Of a DNA stretch of 64,000 nucleotides, positions 1 to 64,000 are shown one piece after another. The position numbers and the translations under genes are program-made. A model generated the notes under the pieces. It saw only the letters and a program-made list of their open reading frames with translations. It did not search any database and had not been told where the DNA came from. This DNA comes from Phenylobacterium sp. (GTDB lineage: Bacteria; Pseudomonadota; Alphaproteobacteria; Caulobacterales; Caulobacteraceae). The stretch is taken from contig NZ_JAUXSP010000005.1 of the NCBI RefSeq assembly GCF_030679875.1, positions 1 through 64,000 of the forward strand, written 5' to 3'. How positions within the stretch are numbered: position 1 is the first letter of the stretch; the number at the start of each line of letters is the position of its first letter.

Positions 1-256
1 TGCCCACGGCGATGAACACCGCATCGGCCTTGGCCACGGCCGCGGCGGCGTCAGTCTCGAAGAACAGCCGGCCAGCCGCCACATTGCGCGCCACCAGGCC
101 CTCAAGACCCGGCTCAAAGATCGGAATGCCGCCGGTCCGCAAGCGCTCGATCTTGCCCGCGTCCTTGTCGATGCAGGTCACCTCGTGACCGAAGTCGGCG
201 AAGCACGCCCCGCTCACCAGGCCCACATAGCCCGTGCCGATCATCGCTACTTGCAT
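1..256 (-). CDS. UDP-glucose/UDP-sugar 6-dehydrogenase, N-terminal part (runs off window)
   Basis: The frame begins with ATG at 256 and is still open at base 1, so only about 85 residues are visible. They start [20 protein letters not shown], the Rossmann NAD-binding glycine motif GxGYVG typical of the UDP-glucose/GDP-mannose dehydrogenase family, followed by an acidic residue after the second strand (VTCID). The family oxidises a nucleotide sugar to the uronic acid for polysaccharide or LPS synthesis in the cytoplasm. The neighbouring phosphomannomutase and KdsD genes fit a surface-polysaccharide role. The substrate cannot be decided from this fragment. Confidence 0.9.
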
Positions 257-389
257 GGCAGGTTCCCGTCATTGACATGCGCGCCGCAGCCGCGAGGCCG
301 GGCGGTCAGGGCGCTGATCTAGCCGAAACTCGACCTGCGCCGCCAGATGGGGCGTCCTGCCGGGGCGGCAAAACCTCGCCGAGACCGGC

Positions 390-1892
390 TCAGATTTCCT
401 GGTTGTAGCCGCCGACCTGCGGATGCTTGCCCAGGCGGGGCTTCACCTCCTTGTGGAACAGGGCCCGCATGTCGTCCGCCGAGCTGGTGCTTTCCACCAC
501 CACGACGATCTCGGGCTTGTTCGATGAAGCCCGGACCAGAACCCAGGAACCGTCCTCCAAGGCCACGCGCACGCCGTTGACCGTGATCAGGTCGACAATC
601 TTGCGTCCCAGGATCGTGCCGCCTTCGGCCCGCAGGGCCTCGTATTCGGCGACGATCTTGTCGACCACCCCATACTTTTCCTCATCCGGGCAATGGGGGG
701 ACATGGTCAGCGAGGTGTAGGCGACGGGCAGGGCCTTTTTCAGGTCCGACAGCTTCTTGTCGGGATTGCGGTCCAGCATGGCCAGGATGGCGGCGGCGGC
801 CACCAGGCCATCGTCATAGCCGCGGCCGATAGGGTCGTTGAAGAAGAAGTGACCGCTCTTTTCGAAGCCGGCCAGGGCCTTCAGCTCAGCGGTCTTGCGC
901 TTGATATAGGAGTGGCCGGTCTTCCAGTAGACGGTCTTGGCGCCATTGGCGGCCAGCACCTCGTCGGTGGCGTAGAGACCGGTGGACTTCACATCGACGA
1001 CGAAGGTGGCGTCCTTGTGCAGCGCCGACAGGTCCCGGGCCAGCATCAGGCCGATCTTGTCGGCGAAGATCTCCTCGCCTTCGTCATCCACCACCCCGCA
1101 TCGGTCGCCGTCGCCGTCGAAGCCCAGGGCGCAGTCGGCGCCGTACTGGCGCACGGCCTTGGCCATCTCGTGCAGCATTTCCTGGTCTTCGGGATTGGGG
1201 TTGTAGCGGGGGAAGGTCCAGTCCAGCTCGCAGTCCATCTCATAGACCACCGCCACCCCCATCCTGCGCAGGCCTTCGGCGGCGAAGGCCCCGGCCGTGC
1301 CGTTGCCGCAGGCGCAGACCACCTTGAGCGGCCGCTTCAGGCTGAGGCCCGCCGCCACATCGGCGATGTAGCGCTCGGCGACGCCGTCCACATGGGTCAG
1401 GCTGCCTCCGGGCCGCAGCTCCCAGGCGCCGCCGAGCACGATGTCCTTCAGCCGGCCCATTTCGTCGGGACCGAAGGTCAGGGGTCGCTGGGCGCCCATC
1501 TTCACCCCGGTCCAGCCATTCTCATTGTGGCTGGCGGTGACCATGGCCACGCAGGGGGCGTCCAGGTCGAACTGGGCGAAATAGGCGATGGGCGAGAGCG
1601 CCAGGCCAATATCCAGCACCTCGCAGCCGGCCTGGATGAGGCCCAGCGTCAGGGCCTGCTTGATCGACAGGGAGTAGGACCGGAAGTCGTGGCCGACCAC
1701 GATCTTCGTCTGGCCCATCTGCTGGATCAGCGTGCCCAGGCCCATGCCGAGGGCCTCGACGCCCAGCAGGTTGATGTCAGGGCCAAACAGCCATCGCGCG
1801 TCATATTCCCGAAAACCCGTGGCTTTCACCAGGGGTTGGTTCTCATAGGCAAGCGTATTGGGGACGAGATCGGCGCGAGGGGCGAGAAGCAT
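390..1892 (-). CDS. manB: Phosphomannomutase/phosphoglucomutase
   Basis: This 500-residue alpha-D-phosphohexomutase interconverts hexose 6-phosphate and hexose 1-phosphate, feeding GDP-mannose or UDP-glucose for LPS, capsule and holdfast sugars. The phosphoserine loop TASHNENGWTG and the metal-binding loop GFDGDGDR are both present, and a C-terminal phosphate-binding domain follows. Length matches the bacterial PMM/PGM family. The ATG at 1892 has a GGAG ribosome site five bases upstream. It lies between the UDP-sugar dehydrogenase and KdsD, all on the minus strand but with gaps of about 90-130 bases, so they may be separate units. Whether mannose or glucose is the main substrate cannot be told from sequence. 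Confidence 0.93.
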   Translation of the reverse strand: MLLAPRADLVPNTLAYENQPLVKATGFREYDARWLFGPDINLLGVEALGMGLGTLIQQMGQTKIVVGHDFRSYSLSIKQALTLGLIQAGCEVLDIGLALSPIAYFAQFDLDAPCVAMVTASHNENGWTGVKMGAQRPLTFGPDEMGRLKDIVLGGAWELRPGGSLTHVDGVAERYIADVAAGLSLKRPLKVVCACGNGTAGAFAAEGLRRMGVAVVYEMDCELDWTFPRYNPNPEDQEMLHEMAKAVRQYGADCALGFDGDGDRCGVVDDEGEEIFADKIGLMLARDLSALHKDATFVVDVKSTGLYATDEVLAANGAKTVYWKTGHSYIKRKTAELKALAGFEKSGHFFFNDPIGRGYDDGLVAAAAILAMLDRNPDKKLSDLKKALPVAYTSLTMSPHCPDEEKYGVVDKIVAEYEALRAEGGTILGRKIVDLITVNGVRVALEDGSWVLVRASSNKPEIVVVVESTSSADDMRALFHKEVKPRLGKHPQVGGYNQEI

Positions 1893-1985
1893 CTGGACTC
1901 CGCAGGTGGGTGGTCGACAGCTCGAAAGACGACCGGCCGTCAGGCCAGCTTAACGCAAAGCCGTATCGCCGGTTCGCGACGGTGG

Positions 1986-2954
1986 CTACATCACGCCCGC
2001 CCGAAGCAGGTCATGGACATGCAATATGCCCACGGGCCGGTCGTTCTCCACGACGAAGAGAACCGTGACCGACGGTGCGGGATCGCTCATCAAAGCCAGG
2101 GCTTCGGACGCCATCATGGCTGGCGGCGCGGTCTTCTTCGGGCCTGCGGTCATCACCTGGCCAGCGGTCTGGCTCAGCAGGCCCTCGATGTGCCGGCGCA
2201 GGTCGCCATCGGTGATGGCGCCGGCCAGTCGTCCCTGATCATCGATCACCCCGACAATCCCCCAGCGTTTCTCGGTCATCACCAGCAGCGCCTCGGGCAT
2301 CGGCGTGTCGTGGGACACCAGGGGCAGTTCGCCGGCCCCATGCATCAGGTCGCCGACCGTGCGCAGCATGGCGCCCAGCTTGCCCCCCGGATGGAAGGTC
2401 TTGAAATCCTTGGCGGTGAAACCCCGGCGCTCCAGCAGGGCCACGGCCAGCGCATCCCCCAGCGCGATCTGAAGGGTGGTCGAGGTGGTCGGTGCGCTGA
2501 CCTCGGCGGTGGCTTCGGGCGCATCGGCCAGCCGTAGCACCACGTCGGCCGCGTGGCCGAGCGCGCTGCCCGGCGCGGCGGTCAGGGCGATCAGCGGAAT
2601 CCTGAACCGCTTGGCGTAGTCCAGAATGTCGGACAGTTCACGCACTTCGCCGGACTTGGAGAGGGCCAGGACGGCGTCCTCCTGGCCGATCATGCCCAGG
2701 TCTCCGTGGCTCGCCTCCGAAGCATGGACAAAGAAGGCCGCCGTGCCGGTGGAGGCGAAGGTGGCGGCGATCTTGCGCGCCACATGCCCAGACTTGCCGA
2801 TGCCGGTGCAGGCGATCCGGCCCTTGGCGGCGTAGAGGATGTCCACAGCCTGGACGAAGGCCTCGTCCAGCGCTTCGGCCTGCAGGGTCAGGGCCGCCGA
2901 CTCCGCGGCCAGCACCCGGCGGCCCACGGCCACAGCGTCGAAGTCGGGCCTCAT
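1986..2954 (-). CDS. kdsD: D-arabinose 5-phosphate isomerase, KpsF/GutQ type
   Basis: The 322 residues show an N-terminal SIS sugar-isomerase domain (GKSGHVARKIAATFASTGT, then HASEASHGDLGM) and two C-terminal CBS repeats, the standard KdsD layout and length. The enzyme converts ribulose 5-phosphate to arabinose 5-phosphate, the first step toward Kdo in lipid A core. The start overlaps the stop of the upstream 81-residue gene by four bases (ATGA), so the two are probably translationally coupled. Function is inferred from family. Confidence 0.93.
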   Translation of the reverse strand: MRPDFDAVAVGRRVLAAESAALTLQAEALDEAFVQAVDILYAAKGRIACTGIGKSGHVARKIAATFASTGTAAFFVHASEASHGDLGMIGQEDAVLALSKSGEVRELSDILDYAKRFRIPLIALTAAPGSALGHAADVVLRLADAPEATAEVSAPTTSTTLQIALGDALAVALLERRGFTAKDFKTFHPGGKLGAMLRTVGDLMHGAGELPLVSHDTPMPEALLVMTEKRWGIVGVIDDQGRLAGAITDGDLRRHIEGLLSQTAGQVMTAGPKKTAPPAMMASEALALMSDPAPSVTVLFVVENDRPVGILHVHDLLRAGVM

Positions 2955-3196
2955 GGCTGGGCCGCGATGGCTTCGGCCTGCATGCCGCGCATGGTTTCCC
3001 GCGCCTGATTGATGCGCTGCTGAGAGGCTTCGGTCTGACGTTTCATGGCGGCCTGCATCTCCGGCGTCTGCTGGACCGGCATGTGGCCGAACGGACCGGG
3101 CGAGCGGGCGCCTATGCCCTGGGGCCAGACGAGCGCCAGGGCGATGATCATCGCCGCGACAATGGCCATCAACGGAAAGAAGAAACGATCAAGCAT
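2951..3196 (-). CDS. Small single-pass membrane protein of unknown function
   Basis: The 81-residue protein has one N-terminal hydrophobic segment (about residues 5-23, FFFPLMAIVAAMIIALALVW) followed by a polar, Gln/Met/Ala-rich tail likely to form a helix. I do not recognise a family. Its last four bases overlap the start of kdsD, so it is the first gene of a two-gene unit; a link to envelope or LPS assembly is a guess from that context. Confidence 0.75.
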   Translation of the reverse strand: MLDRFFFPLMAIVAAMIIALALVWPQGIGARSPGPFGHMPVQQTPEMQAAMKRQTEASQQRINQARETMRGMQAEAIAAQP

Positions 3197-3315
3197 TGGC
3201 TCCGATATAGCCGCTCCCGGCGCGCTCGGCCACGCCCAAGGCGGCCTGCCGGCTTGACGGGGGTGAAGCCGCGTCCTAGCCGGACGGGCGACCCCCGCCG
3301 CCCCGGAGATGCCCC

Positions 3316-4029
3316 ATGCCGACCCTCGTCCTGCTTCGCCACGGCCAGAGCCGCTGGAACCTCGAGAACCGCTTCACCGGCTGGGTCGATGTCGACCTGA
3401 CCGCCGAGGGCGAGGCCCAGGCGACCAAGGGCGGCGAACTGATCAAGGCTGAAGGCGTCCAGTTCGACCGGGTCTACACCTCGGTCCTGACCCGGGCGAT
3501 CCGAACCAGCTGGCTGGCCCTGGCCGCCGCCGGCCAGGCCTATGTGCCCGAGGTCAAGGACTGGCGCCTGAATGAGCGCCACTATGGCGGCCTGACCGGA
3601 CTCAACAAGGCCGAGACCGCCCAGAAACACGGGGATGAGCAGGTAAAGGTCTGGCGGCGTTCCTATGACGTCCCGCCGCCGCCGCTCAGCCACGACAGCG
3701 AGTTCGATTTCGCCGGCGACCGTCGCTACGCCGGCGCCGTCCTGCCCGACACCGAAAGCCTCAAGACCACCCTCGACCGGGTCCAGCCCTACTGGGAGGG
3801 TGAGATCGCCCCGCACCTGAAGGCGGGTGAAACCCTGCTGGTGGTCGCCCACGGCAATTCCCTGCGGGCCATCGTCAAGCTGCTGTTCCGGCTGGGGGAC
3901 GAGGCGGTGATCGACGTGGAGATTCCCACGGGCAATCCGCTGCTGATCCAGCTGTCGGAAGACCTGACCCCGGTGGCGGCCCGCTATCTGGACGAGTCCC
4001 GCGCCCAATCCCTGCCCCTGGCGCCATGA
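3316..4029 (+). CDS. gpmA: 2,3-bisphosphoglycerate-dependent phosphoglycerate mutase
   Basis: The 237 residues open with [12 protein letters not shown], the phosphohistidine RHG motif, followed by FTGWVDVDL and [13 protein letters not shown]; the second catalytic histidine is in [10 protein letters not shown]. These define the dPGM branch, which interconverts 3- and 2-phosphoglycerate in glycolysis. A GGAG site sits eight bases before the ATG. The stop overlaps the next start by four bases (ATGA at 4026-4029), coupling it to the deaminase gene. Confidence 0.95.
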
Positions 4030-4481
4030 GCCAGGCCGACCAAGCCCACATGCGGCGCGCCATCGCCCTGGCGCGTCCCCACCTTGGTCAGACGGCGGAG
4101 AACCCGTCGGTGGGCTGCGTCATCGTCCGAAATGGGGCGGTGGTGGGCGAGGGCGCAACCGGGCTGGGCGGACGGCCCCACGCCGAGGAGATCGCCGTGC
4201 AGGCCGCCGGCCCGGCCGCCCAAGGGGCGGTGGTCTATGTCACCCTGGAGCCCTGTGGCGCCCGCTCCTCCGGCGCGCCCTCCTGCGCCGCGCGCCTGAC
4301 CCAGGCCGGGGTCGCCCAGGTGGTCATCGCCTGCGCCGACCCGTCCCCCTATGCCGACGGCCAGGGTGTGGGCCAGCTAAGGGCGGCCGGACTTGAGGTC
4401 CGGCTTGGCGTCCTGGCCGAGGAGGCCCAGGATCTCTACCGCGGCTACGCCCCCGCCAGGACCCGACGCCCAGGGCATTAA
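4026..4481 (+). CDS. Stand-alone RibD-type cytidine/pyrimidine deaminase domain
   Basis: The 151 residues match only the deaminase half of Rib[10 protein letters not shown], the zinc-ligand and catalytic HAEE motif, and [13 protein letters not shown] supplying two zinc cysteines. RibD usually deaminates 2,5-diamino-6-ribosylamino-pyrimidinone phosphate and carries a C-terminal reductase, which is absent here. The usual histidine after EPC (EPCxHxG) is replaced, so the substrate may differ. It is translationally coupled to gpmA and no other riboflavin gene is nearby. It could also be a general CMP/dCMP-type deaminase. The zinc chemistry is well supported, the pathway is not. Confidence 0.8.
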
Positions 4482-4546
4482 GCGTCGGAAGGGCCTCGTT
4501 AATCTTGCAGGGTTAGCGTGGACTCTCCCCGTCGCAATGGCCCCAG

Positions 4547-5809
4547 ATGTTGTCCCCCCGTCCCGCCTCGATCCCCGAACTCCGGCGCCTGACCCAGGCA
4601 GAGGTCGATGCGGTTTGCGCGCGGCACGACCGCCTGTGGACCTCCCGGCCAGGGGGCGCCCGTGCGGTATTCTCGTGGAAGGACCTGTCGGGCCTGGATC
4701 TGCGGGGGCGCAATCTCTCCGACGCCGACTTCACCGGCGCCTGCCTGAACGAGTGCCAGATGCAGGGCGCCCGGTTGGACAACGCCAATCTGTTCGGCTG
4801 CGACATGCAGGGGGCCAATCTGACGGAGGCGTCCCTGCGCCGTGCGGATCTTCGCGGCGCCTGCCTGCGGGGCGCCAACCTGACCGCCGCCGATCTGTTC
4901 GAAGCCGATCTGCGCGAAGGCTCCATCGCCGCAGCGGACCGGGACAAGGGCCTGCGAATTCTCGAACATCTGGCGCGGCCCGGCGAGGTTCAGGGCGCGG
5001 TGCTGGCCGGCGCGAACCTGGAACGCTCGCGCCTGTCGGGCGTGATGGCCGCCCGGGCTGACTTTTCCGACGCCATCCTCAAGGACGCCAAGCTGGTCCG
5101 CGCCAACCTGAAACAGGCCAACATGTCCGGCGCCAATCTGCAGGGGGCCGACCTCTCCGGCGCCGATCTTGCCGGCGCCGATCTGCGCGACGCCATCCTG
5201 GTCGGCGCCAAGACCTATTCCTGGAACGTCAGCAAGGCCGATATGGAAGGCGTCCTCACCGACGCGCCGTCGGGGCTTGCGGTCTCGGACCTGCCCTACA
5301 AGACCATGATCCGCGAACATGCCCGCTGGTGCGAGACCGGCGGCGGGGAGGGCAGTCCCTCGGTGTTCGACGGCGCGGACCTGAGGGCCCTGGAGACAAT
5401 CCGCGGGTTCAACCTGACCGCCCTGTCGGCCAAGGGCGCCGTCTTCTACGGTCTCGACATGGAAGGCGTGCAGCTCCAGGGCGCGCAGCTCGACGGCGCT
5501 GATCTGCGGGCCTGCAATCTGCGCCGCGCTGATTTGCGGGGGGCGCGGCTGATCAACGCCAAGCTCTCCGGCGCGGACCTCCGGGACGCCCAGATGGGCC
5601 CGCTGCTGATCGGCTCCGACCGGCTGCTTCCCTGCAACATGACCGGCGCAAAGCTGAAAAACACCGACTGCGCCCGCGCCGATCTGCGCCAAGCCATTCT
5701 TCAGGACGCCGATCTCTCCCGGGCCAACTTCTCCGGCGCTCAGTTGAAGCAGGTCAATATCAGCGGCGCGCGAAGGGCCGGGGCCCGCGGCCTCGCAGAC
5801 GTCATTTAA
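4547..5809 (+). CDS. Pentapeptide-repeat protein, paralogue 1
   Basis: The 420 residues consist largely of A(D/N)Lxx repeats (for example [18 protein letters not shown]), which fold as a right-handed quadrilateral beta-helix. Blocks lie at about residues 45-125, 145-225 and 275-410. They are separated by non-repeat linkers, one carrying [11 protein letters not shown]. The N-terminal 40 residues ([19 protein letters not shown]) are helical and shared with the next gene. No membrane segment or enzymatic motif is visible. A GANTC site, the CcrM methylation target in Caulobacterales, lies at 4521-4525 just upstream. Function is unknown; some relatives mimic DNA or act as scaffolds. Confidence 0.85.
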
Positions 5810-5889
5810 AATATCGTCGGTCTCTTAACCCTTGAGTCTCTGTTCTGCGTCTAAAGGTCGCGGGTCGCCGAACAGTCAGGAGCGTTTCA

Positions 5890-7152
5890 GTGTCAGCCGC
5901 CATCGCACTGTCAGGCCGCCGGAAACTGTCCCGCGGCGAGATCGAGATGATTCTCGCCGCGCATGAGCGCTTCATCAGCGGTCGCCCAGGGGGCAAGCTG
6001 GCTGCCCTGCGCTTCATTGACTTCACCGGCGTGAACCTGGCTGGCCGCAACCTGCAGGACGCCGATCTGTCGTCCTCGATTTTCGACAGCGCAAACCTGT
6101 CCTGCGCCGACCTGTCCCGGGCCAATCTGTTCGGCTGCGATCTGCGCAAGGCCGACCTTCGTCGGGCCAACCTGACCCGGGCCGATCTGCGGGGCGCCTG
6201 CCTGCGGGGGGCCGATCTGAGCGAGGCCGACCTGACCCAGGCCGACTTCCGGGTGGGGCAGGTGGCCATGCCGCACCCTTCCAAGGGCCTGACCTCACTC
6301 ACCCACCATCAGCGCAGCGGCGAACTCGATCACGCCAATCTCAGCGGCGCCAATCTTGATGGCTCGCAGCTCGAGGATGTCTCGGCCTTCGCCACCGACT
6401 TCACCGACTGCTCCATGCGCGGGGCCAAGCTCAACCGCGCCAACCTGAAGGACGCCAATCTGGAAGGCGCCATCATGGACTGGGCCGATGTATCTGGCGC
6501 CAATCTGGAAGGTGCGCGCCTGGTGGATGCGGTCTTGACCGGGGTGGAGATTCGCAGCGCGCGCACCTCGGGCGCCAATATGGATGGCTGCCTCTCGTCG
6601 CCAAGCCAGACGGCTATCGATATGGCTGACGAGCTGCATGCAATGGCCCTCGGCAACCAGGCCTGGTGCAAGACGGGCGGCAAGGAAGGCAAGCCGGCCA
6701 AGTTTGACGGCCTGGATCTACGGCCCCTGGACCAACGTCTCCGGGGCCTGCGTCTGTCCGTGATGAGCGCCCGCGGGGCGGTGCTTGTGGGCATGGATCT
6801 TTCAGGCGTCCATCTGCAGGGCGCCAATCTCGAAAACGCCGACATGCGCGGCATCTGCCTGCGGGGCGCCGATCTGCGCGGCGCCAAGCTGGCCGGCGCA
6901 AAGCTGACCAAGGCCGATCTGCGCGAGGCCATTCTTGGCCCATTGCCGCTGAGCGCTGACCGGGTCAACCGCGGGGACCTCCACCACGCCAAGCTGCGGT
7001 ACGTAAAGGCCCAGGGCGCCGATCTCACCGGCGCCATTCTCGACGAGGCTGATGTTCGAGGCTGCAACTTCGCCGGGGCCCTGATGCGCGGCGCGAGCCT
7101 GCGGGGCGCCGACATGTCCCTGGCCCTTGGCCTCGAGCCGCCCGGAAGCTGA
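5890..7152 (+). CDS. Pentapeptide-repeat protein, paralogue 2
   Basis: It is the same length (420 residues) and layout as the preceding gene: a shared N-terminal segment (RRKLSRGEIEMILAAHERF), three pentapeptide-repeat blocks, and the same linker (WCKTGGKEGKP). The pair therefore arose by tandem duplication and diverged. The start is GTG with AGGAG seven bases upstream. The 80-base gap before it contains GAGTC (5834-5838), again a GANTC site. Beta-helix structure is secure, function unknown. Confidence 0.85.
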   Translation: MSAAIALSGRRKLSRGEIEMILAAHERFISGRPGGKLAALRFIDFTGVNLAGRNLQDADLSSSIFDSANLSCADLSRANLFGCDLRKADLRRANLTRADLRGACLRGADLSEADLTQADFRVGQVAMPHPSKGLTSLTHHQRSGELDHANLSGANLDGSQLEDVSAFATDFTDCSMRGAKLNRANLKDANLEGAIMDWADVSGANLEGARLVDAVLTGVEIRSARTSGANMDGCLSSPSQTAIDMADELHAMALGNQAWCKTGGKEGKPAKFDGLDLRPLDQRLRGLRLSVMSARGAVLVGMDLSGVHLQGANLENADMRGICLRGADLRGAKLAGAKLTKADLREAILGPLPLSADRVNRGDLHHAKLRYVKAQGADLTGAILDEADVRGCNFAGALMRGASLRGADMSLALGLEPPGS

Positions 7153-7164
7153 CCTCGACCTACG

Positions 7165-7193
7165 AAAAAGGGCGGCGCGTCGCCGCGCCGCCC
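7165..7193 (-). terminator. Rho-independent terminator of the hsp20 gene
   Basis: A perfect 10-bp G+C stem (arms 7170-7179 and 7184-7193, loop TCGC) is followed on the minus strand by five T residues. It lies between the convergent pentapeptide and hsp20 genes and should end the hsp20 transcript; read-out on the plus strand has a weaker T run. Confidence 0.85.
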
Positions 7194-7216
7194 CCTCTTG
7201 GCCTGCGGACTGAGCC

Positions 7217-7672
7217 TCAGGCGGCCTGCTCGCCCTCGATCAGGGTCGAGCTGACGCCCGTGGTGATCTGGATCTGACGCGGCTTCAGCGCTTCAGGCAG
7301 TTCACGACGCAGGGTGACGGACAGAAGGCCGTCGGCCAGGGCCGCCTCGCTCACCACCACATAGTCGGCCAGTTGGAACCGACGCTCGAAATCGCGCTCG
7401 GCGAGACCGCGATGCAGGAAGCTGCGCGCCTCCTCATTGGCGGTCTTGCGGCCCTGCACGGTCAGGAGGTTCTCCTTGACCTCGATGGCGAGTTCGTCCG
7501 CGCGGAAGCCGGCGACCGCAATCTCGATCCGGTAGGCGTTCTCGCCCGTGCGTTCGATATTGTAGGGGGGATAGCCCGAGGCGGCGTCGGCCGCAGCGGT
7601 CTCAAGCAGGCCAGCCAGTCGGTCAAAGCCGACGACGGAGCGGTACAGGGGGGAAAAGTCGAGGGTACGCAT
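7217..7672 (-). CDS. Small heat-shock protein, Hsp20/IbpA type
   Basis: This ATP-independent holdase has an alpha-crystallin domain (PPYNIERTGENAYRIEIAV through LADGLLSVTL) and the conserved C-terminal I-x-I type motif (IQIT). At 151 residues it matches the family. I use the ATG at 7672 because AAGAAGG lies about nine bases upstream; the in-frame GTG at 7681 is only one base from that site. The leader has a predicted RpoH promoter and an RNA-thermometer hairpin, and a strong terminator follows, so it is a single-gene heat-shock unit. Confidence 0.93.
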   Translation of the reverse strand: MRTLDFSPLYRSVVGFDRLAGLLETAAADAASGYPPYNIERTGENAYRIEIAVAGFRADELAIEVKENLLTVQGRKTANEEARSFLHRGLAERDFERRFQLADYVVVSEAALADGLLSVTLRRELPEALKPRQIQITTGVSSTLIEGEQAA

Positions 7673-7683
7673 GTGCGTCACAT

Positions 7684-7702
7684 CCTTCTTGTCTAAGCAA
7701 GG
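7684..7702 (-). promoter_or_regulatory. ROSE-like RNA thermometer hairpin over the hsp20 ribosome site
   Basis: On the minus strand the bases CCTT-G-CTT-AGAC-AAG-AAGG form a seven-pair stem with one bulged G and a four-base loop. The 3' arm is the Shine-Dalgarno sequence of hsp20. An anti-SD arm with a bulged G opposite the SD is the hallmark of ROSE elements in alphaproteobacterial small heat-shock genes. The upstream part of the leader (to about 7775) may hold further ROSE stems, which I did not fold. Confidence 0.7.
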
Positions 7703-7783
7703 TTGCGGTTATCGACCTGCGGCGAGCCGGTGTGGCCTCGTCAGCGGTCGGAAGGCCCGGACATCCAGCACCTTCGAGAAGGA

Positions 7784-7811
7784 ATTTGGGGAGAGGTTCG
7801 CGGGTTTCAAG
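7784..7811 (-). promoter_or_regulatory. Predicted RpoH (sigma-32) promoter of hsp20
   Basis: The minus strand reads CTTGAA, 14 bases, CCCCAAATT, close to the sigma-32 consensus CTTGAA-N13/14-CCCCATNT. Initiation near 7776 would give a leader of roughly 100 bases containing the thermometer hairpin. Confidence 0.65.
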
Positions 7812-7892
7812 GCCTTGTTGGTCTCGAACCCTTGCCACATGCGCCCATGCCTCTAGGGTCTCCGCCTCAACGACTTGCCGGAGCTCCAGACC

Positions 7893-8738
7893 ATGTTTCA
7901 CGACAAGTTCCCCGCCCTTATCGCCGGCGCCCTCGGGGCGCTGATCCTGGGACAGGCGGCCCAGGCCGAGGACGCCGCCCTGCGCGAGGCCGTGGCGGGG
8001 CCCCAGCGCAGCGAAGCTCATCAGGCCCGCGACGCCGCCCGCAACCCCTATGACAGCCTCACATTCTGGGGGCTCAAGCCGGGCCAGACGGTGATCGAGA
8101 TTTCGCCGGGCAGCGGCTACTGGACGGAGATCCTGGCGCCTTACGCCAAGGCCACTGACGGCGCCTATGTGGCCGGGGTCACCGATCTGGACGACCCAGC
8201 GGTGACCGACGCCGGCCGCCGTGGCCGCGAGGCCTTCGCCGCCCGCTACGCTGACGCAGAGGTGTTTGGTGACATCACCTATGCGGGCTTTGGCGCGGTC
8301 TCGGGCCCCCTGGGCGAGCCCGGTTCAGCCGATATCGTCCTGACCGCCCGCAACATCCATAACTGGATGTGGCGTGACGGTATGCTCGACAAGGCCCTGG
8401 CCGACTTCTACGCCGTGCTCAAGCCCGGCGGCGTGCTGGCGGTTGAAGAGCACCGGGCCGATCCCCGGCCGCAGGTCGAGGGCGCCCGTGACGGCTATGT
8501 GGCGACCGCGGTCGTTGTCGCCGCCGCCGAGAAGGCGGGCTTCCAACTGGCGGAGTCCAGCGAGGTCAACGCCAACCCCAAGGACACCAAGGACCATCCG
8601 TTCGGGGTCTGGACCCTGCCGCCGGTTCGTCAGAACGCGGCCCGGGGCGAGACCGCCAGCCCTGATTTCGACCGGACCAAGTATGATGAGATCGGCGAGA
8701 GCGACCGCATGACCCTGCGCTTTATCAAGCCGTCCTGA
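7893..8738 (+). CDS. Exported methyltransferase-like protein, paralogue 1
   Basis: The 281 residues begin with a Sec signal peptide (FPALIAGALGALILGQAAQA, cleavage after AQA) and continue into a class I SAM-methyltransferase-like fold with glycine motif EISPGSGYW and a later LTARNIHNWM segment. The ATG at 7893 has GGAG nine bases upstream, better than the TTG at 7875. Proteins of this family are usually annotated as predicted methyltransferases, but an export signal is odd because SAM is cytoplasmic. It is paired with a tandem paralogue starting four bases after its stop. Confidence 0.85.
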   Translation: MFHDKFPALIAGALGALILGQAAQAEDAALREAVAGPQRSEAHQARDAARNPYDSLTFWGLKPGQTVIEISPGSGYWTEILAPYAKATDGAYVAGVTDLDDPAVTDAGRRGREAFAARYADAEVFGDITYAGFGAVSGPLGEPGSADIVLTARNIHNWMWRDGMLDKALADFYAVLKPGGVLAVEEHRADPRPQVEGARDGYVATAVVVAAAEKAGFQLAESSEVNANPKDTKDHPFGVWTLPPVRQNAARGETASPDFDRTKYDEIGESDRMTLRFIKPS

Positions 8739-8741
8739 TCC

Positions 8742-9620
8742 GTGTTGTTGTCGAGACTGTCCCGGCGGGGCCTGCTGCTCTCCGGCCTTGCGGCCGGCGG
8801 GGCGGCGGCCCTGACCGGCTGCAACCGCCAGGATGAGGCGGCGCCCGCCGAGCCCGCCTCGGCCATCAGCCTTGAGGAAGCCGTGGCTGGCGACTGGCGC
8901 GAGGCCCAGGACAAGGCCCGCGACGCCTGGCGTCATCCGGCGGAGACCCTCAACTTCTTCGGGCTCAAGCCTGGGATGACAGTGGTGGAGATCTGGCCCG
9001 GCGCCGGGTGGTACACCGATATCCTGGCGCCGTTCCTGGCCGCTTCGGGCGGCAAGCTTTACGCCGCCAACCTGCAGCCGAACGACCCCACCGCCGTGGA
9101 GGTCGTCGAGGCCTATCGCCAGAAGCTGCGAGCCCGTCCCCGTCTCTACGGGGATGTGGAGATCACCGCATTCGGCGCCACCAGCGGGGCCATGGCGCCG
9201 GCCGGCTCGGCTGATCTGGTGCTGACGGCCCGGAATATCCACAACTGGATGGCTGCCGGCATCGTCGACAAGGCCTTCGCCGACGCCTTCGCGGCCCTAA
9301 AGCCCGGCGGCGTATTCGGGGTCGTGGAACACCGGGCCAATCCCGGGGGCGTTCAGGATCCCGCCGCCGCCGACGGCTATGTGGAGCAGGCCTATGTGGT
9401 CCGTCTGGCCCAGGAGGCGGGGTTCATCCTCGACCAGGCCAGCGAGATCAACGCCAATCCCCGGGACACCAAGGACCATCCCTTCGGGGTCTGGACCCTG
9501 CCGCCCGTCCGTCGCACCTCGGCCCGGGGCCAGCCCGCCGATCCCGCCTTCGACAGCAGCCCCTATGAGGCCATTGGCGAAAGCGACCGGATGACCCTGC
9601 GCTTTATCAAGCCGACCTGA
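8742..9620 (+). CDS. Methyltransferase-like lipoprotein, paralogue 2
   Basis: This 292-residue protein opens with a twin-arginine-like lipoprotein signal (SRRGLLLSGLAAGG, then LTGC lipobox), suggesting attachment to the membrane on the periplasmic side. The remainder aligns through its whole length with the previous gene: EIWPGAGWYTDIL, LTARNIHNWM, DTKDHPFGVWTLPPVR and a nearly identical C-terminus ESDRMTLRFIKP. The start is GTG. Tandem duplication with two different export routes is notable. The enzymatic activity is unproven. Confidence 0.85.
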   Translation: MLLSRLSRRGLLLSGLAAGGAAALTGCNRQDEAAPAEPASAISLEEAVAGDWREAQDKARDAWRHPAETLNFFGLKPGMTVVEIWPGAGWYTDILAPFLAASGGKLYAANLQPNDPTAVEVVEAYRQKLRARPRLYGDVEITAFGATSGAMAPAGSADLVLTARNIHNWMAAGIVDKAFADAFAALKPGGVFGVVEHRANPGGVQDPAAADGYVEQAYVVRLAQEAGFILDQASEINANPRDTKDHPFGVWTLPPVRRTSARGQPADPAFDSSPYEAIGESDRMTLRFIKPT

Positions 9621-9626
9621 GTCCGA

Positions 9627-10238
9627 TCAGAGCTGCTGACGGTAGTTGTCGATGATCTGCGCATTGGTGACGGGCAGCTTGCCGAGGTTCAGCTGGTCGG
9701 ACACCATCTCCGCGCCGCTGGGCAGTACGCTGCGGTCCAGTCGTGCGTCCGGGTCCCAGAGTCGCCCGCGCATGATAGCCTTGGGACAATGGAGGAAGGC
9801 TTCCTCCACCCTGATCATCAGCACCAGGCGGGGCAGGCGGCCGAACTCTTCGAACTGGGCCAGCAGCGCCGCGTCATCGGTGGCGGTGGCTGTTCCATTG
9901 ATGCGGAACACGTCATCGAAGCCGGGGATCATGAACATCAGCCCGACCTTGCCGGTCCCGGCCAGCAGGTTGCGCAGGATGTCGAGGCGATTATTGCCGG
10001 GCCTGTCGGGCAGGAACAGAGTCTTGCCGTCCTCGCTCACATGGACGAAGCCCGGCTCACCGCCCCGGGGGGAGACGTCCACCGCTCCGTCCGGACCGGC
10101 CGAACTGATCACACAGAAGGGCGCATGGGCGATGAAGGCCCGGCCATGTCGCTCCACATGATCCAACACCTTGTCCAGGACCACCTTGCCGGGGGCGCGA
10201 TAGAGCTCATCCAGGTCGGCGAGGGCGAGCAGTCGCAT
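9627..10238 (-). CDS. FMN-binding pyridoxamine 5'-phosphate oxidase-family protein
   Basis: The 203 residues have the split-barrel PPOX fold signature: VISSAGPDGAVDVSPRGG, FLPDRPGNNRLDILRNLL, and VGLMFMIPGFDDVFRINGTA. Members bind FMN, F420 or heme and act as oxidoreductases or in heme handling. The C-terminal segment (HCPKAIMRGRLWD) is typical of a common proteobacterial subgroup. A GAGG site precedes the ATG by about seven bases. A Fur-like sequence 19 bases upstream of the start suggests iron control. The exact reaction is unknown. Confidence 0.85.
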   Translation of the reverse strand: MRLLALADLDELYRAPGKVVLDKVLDHVERHGRAFIAHAPFCVISSAGPDGAVDVSPRGGEPGFVHVSEDGKTLFLPDRPGNNRLDILRNLLAGTGKVGLMFMIPGFDDVFRINGTATATDDAALLAQFEEFGRLPRLVLMIRVEEAFLHCPKAIMRGRLWDPDARLDRSVLPSGAEMVSDQLNLGKLPVTNAQIIDNYRQQL

Positions 10239-10256
10239 GGGGCTTCCTCGTGGTCT

Positions 10257-10271
10257 TGAGAATTATTCGCA
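10257..10271. promoter_or_regulatory. Fur-like operator
   Basis: TGAGAATTATTCGCA matches the 7-1-7 Fur inverted repeat TGATAATnATTATCA at 12 of 14 defined positions. It lies in the divergent region between the FMN protein and the SCP2 gene, close to the start of the former. This is a motif match only. Confidence 0.4.
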
Positions 10272-10369
10272 AATGATGATCGATCTTGGGCTGCATGTCA
10301 CGGGGGCGGGGCCGGTTTGTTTACATCGCGCCGGGGCCGGGCCAAGGTCCAGCTCCCCCGAGAGGTCCG

Positions 10370-10678
10370 ATGGCGACGATTGAACAGCTGACCACCCGCA
10401 TCGCTGAGACGCTCCAGTCCGGCGATCCGCTGCCCCATGTGGTCAAGATCGATCTCAAGGGGGCGGGCTTCATCCATATCGACGGCGCGGCGGTGACCAA
10501 TCAGGACGCCCCGGCCGACCTCGTGGTGACCATCAGCCTGGACGACGTGGTCGCCCTCGGCCGTCGGCGGCTGGATCCCATGACCGCCTTGATCAGCCGC
10601 CGCATGCGCATGTCTGACATGAGCCTGGCCATGTCCATGCAGGCCCAGATCCAGACCCTCTTCGCCCAGGCCGCCTGA
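10370..10678 (+). CDS. SCP2 sterol-binding-domain protein
   Basis: The 102 residues form a single SCP2-like lipid-binding domain (HVVKIDLKGAGFIHIDG, then LDDVVALGRRRLDPMTA and RMRMSDMSLAMSM). I chose the ATG at 10370, with GAGAGG about five bases upstream, giving the usual domain length; the longer frame from 10286 adds no conserved sequence. It precedes an alpha/beta hydrolase by 10 bases and is probably co-transcribed, so a lipid-related role for the pair is plausible. Confidence 0.85.
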   Translation: MATIEQLTTRIAETLQSGDPLPHVVKIDLKGAGFIHIDGAAVTNQDAPADLVVTISLDDVVALGRRRLDPMTALISRRMRMSDMSLAMSMQAQIQTLFAQAA

Positions 10679-10688
10679 AGGACTGACC

Positions 10689-11639
10689 ATGACCGAACCG
10701 GCGCCGCTGATCGACATTCCCGCCGCTCCGGTTCCCACGGGCGGGAAGGCTGAGTGGGTCTCAGGCGCCGGGGGCGTCCGGCTTCGGGCGGCGCTCTTCC
10801 CGGCCAGGGGCCCCGCGCGCGGGACGGTGGTGCTCAGCGGTGGACGGACTGAGCCGATCGAAAAGTATTTCGAGGTGGTGGAAGACCTGACCCTGCGCGG
10901 CTTCGTGGTCCTGGCCCATGACTGGCGCGGCCAGGGGCTTTCGCACCGGGATCTGGCCGACGACCGGCTCAAGGGACATGCGGTCGGTTTTGAGCCCTTT
11001 TTGGACGATTTTGACGCGCTTTTGGCCCATTTCGAAGACCGTCTCCCGAAGCCCTGGCTCGCCGTCGGCCACTCCATGGGCGGCTGCCTGACCTTGCTGG
11101 CCCTGGCCAAGGGACAGGCCGACCGGTTCGCCGGGGCGGTCCTGTCGGCGCCGATGCTCGGCGTCCGGGTCGGCCGCTATCCCAAGGCGGTGCGGCTGCT
11201 GGTGGGCTGGAACCGGCTGACCGGGCGGGCGGGGGCCTATTGCATGGGCGATCCGGGCAAGCCCTTCGATGACACCTTCGATGACAATGTGCTGACCCAC
11301 GACCGGGTGCGCTTTTCCCGCGCCCGCGCTCAGGTCGCCGCCCATCGGGACCTGGCGCTCGGCGCGCCGACCTGGGGCTGGCTGGACTTCGCTCTGCGGG
11401 CCGCCGATGTGTTCGCCAGGCCCGCCAACCTGGCGACGGTGAAGATCCCCGTCGTGATCTGCCAGGCCGAGCAGGAACGTCTGGTGGACAATGGGGCCCA
11501 GGATCAGGTGGCCCGCAGCCTGCCCGACGGCAAGCTGGTGGTGGTCAAGGGCGCCCTGCACGAAATCCTGATGGAGACCGACGACAAGCGCGCCGTCTTC
11601 TGGGCGGAATTCGACGCTCTGACGTCGCGCGTGCTCTAG
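10689..11639 (+). CDS. Alpha/beta hydrolase, monoacylglycerol lipase/lysophospholipase type
   Basis: The 316-residue protein carries the nucleophile elbow GHSMGG, an oxyanion region (HDWRGQGLS), and late acidic and histidine residues (QAEQERLVDN and GALHEILME) completing a Ser-Asp-His triad. This is the serine aminopeptidase S33/hydrolase_4 subgroup, which usually cleaves monoacylglycerol or lysophospholipid esters. AAGGA sits about seven bases before the ATG. It follows the SCP2 gene and its end overlaps the convergent hisN by four bases. Confidence 0.88.
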   Translation: MTEPAPLIDIPAAPVPTGGKAEWVSGAGGVRLRAALFPARGPARGTVVLSGGRTEPIEKYFEVVEDLTLRGFVVLAHDWRGQGLSHRDLADDRLKGHAVGFEPFLDDFDALLAHFEDRLPKPWLAVGHSMGGCLTLLALAKGQADRFAGAVLSAPMLGVRVGRYPKAVRLLVGWNRLTGRAGAYCMGDPGKPFDDTFDDNVLTHDRVRFSRARAQVAAHRDLALGAPTWGWLDFALRAADVFARPANLATVKIPVVICQAEQERLVDNGAQDQVARSLPDGKLVVVKGALHEILMETDDKRAVFWAEFDALTSRVL

Positions 11640-12460
11640 GCCGTCGTCGCCGAGCGCTTGAGGGCCACCAGGGCTTCGTCCAGGCAGGCCTGGTCGCCGG
11701 CGATCACCACCTGGCCTCCAGCCTGACCCACCGGCGCCCCGCGCCAGTCGGTGACCAGACCGCCCGCGCCCTGGATCACCGGAATGGCGGCCTCGATGTC
11801 CCAGGCCTTGAGGCCCGCCTCGATCACCATGTCCATCGAACCGGCCGCGACCATGGCGTAGGCATAGGCGTCGAGGCCCAGCCTCGCCAGGCGCGAGGCC
11901 GCGCGCACCTGGGTCCAGGCGCCGAGCTCGGCGCCATTGAAGCACCCCTCAGGGTCCGTGGTGGAGATGGTGGCGTCGGTCAGCTTCGGACAGGCGCGCA
12001 CCTTCAGGGGGCGGGAGCCGCCGCGCGACACCAGCCGTGAGCCGCCGGCGTGACCCAGATAGATCTCGTCCAGATAGGGCTGGCCGATGGATCCCAGAAC
12101 GGGACGTCCCTCGTGGCGCAGGCCGATGAGCACGCACCACAGGGGAAGGCCGGAGATGAAGGCGCGGGTGCCGTCGATGGGATCGAGGACCCAGACGAAC
12201 TCGGCGTCCGGGCGATCCTCGCCATATTCCTCGCCAATCACCCCGTGCTCGGGAAAGTGCTGGGTGATCAGCCGGCGGATCGCCGCCTCGGCGCCGCGGT
12301 CGGCGGCGGTGACCGGATCGAAGGCGTTGAGGCCGGGGGGCCCGCCCTTGTCCTCCAGGCCATGGTCGGCGCGGAACAGGGGCAGGGCCACGTCAGCGGC
12401 GGCCTGATTGAGCTCGAGGATCACGGTCTCGAGGGCGGAGAGGCGTTCAGGGGTCAGCAT
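11636..12460 (-). CDS. hisN: Histidinol-phosphatase, inositol-monophosphatase family
   Basis: This 274-residue metal-dependent phosphatase carries GEEYG, WVLDPIDGTRAF (the DPIDGT metal site) and a C-terminal KAWDIEAAIPVI motif. In alphaproteobacteria this IMPase subgroup hydrolyses histidinol phosphate in histidine synthesis, replacing the HisB phosphatase. An inositol-phosphatase activity cannot be excluded from sequence alone. It converges with the alpha/beta hydrolase gene. Confidence 0.85.
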   Translation of the reverse strand: MLTPERLSALETVILELNQAAADVALPLFRADHGLEDKGGPPGLNAFDPVTAADRGAEAAIRRLITQHFPEHGVIGEEYGEDRPDAEFVWVLDPIDGTRAFISGLPLWCVLIGLRHEGRPVLGSIGQPYLDEIYLGHAGGSRLVSRGGSRPLKVRACPKLTDATISTTDPEGCFNGAELGAWTQVRAASRLARLGLDAYAYAMVAAGSMDMVIEAGLKAWDIEAAIPVIQGAGGLVTDWRGAPVGQAGGQVVIAGDQACLDEALVALKRSATTA

Positions 12461-12521
12461 GACCCCGGTTTAGCGCGCCCGGCCGCCCGGTGAAATCCCG
12501 CCGACCGGCGGGACCACCGGC

Positions 12522-12902
12522 TCAGCCGTGTTCGCTGTCGCCATTGAGGGACTTGGCCAGATCCAGCAGACGGCGGCGCGGCCGTTCGCCCAGCTGGTAA
12601 TACGCCCGGATCAGATCCAGGGTCTCCTTGCTGGCCAGGACCTCGCCACCGCTTTCGCAGGCCGCGGCCCGTTCCTGTTCGGCGGCCGAGAGACCGTCGT
12701 AGAAATAGGCGACCGGCACCTCAAGGGCTTCCGACAGCTGCCACAGGCGGGCGGCCGAGATTCGGTTGGCGCCGCACTCGTACTTCTGAATCTGCTGGAA
12801 CCTGACTCCGCAGGCCCCGGCCAGTTGCTGCTGCGTCAGGCCGAGCAGGCGGCGACGACGGCGAAGACGCTTACCCAGGTGGACGTCAATTTCATTGCCC
12901 AT
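12522..12902 (-). CDS. XRE-family transcriptional regulator
   Basis: The 126 residues start MGNEIDVHLGKRLRRRRRLL and contain a Cro/C1-type helix-turn-helix at about residues 11-65 (LTQQQLAGACGVRFQQIQKY). A C-terminal helical tail (TLDLIRAYYQL) is typical of a group common in Caulobacterales and rhizobia. AAGGGGG eight bases before the ATG at 12902 supports this start over one 135 bases further upstream. It is divergent from the acyltransferase gene. Targets are unknown. Confidence 0.88.
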   Translation of the reverse strand: MGNEIDVHLGKRLRRRRRLLGLTQQQLAGACGVRFQQIQKYECGANRISAARLWQLSEALEVPVAYFYDGLSAAEQERAAACESGGEVLASKETLDLIRAYYQLGERPRRRLLDLAKSLNGDSEHG

Positions 12903-13035
12903 GTCTCTTGCCCCCTTGTGGTTAAGAAGCGGAGCCGTCCCGAACAGAGACGGTATGGGTCGAACTTGGCAAGTCGCGCGCCAAGCGACTGTGGTTCGCG
13001 TTGCACAGGGCCGTGCCGCAAGACTAGTAGAGGGC

Positions 13036-13965
13036 ATGGCGCGCGCCCAAGCCCCCCTGGTCCAGATTTTCGCCCAACGCCTGTCCTGGCGTATCGAGGT
13101 CGCGGCCTATGATGCGATCACCCTGTTGGCCCGCCTGTTTCCCATCGACGCCGTTTCGGATTTCGGCGCGGCGGTCCTGGGACGCCTGGGCCCGCTGACC
13201 AGCACCCACCGGGTGGCGGTGCGCAATCTGCAGATCGCCTTCCCAGCGCTTTCCCCCGCTGAGATCGACGCGCTGGCCGCCGAACAGTGGCGCCAGATTG
13301 GGCGAACCTTTGCGGAGTTTCCCATTATCGACCGCATCGTCGCGGCTGGCGACCGGATCGAGATCGTCAACGCAGAGCGGTTGGCCGAGATCGCCCGCAC
13401 CGGCGAGCCGGTGGTCTTCGTTTCTGGCCATCTCTCCAACTGGGAGATCATGCCTGCGGTCATCGCCCATTCCGGCGTGGTCTGCCACATGACCTACCGG
13501 GCGGCGAACAATCCCTATTTCGACAAGCGGATCCGCGACAATCGCTTCCGCTACGGGGTCCGGCTGTTTGCGCCCAAGGGCGGGGACGGGGCCCGCGAAC
13601 TGCTCGACGCCCTGGGGCGCGGGGAGTCGGTGGCCCTGATGAACGACCAGAAGTTCAATGGCGGCGTCGCAGCCCCCTTCTTCGGCAAGCTGGCCCACAC
13701 CGCGCCTGGCCCCTCGCGCCTGGCCCTGCGGTTCGACACCGTCCTGCAGCCCATGTCGGTGCAGCGCCTGGGCAAGGCCCGCTTCCGGGTGATCGTCCAT
13801 CCGCCGATCAAGCCGGTCGCCACCGGCGACCGGGCCGGCGACATCGCGCAGTCGATAGGTCGGATCAACACCTTCATGGAAGAACGCATCGCCGAGCGGC
13901 CGGCCGAATGGTTCTGGGTCCACAAGCGCTGGCCCAGCGAGGCCTACGCCCGCAAACGGCGCTGA
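13036..13965 (+). CDS. Lipid A biosynthesis lauroyl/acyl acyltransferase, LpxL/HtrB family
   Basis: The 309 residues have the family's catalytic HX4E motif (SGHLSNWE), the LGP/STHRVAVRNLQIAFP N-terminal block, and the late FWVHKRWP motif. Members transfer a secondary acyl chain to Kdo2-lipid A at the inner membrane. I start at the ATG at 13036, which matches family length; the frame is open further upstream, through the XRE promoter region. A membrane helix is weak. The acyl chain and position cannot be inferred. Confidence 0.88.
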   Translation: MARAQAPLVQIFAQRLSWRIEVAAYDAITLLARLFPIDAVSDFGAAVLGRLGPLTSTHRVAVRNLQIAFPALSPAEIDALAAEQWRQIGRTFAEFPIIDRIVAAGDRIEIVNAERLAEIARTGEPVVFVSGHLSNWEIMPAVIAHSGVVCHMTYRAANNPYFDKRIRDNRFRYGVRLFAPKGGDGARELLDALGRGESVALMNDQKFNGGVAAPFFGKLAHTAPGPSRLALRFDTVLQPMSVQRLGKARFRVIVHPPIKPVATGDRAGDIAQSIGRINTFMEERIAERPAEWFWVHKRWPSEAYARKRR

Positions 13966-13970
13966 GGCGC

Positions 13971-14822
13971 TCAGGCCGCGCGGAAGCCCACAAGGCTCAT
14001 GGGATTGAGGTTGCGCTCGCGCCACTTCATCCGCCAGCAAAGATGCGGCCCGGTGGCGCGGCCCTCGGCGCCCACCGCCCCGATCACCTGGCCCTGGGTC
14101 ACCGACTGACCGGTGGCCACGTCCAGGCGCGACATGTGCAGATAGGCGCTGATCAGTCCCTGGCCGTGGTCGAGCATGACGAGGCCGCCCTCATAGTGCA
14201 GGCCGGTCTCGGCGAAGGCGACGAGGCCCCCGGCCGGGGCCAGGATGGGCGTTCCTCGCGGGGCGGCCATGTCCACGCCATAGTGCGGCCGGGCCGGCAC
14301 GCCGTTCAGGACCCGCTGACCCCCGAACCGTCCCGACAGGCGGTAGGTCGACAGGGGCAGGATGAAGCCCTCGCGGAAATCGGCGCGGGCCGCCTGGCTG
14401 GCGAAACCCGCCTGCTTGCGCAGCGCCTCGGCGCGGATGCGGGCCAGCAGCTGAGGGTTGGTCGGAGAGACCTGACTCTGTGGCAGGCCATTGATCCGCT
14501 GGACGTCGAAATCGCCCGGCTGCACCGTGAGCCTGCGCACCGCGTCAGCCCCCTGGCCTGAGACCCGCAGGACCTGCTCAGCCGGCGCGTCCCGGTCGAA
14601 GCCGATGACGAACCAGCCCTCTGCGGAGGCCAGACCGACCTGGGTGTCATCGAGAAACACCGCGGCGTCCGGCGCGGTCCGCCCGACCGCCACGCCCCCC
14701 TGCACAAACCGTCCGTCCAGCTGCAAAGGCGCCTGTCGACCCTGGGAGCCGGCCGCCCGCGGCGCGGCGAGGGCGGCAAGGCCCGTCAGCAGGGCCGCGC
14801 GACGATGGAGGGGCCGTCTCAG
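13971..14822 (-). CDS. Secreted M23 peptidoglycan endopeptidase (apparent CTG start)
   Basis: A LytM/M23 domain occupies the C-terminal half: HYGVDMAAPRGTPI supplies the first zinc ligands and GPHLCWRMKW the HxH-like last motif. Such enzymes cleave peptide cross-links in peptidoglycan. The first standard start codon is TTG at 14726, but the frame is open upstream and encodes an arginine-led hydrophobic signal peptide (RRAALLTGLAALAAPRAAG). I therefore place the start at CTG, 14822, which overlaps the upstream stop as CTGA and has GGAAGG about nine bases before it. This gives 283 residues. Confidence 0.8.
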   Translation of the reverse strand: MRRPLHRRAALLTGLAALAAPRAAGSQGRQAPLQLDGRFVQGGVAVGRTAPDAAVFLDDTQVGLASAEGWFVIGFDRDAPAEQVLRVSGQGADAVRRLTVQPGDFDVQRINGLPQSQVSPTNPQLLARIRAEALRKQAGFASQAARADFREGFILPLSTYRLSGRFGGQRVLNGVPARPHYGVDMAAPRGTPILAPAGGLVAFAETGLHYEGGLVMLDHGQGLISAYLHMSRLDVATGQSVTQGQVIGAVGAEGRATGPHLCWRMKWRERNLNPMSLVGFRAA

Positions 14823-15043
14823 CTGTTGGTTTCCTTCCAGCGGGCATAGGCCTCGGTCGGCCCGGCATAGGCCTCCTGCAGCGCGGGGCTCCAGTAGCGC
14901 AGGGCCTCCAGCGGGATTTTCAGGCCCGAGACGGCGCAGACCACATGGCGGCCGGGCTTGAGGACGACGAATTCGCCGTCGCCATAGTGGAGCACAGCAA
15001 GCTCGGCGGGCTTGCCGGAAAGGTCACGATCATGGGCGTTCAT
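14819..15043 (-). CDS. DUF2093 small conserved protein
   Basis: The 74 residues starting MNAHDRDLSGKP match the DUF2093 pattern: AVLHYGDGEFVVLKPGRHV, CAVSGLKIPLEALRYWS and QEAYAGP. The family is short and conserved in alphaproteobacteria, normally next to xseA, as here. The residues upstream of this ATG are low-complexity Pro/Arg and belong to the overlapping intergenic frame. Function unknown; the pair of cysteine and aromatic motifs is conserved but no activity is known to me. Confidence 0.85.
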   Translation of the reverse strand: MNAHDRDLSGKPAELAVLHYGDGEFVVLKPGRHVVCAVSGLKIPLEALRYWSPALQEAYAGPTEAYARWKETNS

Positions 15044-15086
15044 CACGCCAATGTAGCGCGCTGTCGGGGCCTCGAACAGACCACCC

Positions 15087-16670
15087 CTAGAAGAGATCGC
15101 CCTGGGCGGAGGAGGTCGCGGTCGGCTTTTTCGGCCGGGCCTGGCGCCCGGCGTCGGGCGCGGGGCGCGGGGCGGCGGCGGGATCCCCATCGACCACGGC
15201 GCTGCGACGGGTGTCGGCGAAGACCAGCGAGACGGTTTCGCCGGCCTCCAGCGCCGCCCCCTGGCGGGCCAGGCTGCCGTCGGCCCGATGCACGCGGGCG
15301 AAGCCCCTGGACAGGGGCCGGTCGGGATTGAGCGACTGGCGAAGCTTCTCCACCGCCGCCAGCCGTTCCCCCAGGCGCTCGGTGGTCCGGGCGACGGCCG
15401 GCGTCAGCCGGGCGCCCAGGGCGTGCAGCTGTTCGCCCTGGGCCGCCTGGGGGCGAGCCAGAAGGACGGGGGTCAGGCGGACCGTCAGGCGGGCGAGATC
15501 GCGACCATGATCGGCGGCGTTGCGCTGAAGTCCGGCGCCGAGGCGGGCGCCGAGCACCCCGAGCTTCTGGCGCTGCGCCTCCTGGGGCCGCAACAGAAGC
15601 CCCGCCGACAGGCGGGACGCCACCTGGACCAGGCCCCGCTCATGGGCCGCAGCGTTCTTCTGCAAGCCCGCGCTCAGGCGGCCGGCGGCCAGGTTGAAGC
15701 GCTGGGCGGCCATCTCCATCAGGTCGGGAACCCGGGCCAGGCTGCGGCCGGCGCTCTGCACCCGGCCCTGGCGGTCCTCCACCACCTTGCCGCCGCAGCG
15801 GTGCAGGCGGGCGTGCAGGTCGCTTAAGGACGCCCGCAGCTCGGCCAGGACGGGCGTGGCCATCTCGGCGGCCGCCGTGGGCGTCGGCGCCCGGCGGTCG
15901 GAGACGAAGTCGATCAGGGTGGTGTCGGTCTCATGCCCCACCGCCGAGATGATCGGAATGTCGGCGGCGGCCACAGCGCGGACCAGGGCCTCGTCATTGA
16001 AGGCCCAGAGGTCTTCCACCGACCCGCCGCCCCGGGCGACGATGATGATGTCGGGCCTGGGCAGGTCGCCGGTGGTCGGCAGGGCGCAGAAACCGCGGAT
16101 GGCCGCGCTCACCTGGGAGGCGGCCTGCTCCCCCTGAACCACCACCGGCCAGACGATGACCCGGCAGGGCCAGCGGTCGCGGATGCGGTGCAGGATGTCG
16201 CGGATCACAGCGCCCGTGGGGCTGGTGACCACGCCAATGACGGCGGGCATGCCCGGCAGGGGGCGTTTGCGGGCGGTCTCGAACAGTCCCTCGGCGGCCA
16301 GCTTGGCCTTCAGCCGCTCCAGCTGGGCCAGCAGGGCGCCGACGCCGGCGGCCTCCATGGTCTCGATGACGATCTGATAGCGGGAGCCGGCCGGGAAGGT
16401 GGTGATCTTGCCGGTGACGATCACCTCCAGCCCCTGTTCGGGCCGCACCGACAGGCCGCGCACCGACCCCTTCCAGACCACCCCGTCAATGGCCGCGCGC
16501 TCGTCCTTCAGGGTCAGATAGACGTGGCCGTTGCCATGGTGGGTGACCTTGGACAGCTCCCCGCGCAGGCGGACAAAGCCGTAGCGATCCTCCAGCGTCC
16601 GCTTCAGCGCGAAGGCGAGTTCCGAGACCGAATAGGGCTGGGCGTTGGAGTCAGGCGCGGCGTCGCTCAT
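15087..16670 (-). CDS. xseA: Exodeoxyribonuclease VII large subunit
   Basis: The 527 residues show the N-terminal OB-fold ([25 protein letters not shown]), the catalytic core ([47 protein letters not shown]) and a long helical repeat region before the C-terminal PLSRGFARV motif. With XseB it degrades single-stranded DNA into oligonucleotides. The C-terminus after about residue 490 is a basic Pro/Ala-rich extension. xseB is not in this window. Confidence 0.95.
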
Positions 16671-16753
16671 GGCGCGAAGCTAGCCCGTCTCGCGGTGGGG
16701 CAAAACCGGGCGCGGGGAAAAACTGGCCGGGGAGACTAGATGCGAGTGCGAGG

Positions 16754-17683
16754 CTAGACCTCTCGAATTGAGAACTTGATGTTCCGCGAGGTCAGGATTT
16801 CAGCGACCAGAGCCCCAATAGCTTCTGGATGGTCGCTGGCTCTGATCTGAAGCGTCATGCCGCCTTCTACGGGAATGGTCCGAACTGCTCTGACGCCGCG
16901 CAACGAGAACAACAATTGCGTTAGCTCATCGGCGCGGCTCAGCGGTACGCCGACAAGGTCAATAAGTAGCTCAAAGTCGCTACTAGCCAAGGGGTTGCGG
17001 GGGGCTAGCGCATTTTCATTGGAGTAAGGCGCGCCGTAGGCGCGAGCGTTCATTGATGAACGTGTCGTGCGCTCGATCATCGACACGCGAAACAACAGCT
17101 CGTCGAGCCTCTTAGTTATAAACTCTGTGTCAGACACCTTTTGAACTTCCATAGTTGCCGGCGTTATGCCGCTTAGGTGTTTAAGAAACGTGGAGTAATC
17201 TGGATTTTCTTGTGCGGCTTTGGAGGTAGACAAAACTCTGCTTGCCAACTCTCCACGAAACGCGACCATTTCAGCGTATCTAAGACTTCTAGGATATTCA
17301 AGATGATCGATAGAGGATATGTCGAATGAAAACGGAGTCTCGTCGTCCTTTACAATGATTGTTGGTTTGTCGAATGCGAGGCGCATACCCAACTCGAACA
17401 TAACATTTGGATTTCTGGCGCTGACGTCGCAGACGACGAGTCCATCCTCATAGAGGTTATTTATTATGCGCTGATGTATAACCCCAGATGCCGTGTCTCG
17501 ACTGACTAATCTTGCATCGAAACCAGCGTCCGCAATGGCCTCCCTCAGTATTGCTTCGACCGCCGCCCAGTGATCGGCCCCATAGTCGTGAAAGGCTGCG
17601 ATCGGCATTATAAGTCCGCACATGGGACGATCCGTAGATTCGATCGCGGGGCTAGCTGCCTTGGGAGACGTTTTCGTATTCAA
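16754..17683 (-). CDS. Nucleoside 2-deoxyribosyltransferase/TIR-like protein, possible defence or signalling effector
   Basis: The N-terminal 150 residues of this 309-residue protein resemble the nucleoside deoxyribosyltransferase/TIR-like fold: GLIMPIAAF, RIINNLYEDGLVVCDVSARN, and NPNVMFELGMRLAF, where Glu97 sits at the position of the catalytic glutamate. This motif set recurs in cytoplasmic proteins that bind or cleave nucleosides or NAD, some in antiphage systems. A C-terminal segment (about 235-309) looks like a beta-alpha-beta domain. Start is TTG with GGAG about eight bases upstream. Codon use is clearly more A+T-rich than neighbours, suggesting transfer. Activity is inferred from the motif only. 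Confidence 0.65.
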   Translation of the reverse strand: MNTKTSPKAASPAIESTDRPMCGLIMPIAAFHDYGADHWAAVEAILREAIADAGFDARLVSRDTASGVIHQRIINNLYEDGLVVCDVSARNPNVMFELGMRLAFDKPTIIVKDDETPFSFDISSIDHLEYPRSLRYAEMVAFRGELASRVLSTSKAAQENPDYSTFLKHLSGITPATMEVQKVSDTEFITKRLDELLFRVSMIERTTRSSMNARAYGAPYSNENALAPRNPLASSDFELLIDLVGVPLSRADELTQLLFSLRGVRAVRTIPVEGGMTLQIRASDHPEAIGALVAEILTSRNIKFSIREV

Positions 17684-17945
17684 TTCTCGATCTCCTACAC
17701 AACGCCTCCAACTTTTCGGCCCGCGCCGAAATGGGAGAAGAGCGAGTGGTCATTCATTCGCTTCGTCCAATCTATCCCTTGAAAGCCTCGATTATTGCAT
17801 TGTCAATTTATGGGCTGTTTGGGACTGGGGGGCTGAGAGTTGAAAAACGACCGCAATGATCATTGTCCAGGCGTCAGCCACGTCCAAATAGCCCCTCGCT
17901 CGGTCGCATCGGAGGTGGCCGTAAGCTGCGCCGGAGCGGTGCGAT

Positions 17946-18092
17946 ATGACGAAGGACGTGAAGGTTCAGGCGGCCGGAGTGCTTCGGGACGATCTCGTCG
18001 CGTTCAAGGACGCCTGAAAGCGTGCCAAGGCCGGCGATGACTTGCAGGCACGGGTGATCGCCTGCGCGCTCATGCGAGAGACGGCGTTCTAG
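17946..18092 (+). pseudogene. Short reading frame interrupted by one TGA
   Basis: From ATG at 17946 the frame reads MTKDVKVQAAGVLRDDLVAF KDA, then TGA, then KRAKAGDDLQARVIACALMR ETAF and TAG. The sequence on both sides of the TGA is charged, helical and G+C-rich at third positions, as if one 48-residue protein had a Trp codon (TGG) changed to TGA. GGAG lies about 10 bases upstream. I do not recognise the family. It lies between the TIR-like gene and the small membrane protein, overlapping the latter's end by four bases. Confidence 0.4.
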
Positions 18093-18430
18093 CTCTGGAA
18101 ATACCCCGCCGCCCGCAACCGGCGACGGTGGGCGAGAAACAGCGTGCCGGTGCTGACGCCTAACGAGAGAGCCCAAATCAAGGCATCGGGGCTGTCCCCC
18201 CAAGCCGCCAATGCCGGCCAGGCGAGCGCCCTCTCCACCGCAAGCAAGGGCAGGAGGCTAACTCCAGCAAAAACGATGTAGCTGATGAGAGCCAGCGCCT
18301 TTGGTGGTGGGCGACGCCACTCTGCAATCTTCAGCAAGGCGCTGAAGTAGGCCCAGGCGAACGCCGCAAGCGAGGTCAGGTAGAAGGCGCCTTCTATCGC
18401 GCCGACGAGCATGGGATGGGGCGGCGACAT
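18089..18430 (-). CDS. Small multi-pass membrane protein, unknown
   Basis: The 113 residues from MSPPHPMLVGAIEG have three hydrophobic stretches: about 8-30 (AIEGAFYLTSLAAFAWAYF), 43-64 (LALISYIVFAGVSLLPLLAV) and 80-97 (LIWALSLGVSTGTLFLA), ending in a basic tail. No family is recognised. The ribosome site is weak, and an upstream ATG at 18481 in the same frame is possible. It sits in the accessory patch between xseA and gcrA. Confidence 0.55.
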   Translation of the reverse strand: MSPPHPMLVGAIEGAFYLTSLAAFAWAYFSALLKIAEWRRPPPKALALISYIVFAGVSLLPLLAVERALAWPALAAWGDSPDALIWALSLGVSTGTLFLAHRRRLRAAGYFQS

Positions 18431-18510
18431 GCAGCGTCCAATCTCAAGACCACCCGGCGCCCAAGCGGGTCTGGAACCCACCTGAGCGCCGGGCCGATCT
18501 CAGATCGTCG

Positions 18511-19020
18511 TCAGATATACCGGCGCAGGGAGCGGGCCAGGTCGGAGCCGCCGGCGCGCTTCTTGGACTGGGCCGGCTGGTAGGCCACCCGGGCGTGTTC
18601 GGTGCAGTAGGGGCCATCGCTGCAACGGCGGCCGCAGAAGGTGAAGCCGTCGCTGGACGGGTCGCCGATCGGCCACTTGCACATGTGGGCGCCCAGGGTC
18701 AGCACGGTGGCCGAACCTGGCGCCTCGTCCACATAGCGGACCGGCGCCTGGGCCGGAGCGGCGGCCTCGGCCTCCACCGGCTCGGCGATGCGGCGCGGCG
18801 CCGAAGGGGCGGCGGCGGCGGCCCGCTGGGGCCTAGGCGCCTTGAACACCGGGCGCGCCGGCTTGGACGGGATCGCCCGTCCCGACAGGCCCAGGCGATG
18901 GACCTTGCCGATCACCGCGTTGCGGGTGACGCCGCCCAGTTGTTTCGCGATCTGGCTGGCCGAAAGGCCGTCTTGCCAGAGCTTTTTGAGTGTATCGACT
19001 CGCTCGTCAGTCCAACCCAT
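18511..19020 (-). CDS. gcrA: GcrA cell-cycle regulator
   Basis: The 169 residues open with MGWTDERVDTLKKLWQDGLS, then ASQIAKQLGGVTRNAVIGKV, the GcrA DNA-binding helix-turn-helix. An Ala/Pro-rich linker follows, then a C-terminal sigma-70-binding region with CKWPIGDPSSDGFTFC and cysteine pairs. In Caulobacter GcrA binds RNA polymerase holoenzyme and activates promoters carrying CcrM-methylated GANTC sites in S phase. The ATG at 19020 gives the family length; the frame extending to 19113 lacks conservation. The 215-base divergent region upstream holds a CtrA-like site. Confidence 0.95.
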   Translation of the reverse strand: MGWTDERVDTLKKLWQDGLSASQIAKQLGGVTRNAVIGKVHRLGLSGRAIPSKPARPVFKAPRPQRAAAAAPSAPRRIAEPVEAEAAAPAQAPVRYVDEAPGSATVLTLGAHMCKWPIGDPSSDGFTFCGRRCSDGPYCTEHARVAYQPAQSKKRAGGSDLARSLRRYI

Positions 19021-19129
19021 CAGAGCCTCCCAAAACGGCCGCCTGTCTCGGTGGCCACCCCGCGCGGCCGGCCGAAACAATATCTTGTGGGGCGGGCCTT
19101 CGCCTGACCCCACGGACTACCAGATATCG

Positions 19130-19144
19130 TAAAGACTTCCTTAA
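19130..19144 (-). promoter_or_regulatory. CtrA-like binding site upstream of gcrA
   Basis: The minus strand reads TTAA-GGAAGTC-TTTA, one mismatch from the CtrA consensus TTAA-N7-TTAA. CtrA represses gcrA in Caulobacter crescentus, so the placement about 110-125 bases before the ATG fits. A DnaA-box-like CATCCACA lies at 19171-19178 but is a poor match. Confidence 0.45.
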
Positions 19145-19235
19145 GAGCCACAATAGGCGCCCCTGGTTCCATCCACAGGAACTACATATAGCGTCGGAAG
19201 GTCGCAGACTTGCAGGCTGCGCCCTGTGAGCGCAC

Positions 19236-20081
19236 ATGTGGCGCATGAACGATATGTCGCCCGTCCGCGCCGCCGAAATCTCCGCCGCTGTCCCGCCGGC
19301 GCCGCGGGCCTATCACGGCTTCAACTGGCCCGGCTTCCGCACCCTCTATCTGCGGGAGGTCAAGCGGTTCTGGAAGGTGGGGACCCAGACCCTGGGCGCG
19401 CCGGTGGTGACGTCTCTGCTGTATATGATGGTCTTCGTCGTCGCCGTCGGCGGGACGCGGCCGAATGTGGGGGGCGTGGCCTTCGCCACCTTCATCGCGC
19501 CGGGCCTGATCATGATGACCATCCTGAACAACGCCTTCGCCAATGCGTCCTCCAGCCTGCTGCAGGCCAAGGTCAATGGCCTGGTGGGGGACTTCATGAC
19601 CCCGCCGCTGACCCCGCTGGAGCATGTGGCGGGCTTTGCGCTCGGCGCGGCCACCCGGGGCCTGCTGGTCGGCGCGGTGACCTGGATCGCGGTCATGCCC
19701 TTCGCCAACCTGCCGCTCACCCACCTGTGGGCGGTGCTCTATTTCGCCGGCGTGGCCTCGATGATCCTCGGCCTGCTGGGCATCATGGCCGGCCTCTGGG
19801 CGGAGAAGTTCGACCATATGGCTGCGGTCACCAACTTCGTCATCATGCCGATGACCTTCCTGTCGGGGACCTTCTATCTGGTCGACCGGCTACCCGAGCC
19901 GTTCCGCACGGCGAGCCATTTCAACCCGTTCTTCTATCTGATCGACGGCTTCCGCTATGGCTTCATCGGCCAGGCCGAGGGCTCCCTGCTGACCGGGGTG
20001 GGCATGACGGCGGGCATCGCCATCGCCTTCGCCTGTGTCTGCCTGTGGATGTTCGAGAGCGGCTACAAGCTGAAGACCTAG
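19236..20081 (+). CDS. ABC-2 type transporter permease
   Basis: The 281-residue inner-membrane protein contains six predicted hydrophobic segments and the ABC-2 signature in the C-terminal half (FVIMPMTFLSGTFY, then FNPFFYLIDGFRYGFIGQAEGS), as in NodJ-like or YadH-like exporters. Three in-frame ATG codons (19236, 19245, 19254) compete and none has a clear ribosome site. The partner ATPase is not adjacent, which is unusual for the family. Substrate unknown. Confidence 0.88.
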   Translation: MWRMNDMSPVRAAEISAAVPPAPRAYHGFNWPGFRTLYLREVKRFWKVGTQTLGAPVVTSLLYMMVFVVAVGGTRPNVGGVAFATFIAPGLIMMTILNNAFANASSSLLQAKVNGLVGDFMTPPLTPLEHVAGFALGAATRGLLVGAVTWIAVMPFANLPLTHLWAVLYFAGVASMILGLLGIMAGLWAEKFDHMAAVTNFVIMPMTFLSGTFYLVDRLPEPFRTASHFNPFFYLIDGFRYGFIGQAEGSLLTGVGMTAGIAIAFACVCLWMFESGYKLKT

Positions 20082-20191
20082 AGCGCGTTCCGTAAAAGTG
20101 GACTCCGGTTTTACGGTTGAAACGCGCTCCAACCTTGGACTCTGGAGCGTGAGGCGCTCCGACGGTTCCATCTGATTGCATCACGCTCTAG
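20078..20191. repeat. Palindromic intergenic repeat element
   Basis: A 114-base element is bounded by 8-base inverted ends CTAGAGCG and CGCTCTAG and overlaps the TAG stop of the permease. Inside are nested stems: GAGCGCGTT near 20081 pairs with AACGCGCTC near 20130, and GTAAAA pairs with TTTTAC. The last 32 bases (20161-20192) recur at 23588-23619 with four differences. It looks like a non-autonomous, MITE-like dispersed repeat. Confidence 0.65.
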
Positions 20192-20338
20192 GGGCTGGTC
20201 GCCGGGACACAGGCTCGGGCCCGTCTTGCCGCGCCCCCGCGAAGTCATTGACAGAGCGCCGTTCGCGCCGGAAAACATCGAGCCTTCCAGTCCCCGTCGC
20301 CCGGCGTGCGGGGACGTTTCCTTTGGAGGCCTCCTCCC

Positions 20339-21571
20339 GTGACTGAAAAGACCGCGACGTCCGCCGCGACCGTTCCCAGCGACCACATCATGGGCGTGTA
20401 CAACCGCGCTCCGCTGGCGTTCGAGCGAGGCGAGGGCGCGCGACTGTTCACGGCGGACGGCGAGGCCTATCTGGACTGCATGGCCGGCATTGCGGTGAAC
20501 GCGCTGGGCCACGCCCATCCGCGTCTGGTCCAGGTCCTGAAGGACCAGGCCGAGAAGCTCTGGCACGTCTCCAACATCTTCAAGATCCCGGGGCAGGAGG
20601 CGCTGGCCAAGCGCCTGTGCGCCGAGACCTTCGCCGATGTGGTGTTCTTCACCAACTCCGGGGCCGAGGCCGTGGAATGCGCCATCAAGACGGCGCGGAA
20701 GTATCACTGGGCGCGGGGCAATCCTGAGCGGGTCGACATCATCGGCTTCGAAGGCTCCTTCCACGGGCGCACCGTGGCTGCGGTCAACGCCTCGGGCAAT
20801 CCGTCCTATCTGGAGGGTTTTGGTCCGCCTCTGCCGGGCTTTGTCCACCTGCCCTACGGCGACCACGACGCCCTGCGCGCCGCCATCGGCCCGACCACGG
20901 CGGCGATCCTCATCGAACCGGTCCAGGGGGAGGGCGGCGCCCGCTCCCTGCCCGTGGCCTGCATGAAGGGCCTGCGCCAGCTCTGCGACGAGCAGGGCAT
21001 CCTGCTGATCTATGACGAGATCCAGTGCGGTCTGGGCCGTACCGGCCGCCTGTTCGCCCATGACTGGGCCGAGGGCGAGGGCGATCCCGACATCATGTGC
21101 GTGGCCAAGGCCCTGGGCGGCGGCTTCCCCGTCGGCGCCTGCCTGGCCACCATCGAAGCCGGGGCGGCCATGAGCGTCGGCTCCCACGGCTCGACCTATG
21201 GCGGCAATCCGCTGGCCATGGCGGTCGGCGAGGCGGCCCTGGACGAGCTGGCCAAGCCAGAACTCCTGGCCCATGTCCGCGATGTGGCTGGCTATTTCAA
21301 CCAGCAGATCGCCGGCCTGAAGGACCGCTATCCCGACGTGGTGGCCGATGTCCGCGGCAAGGGCCTGCTGATCGGCGTCAAGCTGGTCACCCCCAATCGC
21401 GAGTTCATGCAGCACGCCCGCGACGAGCACCTGCTGATCGCAGGCGGCGGGGACAATTGCGTTCGTCTGCTGCCGCCGCTGAACCTCACCCTGGGCGAGG
21501 CCCGCGAGGCGGTCGAGCGTTTCGAACGCGCCTGTGACCGGGCCCGCGCCAAGGCCCGCGCGGCGGCCTGA
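20339..21571 (+). CDS. argD: Acetylornithine/succinyldiaminopimelate aminotransferase
   Basis: The 410-residue class III PLP aminotransferase carries FTNSGAEAVECAIKTARKYH, the IYDEIQCGLGRTG aspartate motif and the Schiff-base lysine in VAKALGGGFPVGA. It transfers the amino group to N-acetylglutamate semialdehyde in arginine synthesis and may serve lysine synthesis too. I use GTG at 20339, with GGAGG ten bases upstream; the 11 codons before it precede the ribosome site. argF follows after 111 bases. Confidence 0.95.
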   Translation: MTEKTATSAATVPSDHIMGVYNRAPLAFERGEGARLFTADGEAYLDCMAGIAVNALGHAHPRLVQVLKDQAEKLWHVSNIFKIPGQEALAKRLCAETFADVVFFTNSGAEAVECAIKTARKYHWARGNPERVDIIGFEGSFHGRTVAAVNASGNPSYLEGFGPPLPGFVHLPYGDHDALRAAIGPTTAAILIEPVQGEGGARSLPVACMKGLRQLCDEQGILLIYDEIQCGLGRTGRLFAHDWAEGEGDPDIMCVAKALGGGFPVGACLATIEAGAAMSVGSHGSTYGGNPLAMAVGEAALDELAKPELLAHVRDVAGYFNQQIAGLKDRYPDVVADVRGKGLLIGVKLVTPNREFMQHARDEHLLIAGGGDNCVRLLPPLNLTLGEAREAVERFERACDRARAKARAAA

Positions 21572-21613
21572 TCTCCTTCACGCCCGGCCATGGGTCGGGA
21601 CTCAGCAATCAAG

Positions 21614-21665
21614 GACCCCGCGCTCAGCTCGCGTCACTTCGGATTTCCGGCGCAAGCGCGGGGTC
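21614..21665 (+). other. Inverted repeat in the argF leader
   Basis: GACCCCGCGC (21614-21623) and GCGCGGGGTC (21656-21665) are a perfect 10-base inverted repeat spaced by 32 bases, ending 17 bases before the argF ATG. A hairpin here could act as a leader structure or attenuating fold between argD and argF. No T run follows, so it is not a classic terminator. Confidence 0.4.
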
Positions 21666-21682
21666 GTCGGGATTTCCCTTCG

Positions 21683-22618
21683 ATGACCTCCCCTCCGAGA
21701 CACTTTCTCGACCTCTGGCGGATGGAGTCCGCTGACCTGCGCGCCATCCTGGATGACGCCCGGGCCCGCAAGGCCGCCCGCGCCGGCTGGCCCAAGGGCC
21801 AGGTGGACGCCGACGCCCCGGCCCGCGACCGGGTGCTGGCCATGATCTTCGAGAAGCACTCCACCCGCACCCGCTTCTCGTTTGACGCCGCTATGCGCCA
21901 GCTGGGCGGCGATGTGATCATCTCCACCTCGGCCGACATGCAACTGGGTCGCGGGGAGCCCATCGAGGACACCGCCAAGGTGCTCTCGCGGATGGTCGAC
22001 GCGATCATGATCCGGGCCAACACCCATGAGGACCTGGAGCGCCTGGCGCTGGCCGCCACCGTGCCGGTGATCAACGGCCTGACCGACAAGAGCCATCCCT
22101 GCCAGATTCTGGCCGACCTGCTGACCTTCGAAGAGCATCTGGGCCCTGTGAAGGGCCGCACCCTGGCCTGGGTGGGGGACGGCAACAATGTCTGCGCCAG
22201 CTTCATCCATGCGGCGGTCAAGTTCGGCTTCAAGCTCAACATCGCCTGTCCCACCGTCTATCACCCGGACCTGACCGACCTCGCCCGGGCCTCGGAGATG
22301 CAGGGGCAGGTGGTGATGACCGACGATCCCCGGGCCGCGGTCCGCGGCGCCGACTGCGTGATCACCGACACCTGGGTCTCCATGGGCGACACCGACCACG
22401 ACGCGCGCCTGGCGGCGTTCGAGCCCTATCAGGTGGACGCCGAGCTGATGGATCTGGCGGCCAAGGACGGCATCTTCCTCCACTGCCTGCCCGCCCACCG
22501 CGGCGAGGAAGTGACCGACGCCGTGATGGATGGCCCACGCTCGAAGATCTGGGACGAGGCGGAAAACCGCATCCACGCCCAGAAGTCGATCCTGGCCTGG
22601 TGCTTCGGGGCGATCTGA
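21683..22618 (+). CDS. argF: Ornithine carbamoyltransferase
   Basis: The 311 residues carry the carbamoyl-phosphate site STRTRFSFD, the [11 protein letters not shown] motif and the ornithine-loop motif [11 protein letters not shown], all diagnostic of OTCase. It makes citrulline from ornithine and carbamoyl phosphate in the cytoplasm. The ATG at 21683 gives the standard N-terminus ([20 protein letters not shown]). It follows argD and precedes hslO by 56 bases, the order known from Caulobacter. Confidence 0.96.
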
Positions 22619-22674
22619 GGCCGCAGAGACCGGGGGCTCGCAATCGGACCGGCTGGTCCCTATATGGCGACCCC

Positions 22675-23601
22675 ATGTCCCAGAACCCGCTCCCCATCCC
22701 CGACGACGTCGTCGGCCCGTTCCAGATCGAGGACGCCGCGGTCCGTGGCCGCCTCGTGCGCATGGGTCCGGCCATCGACGAGATCCTGGCCGCCCACGCC
22801 TATCCCGAGGCCGTCGCCAACCTGCTGGGCGAAACCTGCGCCCTGGCCGCCCTTGTGGGCTCGGCGCTGAAGTTCGAGGGCCGGCTGATCGTCCAGGCGC
22901 AAGGGGAGGGACCCGTGCGTTATGTGGTCGCCGACTACGACACGGCGGGCCACCTGCGGGGCTATTGCCGGTTTGACGCCGACGCGGTGGCTGAGGCCTC
23001 GCAGGGCTTCGTGCGCCCTGGGGCCAAGACGCTGCTGGGGGGCGGGGTCTTCATCATGACCGTCGACCAGGGCCCCGACATGGACCGCTACCAGGGGGTG
23101 ACCGCCATCGAGGGCGAGACCCTGGCCCTGTGCGCCGAGCAGTATTTCGCCCAGTCCGAACAGACCCCCACAAGGGTCCGGCTGGCGGTCGGTCAGGCTG
23201 ACGTCGGCGAGGGCCTGCGCTGGCGGGCCGGCGGCATGCTGATCCAGAACGTGGCCGAGGATCAGGCCCGGGGCTCCACCGAGGAGGCCTGGACCCGCAG
23301 CCAGGCCTTCTTCGAGACCATCGGCGAGGACGAACTGCTGGACCCCAGCATTTCCGGCCAGACCCTGCTGTTCCGCCTGTTCCATGAGGACGGCGTCCGG
23401 GTGTTCGAGGACCAGGCGCTGAGCGCGGTCTGTCGCTGCTCGGAAGAGCGCATCCGCGGCGTCCTGGCCTCGTTCGAGGCTGACGAGCGCGCCGATATGG
23501 TCGAGACGGATGGCAGGATCCACGTCACCTGTGAGTACTGCGCCAAGACCTATCGGCTTGAGCCCGAGAGCCTGATTCAACGATCAGACGGTTCGGTCTG
23601 A
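22675..23601 (+). CDS. hslO: Hsp33 redox-regulated holdase chaperone
   Basis: The 308 residues end with the zinc-binding redox switch CRC (in AVCRCSEERI) and CEYC (in VTCEYCAKTY), where disulfide formation activates the chaperone under oxidative stress. The body contains the Hsp33 core (LVGSALKFEGRLIVQAQGEGPVR, split across the fold). ATG at 22675 is preferred on length. Its last codons are written within a dispersed repeat shared with 20161-20192, so the C-terminal tail SDGSV is repeat-derived. Confidence 0.94.
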   Translation: MSQNPLPIPDDVVGPFQIEDAAVRGRLVRMGPAIDEILAAHAYPEAVANLLGETCALAALVGSALKFEGRLIVQAQGEGPVRYVVADYDTAGHLRGYCRFDADAVAEASQGFVRPGAKTLLGGGVFIMTVDQGPDMDRYQGVTAIEGETLALCAEQYFAQSEQTPTRVRLAVGQADVGEGLRWRAGGMLIQNVAEDQARGSTEEAWTRSQAFFETIGEDELLDPSISGQTLLFRLFHEDGVRVFEDQALSAVCRCSEERIRGVLASFEADERADMVETDGRIHVTCEYCAKTYRLEPESLIQRSDGSV

Positions 23602-23619
23602 TCGCATCAGGCTCTAGGC
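23582..23619. repeat. Second copy of the 32-base repeat, with bidirectional hairpin
   Basis: Bases 23588-23619 match 20161-20192 at 28 of 32 positions. Within 23582-23603, GATCAGAC and GTCTGATC form a perfect 8-bp stem around GGTTCG. It lies exactly between the convergent hslO and metZ genes and overlaps both ends, so it may serve as a bidirectional transcription end, although no T run is present. Confidence 0.6.
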
Positions 23620-24798
23620 CTGATCCAGGGCCCGCTCTACGTCGCGCTGCAGATCGCGGTCGTTCTCCAGGCCCACGCTCATCCGCACCCAGCCCTCGGT
23701 AAGCCCGATGGACTCCCGCTCGGCCGCCGGCATCGACCGGTGGGTGGTGGTGCAGGGATGGGTGGCCATGGACTTGGCGTCGCCCAGATTGTTGGAGATG
23801 TCGACGATCTGCAGGGCGTCCAGGAACCGCCAGGCCGCCTCACGGCTGCCCAGGTCAAAGGCCAGCACATTGCCGCCGCCGGTCATCTGGTTGGCGATGA
23901 TGGCCGCCTGGGGGTGATCGGGACGGCCGCAATAGACGGTCTGGCGCACCTTGCTGTGGGCGGCCACGGCGTTGGCCACATGGGCGGCGTTGTCGCTCTG
24001 GCGGCGGACCCTAAGGTCCAGGGTCTCCAGGCCCTTCAGCAGAACCCAGGCGTTGAAGGGCGACAGGGCCGGTCCGGTATGGCGCAGGATGTCCTTGTAG
24101 GACTCCAGCATCAGCTCTTCGCCGCCCAGGATGGCGCCGCCCAGGACCCGGCCCTGGCCGTCAATATGCTTGGTGGCCGAATAGACGACGATGTCGGCGC
24201 CCAGAGCCAGGGGCTTCTGGAAGATCGGCGTGGCGAAGACATTGTCCACCACGAGCTTCGCGCCGCAGGCCTTGGCGATGTCGGCGACCGCGCCGATGGG
24301 GGTCACCTCAAGCAGCGGATTGGCCGGGCTCTCCACCAGGAAACACTTGGTGTTGTCCCGCACGGCGGCTTTCCAGGCTTCCGGATCGACGGCGTCCACA
24401 TAGGTCACCTCGACGCCGAACCGGGGCATCCACTCCGACAGGATCCAGCGGCAGGAGCCGAACAGGGCGCGGCCGGCCACCATGTGGTCGCCCGCCCGCA
24501 CCAGACCGGTCAGGGCCACATGCACCGCTGACATTCCAGACGCCGTGGCGCGGCAGAGGTCGGCGCCCTCCAGCAGGGCCAGCCGGTCCTCGAACATCTG
24601 CGTCGTCGGGTTGCCGAAGCGCTGGTAGATGAAGCCCGGCGCGTCGCCGGCGAACCGGGCGTCGGCGGCCGCGGCGCTGTCATAGGCGAAGCTCTGGGTC
24701 AGGAAGAGGGCCTCGGAAATCTCCCCATAGGCTGTGCGGGCCATGCCGCCCCGGACCAGTTTGGTCTCCAGGTTCCAGTCGCGCGGATCTTCGGCCAT
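23614..24798 (-). CDS. metZ: O-succinylhomoserine sulfhydrylase
   Basis: The 394-residue Cys/Met-metabolism PLP enzyme has SGMSAVHVAL, the PANPLLEV motif and the Schiff-base lysine in YSATKHIDGQGRVLGG. MetZ uses sulfide and O-succinylhomoserine to make homocysteine. The ATG at 24798 has GGAGGAG five bases upstream; an ATG six codons earlier lies before that site. A cystathionine gamma-synthase role is possible for close relatives. It is divergent from the dCTP deaminase gene. Confidence 0.88.
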   Translation of the reverse strand: MAEDPRDWNLETKLVRGGMARTAYGEISEALFLTQSFAYDSAAAADARFAGDAPGFIYQRFGNPTTQMFEDRLALLEGADLCRATASGMSAVHVALTGLVRAGDHMVAGRALFGSCRWILSEWMPRFGVEVTYVDAVDPEAWKAAVRDNTKCFLVESPANPLLEVTPIGAVADIAKACGAKLVVDNVFATPIFQKPLALGADIVVYSATKHIDGQGRVLGGAILGGEELMLESYKDILRHTGPALSPFNAWVLLKGLETLDLRVRRQSDNAAHVANAVAAHSKVRQTVYCGRPDHPQAAIIANQMTGGGNVLAFDLGSREAAWRFLDALQIVDISNNLGDAKSMATHPCTTTHRSMPAAERESIGLTEGWVRMSVGLENDRDLQRDVERALDQA

Positions 24799-24922
24799 GG
24801 GGGCTCCTCCCGGCATGCAAGCTCGGAGTGCGCATCAACCGCCTCAGGGCTTGACGGTCAAGGGCTCCGGCGCGACGTCTCGGCGCTTGTCAGACTCAAG
24901 GCCAGCGGCGAGTGTCCCAGCG

Positions 24923-25945
24923 ATGAATGACGCCCTGCTTTCGCCCGGCATCCTGCCCTGCCAGGCCATCGACGCCCTGGTCGCCCAGGGCGCCATCACC
25001 AGCGCCAGCCCCTTCGATCTTGACCAGGTCCAGCCCGCCAGCCTCGACCTGCGCCTGGGCGCCCGGGCCTGGCGGGTGCGGGCCTCTTTCCTGCCGGGCC
25101 TGGGGCGCAAGGTCGCCCAGCGGCTCGAGGATGTGGCCATGCACGAGCTCGACCTCGCCCGCGGCGCGGTGCTGGAAAAGGGCTGCGTCTATATCGCCGA
25201 GCTTCAGGAGGCCCTGGCCCTGCCGGCCGGGGTGTCGGCGCGGGCCAATCCCAAGAGCTCGACCGGCCGGGTGGACGTCTTCGTCCGCCTGCTCACCGAC
25301 CATGGGGCGGCCTTCGACGACGTGGCCGAGGGCTATGTCGGACCGATCTATATGGAGATCGCCCCCCAGACCTTCTCCATCCTGGTGCGCACCGGCACCC
25401 GGCTCAATCAGCTGCGGCTGAAGCGCGGGGCGCCGCCCAAGCTTGATTTGCGCAGCGTCGGCGTCGACCTGACCGAAGGGGTGGCCGGTTTTCGCGCCCG
25501 GCGCCATGCCGGGGTCATCGACATGGACAAGGAAGACGGCCACGACCCCCGGGACTTCTGGGAGCCCCTGGTCCCCCGCCACGGAGAGCTGCTGCTCGAT
25601 CCCGGCGAGTTCTACATCCTGGCCTCGAAGGAGGCCGTGGAGATCCCCGTCCTGCAGGCCGCCGAAATGACCCCAATTGACCCCTCTGTGGGGGAGTTTC
25701 GGGTGCATTATGCGGGGTTTTTCGACCCCGGTTTCGGCACCGAGGAGGCCGGCGGCCAGGGTTCCCGCGGGGTGCTGGAAGTCCGCAGCCACGAGACCCC
25801 CTTCCTGCTGGAGGACGGCCAGACCGTGGCGCGCCTGGTCTATGAGCCGCTGACCGAAAAGCCCGCCCGGCTCTATGGAGAGGGCGGCTCCCACTACCAG
25901 CGCCAGGGGCTGAAGCTGTCGAAACACTTCCGCCCCTGGGGCTGA
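24923..25945 (+). CDS. dcd: 2'-Deoxycytidine 5'-triphosphate deaminase, long form
   Basis: The 340 residues contain the dUTPase/dCTP-deaminase motifs: QPASLDLRLGARAWRV at the start, the ANPKSSTGRVDVFVRLL segment with catalytic SS-GR, and GYVGPIYMEI. Alphaproteobacteria often carry this double-length form, about 180 residues longer than the E. coli enzyme, with the second half repeating a beta domain (REF-like LDPGEFYILASKE). It deaminates dCTP to dUTP for dTTP supply. Start chosen at MNDALLSPG. Confidence 0.9.
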   Translation: MNDALLSPGILPCQAIDALVAQGAITSASPFDLDQVQPASLDLRLGARAWRVRASFLPGLGRKVAQRLEDVAMHELDLARGAVLEKGCVYIAELQEALALPAGVSARANPKSSTGRVDVFVRLLTDHGAAFDDVAEGYVGPIYMEIAPQTFSILVRTGTRLNQLRLKRGAPPKLDLRSVGVDLTEGVAGFRARRHAGVIDMDKEDGHDPRDFWEPLVPRHGELLLDPGEFYILASKEAVEIPVLQAAEMTPIDPSVGEFRVHYAGFFDPGFGTEEAGGQGSRGVLEVRSHETPFLLEDGQTVARLVYEPLTEKPARLYGEGGSHYQRQGLKLSKHFRPWG

Positions 25946-25955
25946 GCAGGCGGCC

Positions 25956-26321
25956 TTAGCCCATCTTGAAGACGCAGAGCTTGTTGCCGTCCAGGTCGCG
26001 GAAATAGGCGCCATAGAAGTTGGGGATGCGGATGCCCGGCGCGCCCTCGTCGACGGCGCCGGTCTTCAGGGCCAGGCTGTGGATCTCGTCCACCAGCTCC
26101 CGCGACGGGGCCGCCAAGGCCACCATCGTCCCGTTGCCGGGGCTGGGCGCCTCACCGTCATAGGGGGCGCAGACGCTGAGCATGGGTCCCGCCCCATTGG
26201 AATAGCCCTGCATCCGGTCGCTGCCGAAGGCCGGCTTGGCGCCCAGGGGGCCAAGCAAGGTGCTGTAAAAGCTCTTGGCCCGCTCCAGGTCGCTGACGCC
26301 CAGTGTGACATAGCCGATCAT
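25956..26321 (-). CDS. VOC-family (glyoxalase/bleomycin resistance-like) protein
   Basis: The 121 residues form one VOC repeat pair: IGYVTLGVSDLERAKSFYST at the start, the middle GTMVALAAPSRELVDEIHS, and the C-terminal PNFYGAYFRDLDGNKLCVF with the metal-ligand glutamate position replaced by DGNKL. Such proteins bind small metabolites or antibiotics with a metal. Substrate unknown; it converges with dcd. Confidence 0.85.
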   Translation of the reverse strand: MIGYVTLGVSDLERAKSFYSTLLGPLGAKPAFGSDRMQGYSNGAGPMLSVCAPYDGEAPSPGNGTMVALAAPSRELVDEIHSLALKTGAVDEGAPGIRIPNFYGAYFRDLDGNKLCVFKMG

Positions 26322-26391
26322 CGTTAGGTCCTCCCCGTTTCTGACAGGCCATAGCCTAGCCCGGCTGACGGACGGGGAAGCAAGCCGTTCC

Positions 26392-27252
26392 TCAGGCGAC
26401 CACGGCCTCCAGCCAGGTGGTGAGCTCGGCGATAACCTCGGCGCGATTGGTCTCGTTCAGCATCTCGTGCCGGCCGCCGGGATAGACCTTGAGGGTCAGG
26501 CTGGTGAGGCCGGCGGCCCGATAGCGGTCCATGAGCGGCGTCAGCAGGGCCAGGCCCTGATTGATGGGGTCCTTGTCGCCGACGAACACATAGAGCGGCA
26601 GGTCCTTGCGAATCTTAGCGATCTCCGCCGGGTCGCGCAGCCGGGCCAGAAGCCGGCTGAAGGACGCCTCAGACCCCGGCTTGCGGGAAAAGCCGCACAG
26701 GGGGTCTGCGATGTAGGCGTCGACCTCGGCGGGGTCCCGTGACAGCCAGTCGAAGGGGGTGCGGGGCGGCTCTCCGTCCATCGTCACCTCGTCCAGCCTG
26801 CGGGCCGGTCCGGTCCGGTCGCCAAAGGCCGCGGTGCCCGACAGGACCAGTCCATCAATGGCGTCAGCGTGATCGAACACATAGGCCTGGGCGAACATCG
26901 AACCCAGGCTGTGCCCCATCAGCACCAGGGGCAGGCCAGGGTTCGCTTCCCGGGCCAGGTCGGTCAGGGCGCGCAGGTCCTCGACGATCAGTTCCGCGCC
27001 TCTCTCGCCAAAGTCGCCGAAGGCTTCGGGCGAAGGCGCAGTACGACCGTGCCCGCGGTGATCATTGGCGTAGACGACCCAGCCCTTGGCCATCAGGCCT
27101 TCGAGCCGGGGGCGGTAGCGGCCGGCGTGCTCCCCCATACCGTGGGCCACCTGAAGGATCGCCCGCGGCGTCGTGGCGGGGTCCCGCCACAGGTACCCAG
27201 CGATGGTCGCGCCGTCCGCACCCTGGAAGCTGAAGACGTGTTCGTCACTCAT
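26392..27252 (-). CDS. Alpha/beta hydrolase, monoacylglycerol lipase-like
   Basis: The 286 residues from MSDEHVFSFQGADGATIAGY include the substrate region HGMGEHAGRY, NDHRGHGRT, the nucleophile elbow GHSLGS and the late GGRHEMLNE histidine. This is the MGL/lysophospholipase subgroup. Upstream ATGs at 27285 and 27318 are possible; I chose 27252 because the conserved fold begins there, though its ribosome site is not strong. It is a distant relative of the hydrolase at 10689. Confidence 0.87.
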   Translation of the reverse strand: MSDEHVFSFQGADGATIAGYLWRDPATTPRAILQVAHGMGEHAGRYRPRLEGLMAKGWVVYANDHRGHGRTAPSPEAFGDFGERGAELIVEDLRALTDLAREANPGLPLVLMGHSLGSMFAQAYVFDHADAIDGLVLSGTAAFGDRTGPARRLDEVTMDGEPPRTPFDWLSRDPAEVDAYIADPLCGFSRKPGSEASFSRLLARLRDPAEIAKIRKDLPLYVFVGDKDPINQGLALLTPLMDRYRAAGLTSLTLKVYPGGRHEMLNETNRAEVIAELTTWLEAVVA

Positions 27253-27367
27253 GGCTGTCTCGCTTTGCGCTCCAGGATTCGCCATGATCGTGTCGCTCGC
27301 CCCAGTCCGGGTCAACATAAGCCGCCGGTTGACACGAGCCCCCTGCGCCCCCGATAGGAAGTCCTGC

Positions 27368-27442
27368 GCGGCCGTAGTTCAGAGGTAGAACGTCAGCTTC
27401 CCAAGCTGAATGTCGGGGGTTCGATTCCCCCCGGCCGCTCCA
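27368..27442 (+). tRNA. tRNA-Gly (anticodon CCC)
   Basis: The 75-base cloverleaf has a perfect acceptor stem (GCGGCCG with CGGCCGC), a D-arm GTAGTTCAGAGGTAGAAC, an anticodon stem TCAGC/GCTGA with loop TTCCCAA, and a T-arm GGGGG-TTCGATT-CCCCC. It ends with an encoded CCA. CCC reads the glycine codon GGG. It marks the boundary between core genes and the accessory carbohydrate block. Confidence 0.97.
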
Positions 27443-27508
27443 AGGGCCTCACCGGGGCGGTGCGCCGCTCGCGGGCGTCTGGGGCGGTTGAGGCCGGCCC
27501 CCGCCGAT

Positions 27509-27892
27509 TCAGCCCGTCGGCCACTGGGACAGGATCGTATTGGCGTCGAAATAGTCCCGCCAATAGCTGATCTTGCCCTCCACGACCTCGAACACGCCGG
27601 TGACCGGCAGCTCCACCCACTTGTCCGCCAGCTGGTGCCGGTCGAGGCGTTCAAGGAAGACCGTCGAGCCATGGGAGGCCTCGCGCAGCAGCTTGAACTC
27701 GTTGTGCAGGGTCGGGGCGAAGAAGGGTTCAAGGAGGCCGCGGACACCGGCCGGCCCATGGACGACGGGCAGGGGCGGCGGGTTCACATACTCGCAATCG
27801 TCAGCCAGCCAGCGGATGGCGCCGTCATACTCCAGCCGCTCCATGTCTCTCAGGAATGCGCGGACGACGTCGAGGGGGGCGGGGGCGGGCAT
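27509..27892 (-). CDS. Limonene-1,2-epoxide hydrolase/SnoaL-like protein
   Basis: The 127-residue NTF2-like fold protein has the epoxide-hydrolase residues in place: an Arg-x-Asp pair in LERLDRH and a second Asp in KISYWRDYFD. In the family these residues activate water for epoxide opening. AGGAG lies six bases before the ATG. The physiological epoxide is unknown. SnoaL-like cyclases share the fold, so the assignment rests on the triad. Confidence 0.8.
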   Translation of the reverse strand: MPAPAPLDVVRAFLRDMERLEYDGAIRWLADDCEYVNPPPLPVVHGPAGVRGLLEPFFAPTLHNEFKLLREASHGSTVFLERLDRHQLADKWVELPVTGVFEVVEGKISYWRDYFDANTILSQWPTG

Positions 27893-28024
27893 GGGAGTCT
27901 CCTGGGCTTGTTTGCAGGCCCGCAGACTCAGCGCTTCGCCTCAGGCTCGCAACGACCTGCCGGGTCGTCGGCGCTTCAGGACGCGTCGGTCTCGGCGGGG
28001 ACAAGGACCGCCTGCCCCGCCCGC

Positions 28025-28951
28025 CTAATCGCCCAAGGCCTCCGCTGTGGAACGCTCCTGGCGTTCGGCCTGCGGTTCACGGATCAGGAGCACATCGCCG
28101 GGCGCGTACTCCAGAATTCGCTTAGCCGTGTCGCCCAGCCGCTTGTGGAGCGCCCCCGTTCGTCCGTGGGCGCCTATCACGACGAGGTCCACCTCCCTGT
28201 CGAGCATGTACTGTCGAACGAGAACCTCAGGACAGCCATTCTCAATAAGCACCTTCACTCGCGCGCGAGATGGAAAGGAGAGGTTTGAACGCGCAAGGAA
28301 GTCCTCGCAGCCTTGTTTCTCGCGCGCCTTCCATTCCGAGCGGAAGCTCGAATCTTCAAGGAACGCCGCGAACGGGGCCTCCCATCCATGCAGCACTGTC
28401 AGTGGGGCTGTCGGGAAAAAGCGGTCCGCGGCGATCAAGGCTTGTTTCGATGGTTCGGAGAAGTCGGTCGCTACCAGGATTTCCTCGTAGGGCCAGACGC
28501 GGCTCTTCACAATCAGCAACGGGGCGGGGGATTGTCGCGCCAGCTGGTCCACAGTGGAACCCAGGCGGAGCCGGCCAAACAACTCGTCCCGGGCGACCCC
28601 GACAACGATCAGGTCTGCATCAATCTCGACGGTCATCTGCGCGATGGCGTCTGCGGGCTCACCCTCGAGCACCCTGACATCGGCCTCCTGGACTATGTCA
28701 CCGAACTGACGTCGGAACTGAGCCGCGGCCATCCGCGCCGGGTCAGTCGGTCGTCGCCAACGCGGCAAGTCCCAGTTCGCACCCCATTGGCGGGAGTCGT
28801 CGGGCTCGATCACCGTCAAGATAACTAGGCGGGATTTCCACAACTTAGCCAATTGAAGGGCGCGCTGCATTGCCCTGTCGCATCGGCTGCTCAGATCAGA
28901 GGCCAGCAAAATTGTGCGCGGAGGACCCTGATGCCAGGATGGATTGCTCAT
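28025..28951 (-). CDS. Universal stress protein with tandem UspA domains
   Basis: The 308 residues comprise two UspA folds (about 10-150 and 160-295). The N-terminal copy ends with VVGVARDELFGRLRLGSTVD and the second with VIGAHGRTGALHKRLGDTAK, both close to the ATP-binding G-x2-G-x9-G pattern. I start at ATG 28951; AGGA lies about ten bases before it. A strong FNR/FixK-type box 60 bases upstream points to low-oxygen induction, as known for Usp genes in other proteobacteria. Confidence 0.9.
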   Translation of the reverse strand: MSNPSWHQGPPRTILLASDLSSRCDRAMQRALQLAKLWKSRLVILTVIEPDDSRQWGANWDLPRWRRPTDPARMAAAQFRRQFGDIVQEADVRVLEGEPADAIAQMTVEIDADLIVVGVARDELFGRLRLGSTVDQLARQSPAPLLIVKSRVWPYEEILVATDFSEPSKQALIAADRFFPTAPLTVLHGWEAPFAAFLEDSSFRSEWKAREKQGCEDFLARSNLSFPSRARVKVLIENGCPEVLVRQYMLDREVDLVVIGAHGRTGALHKRLGDTAKRILEYAPGDVLLIREPQAERQERSTAEALGD

Positions 28952-29010
28952 CTCATCTTGTCCTAGGATGATATTCATCCCAATGGTCACATGCCGTATC
29001 AAAGTAGAAA

Positions 29011-29024
29011 TTGATTATTCGCAA
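29011..29024 (-). promoter_or_regulatory. FNR/FixK-type box upstream of the Usp gene
   Basis: The plus strand reads TTGAT-TATT-CGCAA; on the minus strand TTGCG-AATA-ATCAA, matching TTGAT-N4-ATCAA at eight of ten positions. Centred 66 bases before the ATG, it would sit near -41.5 of a start at about 28976, the classic activating position. The rest of the 329-base gap 28952-29280 shows no convincing gene. Confidence 0.7.
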
Positions 29025-29280
29025 GCCAGGGACATTTATATTAGAGACTTCTTATTCGTCATTGTTTGCTGTGGGTGTCATGGCGCCCGGCGCGAGCACC
29101 TCCTGGGTCAAGCTCCCGACCTGGGTGACCTGGGGGCGTCCAGGAGATGAGCGCGATCTGGGCCACGACCGCCACAGTTGCAGCTCTGCTGCTGGATCCA
29201 TGGATAGGTCTGTCGCAATGGCCGTCCGAGACCCCACGGCGAAGCCGTTGAGGGACGAGCAGAGACGGCGCCCTGGGCTA

Positions 29281-31653
29281 TCAACGCACCGCCTGCGGAT
29301 CGCCCGCTCCAGCGATGGCGCTCGCTTCAGCCGCCGTCAGGAAATCCCGGACGTCGGTCCGCAAGAGTGACGCCGAGCTGGCCACCAGGTGGGCCCAGGT
29401 GCATCGATTGGCGAACAACATCCCGGAGGCGTCGAGGGCGCCGCCGCGACTTAAATACCCATGAGCGCGCAGGGCGGCCGGACCTCCGTCGATGCGGCGC
29501 AGGACGCCGGTCATGGCTTCTGGTCGGGTATGGCAAACCAGGACGCGTGGGAGGGCCGGCGGAAAGAGATCCTGCAGCGCATGATCAGAGATAACGAAGT
29601 CGGCCTCGAACTCGTCCCGTGGCGTGCGCAGACGGCCCGGCTCCACAATGCAGGTGACACGGACTTGCCGGCCGTGCTCTCGCAGGCGGTCGGCAGCGCG
29701 TCTGGCCGCCATCAACTGATAGGCGCCGATCGCGATGACCTGCAACTCGGGATCGGCGTCACTGTCGACCGTGATGGCCCCCATAGCGAAGGCGCGCTGA
29801 GCCGCGGCGGGATCGAAGACACACGGGGTCGGGCGCTTTGCGGCGATTATGCAGCCGATAACGCCACGTGCGCTGTAGATTTGACGCAGCGCCTCGACCG
29901 CCGTGGCTGCATCGGGGGGGAACATCACCCGGGAAATGTCCGACATTTCGCCGAGCAGCGCCTCGCCAATCGTGGTGTCCTGGTGGGACTGCTGGTTCTT
30001 GCCGTTCTCCCAGGTGTGAGAGGTGGCGACCAGCGGGATGCCGATCCATTGCGGACTCCGCTCAGCCTCCATCTGCTGGCGCGCAAAGATGATCTCCTGC
30101 CGAAGCGCGCCCAGCATCTTGACTGCAAAGGCCTCGTAGGAGACTGCGAGGCTCAGCCCACCCTTGTTGCCGAGGGCCGCGCCAATGGCGGCCTCCTCGT
30201 TCAAGGCGGTGATCACGGCGCCGTTGATGGCCTCTGGCACACCGGGTTCAGGACGGTTCACGCGGTGCTTCAGGCGCTCCAGCGTAGCGCCCATCTGATT
30301 GCTCTGGAGCTCATCGGGGTTGCCGATCCGGAACCGGTGGCCGGGATTGGCGTCGACAAAGGCCACGAACCACTGGTCCATCGCCGCCATGGAGGACGCC
30401 GTATCGCCCACCGCTTGCGGTGTCACCGGCGCCAGAACTGGCGCAGGTGGCGCGCGTGTCGCAAGTGAGTTGTCGCGCTCGCGGACGCGCTTCTGCTGTG
30501 CGTGGGCGGCAAACAACCGCCGCGTGGCGGCCAGTTCCGCAGTCGGCACATGGAGCACCTGCGCAGCGGCGTTGAATGCGGCCCGCGCCTCTGGATCATG
30601 GCGCGGAGAACCTTCCAACGGAAGGTTGTGCGCGCGGTTCGTGCCCGCCCCAGGGAAGCCAAATCCCTTCTCGGTGACGGCGATCGCATAGGGCAGCTTG
30701 ACTGGATAGGCGGCGCGGCCGCCCTGGATCGCGGCCGTAGCAGAGCGCAGGCGCTGTTCGGATTCTAGGATTGACCAAACGAACGCAGCGGGGTCGCGAC
30801 CATCGATCACGTACGGATCGAAGCCGTTTACCTCGAGGTGGCGGCTGAGCCACTCGGCGCCTCCATCCTGCGCGATCTCGGTACGCTGCTCGATCCGCCG
30901 CCCATTGAGAATCATCACCGGGGCGACCAGGCCGCAATCTTCGGCTCGCCACCAGCGCTCGGACCAGTCACCCCCGCGCTGCTCCTCGAAGGCGCCATCA
31001 CTCAGGATCGCCACCAGACTCTCGCCCGGAAGTGGCATGTGAACATACTGGATCTCGGCGAACCCGAGATAGCCGCCCTCCGACAAGCCCCCCGCCGTAT
31101 GCGCGCTGACATGGCTGCCCAAGGGGGCTGCCGACCGACCGTTGGCGTCAATCTCGTAGCTGTAGAAATCCGCGCACAAGCGACTGAGGCCGGCCTCGTC
31201 GGGGCCATACCGCCCTATCTGCGCGGGCGAAAGATTGTCGACCAGACAGTTGGTCGCCTCTATGGCGGCCACGCAATGGCCTTGTCCCAGCAGCCAGCCA
31301 CGAGTCTGAGAGGTTAGAAGGTTGGCGGTCAGATAGCCCACATAGGCGGGCACGACGTTCAGAGCCCCGCCGGTATGTCCCTCGGGTGTCGCTTTGAAAG
31401 CTTCCGCTGGAAGCGGCGCGCCGGAGAGGTCAACTCGACCGGCATAGGTCATGTGCGCCACCAGCCACATGGCGGCGCTTGTGAGACGGTCCGCGGCGAT
31501 CAGCGCGGCATAGACCGCGTCTTCGTCGGGCGCTTGCCTGTCCTCCACCAGCGCGGACGCCAATGCATGAATTCTGGCGCATGTCAGCGGAGTATGCTGA
31601 ATGACGCCAAAACCCTGCATCCAGTGTTGGCGCGCAGATGATGGTTTGGGCAC
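29281..31653 (-). CDS. Divergent phosphoketolase-family thiamine-diphosphate enzyme
   Basis: The 790 residues follow the XFP order. They include EGHTGGALNV near 91, HTAGGLSEGG near 185, SDGAFEEQRGGDW (cofactor/Mg region) near 218, SHQDTTIGEALLGEMSDISR, and a C-terminal domain ending GMLFANRCTWAH. Phosphoketolases split xylulose 5-phosphate or fructose 6-phosphate to acetyl phosphate. This sequence departs from the bifidobacterial motifs (PGHGG, HEGGELGYSLSHA), and such relatives are often misnamed xylulose-5-phosphate 3-epimerase, so its substrate is open. Start is GTG with AGGAGG seven bases upstream. No acetate kinase or phosphotransacetylase is in the window. Confidence 0.8.
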   Translation of the reverse strand: MPKPSSARQHWMQGFGVIQHTPLTCARIHALASALVEDRQAPDEDAVYAALIAADRLTSAAMWLVAHMTYAGRVDLSGAPLPAEAFKATPEGHTGGALNVVPAYVGYLTANLLTSQTRGWLLGQGHCVAAIEATNCLVDNLSPAQIGRYGPDEAGLSRLCADFYSYEIDANGRSAAPLGSHVSAHTAGGLSEGGYLGFAEIQYVHMPLPGESLVAILSDGAFEEQRGGDWSERWWRAEDCGLVAPVMILNGRRIEQRTEIAQDGGAEWLSRHLEVNGFDPYVIDGRDPAAFVWSILESEQRLRSATAAIQGGRAAYPVKLPYAIAVTEKGFGFPGAGTNRAHNLPLEGSPRHDPEARAAFNAAAQVLHVPTAELAATRRLFAAHAQQKRVRERDNSLATRAPPAPVLAPVTPQAVGDTASSMAAMDQWFVAFVDANPGHRFRIGNPDELQSNQMGATLERLKHRVNRPEPGVPEAINGAVITALNEEAAIGAALGNKGGLSLAVSYEAFAVKMLGALRQEIIFARQQMEAERSPQWIGIPLVATSHTWENGKNQQSHQDTTIGEALLGEMSDISRVMFPPDAATAVEALRQIYSARGVIGCIIAAKRPTPCVFDPAAAQRAFAMGAITVDSDADPELQVIAIGAYQLMAARRAADRLREHGRQVRVTCIVEPGRLRTPRDEFEADFVISDHALQDLFPPALPRVLVCHTRPEAMTGVLRRIDGGPAALRAHGYLSRGGALDASGMLFANRCTWAHLVASSASLLRTDVRDFLTAAEASAIAGAGDPQAVR

Positions 31654-31833
31654 TGATCACCCTCCTGAACTGATTGAGTGGGGGCTCTATTCCGAGCGCT
31701 TACACGGGATAAAACCTGGATGACTCTTTCCAGGGATTGGCCTATCGGATCTTGTCGTCCGCGTAGACTATCGGGCCAATGCCGATACCACAGGGGCGGC
31801 CCGAGTTAGGTGACAGGCTCTGGCGCTTCGGCT

Positions 31834-32031
31834 CTAGAGTCGGGGCGATCCGACAGACGCGTCCTCGACGTCAACCTGCGCCTGCTCTCCGTGCCGACGG
31901 AGCATGTCCGCGCAATTGTTGGCATGTCTCAGCGCCAAGTCCTTCGACCAGAAGGAAGACATCATCCCTTCGTCAGATCGCACAGCCCAGCCGTAGACTT
32001 CCTTCACCACCTTGAATCGGGCCATTGGCAT
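31834..32031 (-). CDS. 65-residue conserved hypothetical, DUF2188-like
   Basis: From MPMARFKVVKEVYGWAVRSD the short protein continues EGMMSSFWSKDLALRHANNC and ends in an acidic tail. The K-x-x-x-GWAV-x-SD and ...SKDLALRHANNCA pattern resembles DUF2188-type small proteins. GGGAGG precedes this ATG by five or six bases; starts at 32025 and 32055 are alternatives. It follows the giant glucan-synthase gene by 76 bases and is probably in its transcript. Confidence 0.6.
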   Translation of the reverse strand: MPMARFKVVKEVYGWAVRSDEGMMSSFWSKDLALRHANNCADMLRRHGEQAQVDVEDASVGSPRL

Positions 32032-32107
32032 TGGCGCCTCCCAGGTTTCATTCATGGAGCAGCAACGGGAGTTTACGCCTCCAGCCATCTCCACGAATTG
32101 CGCCTGA

Positions 32108-35100
32108 TCAAGAAGGGACGCGCTTTTTCCCCGCCGCGCCAATGGACGAGGTCGAGTCCTGTTCGCCCAATACGAGGCGGAGACTGTGGGAAAGCCCATC
32201 GTCCGTCAGCGACAGTCTGACCGGCAGCTCAATCGGGACGCCGTCCAGTTCCGCCGCCACCACGCCCCGGCATACGCCAGCTGGGTTCTCAACGCGGATC
32301 TCGTAGCGCGCCGCGCCGTGACGCACGGACACTTCGAAGAAGGGCCAAGAGCCGGGGATGCAGGGGTCAATCTTGAGTATGGCGCCGGCCCGGCGGAGCC
32401 CAAGAATTGACTCAAGGCCCGCCCGGTGAAGCCACCCGGCAGAGCCTGTGTACCAGGTCCATCCTCCCCGGCCGACATGGCCGGGCGCGGCATAGACATC
32501 AGCGGCCGCCACATACGGCTCGACCTTGTAGAGGTTGGCTTCGGCTCGTGTACGCGCGTGGTTGATCGGATTTAGCTTGGCGAACAAGTCCGCCGCCCTG
32601 TCGCCGTCGCCAAGTTCTGCGTAGGCCATGACCGCCCAGGCGGCGGCATGGGTGTATTGGCCGCCATTCTCGCGGACGCCCGGTGGATAGGCCTTGATAT
32701 AGCCGGGGTCGAGGGGCGTGTGGTCGAAAGGTGGCGTGAACAGCAAAGCCATGGGGGGTTCGTCCAGGATCAACTCCCGGTCCACCGCTTCCATCGCCTG
32801 AACCGCGCGGTCCCGCATCGCCCCCCCTGATAGCACGGCCCAGGACTGGGCGATCTGGTCGATCCGGCACTCTTCTCTGCTGGCTGAACCCAGGGGCGTA
32901 CCGTCGTCGAACCAGCCGCGGCGGTACCAATCGCCATCCCAGGCTTCCCGCTCCGTGGCCTTCAACAAACTCGCGGCGTGGGCCCGCCAAATCGCCGCCC
33001 GGGCGTCATCCCCGCGGGACTCTGCGACGGGGGCGAAATCGTTGATCGTTCGATAGAGGAACCAGCCGAGCCAGACACTCTCGCCCAAGCCTCGCTCGCC
33101 AACCCTGTTCATGCCGTCGTTCCAATCGCCCCCGCCGATGAGGGGCAGCCCGTGGCCCCCGAGCTCCATGCTCTGGTCGAGGGCGCGCGCGCAGTGCTCG
33201 TAGAAGCTTGCGGTCTCTACCGAGGTCCCTGGCAGGAAGAAGTTCTCCGCTTCTCCTGGCTCCAGTCTGGCCCCTTCCACGAAGGTTACGGGTTCATCGA
33301 GAAGGCTGACGTCCTCCGTGGTCAGGAGGTAGTGCGCGGCGGTGAACGCCAGCCAGATGCGATCATCAGAGATCCGCGTACGTACGCCCTGGCCCGAGTG
33401 GGGCAACCACCAGTGTTGGACGTCACCCTCGATGAACTGCCGCGCCGCCGCCCGCAGAAGGTGCTCCCGGGTCAGTTCGGGCCGGAGGGCGGCCAGCGCC
33501 ATGCCATCTTGTAGCTGGTCGCGGAAACCATAGGCGCCGCTGGCCTGGTAAAAGGCCGAACGCGCCCAGATGCGGCAGGCAAGCGTCTGATAAAGCAACC
33601 AGCCATTGAGCATCAGGTCCAGGGGCCGATCAGGGGTTTTCACCTGCACCGTCGTCAAGAGGTCGTCCCAGACGGCGACGGCCTCCGAAAGGACCGCATC
33701 GACTTCTGCGGCTCGATACGTTCCGATGAGGTCGCGGGCGGCGTGCGCGCTGTCAGCGTCGCCCAACAGAACCACCACGTCGCGGCTCTCTCCCGGCGAT
33801 AGCTCAATTGTAGTCTGCAGAGCGGCGCAAGGATCCAGACCCGCTCCGACCCGCCCGCTGAGCGCCGTCCCCTTGGCCAGGGCCGCCGGCGCAGCTAGCG
33901 ATCCATTTCGACCAATGAATTCTCGACGATCGGCGGTCCAGCCGGTCTGACCCTCCATCCCGATGAAGGCCACCTTGTCCGCAAAGGCCGGCGCCCAGGC
34001 GTTGCGGGCAAAGATCGCCCCGCTGGCCTCGTCAAACTCCGTCGCGGTATGTGGCGCCGCCATGGTGCGCGCAGATCCCAGCGTCCACTCAACATATGCT
34101 GTCACAGTCAGCCGGCGCGCGCGGTTTGACCTGTTGTGCAGGCGGAGTCGGGTCACCTTGACCGGGTCCGTCGCGGGGACGAACTGCAAGAGTTCTGTGG
34201 CGACGCCATGTGTTTCGAGGTCGAACTGGCTATAGCCATGGCCGTGCCGAGCGACATAGGTCGATGTCTCATCCCGAATGGGCGTCGCTGTCGGCGACCA
34301 GACGTCTCCCGTGTCGTCGTCTCGCAGATAGAAGACCTCGCCCGCAGGGTTGGCGATGGGGTCATTGGACCAAGGGGTAAGCTGGCGCTCACGGCTGTTG
34401 GCCGACCACGTGTATCCTGCGCCCTCAGCCGAGACCTGAAAGCCGAACCTCGGGTTTGCTATGACGTTGATCCAGGGAGCTGGCGTGCTCACGCCTGGCC
34501 TGAGCACCGTGACATATTCCTGACCGTCTTTCGCAAAGCCGCCCAGTCCGTTGAACAGTTCCAGTTGCGGCATCACCAGGGCCGGCAGGGCGTCAGTGGT
34601 CGCCAGGCTCGGCCGCGCTGGTCGTTCCAGCAGGGACCGGTCCTCGGAGGCGCGCTCGATCTGATCCGCCAAGGAACCTGTGCGGGCGAAGAACACCACG
34701 CGCGAGACCGACATCAGCAATGCGCTCATCTCTGGCGCAAGCATGTCTGATCGCAAGATTACAACACGGCCAGCGGTGGCTTCGTCTCCAGTCTGGGCTC
34801 TCGACTGGCTCGCACGGACGAGCGACTCCAGTGCGATCTGCAGATCCTGCACATAGGACGATCCGTGTTCGTTGAGGATCACCAGGTCGCAGGCGAACTG
34901 TTTTGTGCGCCAATACTGGAAGGCTCGCAGGGACTGGCGGGCCACCGACAGGTTGTCCAGGCTGTCTATGCGCAGAAGCATGATCGGCAGATCGCCTGAG
35001 ATACCAAGACGCCACAACTCCGGCTGCCCTGCGCGCCCTTCTAGGATCTGCTCCGATGGCGGTCGCAGGGCGGGAGACGCGTAGATCAGGTGGCTGGCCA

Positions 35101-38100
35101 GCCGCTGGAACAGGTTTGCTTCCCCGCGATCCACGCCGAGGTGGTGCAGGTGAACGAGGGCCTGGGTCCAGGCGAGGGCGGCGGCGCGATTGAACGCTGC
35201 CGAATCTTGGTGCTTGTCGACGAGATCGATAATCGCCTTCCGCGACGAAGCGGCCATGGTCCAGAAGGTCACGCGCGCGGTGGCGCCTGGCGCTATTCTG
35301 ACACGACGGCGAAGGGAGAAGATGGGGTCCAGCACGAACCCGGTCGAGCCGGCGAGCGGCCGGCCAGCATCCAGCGCGACCGGCCGCTGGATGTCACGCC
35401 CCCGGCCGATGAAGCGTGCCCGATCGGTTTCGAATTCGGTTCGTCCAACCGCCTCCCCCTCCACAAGAGACAGGTGCGCGGCCCAGACTTCGGGCTCATC
35501 GCGCGAGCGGCGCCTACGGGTGGCCAGAACCGCGCTTGGCCCGGCGAGGTACTCGGTTTCGACAAACAGCTTCGAGAATGCCGGGTGCGCGATGTCCGCT
35601 GCCTGGGGGGCCAGCGCCAGCTCGGAATAGGAGGTGACTTCGACCTCGCGCCAGAGGGAGCTGAGGTTGCAGATCGAGACACGCCGCACCTCGGCGTCAT
35701 CCTCCCCCGATATCAGCACCTCCATCGTCGTCTTCAGACTGCCATCGAGACGCTCGAACTCGCAGCGATCCTCGCTGAACACAGCATGGTAGGCGTCCGC
35801 CGCCTGTCCGCAGGGCTGGGCGGCAGTCGACCAGACGTGGCCGGTTTTCACATCACGAAGAAAGACATAGGAGCCCCAGTCGTCGCATGTCGCATCCTCC
35901 CGCCAGCGGGTGAGGGCGACCCCGCGCCAGCGGCTGTAGCCGGATCCCGCCGCCGACATCATCACTGAATAGCGGCCGTTGGAGAGTAGGTGAGTGGCCG
36001 GCGCCGCGCCGTAGGGGCCAAGCACGCGCCGACCGGCCAGGACCTCGAGCTCAAGAACCGGGGAAGTGGGCGCGGCCTCAGCCGCCCATCGCGCGCGCTC
36101 GGGAACGTCTCGGGGCATGCGCTCCTGCAACAGGAGCTCGGAAGCCTGCACCATGGGCTCGGCATGGAAGTTCGCCTGCATTGGCCCACCAAGAAGCGCT
36201 TCTCCGAGGGCCACGATCGTCATGCCCTGGTGGTGGGCCATGAACGTCCCGACGATGGCAAAATCATCGTCCGTGGGAACGCGGCTTCGCGTGAAGTCGA
36301 CGGCCTCATAGAAGCCGTACCGACCGAGCGCGCCCAGGCTTGTCAGCCGTTCGAAGTTGCGAGCCGCCGCACTGGGATGGACCATGGCGGCCAGCGCAGT
36401 CGCGTATGGAGCCACGACGCTGTGCGTCGCCAGTCCACGTTTCAGCCCAAGAGTCGGGACGCCAAAATTGAGGTATTGATATGTGAATTCAAGGTCGCGA
36501 GCGTTGTAGGCGGACTCCGATATGCCCCATGGAATGCCGAGCTGTTCGCCGTAGGCGATCTGTTCTTGCACAATTAGTTGGTTCGTCTGCTCAAGTAGGC
36601 TTCCGCCGGCGGCTCGCATGATCAGCGACGGCATCAAGTACTCGAACATAGACCCCGACCAGGAGATCAACGCCGCGCCCTTGGCGGCAGGCGTCACGGC
36701 GCGACCGAGCCGGAACCAATGCTTGGCGGGAACGTCCCCCTTGGCGATCGCGAAGAAGCTCGCGAGGCGAGCCTCCGACCCAAGTAGATCGTAACAGCTG
36801 GGATCCAACTCTCCTTCTGCAGTCCTGTAGCCGATCGAGAGCAGCATGCGGTCGGGATCCAGCAGGAAGCCGAATTCCATTCCCACAGCGATGTCGCGGG
36901 CGGTCTGCTCCAGGTGAGCCAGTCGTAGATGCAGGGCTTCGGAGGCCTCGGTTGTGGCGGCGAGGTCGCGCTGGTGGTCTGCGATCGTCCTTGCCGCAGC
37001 TTCCGACCAAAACACGAGATCCACCGCAGCATCGTGTTCCACGGCAAGAGCGTGCGCTTGCTGGGTCAAGGCTTCTGTGCGGCCTCCCAGATCCGCCAAC
37101 ACCTCTAGGAGCGACGTCTCGGGCGCTATGGCGCGTGTCGAATTCACAAGGCCTTCGGAGGCCTCTTCGAGTTGGCGCCACACAACGGTCTGGCGGTCCC
37201 CTGGCGCGCGGAGGCTCTGCAGAGCCTCACGGGTCAATGCAAAGGCGTCGGCGATCCCGGCCAGTCGCACAGAGTCCGACGGGTTCAGACTTGTCCATTG
37301 CCGACAGATATTCGCCAGGGCGATGAGGTGGCCGGCAAGATTGCCGCTATCGACCGAAGACACGTATTTCGGCTCAAGCGGCCTCAGGTCGCCAGTGTCG
37401 TACCAGTTGTAGAAGTGGCCACGGTAACGAGGGAGTTCGGCCAGGGTTTCAAACGTGGCCTCCAGGCGTTGCACAGCCTCGTGCAAGCCGATCCACCCGA
37501 ACTGGCGCGCGGTTGCGACCGACAGCAGGTAGAGCCCGATGTTTGTGGGAGACGTCCGACGGGCAAGCGCCGCGGCCGGATTGTCCTGAAAATTGTCCGG
37601 CGGCAGCATGTGATCTTCCGCCGTGACGAAGGTCTCAAAGAACCGCCATGTCCTGCGGGCGATCTGTCGAAGCCCAGGCCCATCGCCGCCTACCGCTGAT
37701 AGGCCCTCGGCGAGTTTCTGGGGGCGGCTGATGGCGAAGGCCAGTCGCGGCGAGGCAGCCCATAGCAGCACCAGTGGCGCAGCCAGGAATACGGTTCCGT
37801 GGCCACTGGCCAGCGCCAGGATGAGGGCGACGCCAGCCAGCACGATAGCCGACGCCATTCGGTGACCATAGGCCCCCGGGCTTTGGCGAAGGTGCGCGGC
37901 TTGTGCGGCGGGTGACCACTCCAAGAGCCGTCTGCGCGTGACATAGAGACGCCACAAGGTCCGCCCGATCGCGTCGGCCATCAGGGCGGCCTGGTGAGCC
38001 AGAAGCGTCAGGATCAAGGCCGATTGAATCAAGGCTCGCCGAAGATCGCCCGCCAGGGCCCGGAGCCGCCGGCGCGGCGAGATGCCCACGATCCGGGGAG

Positions 38101-40693
38101 GGGCCAGGGTAAAGATGGGTGCAAGGGTCGGCAGGACGATCGTTGCGAGTATGAAGAGGGTCCAGATCGAGGCCGCCCCTGCTGGCAGGGTCCAGCCGGC
38201 GACCAATGCAGCGAATGCGCTCGGGGCGGACATCGACCGTCGGAGGTTATCGAGCATCTTCCAGCGGCCAATCGCCGGAATTGCGCGATGTCCCGCATTG
38301 GCGGACCCGGGGGGGCCCCGCCCGATGATCCAGGGCAACAGTTGCCAGTCGCCCCGCGCCCATCGGTGATGCCGCATGGCGGCGGCATCGTAGCGCGCCG
38401 GGAACTCCTCAATGACCTCTACGTCCGATGCGAGGCCCGCGCGGGCGAATATCCCCTCGAAGAGGTCATGGCTGAGTAGGGCGGCTTCAGGCACGCGGCC
38501 TTGCAAGGCCGCCTCGAAGGAGTCGATCTCATAGATGCCTTTGCCTGCGTAGGAGCCTTCCCCAAACAGGTCCTGATAGACATCCGAGACCGCTGAGGCA
38601 TAGGGATCGATGCCGCTCATGCTCGAAAATGCTCGCAGGAAAGGCGTGACCTTTCCAGCCGCAGGCAGGTCGGGACTCACCCGCGGCTGGAGAATGGCAT
38701 AGCCCTCGACGACGCGTCCGAGGTTCGGATCGAACCTAGGCTGGTTGAGGGGGTGGGCCATCTTTCCGATCAAGCGACGGACCGTGTCGCGGGGAAGACG
38801 CGTGTCAGCATCAAGGGTGATGACGTACTTCACGCCGAGCGGGACCACGGGGGGATGCCCATTCACCCCAAGGAATGTCGTGTCCCGAGCGCCACGCAGC
38901 AGCCGGTTGAGCTCATGCAGCTTGCCCCGCTTGCGCTCCCAGCCCATCCACCTCTGTTCGCTCTTGCTCCAGACCCGCCGACGATGCAGCAGGAGGAAAC
39001 GATCGCCACCAGGCGCGGGACCATACTTGGTGTTGAGCTTGGCGATCCCCTCTCGCGCCGCCAGAAGAAGCGCCTCGTCGCCCTCCAGATCCACGCTTGC
39101 TGAGTCCGCCCAGTCCGACAGCAGGGCGAAGTGGAGGTGTCCCTCGGAACTCGCAAGGTAGTGGATTTCCAGCCGCTCGATCAGTTCCTCAACCAGGTCG
39201 TGACTGGTCAGCAGAACGGGGACGGCGACCAGGGTGCGCAGGCGCGACGGCGCCCCGCTGCGGAGTTCCAGCGCCGGCAAAGGCCGGGCGCGGACGCCCT
39301 GAGTAAGGCCCCGGTTGACCAGCGCCACAGCAACGTCGATCGCAGGGACGGCGCCCAGCAATGTGAGCAAGGCTAGAGCCCACCCGCCGAGCCCGATGCT
39401 GGCCAGCAGGAAAAGGGGGATCGCCAGCAGCAACAGCGCAACCATTCCGCCGACGACGACGTAGCCTGAAATCCCGAAACTGCGGATAAAACGCGCCGGC
39501 CGCCGCCATAGCTCCGGCCGGTAGCCAAGCGCCTTCTCCATGTCCGGCCGTCCGCCACCCAGGAGATGGTAGCCTGGATCTGCGCGGCGGGCGTCCGCCT
39601 GGACGTCATGCGTAGCGGCGCGTGCGACTTGCAGCGCCCGAAGGGCGACATCAATCTCGCTGAGATCGGATCCCCTCGCCAGATCCTCAATGGCGTCGCG
39701 GTATAGATTGCGGGTCGGGAAATCCATGTCGGCAAAGGCGCTGGCGTTGCTCAGCGACGCATCGACGAGACTGCAGCGCTCGAACAATTCAGACCAGTCA
39801 ACATCAGAGATGAGCCGCATGCTGGTGACGATGTTTCTCACCGTCACGCTGGCGCTGACCTGGCGCTGCTGTTCGTCGCGGACCGCCGCGTCAGCGCTGC
39901 CGCCCTGTTGTGACATCCTCCCGTCCAGCCATGTCAGGGCGGCCGCGGCGGCGGCATCCTGATCACGCAGGCGCATGACCAGTTGAACGACAAAGGCGTC
40001 GCGCAACGCCCCCCGCTCGAATGCGGCAAGCACCTTCTGAGTGGGCTGGGGCGCCTCCCCCGCGACACCAAGCAGGCGGTCTGCGCAGCGGTCGGCTTCT
40101 TCCCGTGACTGGCGGCTGTCGACCACCCGTTCCGCGATCCGCCGCAAGTTCTCGACCAGGACGATGCGCAGCGTGATGGCGACGGCCCAGAGCTCTCCAA
40201 TAGTAAGTGGTTGAACCCGTTGATAGGAAGTCAGAAACCGGCAGAGCATTTCCTTGTCGAAATGACTGTCAGTATGGGCGACAAAGGCCCATGCGATACT
40301 GAATACACGTGGATATCCCGCAAAGGGCCCAGTGGCGAGTTTCGGAAGTTCCTTGTAGTATTCGACGGGGAGATCCAGCCGGATTTCTCGAATCTGCTTT
40401 TCGACAATGTGGAAGTTGTCGACCAGCCATTCCGCCGCCGGGGTAATGGCTGCGCCCTGCGCCACCGTTCCGGCGATGTCGCGATAGGCCGCGACCAGGG
40501 CGACTTCATTTTCCGCCAACCGCCTGGAAAGCGGCCGCCCCCGGGCGAACCCTGGGACGATGGGCTGAGCCCTTGCGAGGCTTGCGGCATGATCTTCCAG
40601 CCGCTCGACACTGAAGAGCTCGGCGCGGATGGGTTCGTCATCCATCCAGAGCGGCGCGGGCTGTCCAAACATTCGGCGGACAATAGACGTCAT
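32108..40693 (-). CDS. Cyclic beta-1,2-glucan synthase-like giant protein (GT84-GH94)
   Basis: The 2,861 residues match the NdvB/ChvB plan: a membrane hairpin at about 408-455, a cytoplasmic GT84 domain with VITLDADTRLPRDT near 625 and RHHRWARGDWQLLPW near 775, and further membrane segments at about 825-860 and 945-985. A glucoamylase-like region follows, then repeated carbohydrate-binding/GH94 modules to the end, with GGDWNDGMNRVGE near 2,520. In rhizobia it builds and trims cyclic beta-1,2-glucans for the periplasm. Here it lies in an accessory block with phosphoketolase-like and PEP-synthase genes. That setting suggests a storage or stress glycan, which is inference. Confidence 0.88.
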   Translation of the reverse strand: MTSIVRRMFGQPAPLWMDDEPIRAELFSVERLEDHAASLARAQPIVPGFARGRPLSRRLAENEVALVAAYRDIAGTVAQGAAITPAAEWLVDNFHIVEKQIREIRLDLPVEYYKELPKLATGPFAGYPRVFSIAWAFVAHTDSHFDKEMLCRFLTSYQRVQPLTIGELWAVAITLRIVLVENLRRIAERVVDSRQSREEADRCADRLLGVAGEAPQPTQKVLAAFERGALRDAFVVQLVMRLRDQDAAAAAALTWLDGRMSQQGGSADAAVRDEQQRQVSASVTVRNIVTSMRLISDVDWSELFERCSLVDASLSNASAFADMDFPTRNLYRDAIEDLARGSDLSEIDVALRALQVARAATHDVQADARRADPGYHLLGGGRPDMEKALGYRPELWRRPARFIRSFGISGYVVVGGMVALLLLAIPLFLLASIGLGGWALALLTLLGAVPAIDVAVALVNRGLTQGVRARPLPALELRSGAPSRLRTLVAVPVLLTSHDLVEELIERLEIHYLASSEGHLHFALLSDWADSASVDLEGDEALLLAAREGIAKLNTKYGPAPGGDRFLLLHRRRVWSKSEQRWMGWERKRGKLHELNRLLRGARDTTFLGVNGHPPVVPLGVKYVITLDADTRLPRDTVRRLIGKMAHPLNQPRFDPNLGRVVEGYAILQPRVSPDLPAAGKVTPFLRAFSSMSGIDPYASAVSDVYQDLFGEGSYAGKGIYEIDSFEAALQGRVPEAALLSHDLFEGIFARAGLASDVEVIEEFPARYDAAAMRHHRWARGDWQLLPWIIGRGPPGSANAGHRAIPAIGRWKMLDNLRRSMSAPSAFAALVAGWTLPAGAASIWTLFILATIVLPTLAPIFTLAPPRIVGISPRRRLRALAGDLRRALIQSALILTLLAHQAALMADAIGRTLWRLYVTRRRLLEWSPAAQAAHLRQSPGAYGHRMASAIVLAGVALILALASGHGTVFLAAPLVLLWAASPRLAFAISRPQKLAEGLSAVGGDGPGLRQIARRTWRFFETFVTAEDHMLPPDNFQDNPAAALARRTSPTNIGLYLLSVATARQFGWIGLHEAVQRLEATFETLAELPRYRGHFYNWYDTGDLRPLEPKYVSSVDSGNLAGHLIALANICRQWTSLNPSDSVRLAGIADAFALTREALQSLRAPGDRQTVVWRQLEEASEGLVNSTRAIAPETSLLEVLADLGGRTEALTQQAHALAVEHDAAVDLVFWSEAAARTIADHQRDLAATTEASEALHLRLAHLEQTARDIAVGMEFGFLLDPDRMLLSIGYRTAEGELDPSCYDLLGSEARLASFFAIAKGDVPAKHWFRLGRAVTPAAKGAALISWSGSMFEYLMPSLIMRAAGGSLLEQTNQLIVQEQIAYGEQLGIPWGISESAYNARDLEFTYQYLNFGVPTLGLKRGLATHSVVAPYATALAAMVHPSAAARNFERLTSLGALGRYGFYEAVDFTRSRVPTDDDFAIVGTFMAHHQGMTIVALGEALLGGPMQANFHAEPMVQASELLLQERMPRDVPERARWAAEAAPTSPVLELEVLAGRRVLGPYGAAPATHLLSNGRYSVMMSAAGSGYSRWRGVALTRWREDATCDDWGSYVFLRDVKTGHVWSTAAQPCGQAADAYHAVFSEDRCEFERLDGSLKTTMEVLISGEDDAEVRRVSICNLSSLWREVEVTSYSELALAPQAADIAHPAFSKLFVETEYLAGPSAVLATRRRRSRDEPEVWAAHLSLVEGEAVGRTEFETDRARFIGRGRDIQRPVALDAGRPLAGSTGFVLDPIFSLRRRVRIAPGATARVTFWTMAASSRKAIIDLVDKHQDSAAFNRAAALAWTQALVHLHHLGVDRGEANLFQRLASHLIYASPALRPPSEQILEGRAGQPELWRLGISGDLPIMLLRIDSLDNLSVARQSLRAFQYWRTKQFACDLVILNEHGSSYVQDLQIALESLVRASQSRAQTGDEATAGRVVILRSDMLAPEMSALLMSVSRVVFFARTGSLADQIERASEDRSLLERPARPSLATTDALPALVMPQLELFNGLGGFAKDGQEYVTVLRPGVSTPAPWINVIANPRFGFQVSAEGAGYTWSANSRERQLTPWSNDPIANPAGEVFYLRDDDTGDVWSPTATPIRDETSTYVARHGHGYSQFDLETHGVATELLQFVPATDPVKVTRLRLHNRSNRARRLTVTAYVEWTLGSARTMAAPHTATEFDEASGAIFARNAWAPAFADKVAFIGMEGQTGWTADRREFIGRNGSLAAPAALAKGTALSGRVGAGLDPCAALQTTIELSPGESRDVVVLLGDADSAHAARDLIGTYRAAEVDAVLSEAVAVWDDLLTTVQVKTPDRPLDLMLNGWLLYQTLACRIWARSAFYQASGAYGFRDQLQDGMALAALRPELTREHLLRAAARQFIEGDVQHWWLPHSGQGVRTRISDDRIWLAFTAAHYLLTTEDVSLLDEPVTFVEGARLEPGEAENFFLPGTSVETASFYEHCARALDQSMELGGHGLPLIGGGDWNDGMNRVGERGLGESVWLGWFLYRTINDFAPVAESRGDDARAAIWRAHAASLLKATEREAWDGDWYRRGWFDDGTPLGSASREECRIDQIAQSWAVLSGGAMRDRAVQAMEAVDRELILDEPPMALLFTPPFDHTPLDPGYIKAYPPGVRENGGQYTHAAAWAVMAYAELGDGDRAADLFAKLNPINHARTRAEANLYKVEPYVAAADVYAAPGHVGRGGWTWYTGSAGWLHRAGLESILGLRRAGAILKIDPCIPGSWPFFEVSVRHGAARYEIRVENPAGVCRGVVAAELDGVPIELPVRLSLTDDGLSHSLRLVLGEQDSTSSIGAAGKKRVPS

Positions 40694-41146
40694 TTCCGTT
40701 TCCCTAGCCTGTCGGACAGCAGCTAAATTCTCAGGCGTATCATCCCCAGCGTGGCATTTCGGGGCCTGCGCCAGAGCGCGGTCGCCGCCAATATTGCTTC
40801 TCGAACTAAAGCAAGGCGCAGTTTGCGCACAAAAATTTGGACAAAATTTGAGTGCGAACGGTATTGATATCAGGTTTCTCTGACAGAATTTTAGAAATCG
40901 AAGCTAAGTTTTTAGTTGATGACTAAAGGCGCGACGTTTTGTTCTCGCCCGCACATCCAGGCGGATGGGCGCGCGGGTCAGCGGCTGATACCTCGGGGCG
41001 TCCTCGTCGGGCGGAATGGAAACCGGCAGAGAGCACGAGATCCGGACCGGCGGGCAGTCGCTGAGAGCCAGCATGGCGACGGCTTGGGGGGCGGCAAGAC
41101 CGAAGCCGCAGTCTTCGGGGCGGCCCTGATCCTTCTCATCTCGCCT
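40694..41146. other. Long intergenic region, promoter of the giant glucan synthase
   Basis: This gap has no confident gene. From 40800 to 40927 it is A+T-rich against its surroundings and contains a tandem ACAAAATTTG-like direct repeat (40838-40860) and a 6-base inverted repeat TTTAGT-TGATG-ACTAAA (40911-40927). These may be operator sites for the glucan-synthase gene. No standard FNR box is seen. Bases 40904-41074 hold a 56-codon minus-strand frame beyond the ppsA stop with G+C-rich third positions but no ribosome site. Confidence 0.5.
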
Positions 41147-43579
41147 TCAAGTCGGGGGACGCTCCAGCTCGGCGTCGGACACCACCCTAAGTGTCCTGGC
41201 CAGGCTCCCTGATGTTACGCTTATTGAGTCGATCCCCAGGCTGACCAGAAAACCCGCCACCTCCGAATAGTTCGCTGGGGCCTCTCCGCAAATGCCAATC
41301 GGTAGGTGGCTGGCGTGCGCGCCCGTCACGGCCTGGCGCAGCATTTCCAGAACCCCTGGATCTCGCTCGTCGAACTCGAAAGCGACCACCTCTGAGTCCC
41401 GGTCCACTCCGAGGACCAGTTGGGTCAGGTCATTGGAACCAATTGAAAAGCCGTCGAAAAATTCTGCGAAGGCCTCGATCTGAATCACATTGTTGGGGAT
41501 TTCGCACATCATATAGATCTGCAGGTCGCCTTGGCCGCGGCCCAAGCCATGCCCAGCCATGGCTTCCAAGACGGTGCGCGCCTCTTCAACTCTGCGGCAA
41601 AATGGGATCATGATCTTCAGGTTCGTGAGGCCCATCTCACGCCGTACCCGCATCATCGCCCGGCATTCCAGTGCGAAGCCATCGGCATAGAGCGGATGAG
41701 CGTAGCGCGCCGCGCCACGGAACCCGATCATCGGGTTTTCCTCCAGGGGCTCAAAGCCCCGCCCCCCGAGCAGTTTCGCATACTCGTTGGTCTTGAAATC
41801 GGACAGTCGCGCGATGACGGGCCGTGGGTAGAACGCCGCGGCGATGAGGCCTACGCCTTCGGCGAGCCGCCGTACAAAATAGTCCTCCGCGGTGATGTCC
41901 TCACCGAGCCTGCGAGTGATCGCGGCACGCTCCTTTGGCGTCAGGCGCTCGGGGTGCGCCGCGGCCATGGGGTGGATTCCGATCTGCTCGCCAATTATGA
42001 ACTCGAGCCGCGCCAGCCCCACCCCCGCACTCGGCAATTGAGCCGCCTTGAGCGCCAGATCAGGGCGGGCAAGATTGAGCATCACATCAGTTCGGGGCCT
42101 CGGCAGGCTAGCCAGCGACAACTGCTCGGTCGTGAACGCCACCTCGCCATCATAGACAAAGCCATCTTCACCCGCGGCGCATGAGACCGTGACAATCTGA
42201 CCATCGGTGAGTTGCGCCGTAGCGTCCTTGGTCCCCACGACCGCCGGCACGCCCAATTCGCGCGCCACAATAGCGGCGTGACAGGTTCGGCCACCGCGAT
42301 CGGTCACCACGGCGGCGGCGATCTTGATCACGGGATCCCAGTCCGGGCTGGTCGACGCCGCGACGAGGACCTCCCCAGGCTTGAAGGCCGCCATGTCTTG
42401 AGCTGTGCGAACAACCCGGACCACGCCGGTGGCTACCTTTTCGCCGACAGCCTTGCCGGACGTCAGGACCTTTCCTGGTGCTGACAAACTGTAGCTGATC
42501 AGTTGGTCCAGATCGCGCTGGGAGATCACCGTCTCAGGGCGCGCCTGAACAATGTAGAGCCGTCCATCCTCCCCCTGCGCCCACTCGATATCCATAGGCA
42601 TCGGTCGCCCGGCCTGCTTCGAATAGTGAGCCTCGATCTCGATTGCAGCGCCGGCGAGGGCCAGCACGTCGGCGTCCGGGAGACAAAACCGCCGACGATC
42701 GATCCTTGGCGTTGCAGTCGAGCGGATTGATCCGCCACCCCGTCCTGCACGCCACGCCAAACGAACCTGTTTGGCCCCGAGTCGGCGGCTCAGGACTGAC
42801 CGATGTCCCTGCAGATAGGTCGGCTTGTGCACATAGAACTCGTCCGGATCCACGAGCCCCTGGACGATGCCTTCACCCAGGCCATAGGCCCCGGTCACGA
42901 GGACAACGTCAGAGAACCCGCTTTCAGGGTCCAGGGTAAAGATCACGCCACTCGATGCTTCGTCGGAGCCGACCATGGTCATAACAGCCACGGAAAGCGA
43001 AACCTTGAAGTGATCAAACCCATTGTTCAGGCGGTAGACGATCGCGCGATCGGTGAATATTGATGCAAAACAGCGTCGGCAGGCCTCGACAACAGTATCT
43101 GCGTTCCGCAAATGCAGAAAGCTGTCATGCTGACCCGCGAAGCTGGCGGTGGGAAGGTCTTCCGCCGTGGCGGAACTGCGTACAGCCACGCTGAGCGGTC
43201 CGCCATTGGCCGCCTCGAGGGCGCGAAAAGCCTCGGAAATCTGCGAGCGGAGCTCAGGGGCGCCGGTCGCGGCGTAGACGATTTTGCGAGCTTGGGCCGC
43301 CCGCCGCGATAGTTCAGCCACATCAGAAGGGTCAAAGCCGGAAAGCAGCGCCTTAAGGTCAGGCCAGGCGCCGGCGGCTGTCAGGGCGTCGCGGTAGGCG
43401 TGGGCTGTGATTGCAAATCCGTCAGGCACGCTGATGGGGCCTGAGCCCAGGAGTTGGCGCAGTTCCCCCAGGGACGCGGTCTTGCCGCCGACCAGCGATA
43501 CGTCTCCAAGCCCCAGGCCGCCAAAGGATCGGATGTAGCTCGGTCGGCCTGCCTGCGGCGGTGGTCTTGGCTGAGCCAT
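41147..43579 (-). CDS. ppsA: Phosphoenolpyruvate synthase
   Basis: The 810 residues contain an ATP-grasp nucleotide domain (VAVRSSATAEDLPTASFAGQ near 131), the phosphohistidine swivel domain with GGRTCHAAIVAREL (His434), and a TIM-barrel PEP/pyruvate domain with FSIGSNDLTQ and the late GICGEAP, where the family's catalytic cysteine lies. It makes PEP from pyruvate and ATP for gluconeogenesis. A FNR-type box lies 63 bases before the ATG, the same spacing as for the Usp gene. PEP made here could supply sugar for the neighbouring glucan synthase. Confidence 0.92.
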   Translation of the reverse strand: MAQPRPPPQAGRPSYIRSFGGLGLGDVSLVGGKTASLGELRQLLGSGPISVPDGFAITAHAYRDALTAAGAWPDLKALLSGFDPSDVAELSRRAAQARKIVYAATGAPELRSQISEAFRALEAANGGPLSVAVRSSATAEDLPTASFAGQHDSFLHLRNADTVVEACRRCFASIFTDRAIVYRLNNGFDHFKVSLSVAVMTMVGSDEASSGVIFTLDPESGFSDVVLVTGAYGLGEGIVQGLVDPDEFYVHKPTYLQGHRSVLSRRLGAKQVRLAWRAGRGGGSIRSTATPRIDRRRFCLPDADVLALAGAAIEIEAHYSKQAGRPMPMDIEWAQGEDGRLYIVQARPETVISQRDLDQLISYSLSAPGKVLTSGKAVGEKVATGVVRVVRTAQDMAAFKPGEVLVAASTSPDWDPVIKIAAAVVTDRGGRTCHAAIVARELGVPAVVGTKDATAQLTDGQIVTVSCAAGEDGFVYDGEVAFTTEQLSLASLPRPRTDVMLNLARPDLALKAAQLPSAGVGLARLEFIIGEQIGIHPMAAAHPERLTPKERAAITRRLGEDITAEDYFVRRLAEGVGLIAAAFYPRPVIARLSDFKTNEYAKLLGGRGFEPLEENPMIGFRGAARYAHPLYADGFALECRAMMRVRREMGLTNLKIMIPFCRRVEEARTVLEAMAGHGLGRGQGDLQIYMMCEIPNNVIQIEAFAEFFDGFSIGSNDLTQLVLGVDRDSEVVAFEFDERDPGVLEMLRQAVTGAHASHLPIGICGEAPANYSEVAGFLVSLGIDSISVTSGSLARTLRVVSDAELERPPT

Positions 43580-43635
43580 GACGGGCGCCCCTCAATTGTG
43601 AGGCTGGAACTGTGGACCGCCCTCTCGACCGCGCC

Positions 43636-43649
43636 TTGAGGTCCATCAA
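43636..43649 (-). promoter_or_regulatory. FNR/FixK-type box upstream of ppsA
   Basis: The minus strand reads TTGAT-GGAC-CTCAA, one base from TTGAT-N4-ATCAA in each arm considered together (nine of ten). Centred 63 bases before the start codon, it fits an activator at -41.5 with a leader of about 22 bases. Confidence 0.7.
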
Positions 43650-43716
43650 TTTTCTGTCGATACAGCCTTCTGGGCAGGGGTTTGGGGCTTCCAGCCCATT
43701 CCAAGGAGCCAGGTGT

Positions 43717-43743
43717 CAGATCTCCCGGCGAAGGGGAGATCTG
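43717..43743 (-). terminator. Hairpin after the exporter operon
   Basis: CAGATCTCCC and GGGAGATCTG form a perfect 10-bp stem with a seven-base loop, beginning six bases after the HlyD stop. There is no T run on the minus strand, so it may be an RNA-stabilising or Rho-dependent end rather than an intrinsic terminator. Confidence 0.45.
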
Positions 43744-43749
43744 CCGCCA

Positions 43750-44976
43750 TCACTCCGCGCCAGCCGCAGGCCGGCGCACGCGGATCGGGGTCCCGTCCGA
43801 GACGGAGCGCCCCGGATGGAGGACCACCCAATTTCCTGGCTCGAGCCCAGCGTGAACCTCGGCATGTTCCCCATCGCTCTGGCCGATCTCGACGGGCTGC
43901 AAACGGGCTCGGTCACCCTCAGCCTTGAACACCGCCCATTGGCCCTGATGCCGAAAAAGCGCAGACACTGGCGTTCGAACCACCGCCTCCGCGCTCCAGA
44001 CCGTGACCGCCGCCTCGACCCGGTAGCCGTGGCCGACCGCTGACCAGGCGGCAGGCGGATCGACAGGATCGATGATCACATTGACCCGCTGCTCCTCGAC
44101 ACCAAGGGCCGAGACCTTGAGGAAGCCATAGGGTTCGACTTTTCGGACGCGGCCCCGGAGCGGCGGGCCGTCGCCCCAGGCTTCGATCAGGACCGTCGCC
44201 CCCTCCGAAATTCGCGCCGCGTCGCTCGACAGCAGTTCGGCCACCACCTCAAGATCGCCTGGATCGCCGATCTCCAACACTGGAGCGCCCTGGGTGACCA
44301 CAGTTTCACTCTCCTGCAGCACCCGTAGAATTCGCCCGGCTACCGGGGCCCGGATCGTCACCGCGCGGCCGCCGGAATTTGCGGCGACCGGTTCGATTAG
44401 ACGCACCCGCGCCGCCTCGAGCGCCGCCTGCTGGACATCAACACTCGCCCGGGCGTTGCCGACGGCCGCGGCGGCGGTTCGAGTGTCGAGCCGAGCGCGA
44501 TCAACGGCGCTACGCGAGGCGACCGATGCAGCGAACAGGGTCTCGCTCCGGCTGGCTTCCAGACGAGCATGGGTCAGACGGGCCTCGGCCCCTTCCAGCT
44601 CAGCGTGCGCGAGCGCCAGGGCGGCTTCAGCCAAGCGGACCCCGGCCCGGATTTCCTGGCGGGACCGTTCGTCCACGAAGGTTGCTGGCGCCGGCTGGAT
44701 AAACGCGATCGCTGCTCCCGCCTCAACCTGTTCGCCGGCACGATTCCCGACGCGCAGCAATTGGCCCGAGACCGGCGCCGACACCACATAGACATTCCGG
44801 GCTCGCGTCTTGGCCTCGTCGCGCACCACGACTGTGAGCGGCCCGCGGGTGATCTCGCCGATGTCCGCTTGCACCGGCGGCGTTCGGAAAGTGAGAACTA
44901 GCGCCGCCGTCAGCGTCAGGGCGGCGGCGAGCCAGAACAATGTCCGGAATCGAACGATTGGCCGGGGGATTTTCAC
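43750..44976 (-). CDS. HlyD-family periplasmic adaptor of an ABC exporter
   Basis: The 408 residues have one N-terminal membrane segment (about 12-30, LFWLAAALTLTAALVLTF), a biotinyl-lipoyl-like half (VSAPVSGQLLRVGNRAGEQV), a long helical hairpin (about 105-200) and a second lipoyl motif (IRAPVAGRILRVLQESETVV). Such adaptors link an inner-membrane ABC exporter to a TolC-like channel, which is not in the window. Start is GTG with GGAGAG seven bases upstream. It lies four bases after the permease stop. Confidence 0.9.
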   Translation of the reverse strand: MKIPRPIVRFRTLFWLAAALTLTAALVLTFRTPPVQADIGEITRGPLTVVVRDEAKTRARNVYVVSAPVSGQLLRVGNRAGEQVEAGAAIAFIQPAPATFVDERSRQEIRAGVRLAEAALALAHAELEGAEARLTHARLEASRSETLFAASVASRSAVDRARLDTRTAAAAVGNARASVDVQQAALEAARVRLIEPVAANSGGRAVTIRAPVAGRILRVLQESETVVTQGAPVLEIGDPGDLEVVAELLSSDAARISEGATVLIEAWGDGPPLRGRVRKVEPYGFLKVSALGVEEQRVNVIIDPVDPPAAWSAVGHGYRVEAAVTVWSAEAVVRTPVSALFRHQGQWAVFKAEGDRARLQPVEIGQSDGEHAEVHAGLEPGNWVVLHPGRSVSDGTPIRVRRPAAGAE

Positions 44977-44980
44977 TTCG

Positions 44981-47365
44981 CTACTCTCCGGTCTTTAGGG
45001 CTTCGGCCATATCGAGCCGGTCGATCTGGGCCCGAACCATCAGGCTCGCCACGACGGTGATGAGCACCACCACGGCCCCGGCCACCCCGAAGGTCGCAGG
45101 CGCGATGGCGAACGGCAGGCGAAACAGGTCAGAACTCATGGCGTGGGCCAAATACCAGGCCAGACCCGTCCCGGCCGCCGCGCCCAGTGGCAAGGCGAGG
45201 AGCGTCAGGAAGGCCACTTCGCCGAGGAGGATGTAAGACACGTCGGCGCGTGAGAAGCCGAGCACACGGAGCGACGCCAATTCGCGCTGACGCTCGGCAA
45301 AGGAGATACGCACCGTATTGTAGACGACGCCTGAGGCGATCAAGCTGGCGAAGAAGACGAAGATCAAAATGGATCTGCCGAGGTTTTCGTCCAGCATGGC
45401 TGCCAGCTTCTTGGCGGCCTCAGCCTGGAGGCCCACCCCAGCGATCTGAGGGGTTTCCTTCAGGCGCGCATAGAGGGCCTCGGTCCGATCAGCATCGACG
45501 GTCAGCCATACGCCGGAGATCTGGCTTCCCTCTCCCAGCGCGCGGTTCAGATCCTGCAACTCCATTCGCGCCTGGGAGCCAATATAGCTGGTGGTGACGG
45601 ACGCCACGGGAAGGGACAGCAACGGACGGCGGCCTTCGGTGACCTGCGCCTCCACGAGGTCGCCGGCCCTGACCTGGAGTTTGGCGGCAAGGTCACTAGA
45701 CAGGATCAGGCCGCCAGGATGCGGCCATACTGGCCGATTGTGCCGATCGACCATCCTGGACAGGGTTCCGTCTTGCGGCGCGCCGGTGATCGCCACCCGC
45801 TCCTCGCGCGCGCCGTGGCGCAGCCGGACGGGGACGACGCGAAAGGGCTCGGACGCCAGCACCCCGTCCTCACGGGCCAGGCTGAACAAGGCCCCTCTCG
45901 AGCGGGGCTCGATGAAGCTCACCGAGACGTCGTGAGGGTTCGACACGTTGAAGCTGGAATCGATCATCACCTCGATGCCGTCCATCATTGACATCGTGCC
46001 GATGAGCAGGGCGCCCGAGGCCGCGATCCCGGCCACGGTCAGGGCGGCGCGCAACGGCCAGCGGACGATCTGGCGCAGGATCATGCGAGATTGCTGGTCG
46101 AGGACCTTAATCCGGGTAATCCAAGCACCGGCCGTGCGGGAATAGTCTGGCGGTGGCGCGGGGGTCATCGCTTCGGCCGGGTTCAGGGCCGCGGCCCGCC
46201 GCACCGCCAGGGCCGCGCCACCCATCACCGTCAGCATCGCCACGCCGACTACGGTGGCGTAGTCAGCCGGGTCCGCCTGAAACAGCAGGAAGGGGAAGCG
46301 ATAGTATTCCATATAGAGCTCAGCCATGCTCCGGCCGAGCCAGATTCCCGCAGTTCCCCCAATGAGAACCCCCGTCGCGGCGATTGCCGCGACCAGCTTG
46401 AGATAGTGTCCGATGATGTCGCGGTCCCGGTAGCCGAAGGCCTTCAACAGGCCGATGCCGGCGCGCTGGACAGCGATCAGCCTTGAAACCACAACATTGA
46501 CCAGGAAGGCCGCCACCAGCAGGAAGATGGGCGGAAGCACCCGTCCCATGGTCGCCAGCTGGTCGATCTCGCTGGAAACGAAGGCGTCCGAAATCTGGTC
46601 CGCCCGGCCATAGGCCCCTGGCGCGCCATAGGGCTCCAGAAGGCGATCGAGCTCGGCGATGACCGCTGGCTCCGAGGCGTCGCGGGAGAGGCGCACCACC
46701 GCCTCGTTGAAGGCCTCGTCCTGATTGACAGCCTGCGCCAGGGCGCCACGGCGCATCCAGAGAACGCCGAACAGACGGTCATCGGGAACGAACTGGCCGG
46801 GGCCGATGGCGTAGACGTGCTCCGGCGACAGCGCGATCCCGACTACGGTTAGACGCCGTCGACCGCCATAGAGGGTGGCTGGAACCGTGTCGCCGATCTC
46901 GAGCCCGTGCGCGTCGGCGAAGGCCTGCAGGGCGACCGCCTCGCTCCGCTGGCCCGGCGCCGGAAGACGGCCGCGGACCAGATGAAGTCGATTGACCGCC
47001 GCCTCTCCGACGTCCGGCAACGACAGCACCTCCCCGGTGGCCGGCGCGCTCATACCTTCCATGGCGAAGAGGGCCGGAACCCGGATGCGGGTGGTCGCGG
47101 CCTGGACGCCCTCAATCCTCCTGATGTCGGCGATCAGGTGCTGCGGCGCACGCACCGTGGGCGCCCAGATGTCAGCAAACAGATAGCGTTCGTAGTAGGT
47201 GCGCCGGGTCTCCTGCAGCGAACTCAACATTCCGGCGGCCAGCAAATGGACCGCGACGCCTCCGGCGATAACGAAGGCGATGGCGAGCGCCTGAATCTTC
47301 ATGCGCCAGAGCTCTCGCACCAGCTTGCGGTCTAGCGCCCCCATCCATCTCGGCAGGCTGTTCAC
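44981..47365 (-). CDS. FtsX-type ABC exporter permease
   Basis: The 794-residue inner-membrane protein has an N-terminal helix (about 17-40), a large periplasmic region, a cluster of helices with FtsX signature (about 280-400), a second periplasmic domain and a final helix set (about 670-780). It is thus a double-FtsX permease like those of LolCDE/MacB/DevC-type exporters. The GTG start at 47365 overlaps the ATPase stop by four bases (GTGA). Residues before that are from the overlapping ATPase gene in another frame. Substrate unknown. Confidence 0.88.
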
Positions 47366-48096
47366 CAGGAAATCTCTCCGGGCAGCCGCTTGTCGGCGTT
47401 CTTGCGCACCTCGCGCACCCGCCCGTCGGCGAATATCACCACGCGGTCGGCGATTGCCGCGATCGCGGCGTTGTGGGTGATCAGTAGGGTCGTGGCGCCT
47501 AGGCTGTCGTTGACGGTCTTGAGCGCCTCTAGCACCCGCACGCCCGTCGCAGAGTCCAGTGCGCCTGTGGGCTCGTCGCACAGCAGGACGGACGGTTGCT
47601 TGGCCACAGCGCGAGCAATCGCCACGCGCTGTTGCTCGCCGCCAGACAGCTGTGCGGGAAAGTGATCCAGCCGGTTTTCAAGGCCAACCATGGCCAGGGC
47701 CGCTTCCGGCGTGAGAGGAGCCTCGGCGATTTCGGTGACGAGGGCGACATTCTCCCGCGCGGTCAGGCTCGCCATCAAATTGTAGAATTGGAAGACGAAC
47801 CCGACGTGCCGCCGGCGATACTCTGTCAGTTGGCGCTGATCGGCCCGGCTTATGTCGACGCCCCGGAACAGAACCTCCCCGCTGGTCGGCGTGTCCAGCC
47901 CACCGAGGATGTTGAGAAAAGTCGACTTGCCGCTCCCAGAGGCGCCGAGCACCACCACCAGTTCGCCGTCGGGCAGGTCGAGATCCACGCCGCGCAGCGC
48001 GTGAACGGTCGCGGCGCCGGAGTTGTAGATCCTGGTGACGGCGCGGGCGCGAAAGCAGAGGCCCGGTCTCTCCGACGGGTCACTGGCGCACATCAT
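47362..48096 (-). CDS. ABC exporter ATPase, LolD/MacB type
   Basis: The 244 residues contain Walker [10 protein letters not shown], signature [14 protein letters not shown] and Walker [13 protein letters not shown]. The glutamine loop is in [17 protein letters not shown]. This is the LolD/MacB/DevA branch that powers FtsX-type permeases. It is the first gene of an ATPase-permease-adaptor operon, with a four-base overlap to the permease. A FNR-type box stands 125 bases before its start. The cargo might be a lipid, glycolipid or peptide. Confidence 0.92.
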
Positions 48097-48214
48097 GGAT
48101 AAGCCCCTGCAATCGGCAGTGATGCTTCAGCCTGAAGGTCTGATCCGCGCCACGTGGGCGCGGCAGCTCGGGCCGAGCAGTCGACAGGGTAGCAGAGGCG
48201 GGAATGGGGGGCTT

Positions 48215-48228
48215 GTGATCAGGATCAA
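48215..48228 (-). promoter_or_regulatory. FNR/FixK-type box upstream of the ABC exporter operon
   Basis: The minus strand reads TTGAT-CCTG-ATCAC, nine of ten consensus positions. Centred about 125 bases before the ATPase ATG, it would set transcription near 48180 if it acts at -41.5. Confidence 0.7.
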
Positions 48229-48333
48229 GGGTGACTGCTGCCGACCCGTATCAATCAACACTACAGACAGCGAGCAGCGAGCCTGATGCGCCCTGGGTCA
48301 ATGGTCTCTTGCCTCCGCCTTTGGCGGCGCACG

Positions 48334-48486
48334 TCAGGGGCGATGGGCGGGGTAGGCGCGATCGGGCTTGGCGAGTTCTTCAACAATGAACCTGGCGATT
48401 TTCGCTCGCTCCGCCACGTCTGTCGTCCGGGTAAGAACGCGCTCGAAGTGCTCGATATTCAGTCTCTTGAGGTCAGCAGGCGACAT
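48334..48486 (-). CDS. 50-residue conserved-looking small protein
   Basis: The frame starts MSPADLKRLNIEHFERVLTR and continues TTDVAERAKIARFIVEELAK before a Pro/Arg tail. It is amphipathic and probably helical throughout. GGAGG lies five bases before the ATG, a strong ribosome site, and third positions are G+C-rich, so I consider it a real gene. I do not recognise the family. It sits between the exporter operon and the 136-residue protein, all on the minus strand. Confidence 0.7.
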   Translation of the reverse strand: MSPADLKRLNIEHFERVLTRTTDVAERAKIARFIVEELAKPDRAYPAHRP

Positions 48487-48647
48487 GAGCGCCTCCGTAA
48501 CGCCACGCGTTGGAGGCGTTCACCAGACGCGCTATCGGCGCCAATAGCAACCGCCCCAGACTCGCTTCGTCGTCGGGCAGCGATCATTGGCGCCGCCCCC
48601 ACGAGGTTTGAAGGCCTGGTCCGGGGGAGGGCTATCGCGTCCGCGAC

Positions 48648-49058
48648 CTAGCGCCCTCCAAATTGAATCGGATCCCCATTGAGGTCGAAGGCGGCGTATC
48701 GACCCACGCCACCGACGTGGATCGCGTCGACCATCCCCTGCAGCGCTACCTCGACCTGCGCCTGGCTCGGGGGCTTTCCGCCCTGGCCCGAAAGAGCGGC
48801 GGCGAAAACGATCTGCCATGGGGGGCCGGCCAGCTTGGCCTCGGCTGCCAATGCGGCGAAGTCAGCGAGGTCGGAAGCGGCCTTGTCGACGCACATCAAA
48901 GGCGACAGCGTGCCCCCTGCGCCCGCGAGGAAGTGTTCACGCTGAGCCTCGGTCGCATCGGCCGGCAACTCAGCGGCGGTAAATACGAACAGCAGCCGCT
49001 GCGGTTCCGGCTGGCTGGCGGCGGCCTTCAGCAGTTGGTCGAAGTGTGAGTCCGTCAT
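48648..49058 (-). CDS. Conserved 136-residue protein of unknown function
   Basis: From MTDSHFDQLLKAAASQPEPQ the protein continues RLLFVFTAAELPADATEAQR and LSPLMCVDKAASDLADFAAL. Homologues that I recall carry the label ribonucleotide reductase subunit alpha. The protein is far too short for that enzyme and has none of its motifs, so the label should not be trusted. AGGA is nine bases before the ATG. It lies downstream of the ubiTUV-DAO operon, 68 bases after it. Confidence 0.75.
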   Translation of the reverse strand: MTDSHFDQLLKAAASQPEPQRLLFVFTAAELPADATEAQREHFLAGAGGTLSPLMCVDKAASDLADFAALAAEAKLAGPPWQIVFAAALSGQGGKPPSQAQVEVALQGMVDAIHVGGVGRYAAFDLNGDPIQFGGR

Positions 49059-49126
49059 GGCAATATTCCTGCGTTTGTCGGAGACCGCCTGATCCAGGCA
49101 GGGCTCTATACCCCAGCGCGACAGAG

Positions 49127-50224
49127 TTATATCCCGGCCAGCCGCATGGGGGAAAAGTCGCGGGGGGCTGGGCCCCCCATCCGCCCGGCGCCCGGGGGCT
49201 TGGCCGCCAGAAAGAGCGCGGCGGCCAGACGCCCGGCGGCGGGCGCAGTCTGGACGCCATATCCGCCAAGCCCGGCGAACCAGAAAAAATTCGGGGCGCG
49301 CAAGTCCCAACCGATCACCGGCAAGCGGTCTGGGGCGAAGCTACGCAATCCCGCCCACTGATGCTTGATGCGTCGGGGCTCGTGGCCGGTGGCCCGTTTC
49401 AGCCGGGCGACAGCCAGGGCGATATCCTGGGTTTCTGGCTGCGCATCGGTTGGCGCTGACGGCGTCTCGTCACAGGGCGAGACCAGCAGATCCTGGCCGA
49501 AAGGGCGAAAGTAGTAGGTGTCCGCCATGTCTTTGACGATCGGCCCCTCAAGCACCGGCTTGCGGGGCTCAGGCGGATCGACGAGCACGACCGTCCGCCG
49601 ATAGGCGGAAAGCCCAAGCGGCGTCAGGCCACAGCCCGCCGCAGTGTCATCGGCCCAGGCTCCAGTGGCGTTGATCAGGGCGGAGCAGCTGAGCTCCTCG
49701 CCCTCGATCTGCAGGCGCCAGGCGTCGCCGTCATGACTGATTTTGTGCGGCTGGACGCCGAGCCGCAGCGCGCCCCCCCGGCGGATCGCCGTGGTGATCA
49801 GCCGCTGGTGAACCCCTACAGCGTCGAGCTCGCCAGTCCCACGCTCCAACCAGGCCGATTTGAGGTTGTGCGTCCTGAGTATGGGGCAGAGTTCACGGAC
49901 TTTCGCCTGGCTGACCCATGTGGCCGTGGGGCTGGGCGCGGCGCGGCGTCGGGAGGAGACATGCAACACTGCGCGGGGGGTCAACAGAGGCGGGCGTGAT
50001 CCTGGCGCCGCCTCGAAATAGGATCGACTGGCTTCAGCCAGTGCGGCGATGGCCGGCCCTCCATAGGAGGGGATGAACATGCCGGTTGATCTTCCGCTGG
50101 CGTGATGACCGGGATGCTCTTCCTTCTCCAGGATCAGGAGGCTGACCCGCGACGCCAGCTCGGCGGCGAGCGATGCGCCGGCAAGGCCGCCGCCCAGTAT
50201 GATGGCCCCATAGGGCGGGCTCAT
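49127..50224 (-). CDS. FAD-dependent DAO-family oxidoreductase in the ubi operon
   Basis: The 365 residues begin with a dinucleotide-binding motif (IILGGGLAGASLAAELA, then LLILEKEEHPGHHASGRS), typical of DadA/glycine-oxidase flavoproteins. They end with a C-terminal FAD motif (FFWFAGLGGYGVQTAPAAGR). Such enzymes oxidise amines or amino acids, usually with oxygen or quinone. Its ATG overlaps the ubiV stop by four bases (ATGA), so it is translated with ubiV. A role with UbiTUV is an inference from that coupling. An ordinary amino-acid dehydrogenase remains possible. Confidence 0.85.
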   Translation of the reverse strand: MSPPYGAIILGGGLAGASLAAELASRVSLLILEKEEHPGHHASGRSTGMFIPSYGGPAIAALAEASRSYFEAAPGSRPPLLTPRAVLHVSSRRRAAPSPTATWVSQAKVRELCPILRTHNLKSAWLERGTGELDAVGVHQRLITTAIRRGGALRLGVQPHKISHDGDAWRLQIEGEELSCSALINATGAWADDTAAGCGLTPLGLSAYRRTVVLVDPPEPRKPVLEGPIVKDMADTYYFRPFGQDLLVSPCDETPSAPTDAQPETQDIALAVARLKRATGHEPRRIKHQWAGLRSFAPDRLPVIGWDLRAPNFFWFAGLGGYGVQTAPAAGRLAAALFLAAKPPGAGRMGGPAPRDFSPMRLAGI

Positions 50225-51123
50225 AGGTCGGCGGCCAGACGCATGCCGGGGGCGCCCTCCAGATAGCCATCGACCAGGGGGCCCGGCAGATCACAGGCGC
50301 GAAGCTGAGCCAGCAGCCGTCCTCGGTCTCCAGTCTCGAAATAGCGGCCATACGCCGCGATCACGGCCGACATGTCGCAGGCGTGCGGCGAAAGCCGCAC
50401 GGCCCGGACGCCGGCGGTCCGCAGGTCCTCAGGGGATGCGGCGACCGTGTGAACGCCGTGGGACAGGGTCTGAATACCGTTGATGCTGAGGAAGGCCGCG
50501 CCCTCCAGGGTCTGGACCGTCTGGCCGTCGGGATCGCGATCACAGACAAATCGGCAGGTATCCTTGGACAGTCCGGCCTGCCGCGCATGATGGCAGCGCG
50601 CCGAGAGCGCCAGGGGGAGCCGGCCAAAACCGAAGATCTCGATCTCAAGATCAGGACAGGCCCGATGGATTTCCCCAATCGCGGCCAGGGACAGCTCGAT
50701 ATTGCCGCAGAGGCGCTCACAGCCGCGGTCGATAAGGATCTGGGCGGCCGAGCCATTGTAGATATTGAGCAGCGGACCTGCGACGAAGGTGCGATCTGGG
50801 GGAAGCAGGCTCATGGCGGCGAGGTCGTTCAGCTCCAGCAGCTGCAGTTCATCCTGCTGCGCGATGCCCTGGAGCAGGCGTCGGTCCCTCGGCGTGGAGA
50901 TCAGGCCAAGGGTCGACCAGACCACCTCCTTGCCAGCGTCGCGCAGCAACGCCGCCGCCGCCAGCAGAGTGGCGGCGGCCAGAGGCTCGCGCTTCCCGCA
51001 CACGACCTCGCCGAGATAGATGCGGCGCACCAGAGGCTCGCACGCCATGCGCTCATAGAAGGCTGCGATGTCCTCGGCGGGCCAGTTGAACAGCAGGGGG
51101 CCAAGGGTGATCTCCAAGGTCAT
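50221..51123 (-). CDS. ubiV: UbiV, oxygen-independent ubiquinone hydroxylase subunit
   Basis: The 300-residue U32-peptidase-like protein has the four cysteines that bind a 4Fe-4S cluster at 42, 177, 190 and 194. Their spacing equals E. coli UbiV (39, 180, 193, 197) in the last three. With UbiU it hydroxylates ubiquinone intermediates without oxygen, using prephenate as oxygen donor, so the cell can respire nitrate. One base separates it from ubiU, and its stop overlaps the next flavoprotein start. Confidence 0.93.
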   Translation of the reverse strand: MTLEITLGPLLFNWPAEDIAAFYERMACEPLVRRIYLGEVVCGKREPLAAATLLAAAALLRDAGKEVVWSTLGLISTPRDRRLLQGIAQQDELQLLELNDLAAMSLLPPDRTFVAGPLLNIYNGSAAQILIDRGCERLCGNIELSLAAIGEIHRACPDLEIEIFGFGRLPLALSARCHHARQAGLSKDTCRFVCDRDPDGQTVQTLEGAAFLSINGIQTLSHGVHTVAASPEDLRTAGVRAVRLSPHACDMSAVIAAYGRYFETGDRGRLLAQLRACDLPGPLVDGYLEGAPGMRLAADL

Positions 51124-51124
51124 G

Positions 51125-52117
51125 TCACCGCCACCGCTTGTTATAGGCGCCTTCGGTCTCTCGCCCCCCCTCGGCCAGATCGGTCAGCATGTGCTCAAAG
51201 GGCGCGGTGCTCTCGCCGCGATCGAGGGCGTCGATCGCCTTGCGGAAGGCCCGCGTCACGCGCGCCACATAGGCCTTCCCGCGTTGGCGTCCCTCGATCT
51301 TGACGGCTTTCACCCCGGCCTGCCGCAGGCTGGCCAGCAGGCCCATGGCGTTAAGGCTGGTCGGCTCTTCAAACAGATAGGTGGCGTCTCCGTCGGTCGC
51401 GAAACGCCCCTTGCACAGGGTGGGATAGCCGGCTGTGGCGCCAGGCGGGGTCTTGTCGAGGGCCAGACCGGACAGGCGTGACACCATGCCTTCGGCGGTG
51501 CGCTCGAAACTCACCGCCTCCGGGGGTGAGCATACGCCCGAGAGGTTAGGGGACTGGCCGCTGACATAGGATGAAAGCGCGCAGCGACCTTCGGTCATGA
51601 CGCAAAGCCCACCAAAGACGAAGGCCTCGATCTCGGCCGGCGACTCCTTGATCAGGTCGGCGATCTCCGATGCGGACATGACCCGGGGGACGACAACCCG
51701 CCGGACACCGAACGTCTCCACATAGAACCGGATCGCCTCAGGGGTGTTCGCGGCAGCCTGCACCGACAGGTGCAGCCGCACGGTCGAGCTCAGTTCCCGG
51801 ACATGGGCGAGGACGGCGAGGTCGGCGGCGATGATCGCATCGGCGCCGGCCGCGACTGCGGTCATCACAGAGGTCCGCCACCGCTCCTCGCCGCCGGCGC
51901 GGGCGAAGGTGTTGATGGCCACCAGCACCTTGGCGCCCTTCTGATGAGCGAAGTTGACGGCGCGCCTCAATTCAGCGGCGTCGAAGTTGAGGCCCGGAAA
52001 GTTCCGCGCATTCGTTTCGTCGCGCAGACCGCAATAGACACTGTCGGCGCCCGCCTCGATGGCCGCCTCCAGCATGGCCGGCGAGCCGGCGGGACAGACG
52101 AGTTCAATGGACCCCAT
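51125..52117 (-). CDS. ubiU: UbiU, oxygen-independent ubiquinone hydroxylase subunit
   Basis: From MGSIELVCPAGSPAMLEAAI the 330 residues match UbiU. Its cluster cysteines are at 172, 179, 196 and 235, the same spacing as E. coli (169, 176, 193, 232), in GGLCVMTEGRCALSSYVSG and the following loops. It forms the UbiU-UbiV heterodimer. GAGG lies about eight bases before the ATG at 52117; the start codon is inside ubiT, which overlaps it by 14 bases. Confidence 0.94.
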   Translation of the reverse strand: MGSIELVCPAGSPAMLEAAIEAGADSVYCGLRDETNARNFPGLNFDAAELRRAVNFAHQKGAKVLVAINTFARAGGEERWRTSVMTAVAAGADAIIAADLAVLAHVRELSSTVRLHLSVQAAANTPEAIRFYVETFGVRRVVVPRVMSASEIADLIKESPAEIEAFVFGGLCVMTEGRCALSSYVSGQSPNLSGVCSPPEAVSFERTAEGMVSRLSGLALDKTPPGATAGYPTLCKGRFATDGDATYLFEEPTSLNAMGLLASLRQAGVKAVKIEGRQRGKAYVARVTRAFRKAIDALDRGESTAPFEHMLTDLAEGGRETEGAYNKRWR

Positions 52118-52643
52118 GGGGCTTGCCTCCCGTGCGCCTGGCCGCGCGGCGCCAATCAACAATTCGCTGCAAAACAGGATCAAGCCCGGGGGCCAGGGCG
52201 GCAGGAACCAGCAGGTCGGCGAGGCGAAGGTCGGCCGCTTCCAGGGCGTTATGGAGGGCCAGCACCGCCCCCGTATCGCCACGTACGGTGAGCCCGCCGG
52301 CGAAGAAGGTCGCATCTGCATCGGCCGAGCCGTCGAAGAGCGCCAGCAGATCCATGAGTTCACCCGAGATCTCGGCCACGTAGCCCAGGGGCTGAAGGGG
52401 GCGGCGGACCACCTTCACGGCGCCGCCATGCGCATTCAGGGTCAATTCAAAGGCGACGGGGAGGTCTTCCGGATCGATCAGATAGGGGTGGCCCTGAAAG
52501 CGGCCCAAGCGTCCGAAGGCGTTGGCGGAGCGCTGCCAGGCCCGCCTGACGGCGAGATTGAGCAGCATCTCCACGGGAGGTCTTAGGGCGAGGGTCAGGT
52601 CGGTCAGAACGCGCGCAAACAAGCGCTCCGCTGAGAACGGCAT
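52104..52643 (-). CDS. ubiT: UbiT, SCP2-domain lipid-binding accessory factor
   Basis: The 179 residues contain a single SCP2-like lipid-binding domain (LPVAFELTLNAHGGAVKVVR and LDLLALFDGSADADATFFAG-like core). UbiT is needed with UbiU and UbiV for anaerobic ubiquinone and is thought to carry the hydrophobic precursors. It is the first gene of a ubiT-ubiU-ubiV-DAO operon. A weaker FNR-like box is centred about 72 bases upstream. The E. coli arrangement has ubiT next to ubiUV, which agrees. Confidence 0.9.
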   Translation of the reverse strand: MPFSAERLFARVLTDLTLALRPPVEMLLNLAVRRAWQRSANAFGRLGRFQGHPYLIDPEDLPVAFELTLNAHGGAVKVVRRPLQPLGYVAEISGELMDLLALFDGSADADATFFAGGLTVRGDTGAVLALHNALEAADLRLADLLVPAALAPGLDPVLQRIVDWRRAARRTGGKPHGVH

Positions 52644-52708
52644 ATTCGGCCTTTCCGGGCGAGAACAGGCGCCCGGAAGAGGTTTAAGGCGAGGGGGAAT
52701 GACGACGA

Positions 52709-52722
52709 ATGTCGTCCATCAA
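52709..52722 (-). promoter_or_regulatory. Weak FNR-like half box upstream of ubiT
   Basis: The minus strand reads TTGAT-GGAC-GACAT: the left arm is perfect, the right has three mismatches to ATCAA. A neighbouring perfect inverted repeat GACGAC-GAAT-GTCGTC (52701-52716) overlaps it. The location suits control of ubiT, but the motif alone is weak. Confidence 0.35.
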
Positions 52723-52754
52723 CACGCCGTTCGCCTTTGGTCAGACTGGGGGCT

Positions 52755-53528
52755 TCAAACCGTCATCCGCTCAGGTTGGTTTGGCCAGGCCTCAAGCAGG
52801 GCCTTGCCCCGACCACGCATGTCGTCAGGGGCGTGATTGTCGATCAGGGCGTCAGGCTTGGCCAGGCGTGTCAGGACCACGAGCCGGCCGATGGTCACGA
52901 GCGGGCCATTCACGACCACCCCATAGTCAGCGAGGCTGGCGAAGGCGCGGGACAGATTCTCAGGGGTCATGCCCAGCAATGAAGCCAGCACGCGCTTCTC
53001 ATGGGGGAGCGTGATTGTCTCCGCATTCCCCTGGCGCACGCGCTGGGTGATCAGATAGTTGGCCAGGCGCTCGATCCCGCCGCGGAGCTTCTGGCTCTTC
53101 ATGGAGCGAACCAGACCGCGGTAGCAGCCCGCCAGTTCCTGGGACACGGCGAAACTGAAGGCGGCGTCCTCATGCATCACCCGGCGAAGGGTCTCACCTG
53201 AGATCATCAGGATGTCGGAGCGATCCCGAGTGGTGGCGCTCATCAGGGCGCTGGCGTCCAGGACAACGGCGGCCAGAATGAAGGTCGACAGGGGCCCAAG
53301 GAGGGCGAGGATGGTCTCCTTGTCGTTCCAGGTGCCTGAGAGTTCGACCGTTCCATCGAGCACGATGTAGAGAAAATCGACGCTGTCACCTTCGGTGAGC
53401 AGGGTTGTCCCGGCCGGAAAGCGTTGAAGAAAGGCGCCCTGAATCAGGCGACGGAAAGTGTCTTCGCTGGCGGCCTTTAGGAATGGCAACTCCCTGACGC
53501 GTGCGAGATCGGCCTCTTTGATCGGCAT
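52755..53528 (-). CDS. Crp/Fnr-family regulator without Fe-S cysteines
   Basis: The 257 residues comprise a cyclic-nucleotide-like sensor domain (about 15-125) and a winged helix (about 170-225) with recognition helix TPENLSRAF. Glu190, Ser193 and Arg194 correspond to FNR's E-x-x-S-R that reads TTGAT. Only one cysteine is present (Cys135), so it cannot bind FNR's 4Fe-4S cluster; a FixK/DNR-like role sensing through another signal is likelier. I use ATG 53528 with GGAGG eight bases upstream. It probably controls the boxes in this window, including one in front of itself. Confidence 0.9.
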   Translation of the reverse strand: MPIKEADLARVRELPFLKAASEDTFRRLIQGAFLQRFPAGTTLLTEGDSVDFLYIVLDGTVELSGTWNDKETILALLGPLSTFILAAVVLDASALMSATTRDRSDILMISGETLRRVMHEDAAFSFAVSQELAGCYRGLVRSMKSQKLRGGIERLANYLITQRVRQGNAETITLPHEKRVLASLLGMTPENLSRAFASLADYGVVVNGPLVTIGRLVVLTRLAKPDALIDNHAPDDMRGRGKALLEAWPNQPERMTV

Positions 53529-53577
53529 CCATGGTCCTCCGTCAGTGTGGAGCATGACGCCTTTGCACGTTCCAGCC

Positions 53578-53591
53578 TTGATCTATGTCAG
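53578..53591 (-). promoter_or_regulatory. FNR/FixK-type box before the Crp/Fnr gene
   Basis: The plus strand reads TTGAT-CTAT-GTCAG, eight of ten consensus positions. It lies 50-63 bases before the regulator's ATG, so it may mediate autoregulation or activation by another family member. Confidence 0.6.
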
Positions 53592-53625
53592 GGACGATGT
53601 GGGTGGTCGTGCGGTCGACGGGCCC

Positions 53626-54195
53626 CTAGCCGGCCAAGTCTTCTGGCGTGTTCATGTTCAGAAACAGGCGCTCGCGTGGGTCCGCCCACAGAACCTGGCG
53701 GGCCTTGAGCTCCGCAAGCGCCCCGCGAAGTGACAGGCGGCCGGACTGGGCGTAGCGCAACAGAGGCTCAAGCGCCTCGACGCGCCACAGGGTGCAGGTG
53801 GGGTGGTCCTGGCGGCTGTCACTCGCCGAAGCGGCGAGGGCCGCAGGATCCCGGGCAAGGGCTTCCTCCAGCCTCAGGTACAGATCGCCGGGCAGATGGG
53901 GCGCATCGCAAGGGATGGTCAGGACGTGAGCGGCCCCAATGGCCACCCCGTGAGCCAGGCCGCTGGCGATCCCGGCCAGGGGCCCTTGAATCTCCGGCGG
54001 ATCAAATAGGAGCTGGACCGGCGGGAGCGCTTCGGCCTGACGCCGCTCGCGGACCGATAGAGCCACATGGTTGGCGAAGCTCGCCGCCAGAGACAGGGCG
54101 TGTTCACCGAGAGCGCGAGCCTGATAGAGGCGCTGTGGTTTATCGCCGCCCATGCGGCGTCCCGCCCCGCCGGCCAGCACTACACAAAGCCGCAT
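53626..54195 (-). CDS. mobA: Molybdenum cofactor guanylyltransferase
   Basis: The 189 residues start MRLCVVLAGGAGRRMGGDKP, the nucleotide-binding signature (LAGGxxRRMGxDK) of MobA. They continue with IQGPLAGIASGL and VLTIPCDAPHLP (catalytic aspartate). MobA converts Mo-molybdopterin to bis-MGD, the cofactor of NarG encoded upstream. It overlaps the carbonic anhydrase stop by one base (TGATG), so it is translationally coupled to the nar-associated operon. Confidence 0.93.
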   Translation of the reverse strand: MRLCVVLAGGAGRRMGGDKPQRLYQARALGEHALSLAASFANHVALSVRERRQAEALPPVQLLFDPPEIQGPLAGIASGLAHGVAIGAAHVLTIPCDAPHLPGDLYLRLEEALARDPAALAASASDSRQDHPTCTLWRVEALEPLLRYAQSGRLSLRGALAELKARQVLWADPRERLFLNMNTPEDLAG

Positions 54196-54854
54196 CAGCG
54201 CTTCCTTGCGACGGCGCCACGGGTGTCGCCGCTCTTGGTTTCCCACAAGGCCCGCGCCCGCTCGACCCGGCCAACAGACACTTCCAAATCCCGCAGCAAG
54301 CCGTCCTGGATGGAGTAGATCCAGCCATGAACCTCTAGAGGCTGCTTCTTGCGCCAGGCGTCCCGTACGAAGGGGTTGGCCGTGATCTGCCGAACCTGTT
54401 CGATCACATTGCGCTCGCAGAGATCGTTCACCCTGGCCTCAGGGTCGGTGATCATGGAGAGCTCATGCTCACAACGCCACGACAGGCTTCTCACCGGGGT
54501 CAGCCAGTGGTCGATCAAGCCGTGGCGCTCGTCGGAGAGGGCGGCGCGGACGCCCCCACAGCCATAGTGTCCACAGACGATGACATGTCGGACCTTCAGG
54601 ACTTCCACCGCGAACTGAAGGACCGAGAGGAAATTCGCATCCTGCGGCGGCGCAAGATTGGCGACGTTCCGATGAACGAATAACTCCCCGGGGTCGAGAC
54701 CCACGATCTCGTTGGCAGGCACCCGGCTGTCTGAGCATCCGATCCAGAGGTAGGAGGGAGCCTGCTGGCTCGCCAGACGCCGGAAATACTCTGGATCGAC
54801 GCGAGCGCGGGTGGCCGCCCAGCGGATGTTGTTGTCGAACAGCTCCGAGATCAT
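54195..54854 (-). CDS. Beta-class carbonic anhydrase
   Basis: The 219 residues carry the zinc ligands and catalytic dyad: Cys-Ser-Asp-Ser-Arg in WIGCSDSRVPA, and His/Cys in VCGHYGCGG. This is the plant-type beta enzyme that interconverts CO2 and bicarbonate. Its start overlaps the hemerythrin stop by four bases, and mobA overlaps its end. Placement inside a nitrate-respiration operon is unusual. It may buffer protons or supply bicarbonate during anaerobic growth. Confidence 0.93.
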   Translation of the reverse strand: MISELFDNNIRWAATRARVDPEYFRRLASQQAPSYLWIGCSDSRVPANEIVGLDPGELFVHRNVANLAPPQDANFLSVLQFAVEVLKVRHVIVCGHYGCGGVRAALSDERHGLIDHWLTPVRSLSWRCEHELSMITDPEARVNDLCERNVIEQVRQITANPFVRDAWRKKQPLEVHGWIYSIQDGLLRDLEVSVGRVERARALWETKSGDTRGAVARKR

Positions 54855-55402
54855 GGCCGGGCGTCGAGGACGAGGCCCCGCCTCGCGGCCAGTCGCCGGC
54901 TCAAGGCGGTCAGATCAGCAGCCGTCAGTCTCAGCCGGGCGATCGGCAGAACCACGGCGTTCTCCAGCGCCAGATGGTGCAATTCGTGCCGGGCGAACGT
55001 GAGAAGCAGCGACCTGGTCTCTGGATCCAGGGCCGGCGGCCGCTGGGTTGTCAGCGAGGACTCCAGTCGATCGCGAACGACCTGCGATTGGGTGACATCG
55101 GCGCGGTGCTCTGCGGAAAGCCGACCCAGGACACTCTCGATTTCGTCTTCAGGCAGGGCGCGACGGCGCAGGAGGGGAAAGAGATCCTCCTCCTCATCAA
55201 TGATGTGCAAGGCAAGATCGTAGCGGATGAAGTCGATGATCTGGCTGATGGGGCCGGGACCGAAGACACGGCGGGCGGCTACCTCTTCAATCATCCGACA
55301 GAGCTGCCTGTGGCGATAGTGCTCGGCGAAGAACCAGTCGAGGGGCTCGTGGAGCAACTCTCGGGGGATCTCTTCAATGTCCGCAGGCGGGGCGCTAGGC
55401 AT
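54851..55402 (-). CDS. Hemerythrin-like di-iron protein
   Basis: The 183 residues form a four-helix hemerythrin domain with the metal-ligand pattern HYRHRQL, HIIDEEEDLFPLL, H in LSAEHRAD, and HELHHLALENAVVLP. The di-iron site binds oxygen or nitric oxide. In nitrate-respiring bacteria such proteins protect or repair iron centres from NO, matching its location. GGAG stands eight bases before the ATG. The exact ligand is not known. Confidence 0.88.
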   Translation of the reverse strand: MPSAPPADIEEIPRELLHEPLDWFFAEHYRHRQLCRMIEEVAARRVFGPGPISQIIDFIRYDLALHIIDEEEDLFPLLRRRALPEDEIESVLGRLSAEHRADVTQSQVVRDRLESSLTTQRPPALDPETRSLLLTFARHELHHLALENAVVLPIARLRLTAADLTALSRRLAARRGLVLDARP

Positions 55403-55422
55403 GGCCGGCTCTCCAAGGACGC

Positions 55423-56610
55423 TCAGTAACGGTAGTCGAGGCTGATCCAGATCTTGGTGCGGTCGCCGTAGCCAGGGCGGTCACCTTCGAACCAGGCGAG
55501 CTTGGTTTCGAACGCAAGTTGCTTGGTCAGTGGGGCAGAGGCCACAAGGTCCAGCTCCGTCCCAAAGTCAGCGCCGCCGTCAGGGGCGGTGAAACGGTGG
55601 ACCGCTGCGGCAAGGCGGATGGGAGGAAGGCCTGTGGGCCTGAGGGTGGCGCCCACTTTGGCGTTGAGGTCCTGGACGCCGCCGGGCGGTGTGGCCAGGA
55701 ACACATCGGCCCAGCCCTGAAACGCATGGAGCGTGGCCAAGGGCGTGGCGAAGCCGCGACCCCCGTCACCATCCAGGCGCTCCACCCCGACGCTCGCCCA
55801 GGTGTCTCCCTGCCGAAGGCCGAGGGTGAGCGCGGCGTAGTCCAGATCGAAGTCTGCAGGGTTGCCAGCATAGTCCGCCTGCCGGGCGTAGGCCGCCTCA
55901 AGGCTCCCTTTCAGCCCGCCCGCCGAAAGCGGCCGTTCCATGCGCAGGCCTGCGCCCAAGGTTGCGCTGGACTGGGCAGGGGCGTTGGCGAAGTCGAGCC
56001 ATTCACCGTGAAGGGTGACCTGCCCCCAGGCGGGTTTCCAGTCGGCTTGCGCCAGATGACTGTCAGAGCGCCAGTCGCCCTGTGGGTGATCATCGCCAAA
56101 GATGCGCTGCACGCGGTCCACATAGGCGTAGGTGAGCGCCAACTCTGGGGTCGGTTTAAAGTCCAGTCGGGCGGCGTCGAAGGTCTGTTCGTTCTGTCGG
56201 AACCCGACGTTACCCACGAACCGGGCCGAGCCGAGGATGATCCGCTGGCGCCCGACGACGGCGGCGGCCTTGTCGCCTGTCCAGGAGATCTGCAGCCGAT
56301 TGAGCTCGGTCGTCTCCGGATCAGGGACAATCGGATAGGCGACCTTGCCGTTGGTGGTGGAGTTGTACTCGTCGCTGAGGGCGACAACATTCTCGCCCTC
56401 GATCAGGAACCGAACGCCCTCCCAAGCCGCGGTCTCGAATCCGAGACGGGTGCGCAAGGTGAGCGCCGAGGCGGTGTTGTTCAGTCCGCTCTGATCGACC
56501 GCCTCATGCCGAAGACGGGTCTCGAGGATGAGCGTCGGCGCCTCCGAGGCGCGCGCAAGCCCCGGGGCGACCAGGATCGCCAGACTGAACGCGACAGTGG
56601 TCAACCGCAT
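55423..56610 (-). CDS. Outer-membrane beta-barrel, alginate-export/porin family
   Basis: The 395 residues start with a signal peptide (LTTVAFSLAILVAPGLARA) and consist of alternating beta-strands ending ISLDYRY, the aromatic terminal residue of outer-membrane barrels. The GENVVALSDEYNSTTNGK and LGSARFVGNVGFRQNEQTFD segments fit the alginate-export/AlgE-like porin family. It is three bases after the parvulin gene, so it is part of the nar transcript. It may pass nitrate or nitrite across the outer membrane; that is inference. Confidence 0.85.
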   Translation of the reverse strand: MRLTTVAFSLAILVAPGLARASEAPTLILETRLRHEAVDQSGLNNTASALTLRTRLGFETAAWEGVRFLIEGENVVALSDEYNSTTNGKVAYPIVPDPETTELNRLQISWTGDKAAAVVGRQRIILGSARFVGNVGFRQNEQTFDAARLDFKPTPELALTYAYVDRVQRIFGDDHPQGDWRSDSHLAQADWKPAWGQVTLHGEWLDFANAPAQSSATLGAGLRMERPLSAGGLKGSLEAAYARQADYAGNPADFDLDYAALTLGLRQGDTWASVGVERLDGDGGRGFATPLATLHAFQGWADVFLATPPGGVQDLNAKVGATLRPTGLPPIRLAAAVHRFTAPDGGADFGTELDLVASAPLTKQLAFETKLAWFEGDRPGYGDRTKIWISLDYRY

Positions 56611-56613
56611 GGC

Positions 56614-57732
56614 TTATCTCCGCTTGATGAGCGTGTAGGTGTGCTTGTGCTCGGGCTTGGGTGTCAGCCGCGCCTTCAGCAGCGAAGCCATCGCCGCCAC
56701 CGCTGGATCGGCGGCTCCCTGGGTAGCGGAAATGAGCTGGGTCCACGCCTCATCGGTGGCGTGATCGACGAAGTGCCGGACCGCCCGACGCACGAAAATT
56801 GCGACCTGGAGATTTTCTGCCGCCGCCGCCGCCTTGACGCGGCCAGCCAAGTCGGTGTCCGTCGCATCCATCCAGGCTTCAAGCCGGTCGGCCGAGGCGC
56901 CGTCCGACAGCATTGCGCCAAGGGACGGGGCGCCTTTAGAAAACCGCCCGTCCTGCGTCAGACTGAAGGCTACGCCCTCCGCTCGGGCCCGTTCGGCGAG
57001 CTGAGCGACATAGCGGGCCGCCGCCGCCGTCCAGGCCCGGCTCTCAAGATGCAGCCTGATCTTGTCCTCAACATACTCGAACGGTAGCGCCTTCCCCTCG
57101 ATCCGTCGGTCAAGCTTGAGAACGTGCCAGCCGAAGCGTGAGCGGACCGGGGTGGCCAGGATTTCGCCTGGCTTGAGACCTGCGAGCGCGCGCTCGACCT
57201 CCCCCACCAGGTCGCCTGGGCCGAGTTGACCCAGGGAGCCGCCCACAGCTCCCGAGGGACAGTCAGACGACGCCTTCGCAAGTTTGCCAAACAGGTCCGG
57301 CTTGACCGCGAGCTGATCGAGTATGGCCTCGACAGCCTGCCGGGCAATCTCCCATCCCGCCGCATCATCAGACTTCGGCTCAATGAGAATATGCGCGGCT
57401 TCTGTCAGGACGGGCGTCGAGAAACGATGTCGCTGCGCGTCGTAAACGCGTCGGCATTCGGCCTCGCCCGGGGGTTCGATTTCCACTTCGGCGTCAAGGG
57501 CGGCGCGGATAAGCGCCTCCTCGGGGGTCTCCTCACGGCCGTTGTCGTCCAGCAGCGGCTGGGCTTCCAGGCCAAGTTCGTCGGCTCTGTGAAGGAGCAG
57601 AGCCCTGACCGCCAGCGCCTTGCCCGCGGCGATTCGAGCCTCCATCGGACTTGCGCTTGGATGGTGCTGGGCCTCCTCGGCGATGAGGAACTCCGGGATT
57701 TCGACGCCTTCGACAACGAGGGTGCTGGTCAT
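56614..57732 (-). CDS. Parvulin-type peptidyl-prolyl isomerase with C-terminal extension
   Basis: The 372-residue protein has an N-terminal SurA/NifM-like helical part (about 1-110), a parvulin domain (about 125-230; EAAHILIEP, GGSLGQLGPGDLV, RSRFGWHVLKLDRR) and an unusual C-terminal helical extension (about 260-360). It lacks a signal peptide, so it is cytoplasmic, like NifM. It lies four bases after narI. Parvulins occur in nar operons and are believed to help nitrate reductase fold. The C-terminal extension is not recognised. Confidence 0.85.
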   Translation of the reverse strand: MTSTLVVEGVEIPEFLIAEEAQHHPSASPMEARIAAGKALAVRALLLHRADELGLEAQPLLDDNGREETPEEALIRAALDAEVEIEPPGEAECRRVYDAQRHRFSTPVLTEAAHILIEPKSDDAAGWEIARQAVEAILDQLAVKPDLFGKLAKASSDCPSGAVGGSLGQLGPGDLVGEVERALAGLKPGEILATPVRSRFGWHVLKLDRRIEGKALPFEYVEDKIRLHLESRAWTAAAARYVAQLAERARAEGVAFSLTQDGRFSKGAPSLGAMLSDGASADRLEAWMDATDTDLAGRVKAAAAAENLQVAIFVRRAVRHFVDHATDEAWTQLISATQGAADPAVAAMASLLKARLTPKPEHKHTYTLIKRR

Positions 57733-57736
57733 GGCG

Positions 57737-58537
57737 CTACTCGGCGGTCTTGAGGGCTTCGGGGCGGACAGCTTGGATTGATGCGCTGCGCGCCGGAGGC
57801 GACACTGGCGCTGTCGGATAGACAGGCGCGGCGGCGACCCGACGCAGGGGCAGTGCGCGCTTGGTGCGCACCAACTGCCAGCCGCGGCGGTTCAGGTACC
57901 AGACCGGGGCCGACAGCATGTGGACAAGGCGGGTGAACGGAAAGACCAGCAGGATGGTCATCCCCAGCACCAGGTGGGCCTTGAAGATCGGATGCACATC
58001 GGCGACGTAGGCCGCCACGCCCGGCCGGAAGGTGAAGACCCCCTGCGCCCAGCTCATGAACTTGAGCATCTCATGGCCGTCCAGGTGCCCAGCGGACAAA
58101 GGAATGGTCGCCAAACCCAGGAGCAGCTGGAGCAGCAGCAGGGAGAGGATGGCGGTGTCGCCGAAGCTGGAGGTGGCCCGGATCCGTGGGTCGAACAGCC
58201 GACGATGGAGGAGCATCAGACCACCGATGAGGCAGATGACTCCAGCAAAGCCGCCGGCGACAATGGCCAGAATCTGCTTGGCGCCGTGCGGCACGCCCAG
58301 GGCGTCGAACACCCAGATCGGAGTTAGGAGGCCCACGAAGTGGCCGCCGAAAATGGTCAGTATTCCCACGTGGAAGAGCACCGAGCCCATCACCAGCTGC
58401 TTGCGTCGCAGGAGCTGCGAGGAGCCAGAGCGCCAGGTGTACTGTTCACGGTCGAAGCGGAGGACCGATCCCAGCACGAGGACGGCGAGCGCAATGTAGG
58501 GAAAAACCCCGAACAGAAATTGATTTAGGAGTTGCAT
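57737..58537 (-). CDS. narI: Respiratory nitrate reductase gamma subunit (cytochrome b)
   Basis: The 266-residue membrane protein has five hydrophobic helices and conserved histidines that bind two b hemes (HVGILTIFGGHFVGL and AHLVLGMTILLVFPFTRLVH). It takes electrons from ubiquinol. A cytoplasmic C-terminal extension of about 40 Pro/Ala-rich residues exceeds the 225-residue E. coli protein. narI follows narJ after eight bases. Confidence 0.95.
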   Translation of the reverse strand: MQLLNQFLFGVFPYIALAVLVLGSVLRFDREQYTWRSGSSQLLRRKQLVMGSVLFHVGILTIFGGHFVGLLTPIWVFDALGVPHGAKQILAIVAGGFAGVICLIGGLMLLHRRLFDPRIRATSSFGDTAILSLLLLQLLLGLATIPLSAGHLDGHEMLKFMSWAQGVFTFRPGVAAYVADVHPIFKAHLVLGMTILLVFPFTRLVHMLSAPVWYLNRRGWQLVRTKRALPLRRVAAAPVYPTAPVSPPARSASIQAVRPEALKTAE

Positions 58538-58545
58538 GGCGGACC

Positions 58546-59253
58546 TCAGGCGTTGGCGGCGGCGCGGCGCGGCTGGCGGCCGGGCTCGGCCATCATCGCG
58601 TCCACGAGAGCGGTGGCCTTCGGGCAGTCCACGTCGGAGGGGCCGAAGGTGACGGCGGTCTCCGCCCAGGCCTTGTCGATGGCCTCCAGATCGTTGGGAT
58701 CCTCATCGGGCTCGCTCAAGAGTGCGGCCAAGGCGCCCGGGTCGGCGGCCTGCGAGGCCAGCTTGCTGAGCGCGCCGAAGATGGCGCGATAGGCGCTGCC
58801 CCGCGACTTAAGGCGCTCACCCATGGCGTCCAGGACATGGGTCGCCTCCCCGAGCAGCGAGGCGGCCTGGGCGTCTGGCAAGGTCGAGAGGAACTCCAGG
58901 AACACCGGCAGGAAATCGGGGAGTTCGTTGGCCGAAAGGTGAAGGTCGTGGGCGCGATAGAGTTCGGCCAGTGCGACCATGGCTTCGCCGCGGTCGCGGC
59001 TTTCGCCATGCACGTGCTCATAGAGATTGAGCGACAACGACCGGGTGCGGTCGAAAAGCTCGGTATACCCCTCCTGCTGGTCGTAGATGTCGCCGCTGGC
59101 GATCTGGTCAACCAGGCGTCCCAGGGCCTTTCGGATCGTCTTCGGAACCATCGCCTCGGCCTCAATGAGCGCCAGGGCGCCAGGGGCGAGCCGCTGCAGG
59201 TCGGGCGTCGGATAGGTGAGCAGGTGCGCAAGCGCCTGATAGGTGCGGGCCAT
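58546..59253 (-). CDS. narJ: Nitrate reductase assembly chaperone
   Basis: The 235 residues belong to the NarJ/TorD helical chaperone family: FDRTRSLSLNLYEHVHGESR DRGEAM and NELPDFLPVFLEFLS are conserved. NarJ binds apo-NarGH, helping insertion of the molybdenum cofactor and iron-sulfur cluster before membrane docking. It lies between narH and narI with gaps of three and eight bases, the standard narGHJI order. Confidence 0.94.
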   Translation of the reverse strand: MARTYQALAHLLTYPTPDLQRLAPGALALIEAEAMVPKTIRKALGRLVDQIASGDIYDQQEGYTELFDRTRSLSLNLYEHVHGESRDRGEAMVALAELYRAHDLHLSANELPDFLPVFLEFLSTLPDAQAASLLGEATHVLDAMGERLKSRGSAYRAIFGALSKLASQAADPGALAALLSEPDEDPNDLEAIDKAWAETAVTFGPSDVDCPKATALVDAMMAEPGRQPRRAAANA

Positions 59254-59256
59254 GGG

Positions 59257-60780
59257 TCAGGCCTCCATGGGGGTTTTGGCGCGGCTGCGCTTGTTGGGTC
59301 CAAACAGGCCGAGCTCCGTGCGTCCGCCGGAGCAGCCATTGCCAAACGAGAAGCCGCAGGAGCCGCGCATGTCGTAGGCGTCCTCCGCCACTTCGCGGTG
59401 TGCGGACGGGATGACGAAGCGGTCCTCGTAGTTGGCGATCGCCAGGTAGCGATACATCTCGTCGATCTGGGCGGCGGAGAGTTCGACGCTTGCCGCCAGC
59501 TTGTGGTCGATGAGGCCCTCGATGGTCTTGGCGCGCATGTACCCGCGCATGGCCAGCATGCGCCTCAGGGCCAGTTCGATCGGCGCCTCACGGCCGGCGG
59601 TCAGCAGGTTCGCGAGGTATTTGACCGGGATGCGCAGCGAGTGGACGTCAGGCATTTCGCCGTCCATCTCGATGGCGCCGGCCGCCGCCGCGTTCTGGAT
59701 CGGCGAGAGCGGCGGCACGTACCAGACCATCGGCAGGGTTCGGTATTCGGGATGCAGCGGGAAGGCGATCTTCCAGTCGATGGCCATCTTGTAGACAGGG
59801 CTCTGCCGAGCGGCGTCGAGCCAGGCTTCTGGTACGCCGTCGGCGCGCGCCTGCGCGATGACCTTCGGGTCGGTGGGGTCAAGAAAGATATCGAGCTGCG
59901 CTTGGTAGAGGTCCTGATCATCAGGCGTGCTGGCGGCGGCCTCGATCTGGTCAGCGTCATAGAGCAGGACGCCGAGGTAGCGGATACGCCCGACGCAGGT
60001 CTCCGAGCACACGGTCGGCTGGCCGACCTCGATGCGCGGGAAACAGAAGGTGCACTTCTCCGACTTCCCGGATTCCCAATTGTAATAAATCTTCTTGTAG
60101 GGACAGGCGGAGACACACATGCGCCAGCCTCGGCACTTGTCCTGGTCGATCAGGACGATGCCGTCCTCCTCGCGCTTGTAGATCGCGCCCGAAGGGCACG
60201 CCGCCACGCAGGTGGGGTTGAGGCAGTGCTCACAAAGCCTCGGCAGGTACATCATGAAGGTGTTTTCGAACTGGCCGTAGATTTCCTTCTCGACGCCTTC
60301 GAAGTTGTAGTCGGCTGAGCGCGTGGCGAACTCTCCGCCCAGGATTTCCTCCCAGTTCGGGCCCCGTTCGATCTTCTCCATGCGTTGGCCAGTGATCTTC
60401 GAGCGTGGCCGCGCGGTCGGGAACGCCTTCATCTCCGGCGCCGTCTGCAGGTGGCCGTAGTCGAAGTCGAAGGGCTCGTAGTAGTCGTCGATCTCCGGCA
60501 GGTCGGGGTTGGCGAAGATCTTCGCCAGAATGCGCCACTTGGCCCCCATCTTGGGCTCAATCTTGCCGTTGGACTTTCGGGCCCAACCGCCGTTCCAGCG
60601 CTTCTGGTTCTCCCAGTCCCGGGGGAACCCCACGCCCGGCTTGGTCTCCACGTTGTTGAACCAAGCGTATTCAACGCCTTCTCGATTGGTCCACACGTTC
60701 TTGCAGGTCACTGAGCATGTGTGACACCCGATACACTTGTCGAGATTCAGCACCATGCCGATCTGGGCGCGGACTTTCAT
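59257..60780 (-). CDS. narH: Nitrate reductase beta subunit, iron-sulfur protein
   Basis: The 507 residues hold four cysteine groups: CIGCHTCSVTC near residue 16, CEHCLNPTCVAACP, CRGWRMCVSACP with the typical Trp replacing one Cys so that a 3Fe-4S cluster forms, and CTFC plus CSETC later. They wire electrons from NarI hemes to NarG. The start overlaps the narG stop by four bases (ATGA). Length matches E. coli NarH (512). Confidence 0.96.
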   Translation of the reverse strand: MKVRAQIGMVLNLDKCIGCHTCSVTCKNVWTNREGVEYAWFNNVETKPGVGFPRDWENQKRWNGGWARKSNGKIEPKMGAKWRILAKIFANPDLPEIDDYYEPFDFDYGHLQTAPEMKAFPTARPRSKITGQRMEKIERGPNWEEILGGEFATRSADYNFEGVEKEIYGQFENTFMMYLPRLCEHCLNPTCVAACPSGAIYKREEDGIVLIDQDKCRGWRMCVSACPYKKIYYNWESGKSEKCTFCFPRIEVGQPTVCSETCVGRIRYLGVLLYDADQIEAAASTPDDQDLYQAQLDIFLDPTDPKVIAQARADGVPEAWLDAARQSPVYKMAIDWKIAFPLHPEYRTLPMVWYVPPLSPIQNAAAAGAIEMDGEMPDVHSLRIPVKYLANLLTAGREAPIELALRRMLAMRGYMRAKTIEGLIDHKLAASVELSAAQIDEMYRYLAIANYEDRFVIPSAHREVAEDAYDMRGSCGFSFGNGCSGGRTELGLFGPNKRSRAKTPMEA

Positions 60781-63700
60781 TGGGCGAAATCCTTGGTGTT
60801 AAGGGCTTCTTCGAGCCAGTCGACCTTGGTCATCTTGCGAAGCACGACGAATTCGTCACGGTTCGCGCCGACGGTGCCGTAGTAGTTGAAGCCGTAAGCT
60901 AGCTGGGCGTAGCCGCCGATCATGTGGGTCGGCTTCAGCACCGTGCGGGTGACCGAGTTGTGGATGCCGCCCCGTTTGCCGGTGATCTGCGACCCCGGTG
61001 TATTCACGATCTTTTCCTGGGCGTGATACATGAAGGTCGTGCCTTCACGGATACGCTGGGACACCACGACGCGCGCTGTCAGCGCCCCGTTGGCGTTGAA
61101 AGCCTCCACCCAGTCGTTGTCGATCAGGCCAGCCTTCTTTGCGTCGACCTCGGAGATCCATATGACCGGGCCGCCGCGGTTCAAGGTGAGCATCATCAGG
61201 TTGTCGGAGTAGGTGGAGTGGATCCCCCACTTCTGGTGCGGGGTGATGAAGTTCAGGACGATCTCAGTCTCACCGTTGGGCTTGGCGCCCTGGACATAGG
61301 TGGTCTTCAGGTCGATCGGCGGACGGTAGACGCAGAGCGCCTCACCGAACGCCCGCATCCACTCGTGGTCCTGGTAGAGCTGCTGACGCCCCGTGAGGGT
61401 CCGCCACGGGATCAGTTCGTGGACGTTGGTCCAGCCGGCGGTGTAGCAGACCTTCTCACTCTCAATGCCGGACCAGGTCGGCGAGGTGATGATCTTGCGC
61501 GGCTGGGCCAAGAGGTCACGGAAGCGGATTTTCTCATCTTCCTTGGGCAGGGCCAGGTGGGCGTGCTCGCGGCCCGTCTGTTTTTCGAGCGCCGCCCAGG
61601 CTTTGACCGCCACCTCGCCATTGGTCTCTGGCGCCAGCATCAGGATGGTCTCGCAGGCGTCGATATCGGTCTCGATCTTCGGCATGCCCTGGGTCTGGCC
61701 CTCTTCGAGGACCTTTCCGTTCAGTTCGGCCAGCAGATCGACCTCATGGTCGGTCTTCCAGCCAATGCCCTTGCCGCCATTGCCGCTGGCCTTGAGCAGC
61801 GGACCCAGCGCCGTGAAGCGCTTGAAGGTGTTCGGATAGTCCCGCTCCACGACCGTGATCTGCGGCATGGTCTTGCCGGGGATCGCCTCGCACTCACCCT
61901 TGGACCAGTCGCGGACGTCGAACGGCTGGGCCAGTTCAGCGGCGCTGTCGTGTTGGATGGGCGTGAGCACGACGTCCTGCTCGACGCCCAGGACTTCCGG
62001 GGCGACGGTGGAAAACTGCTTGGCGATGGCCTTGAAGATTTCCCAGTCCGACTTCGACTCCCAGGCGGGGTCCACCGCCGCCGAAAGCGGGTGGATGAAC
62101 GGGTGCATGTCGGAGGTGTTGAGGTCGTTCTTCTCGTACCAGGTGGCTGTCGGCAGCACGATGTCGGAGTAGACCGCCGTGGTCGACATCCGGAAATCGA
62201 GGGTGACCAGGAGGTCGAGTTTTCCCTCCGGCGCCTCTTCGTGCCACTTCACATCATTGGGCTTGCGCCGGCCGTCTTCGCCGAGGTCCTTGCCCTGGAC
62301 GCCGTGGCTGGCGCCCAGCAGGTGCTTCAGGAAGTACTCGTGGCCCTTTCCGGACGAGCCCAGCAGGTTGGAACGCCAGATGAACATGTTGCGCGGCCAG
62401 TTCGCCGGGTCGTCTGGGTCCATGCAGGACATCTCAAGGTCGCCGCTCTTCAGCTGGGCGAGCGCATAGGCCTTGGGGTCCTGGCCTGCGGCGGCCGCGG
62501 CGTTGGCGACGTCCAGCGGGTTTGTTTTCAGCGCTGGCGCCGAGGGTAGCCAACCCATCCGTTCGGCCTTGGCGTTGAAGTCGATCATCGACCCGTCCCA
62601 GACGCCTTCAGGGGCGGTGGGCGAGAGGATCTCGCTCATCTCGACGGTCTCGTAGCGCCACTGGTCGGAGTGGGCGTAGAAGAACGAGGTCGAGTTCTGC
62701 TGCCGGGGGGGCTTGATCCAGTCTGTGGCGAAGGCCAGCGGCGCCCAGCCGGTCTGCGGCCGCAGCTTCTCCTGGCCGACATAGTGCGCCCAACCGCCGC
62801 CGGTCTGGCCGACGCACCCGCACATCACCAGCATGTTGATGACGGCGCGGTAGTTCATGTCCATGTGGAACCAGTGGTTCATCGCCGCGCCGATGATCAC
62901 CATCGACTTGCCGTCGGTCTTTTCAGCATTGCCGGCGAAGCCGCGGGCGACGGCGACGATCTGATCCTTCGGCACCGAGGTGATGGCCTCAGCCCAGGCG
63001 GGCGAATAGGGCTGCACATCGTCGTAGCTGGCCGGCATGTGATCGCCGCCGAAGCCCTGGTCGACGCCGTAGTTGGCGAGGAACAGGTCATAGACGCAGG
63101 CCACCAGGGTCTCGCCCTCGGGCAGCTTCATGCGCTTGACCGGCACGTTGCGGACCAGCACGTCCGGGTGGTCCGTCATGGCGAAGCCGTTTGTGGCCGC
63201 GCCCCCGAAGTACGGGAAGCGGACGGCGGCGACCTCGTCATGGACACCCTTGAGGCCCAGTCGGAGCGAGGTCTCGCGACCAAGCCCATCCTTCTCCTCA
63301 AGGTTCCACTTGCCGTCCTCGCCCCAGCGGAAGCCGATAGAGCCGTTGGGCACGATCACCTCGCCCGTAGCCTCGTCGAGCGCTACGGTCTTCCAGTCTG
63401 GGTTGTTGGTCTCGCCGAGGGCCTGGTCGAACTCTGCGGCGCGCAGCAGACGCTCGGGCACATAGGCTCCGTCCTGCGGGACCAGCCGGACCAGCATCGG
63501 CAAATCAGAATATTTGCGGAGGTATTCGCGGAAGTAGGGCACCTCCCGGTCAACGTGGAACTCCTTGAGGATCACGTGGCCGAACGCCATGCCGAGGGCT
63601 GCGTCGGTGCCCTGCTTCACGGCCAGCCACAGATCGGAGAACTTCGAGGCCTCCGAATAGTCGGGGCAGATCACCACCGACTTGGCTCCACGGTAGCGGG

Positions 63701-64000
63701 CCTCGGTGTAGAAGTGGGCGTCCGGAGTCCGCGTCTGCGGAACGTTGGAGCCCCACAGCATGATGAAGCCGGAATTGAACCAGTCCGCGCTCTCGGCGAC
63801 GTCAGTCTGTTCGCCCCAGGTCTGGGGAGAGGCCGGCGGCAGGTCGCAGTACCAGTCGTAGAACGACCCGCAGACTCCGCCGATCAGTTGCAGGTAGCGC
63901 GCGCCGGCCGCGTAGGAGACCATCGACATCGCCGGGATCGGCGAGAAACCGAAAATCCGATCAGGTCCCCAGGCTTTGATGGTGTGCGCATTGGCCGCCG
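60777..64000 (-). CDS. narG: Nitrate reductase alpha subunit, N-terminal part beyond the window
   Basis: The frame is open to base 64000 and ends at 60777, giving about 1,074 residues of an expected 1,240 or so; the N-terminal Fe-S/twin-arginine-like segment is outside. Visible motifs include SPIPAMSMVSYAAGARYLQL, CDLPPASPQTWGEQTDVAES, WGSNVPQTRTPDAHF, and the C-terminal molybdopterin-binding domain with HSTYSDNLMML. NarG reduces nitrate to nitrite at the bis-MGD centre on the cytoplasmic face. It heads the narGHJI-parvulin-porin operon; no stop or frameshift is seen. Confidence 0.96.
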   Translation of the reverse strand, partial: AANAHTIKAWGPDRIFGFSPIPAMSMVSYAAGARYLQLIGGVCGSFYDWYCDLPPASPQTWGEQTDVAESADWFNSGFIMLWGSNVPQTRTPDAHFYTEARYRGAKSVVICPDYSEASKFSDLWLAVKQGTDAALGMAFGHVILKEFHVDREVPYFREYLRKYSDLPMLVRLVPQDGAYVPERLLRAAEFDQALGETNNPDWKTVALDEATGEVIVPNGSIGFRWGEDGKWNLEEKDGLGRETSLRLGLKGVHDEVAAVRFPYFGGAATNGFAMTDHPDVLVRNVPVKRMKLPEGETLVACVYDLFLANYGVDQGFGGDHMPASYDDVQPYSPAWAEAITSVPKDQIVAVARGFAGNAEKTDGKSMVIIGAAMNHWFHMDMNYRAVINMLVMCGCVGQTGGGWAHYVGQEKLRPQTGWAPLAFATDWIKPPRQQNSTSFFYAHSDQWRYETVEMSEILSPTAPEGVWDGSMIDFNAKAERMGWLPSAPALKTNPLDVANAAAAAGQDPKAYALAQLKSGDLEMSCMDPDDPANWPRNMFIWRSNLLGSSGKGHEYFLKHLLGASHGVQGKDLGEDGRRKPNDVKWHEEAPEGKLDLLVTLDFRMSTTAVYSDIVLPTATWYEKNDLNTSDMHPFIHPLSAAVDPAWESKSDWEIFKAIAKQFSTVAPEVLGVEQDVVLTPIQHDSAAELAQPFDVRDWSKGECEAIPGKTMPQITVVERDYPNTFKRFTALGPLLKASGNGGKGIGWKTDHEVDLLAELNGKVLEEGQTQGMPKIETDIDACETILMLAPETNGEVAVKAWAALEKQTGREHAHLALPKEDEKIRFRDLLAQPRKIITSPTWSGIESEKVCYTAGWTNVHELIPWRTLTGRQQLYQDHEWMRAFGEALCVYRPPIDLKTTYVQGAKPNGETEIVLNFITPHQKWGIHSTYSDNLMMLTLNRGGPVIWISEVDAKKAGLIDNDWVEAFNANGALTARVVVSQRIREGTTFMYHAQEKIVNTPGSQITGKRGGIHNSVTRTVLKPTHMIGGYAQLAYGFNYYGTVGANRDEFVVLRKMTKVDWLEEALNTKDFAQ

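Follow-up and report, generated by a model that had tools for sequence, protein, structure and literature searches.

A DAO-family flavoprotein gene is a lineage-restricted fourth cistron of the oxygen-independent ubiquinone operon ubiTUV in Caulobacteraceae

The window, i.e. the whole stretch of DNA analysed, comprises 64,000 nt of Phenylobacterium sp. (GCF_030679875.1, contig NZ_JAUXSP010000005.1, positions 1-64,000). Four cistrons on the minus strand, ubiT-ubiU-ubiV-DAO, span 52643-49127, and neighbours overlap or touch (Table 1). The coordinates confirm the three junctions named in a sequence-only reading of the locus: ubiT and ubiU overlap by 14 bases, ubiU and ubiV are separated by a 1-base gap, and ubiV and the DAO gene share the 4 bases ATGA at their stop and start. 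UbiT, UbiU and UbiV all exceed their curated cut-offs, so the UbiTUV set is complete in the window. The cysteines of UbiU include 172, 179, 196 and 235 (spacing X6, X16, X38), and those of UbiV include 42, 177, 190 and 194 (X12, X3); each protein has the four Fe-S cysteines characteristic of the UbiTUV pathway. We take these spacings to be those of the cysteine positions in E. coli UbiU and UbiV. An FtrB-type protein encoded upstream of ubiT is a possible regulator. The small ORF behind the DAO gene has no family match and was present, among the scanned loci, only in the closest relatives of the window (77-88% identity). The locus sits in a nitrate-respiration island.

Table 1. Features of the ubiTUV-DAO locus, in window coordinates
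Feature	Coordinates	Strand	Evidence or remark
ubiT, SCP2-domain accessory factor	52104..52643	-	NCBIfam NF047962.3, 53 bits vs cut-off 46.9
ubiU, U32 Fe-S protein	51125..52117	-	NCBIfam NF047963.1, 487 bits vs cut-off 440
ubiV, U32 Fe-S protein	50221..51123	-	NCBIfam NF047965.1, 317 bits vs cut-off 275
DAO-family FAD flavoprotein, 365 aa, fourth cistron	49127..50224	-	PF01266; DauA match; ubiV-linked clade
Small ORF, 135 aa, behind DAO	48648..49055	-	Operon membership uncertain
FtrB-type Crp/Fnr-family regulator, upstream of ubiT	52755..53555	-	NCBIfam NF006901 and NF050815 over cut-off

The UbiT-UbiU-UbiV systems of E. coli and P. aeruginosa share with the window the three proteins, the position of ubiV after ubiU and the nitrate-respiration context. 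The window differs by its coupled fourth cistron. Section 20 of PMC11707229, which covers ubiTUV architectures across 1562 genomes, mentions no fourth gene. The flavoprotein had been placed outside the described three-protein system; this agrees with the available passages of the ubiTUV literature, which contain no mention of it.

The DAO protein matches PF01266 over residues 8-337 (172 bits, gathering cut-off 27.9). Its closest solved chain is the D-arginine dehydrogenase DauA (1e-50, residues 8-362, about 30% identity). The predicted model (pLDDT 88) gave DauA structures from P. aeruginosa as best Foldseek matches (3nyc, 3nye, 6p9d; TM 0.89-0.90). The roles of the DauA residues contacting the carboxylate, forming the gate and contacting the guanidinium group are described in the consulted parts of PMC11193025 and PMC9996824. 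Counterparts of the carboxylate and gate residues R222, R305, Y53 and Y249 are present in all 10 linked rows. Both proteins share the fold and this residue set. Linked DAOs differ from DauA in the replacement of the guanidinium contacts E87 (to V/T) and T50 (to I/L) and of H48 (to M), again in all ten rows. The four kept residues also occur in almost every unlinked DAO, and position 87 is variable across the wider family; neither trait is therefore special to the linked clade. The missing basic-group contacts in the side-chain pocket suggest that the substrate is probably not D-arginine. Known equivalogs (ThiO, MnmC, DadA-type and other NCBIfam DAO models) were rejected: 12 models match, none over its cut-off, the best being ThiO with 44.5 bits against 250.8.

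Within the genus of the window, 101 genomes were surveyed, 16 with ubiV and 85 without. A DAO of the linked clade (clade A) lies directly behind ubiV in 13 of the 16 and on another contig in one; the other two carry a second kind of DAO and a GlcD-type flavoprotein, respectively, behind ubiV. No clade-A member was found in any of the 85 genomes without ubiV. Matches lacking a read locus were retrieved as sequences and placed on the tree, where they fell outside the linked clade. A genome of another genus (G173) is the fourteenth with a clade-A gene behind ubiV. In G588, whose clade-A copy is the only one not beside ubiV, the gate-tyrosine position reads by eye as histidine. Linked DAOs form a single group split from the unlinked ones, with support of 100/100, 100/99 and SH-aLRT 99 in separate trees. 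The ubiV/DAO junction is tight in all 14 genomes examined, i.e. the 13 of the genus, window included, and G173. The 4-base overlap is available in 12 of them, as an available rather than a proven start, since several junctions have additional in-frame DAO starts nearby; the gene overlaps ubiV by 1 base in G190 and follows after a 3-base gap in G163. A tight junction shared by 14 genomes is more than chance would give, and the earlier claim of a flavoprotein coupled to ubiTUV is borne out. The DAO gene is under purifying selection (dN/dS 0.13-0.32 in seven pairs). Its rate of evolution is higher than that of UbiU, and in five of the seven pairs its dN/dS exceeds the UbiV value. On the UbiU+UbiV tree, its presence requires five changes, at least three of them forced, a pattern that fits old presence and repeated loss.

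A class-wide survey covered 385 genomes and found a DauA-like match at 1e-70 in 119. Among 30 such loci inspected, only the copy of the window was linked to ubiV. Of the 385 genomes, 43 carry ubiV. Such a match occurred in 20 of these 43, and only that of the window adjoins ubiV; in G322, it lies on the ubiV contig about 9 kb away. A gene for a DAO, GlcD or chorismate mutase was found directly behind ubiV in none of 94 loci from outside Caulobacteraceae. These comprise 54 loci (a set of 58 minus four from Caulobacteraceae, the family being judged by titles, some of which give only class or phylum) with flanks of up to 6 kb, shorter at contig ends, and the 40 genomes outside the family out of the 43 with ubiV. 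At 95% identity over 1 kb, no locus is common to both sets, and four of the 94 loci offered only 377-717 bases behind ubiV. Two weak DAO-profile matches fell inside the scanned stretches, one on the opposite strand upstream of ubiU (L030, 4e-8) and one more than 4 kb away (L255, 6e-4). The expected conservation beside ubiV elsewhere thus stands within Caulobacteraceae and fails in the 94 loci from elsewhere. A general ubiTUV partner was rejected on this count; the DAO cannot belong to UbiUV chemistry in general and, as most ubiTUV loci examined do without it, is dispensable for that chemistry. Within Caulobacteraceae, it is a genuine, lineage-restricted fourth cistron of the O2-independent ubiquinone operon.

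The slot behind ubiV is interchangeable in Caulobacteraceae. Among 30 ubiV genomes of the family, 14 lack both a DAO and a GlcD gene at this position, which counts against a pathway role; five of these 14 carry a chorismate mutase there, and nine carry none of the three. The extra AroQ-type mutase overlaps ubiV by 4 bases, as the DAO does, and PF01817 exceeded its cut-off in all five genomes (65.3 bits in G037 and 63.6 bits in G147, gathering score 27). These two mutases stayed below the cut-off of every NCBIfam mutase model. The protein is unrelated to the DAO; the likeness concerns the slot only. Enzymes of this family make prephenate, reportedly the oxygen donor of the O2-independent ubiquinone pathway. 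Among the 12 papers listed, of 44 found, in a literature search, none contains both chorismate mutase and UbiU. In G590, a second, non-orthologous DAO lies 25 bases behind ubiV; its near relative L118 (genome G044) has no ubiV next to it on the contig. In G006, the gene behind ubiV encodes a GlcD-type flavoprotein and shares 4 bases with ubiV, and a GlcD-like protein is encoded upstream of ubiT in six relatives. GlcD/FAD_binding_4 dehydrogenases are likewise flavoenzymes of small acids, differing from the DAO in their Pfam families (PF01565, PF02913). A stand-in for the decarboxylase UbiD/UbiX was rejected, since both are kept with and without the DAO: PF01977 occurred in 21 of 21 ubiV-carrying family genomes and TIGR00421 in 20, the sole miss being G061 (91% complete).

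The DAO most probably acts as a dehydrogenase on an amino or hydroxy acid that is not basic and serves the anaerobic ubiquinone system. In full, we tentatively favour, at somewhat less than even confidence, a Caulobacteraceae-specific fourth cistron encoding a DauA-like FAD dehydrogenase for this system. The conserved Arg/Tyr set would bind the carboxylate of a small, non-basic, plausibly aromatic acid, whose alpha carbon (amine or alcohol) would be oxidised. This acid may be connected with prephenate consumption or the resulting products, and the electrons would pass to the quinone pool. Operon structure, conservation, the supported group, purifying selection, predicted fold and residue pattern are the observed part of this reading. 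An ordinary D-amino-acid or hydroxy-acid dehydrogenase, feeding the ubiquinone pool for nitrate respiration and produced together with UbiTUV for no other reason than that both are required under anoxia, is a serious, if rather doubtful, alternative. According to the part of PMC11193025 consulted, DauA oxidises every D-amino acid other than Asp and Glu, without using O2. The surrounding nitrate-respiration island means that plain co-regulation could explain the coupling, and the GlcD-like proteins in the slot and upstream of ubiT point the same way. However, the linked clade was unseen in genomes without ubiV, where other DauA-like enzymes are common, and the mutase in the same slot is left unexplained.

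That the operon end is a permissive site, at which genes of unrelated kinds settle and are expressed and the DAO is a passenger, we regard as improbable. Three unrelated protein families in the slot, its lack of any of them in nine genomes and the several presence changes on the UbiUV tree are consistent with it; 14 tight junctions, a single supported group unseen in ubiV-less genomes and the pathway relevance of the mutase argue against it. A redox partner exchanging electrons with the Fe-S clusters of UbiU and UbiV is very unlikely. The overlaps make co-translation expected, and prephenate-dependent hydroxylation with aromatisation leaves, by our own bookkeeping, two electrons to take up. 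Against this stand the 94 outside loci and a nearest solved relative that acts on free amino acids. The earlier suggestion that the DAO supplies UbiUV with reducing power finds no support: that relative oxidises amino acids, and prephenate hydroxylation is, in the same bookkeeping, redox-neutral or frees two electrons. The companion suggestion, that the enzyme processes a by-product, may hold; five relatives carry a mutase of a prephenate-forming family in the slot.

A wider view, speculative and judged unlikely, takes the position behind ubiV as an oxygen-donor slot: the mutase would make prephenate locally, and DAO or GlcD would withdraw two electrons from the used-up donor, or from its amino or hydroxy derivative, and turn it back into phenylpyruvate, with quinone as acceptor. 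If so, ubiTUV and the fourth gene would form a self-contained oxygen-transfer cycle. According to the consulted part of a review (PMC11574389), the exact transformation of prephenate and direct proof of its catalysis by U32 oxidases have yet to be established. A fourth coupled gene and alternative enzymes in the same position indicate that the three-gene system may be incomplete in this family. The ubiV-coupled flavoenzyme and, in relatives, the ubiV-coupled chorismate mutase offer two direct genetic handles on the fate of prephenate and, independently, back prephenate as donor from the genomic side.

The gene coordinates in the window match the arrangement given by the sequence-only reading, in which ubiT, ubiU, ubiV and a flavoprotein gene overlap or touch. 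UbiT, UbiU and UbiV pass their NCBIfam cut-offs, and the UbiU and UbiV cysteines are present at the spacing expected from the E. coli positions. The flavoprotein, a member of the PF01266 family (hereafter DAO), has one match in its own genome at E 0.001. Phenylobacterium sp. and MAGs of Caulobacteraceae are the closest relatives with a name, and the window is accordingly assigned to this family. The surroundings are a nitrate-respiration island comprising narGHJI, a PpiC-type isomerase, a hemerythrin-domain protein, a carbonic anhydrase, a MobA-like protein and FtrB. Past the window end follow the remainder of narG and further genes whose translations, inspected by eye, suggest two NarK-like transporters, a MoaA-like protein and an NnrS-like protein. 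A small ORF behind the DAO gene, without Pfam or NCBIfam match, was seen among the scanned loci only in the closest relatives. The window also holds a very long ORF (see table).

UbiV matches were found in 23 genomes of a Caulobacteraceae sample of 199; two short and weak ones (G127 and G198; 1e-4 and 4e-5) were left out, leaving 21. Within the genus, 16 of 101 genomes carry UbiV at 1e-30. The combined sets comprise 30 distinct ubiV genomes, loci L001, L002, L003 and L004 being taken as the same as genomes G600, G140, G589 and G616 and counted once. A DAO of one supported tree group, clade A, lies directly behind ubiV in 14 of the 30, while nine have neither a DAO, a GlcD-type flavoprotein nor a chorismate mutase in this slot. 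Clade-A DAO is associated with UbiV in the genus (14/16 vs 0/85; Fisher test, 2e-15) and in the family (7/21 vs 0/178; 5e-8), in trials that are not independent because the genomes are related. At 1e-30, 39 DAO matches occur in 35 of the 199 family genomes, 7 linked to ubiV and 32 unlinked. UbiV of G114 (L077) and UbiU of G147 (L101) are each split between two matches in different frames, which may reflect frameshifts or sequencing errors.

Occupants of the slot behind ubiV, related copies and additional ORFs
Feature	Genome or locus	Coordinates	Remark
Slot, clade-A DAO	G000, G132, G140, G163, G166, G173, G190, G584, G585, G589, G598, G600, G615, G616		
Slot, second kind of DAO	G590; L205	2928-4100	non-orthologous; 25-base gap after ubiV
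Slot, GlcD-type FAD_binding_4 protein	G006; L208	5700-7082	overlaps ubiV by 4 bases
Slot, chorismate mutase	G002, G007, G024, G037, G147		five Caulobacteraceae; loci and coordinates in the next five rows
Extra chorismate mutase	L093	5939-6262	behind ubiV
Extra chorismate mutase	L101	5831-6154	behind ubiV
Extra chorismate mutase	L092	5887-6207	behind ubiV
Extra chorismate mutase	L090	6067-5735	behind ubiV
Extra chorismate mutase	L089	5930-5631	behind ubiV
Slot without any of these	G014, G046, G061, G080, G090, G114, G129, G141, G588		
Clade-A DAO	G588; L203	9375-10484	away from ubiV
Small ORF	window	48648-49055	behind DAO
Very long ORF	window	32108-40693	minus strand; 2861 aa

A 4-base overlap of the ubiV stop with the DAO start is available in 12 of the 14 clade-A loci; the overlap is one base in G190, and G163 has a 3-base gap. 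A start of each of the five mutases and of the GlcD gene also permits the 4-base overlap, with TTG as start codon in the G007 mutase.

The linked DAOs fall on one side of a branch in trees of 33 rows (100/100) and 63 rows (100/99). In a 62-row tree, the 100/99 branch holds 17 linked rows, some being identical copies of one genome, and the DAO of G588. DAO matches without a locus were fetched as 14 stretches, one a fragment with a stop, and none fell inside the linked clade in a quick 66-row tree (SH-aLRT 99). Because L087 and L162 form long branches, the branching order is uncertain both inside the clade and immediately around it. Five changes of DAO presence, at least three of them forced, are required on the UbiU+UbiV tree. 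Over the same seven pairs, which share members, dN/dS (NG86) is 0.13-0.32 for DAO and 0.05-0.20 for UbiV; DAO has the higher value in five pairs and a similar or lower one in two. The range for UbiU is 0.07-0.10 over four pairs. The G588 DAO lies near an FtrB gene on a contig other than that of ubiV. By eye, nitrate-reductase genes are close to it. Its loop L1 reads PSHG by eye, with His at the gate position in place of the lost tyrosine; the gene gives the impression of having left the operon and of drifting.

Two slot mutases (G037 and G147) match PF01817 at 6e-18 and 2e-17 and reach the cut-off of none of the NCBIfam mutase models; the assignment of the remaining three rests on similarity and on their place in the PF01817 genome search. 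All five slot-mutase genomes carry three CM_2 genes each, and the other 23 of 28 searched carry 0 to 2. With a model built from those five, they score 143-173 bits across the 199 family genomes (next best, 95). After the invariant R50, two of the five have E and three have I, A and I, which makes mutase activity a prediction. The expected product of the slot enzyme is prephenate, reported as the oxygen donor. G006, holding the GlcD-type protein, is the sole genus ubiV genome without a DAO match at 1e-70. GlcD-like proteins with 66-71% identity to this GlcD-type protein are encoded upstream of ubiT in G132, G584, G598, G615, G166 and G173; its nearest copy in the window's genome is on another contig. 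In G061, the second kind of DAO is found upstream of ubiT, where it is coupled to a FAD_binding_4 gene.

The AlphaFold model of the window DAO (pLDDT 88, pTM 0.87) best matches DauA, the D-arginine dehydrogenase of Pseudomonas aeruginosa. According to the text available, DauA is a strict dehydrogenase oxidizing all D-amino acids except Asp and Glu; R222 and R305 bind the carboxylate, E87 and E246 the guanidinium, and the physiological acceptor is not known (PMC11193025, in part). Its loop L1 forms a lid in which Y53 is the gate and T50 touches the guanidinium (PMC9996824, in part). Ten linked DAO rows keep R222, R305, Y53 and Y249, and have E or D at 246, whereas E87 is replaced by V or T, T50 by I or L and H48 by M. 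Their loop L1 reads GRS-x-x-M-x-(I/L)-PSYGG. Unlinked DAOs share most of the residues conserved in the linked rows, and position 87 varies in them too. Judged by this residue pattern, the substrate oxidized by the linked clade should carry a carboxylate and a side chain that is not basic.

The sequence-only reading had suggested that the flavoprotein could support the need of UbiUV for reducing power and an oxygen donor, or could process a by-product. Bookkeeping from formulae only gives RH + prephenate (C10H10O6) -> ROH + phenylpyruvate (C9H8O3) + CO2 + 2[H]. A donor ending as phenylpyruvate would leave two electrons over; otherwise a reduced donor would remain, needing a two-electron oxidation. 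By this hypothesis, an oxidizing flavoenzyme fits better than a reductant supply in either case. According to the text available, what becomes of prephenate has yet to be established (PMC11574389).

A coupled flavoprotein or chorismate mutase is unmentioned in the available parts of the ubiTUV literature (PMC6747719; PMC10470549; PMC11707229, including section 20; PMC12423496). The O2-independent ubiquinone pathway is known; within the scope of these texts, a fourth cistron with an interchangeable slot looks new.
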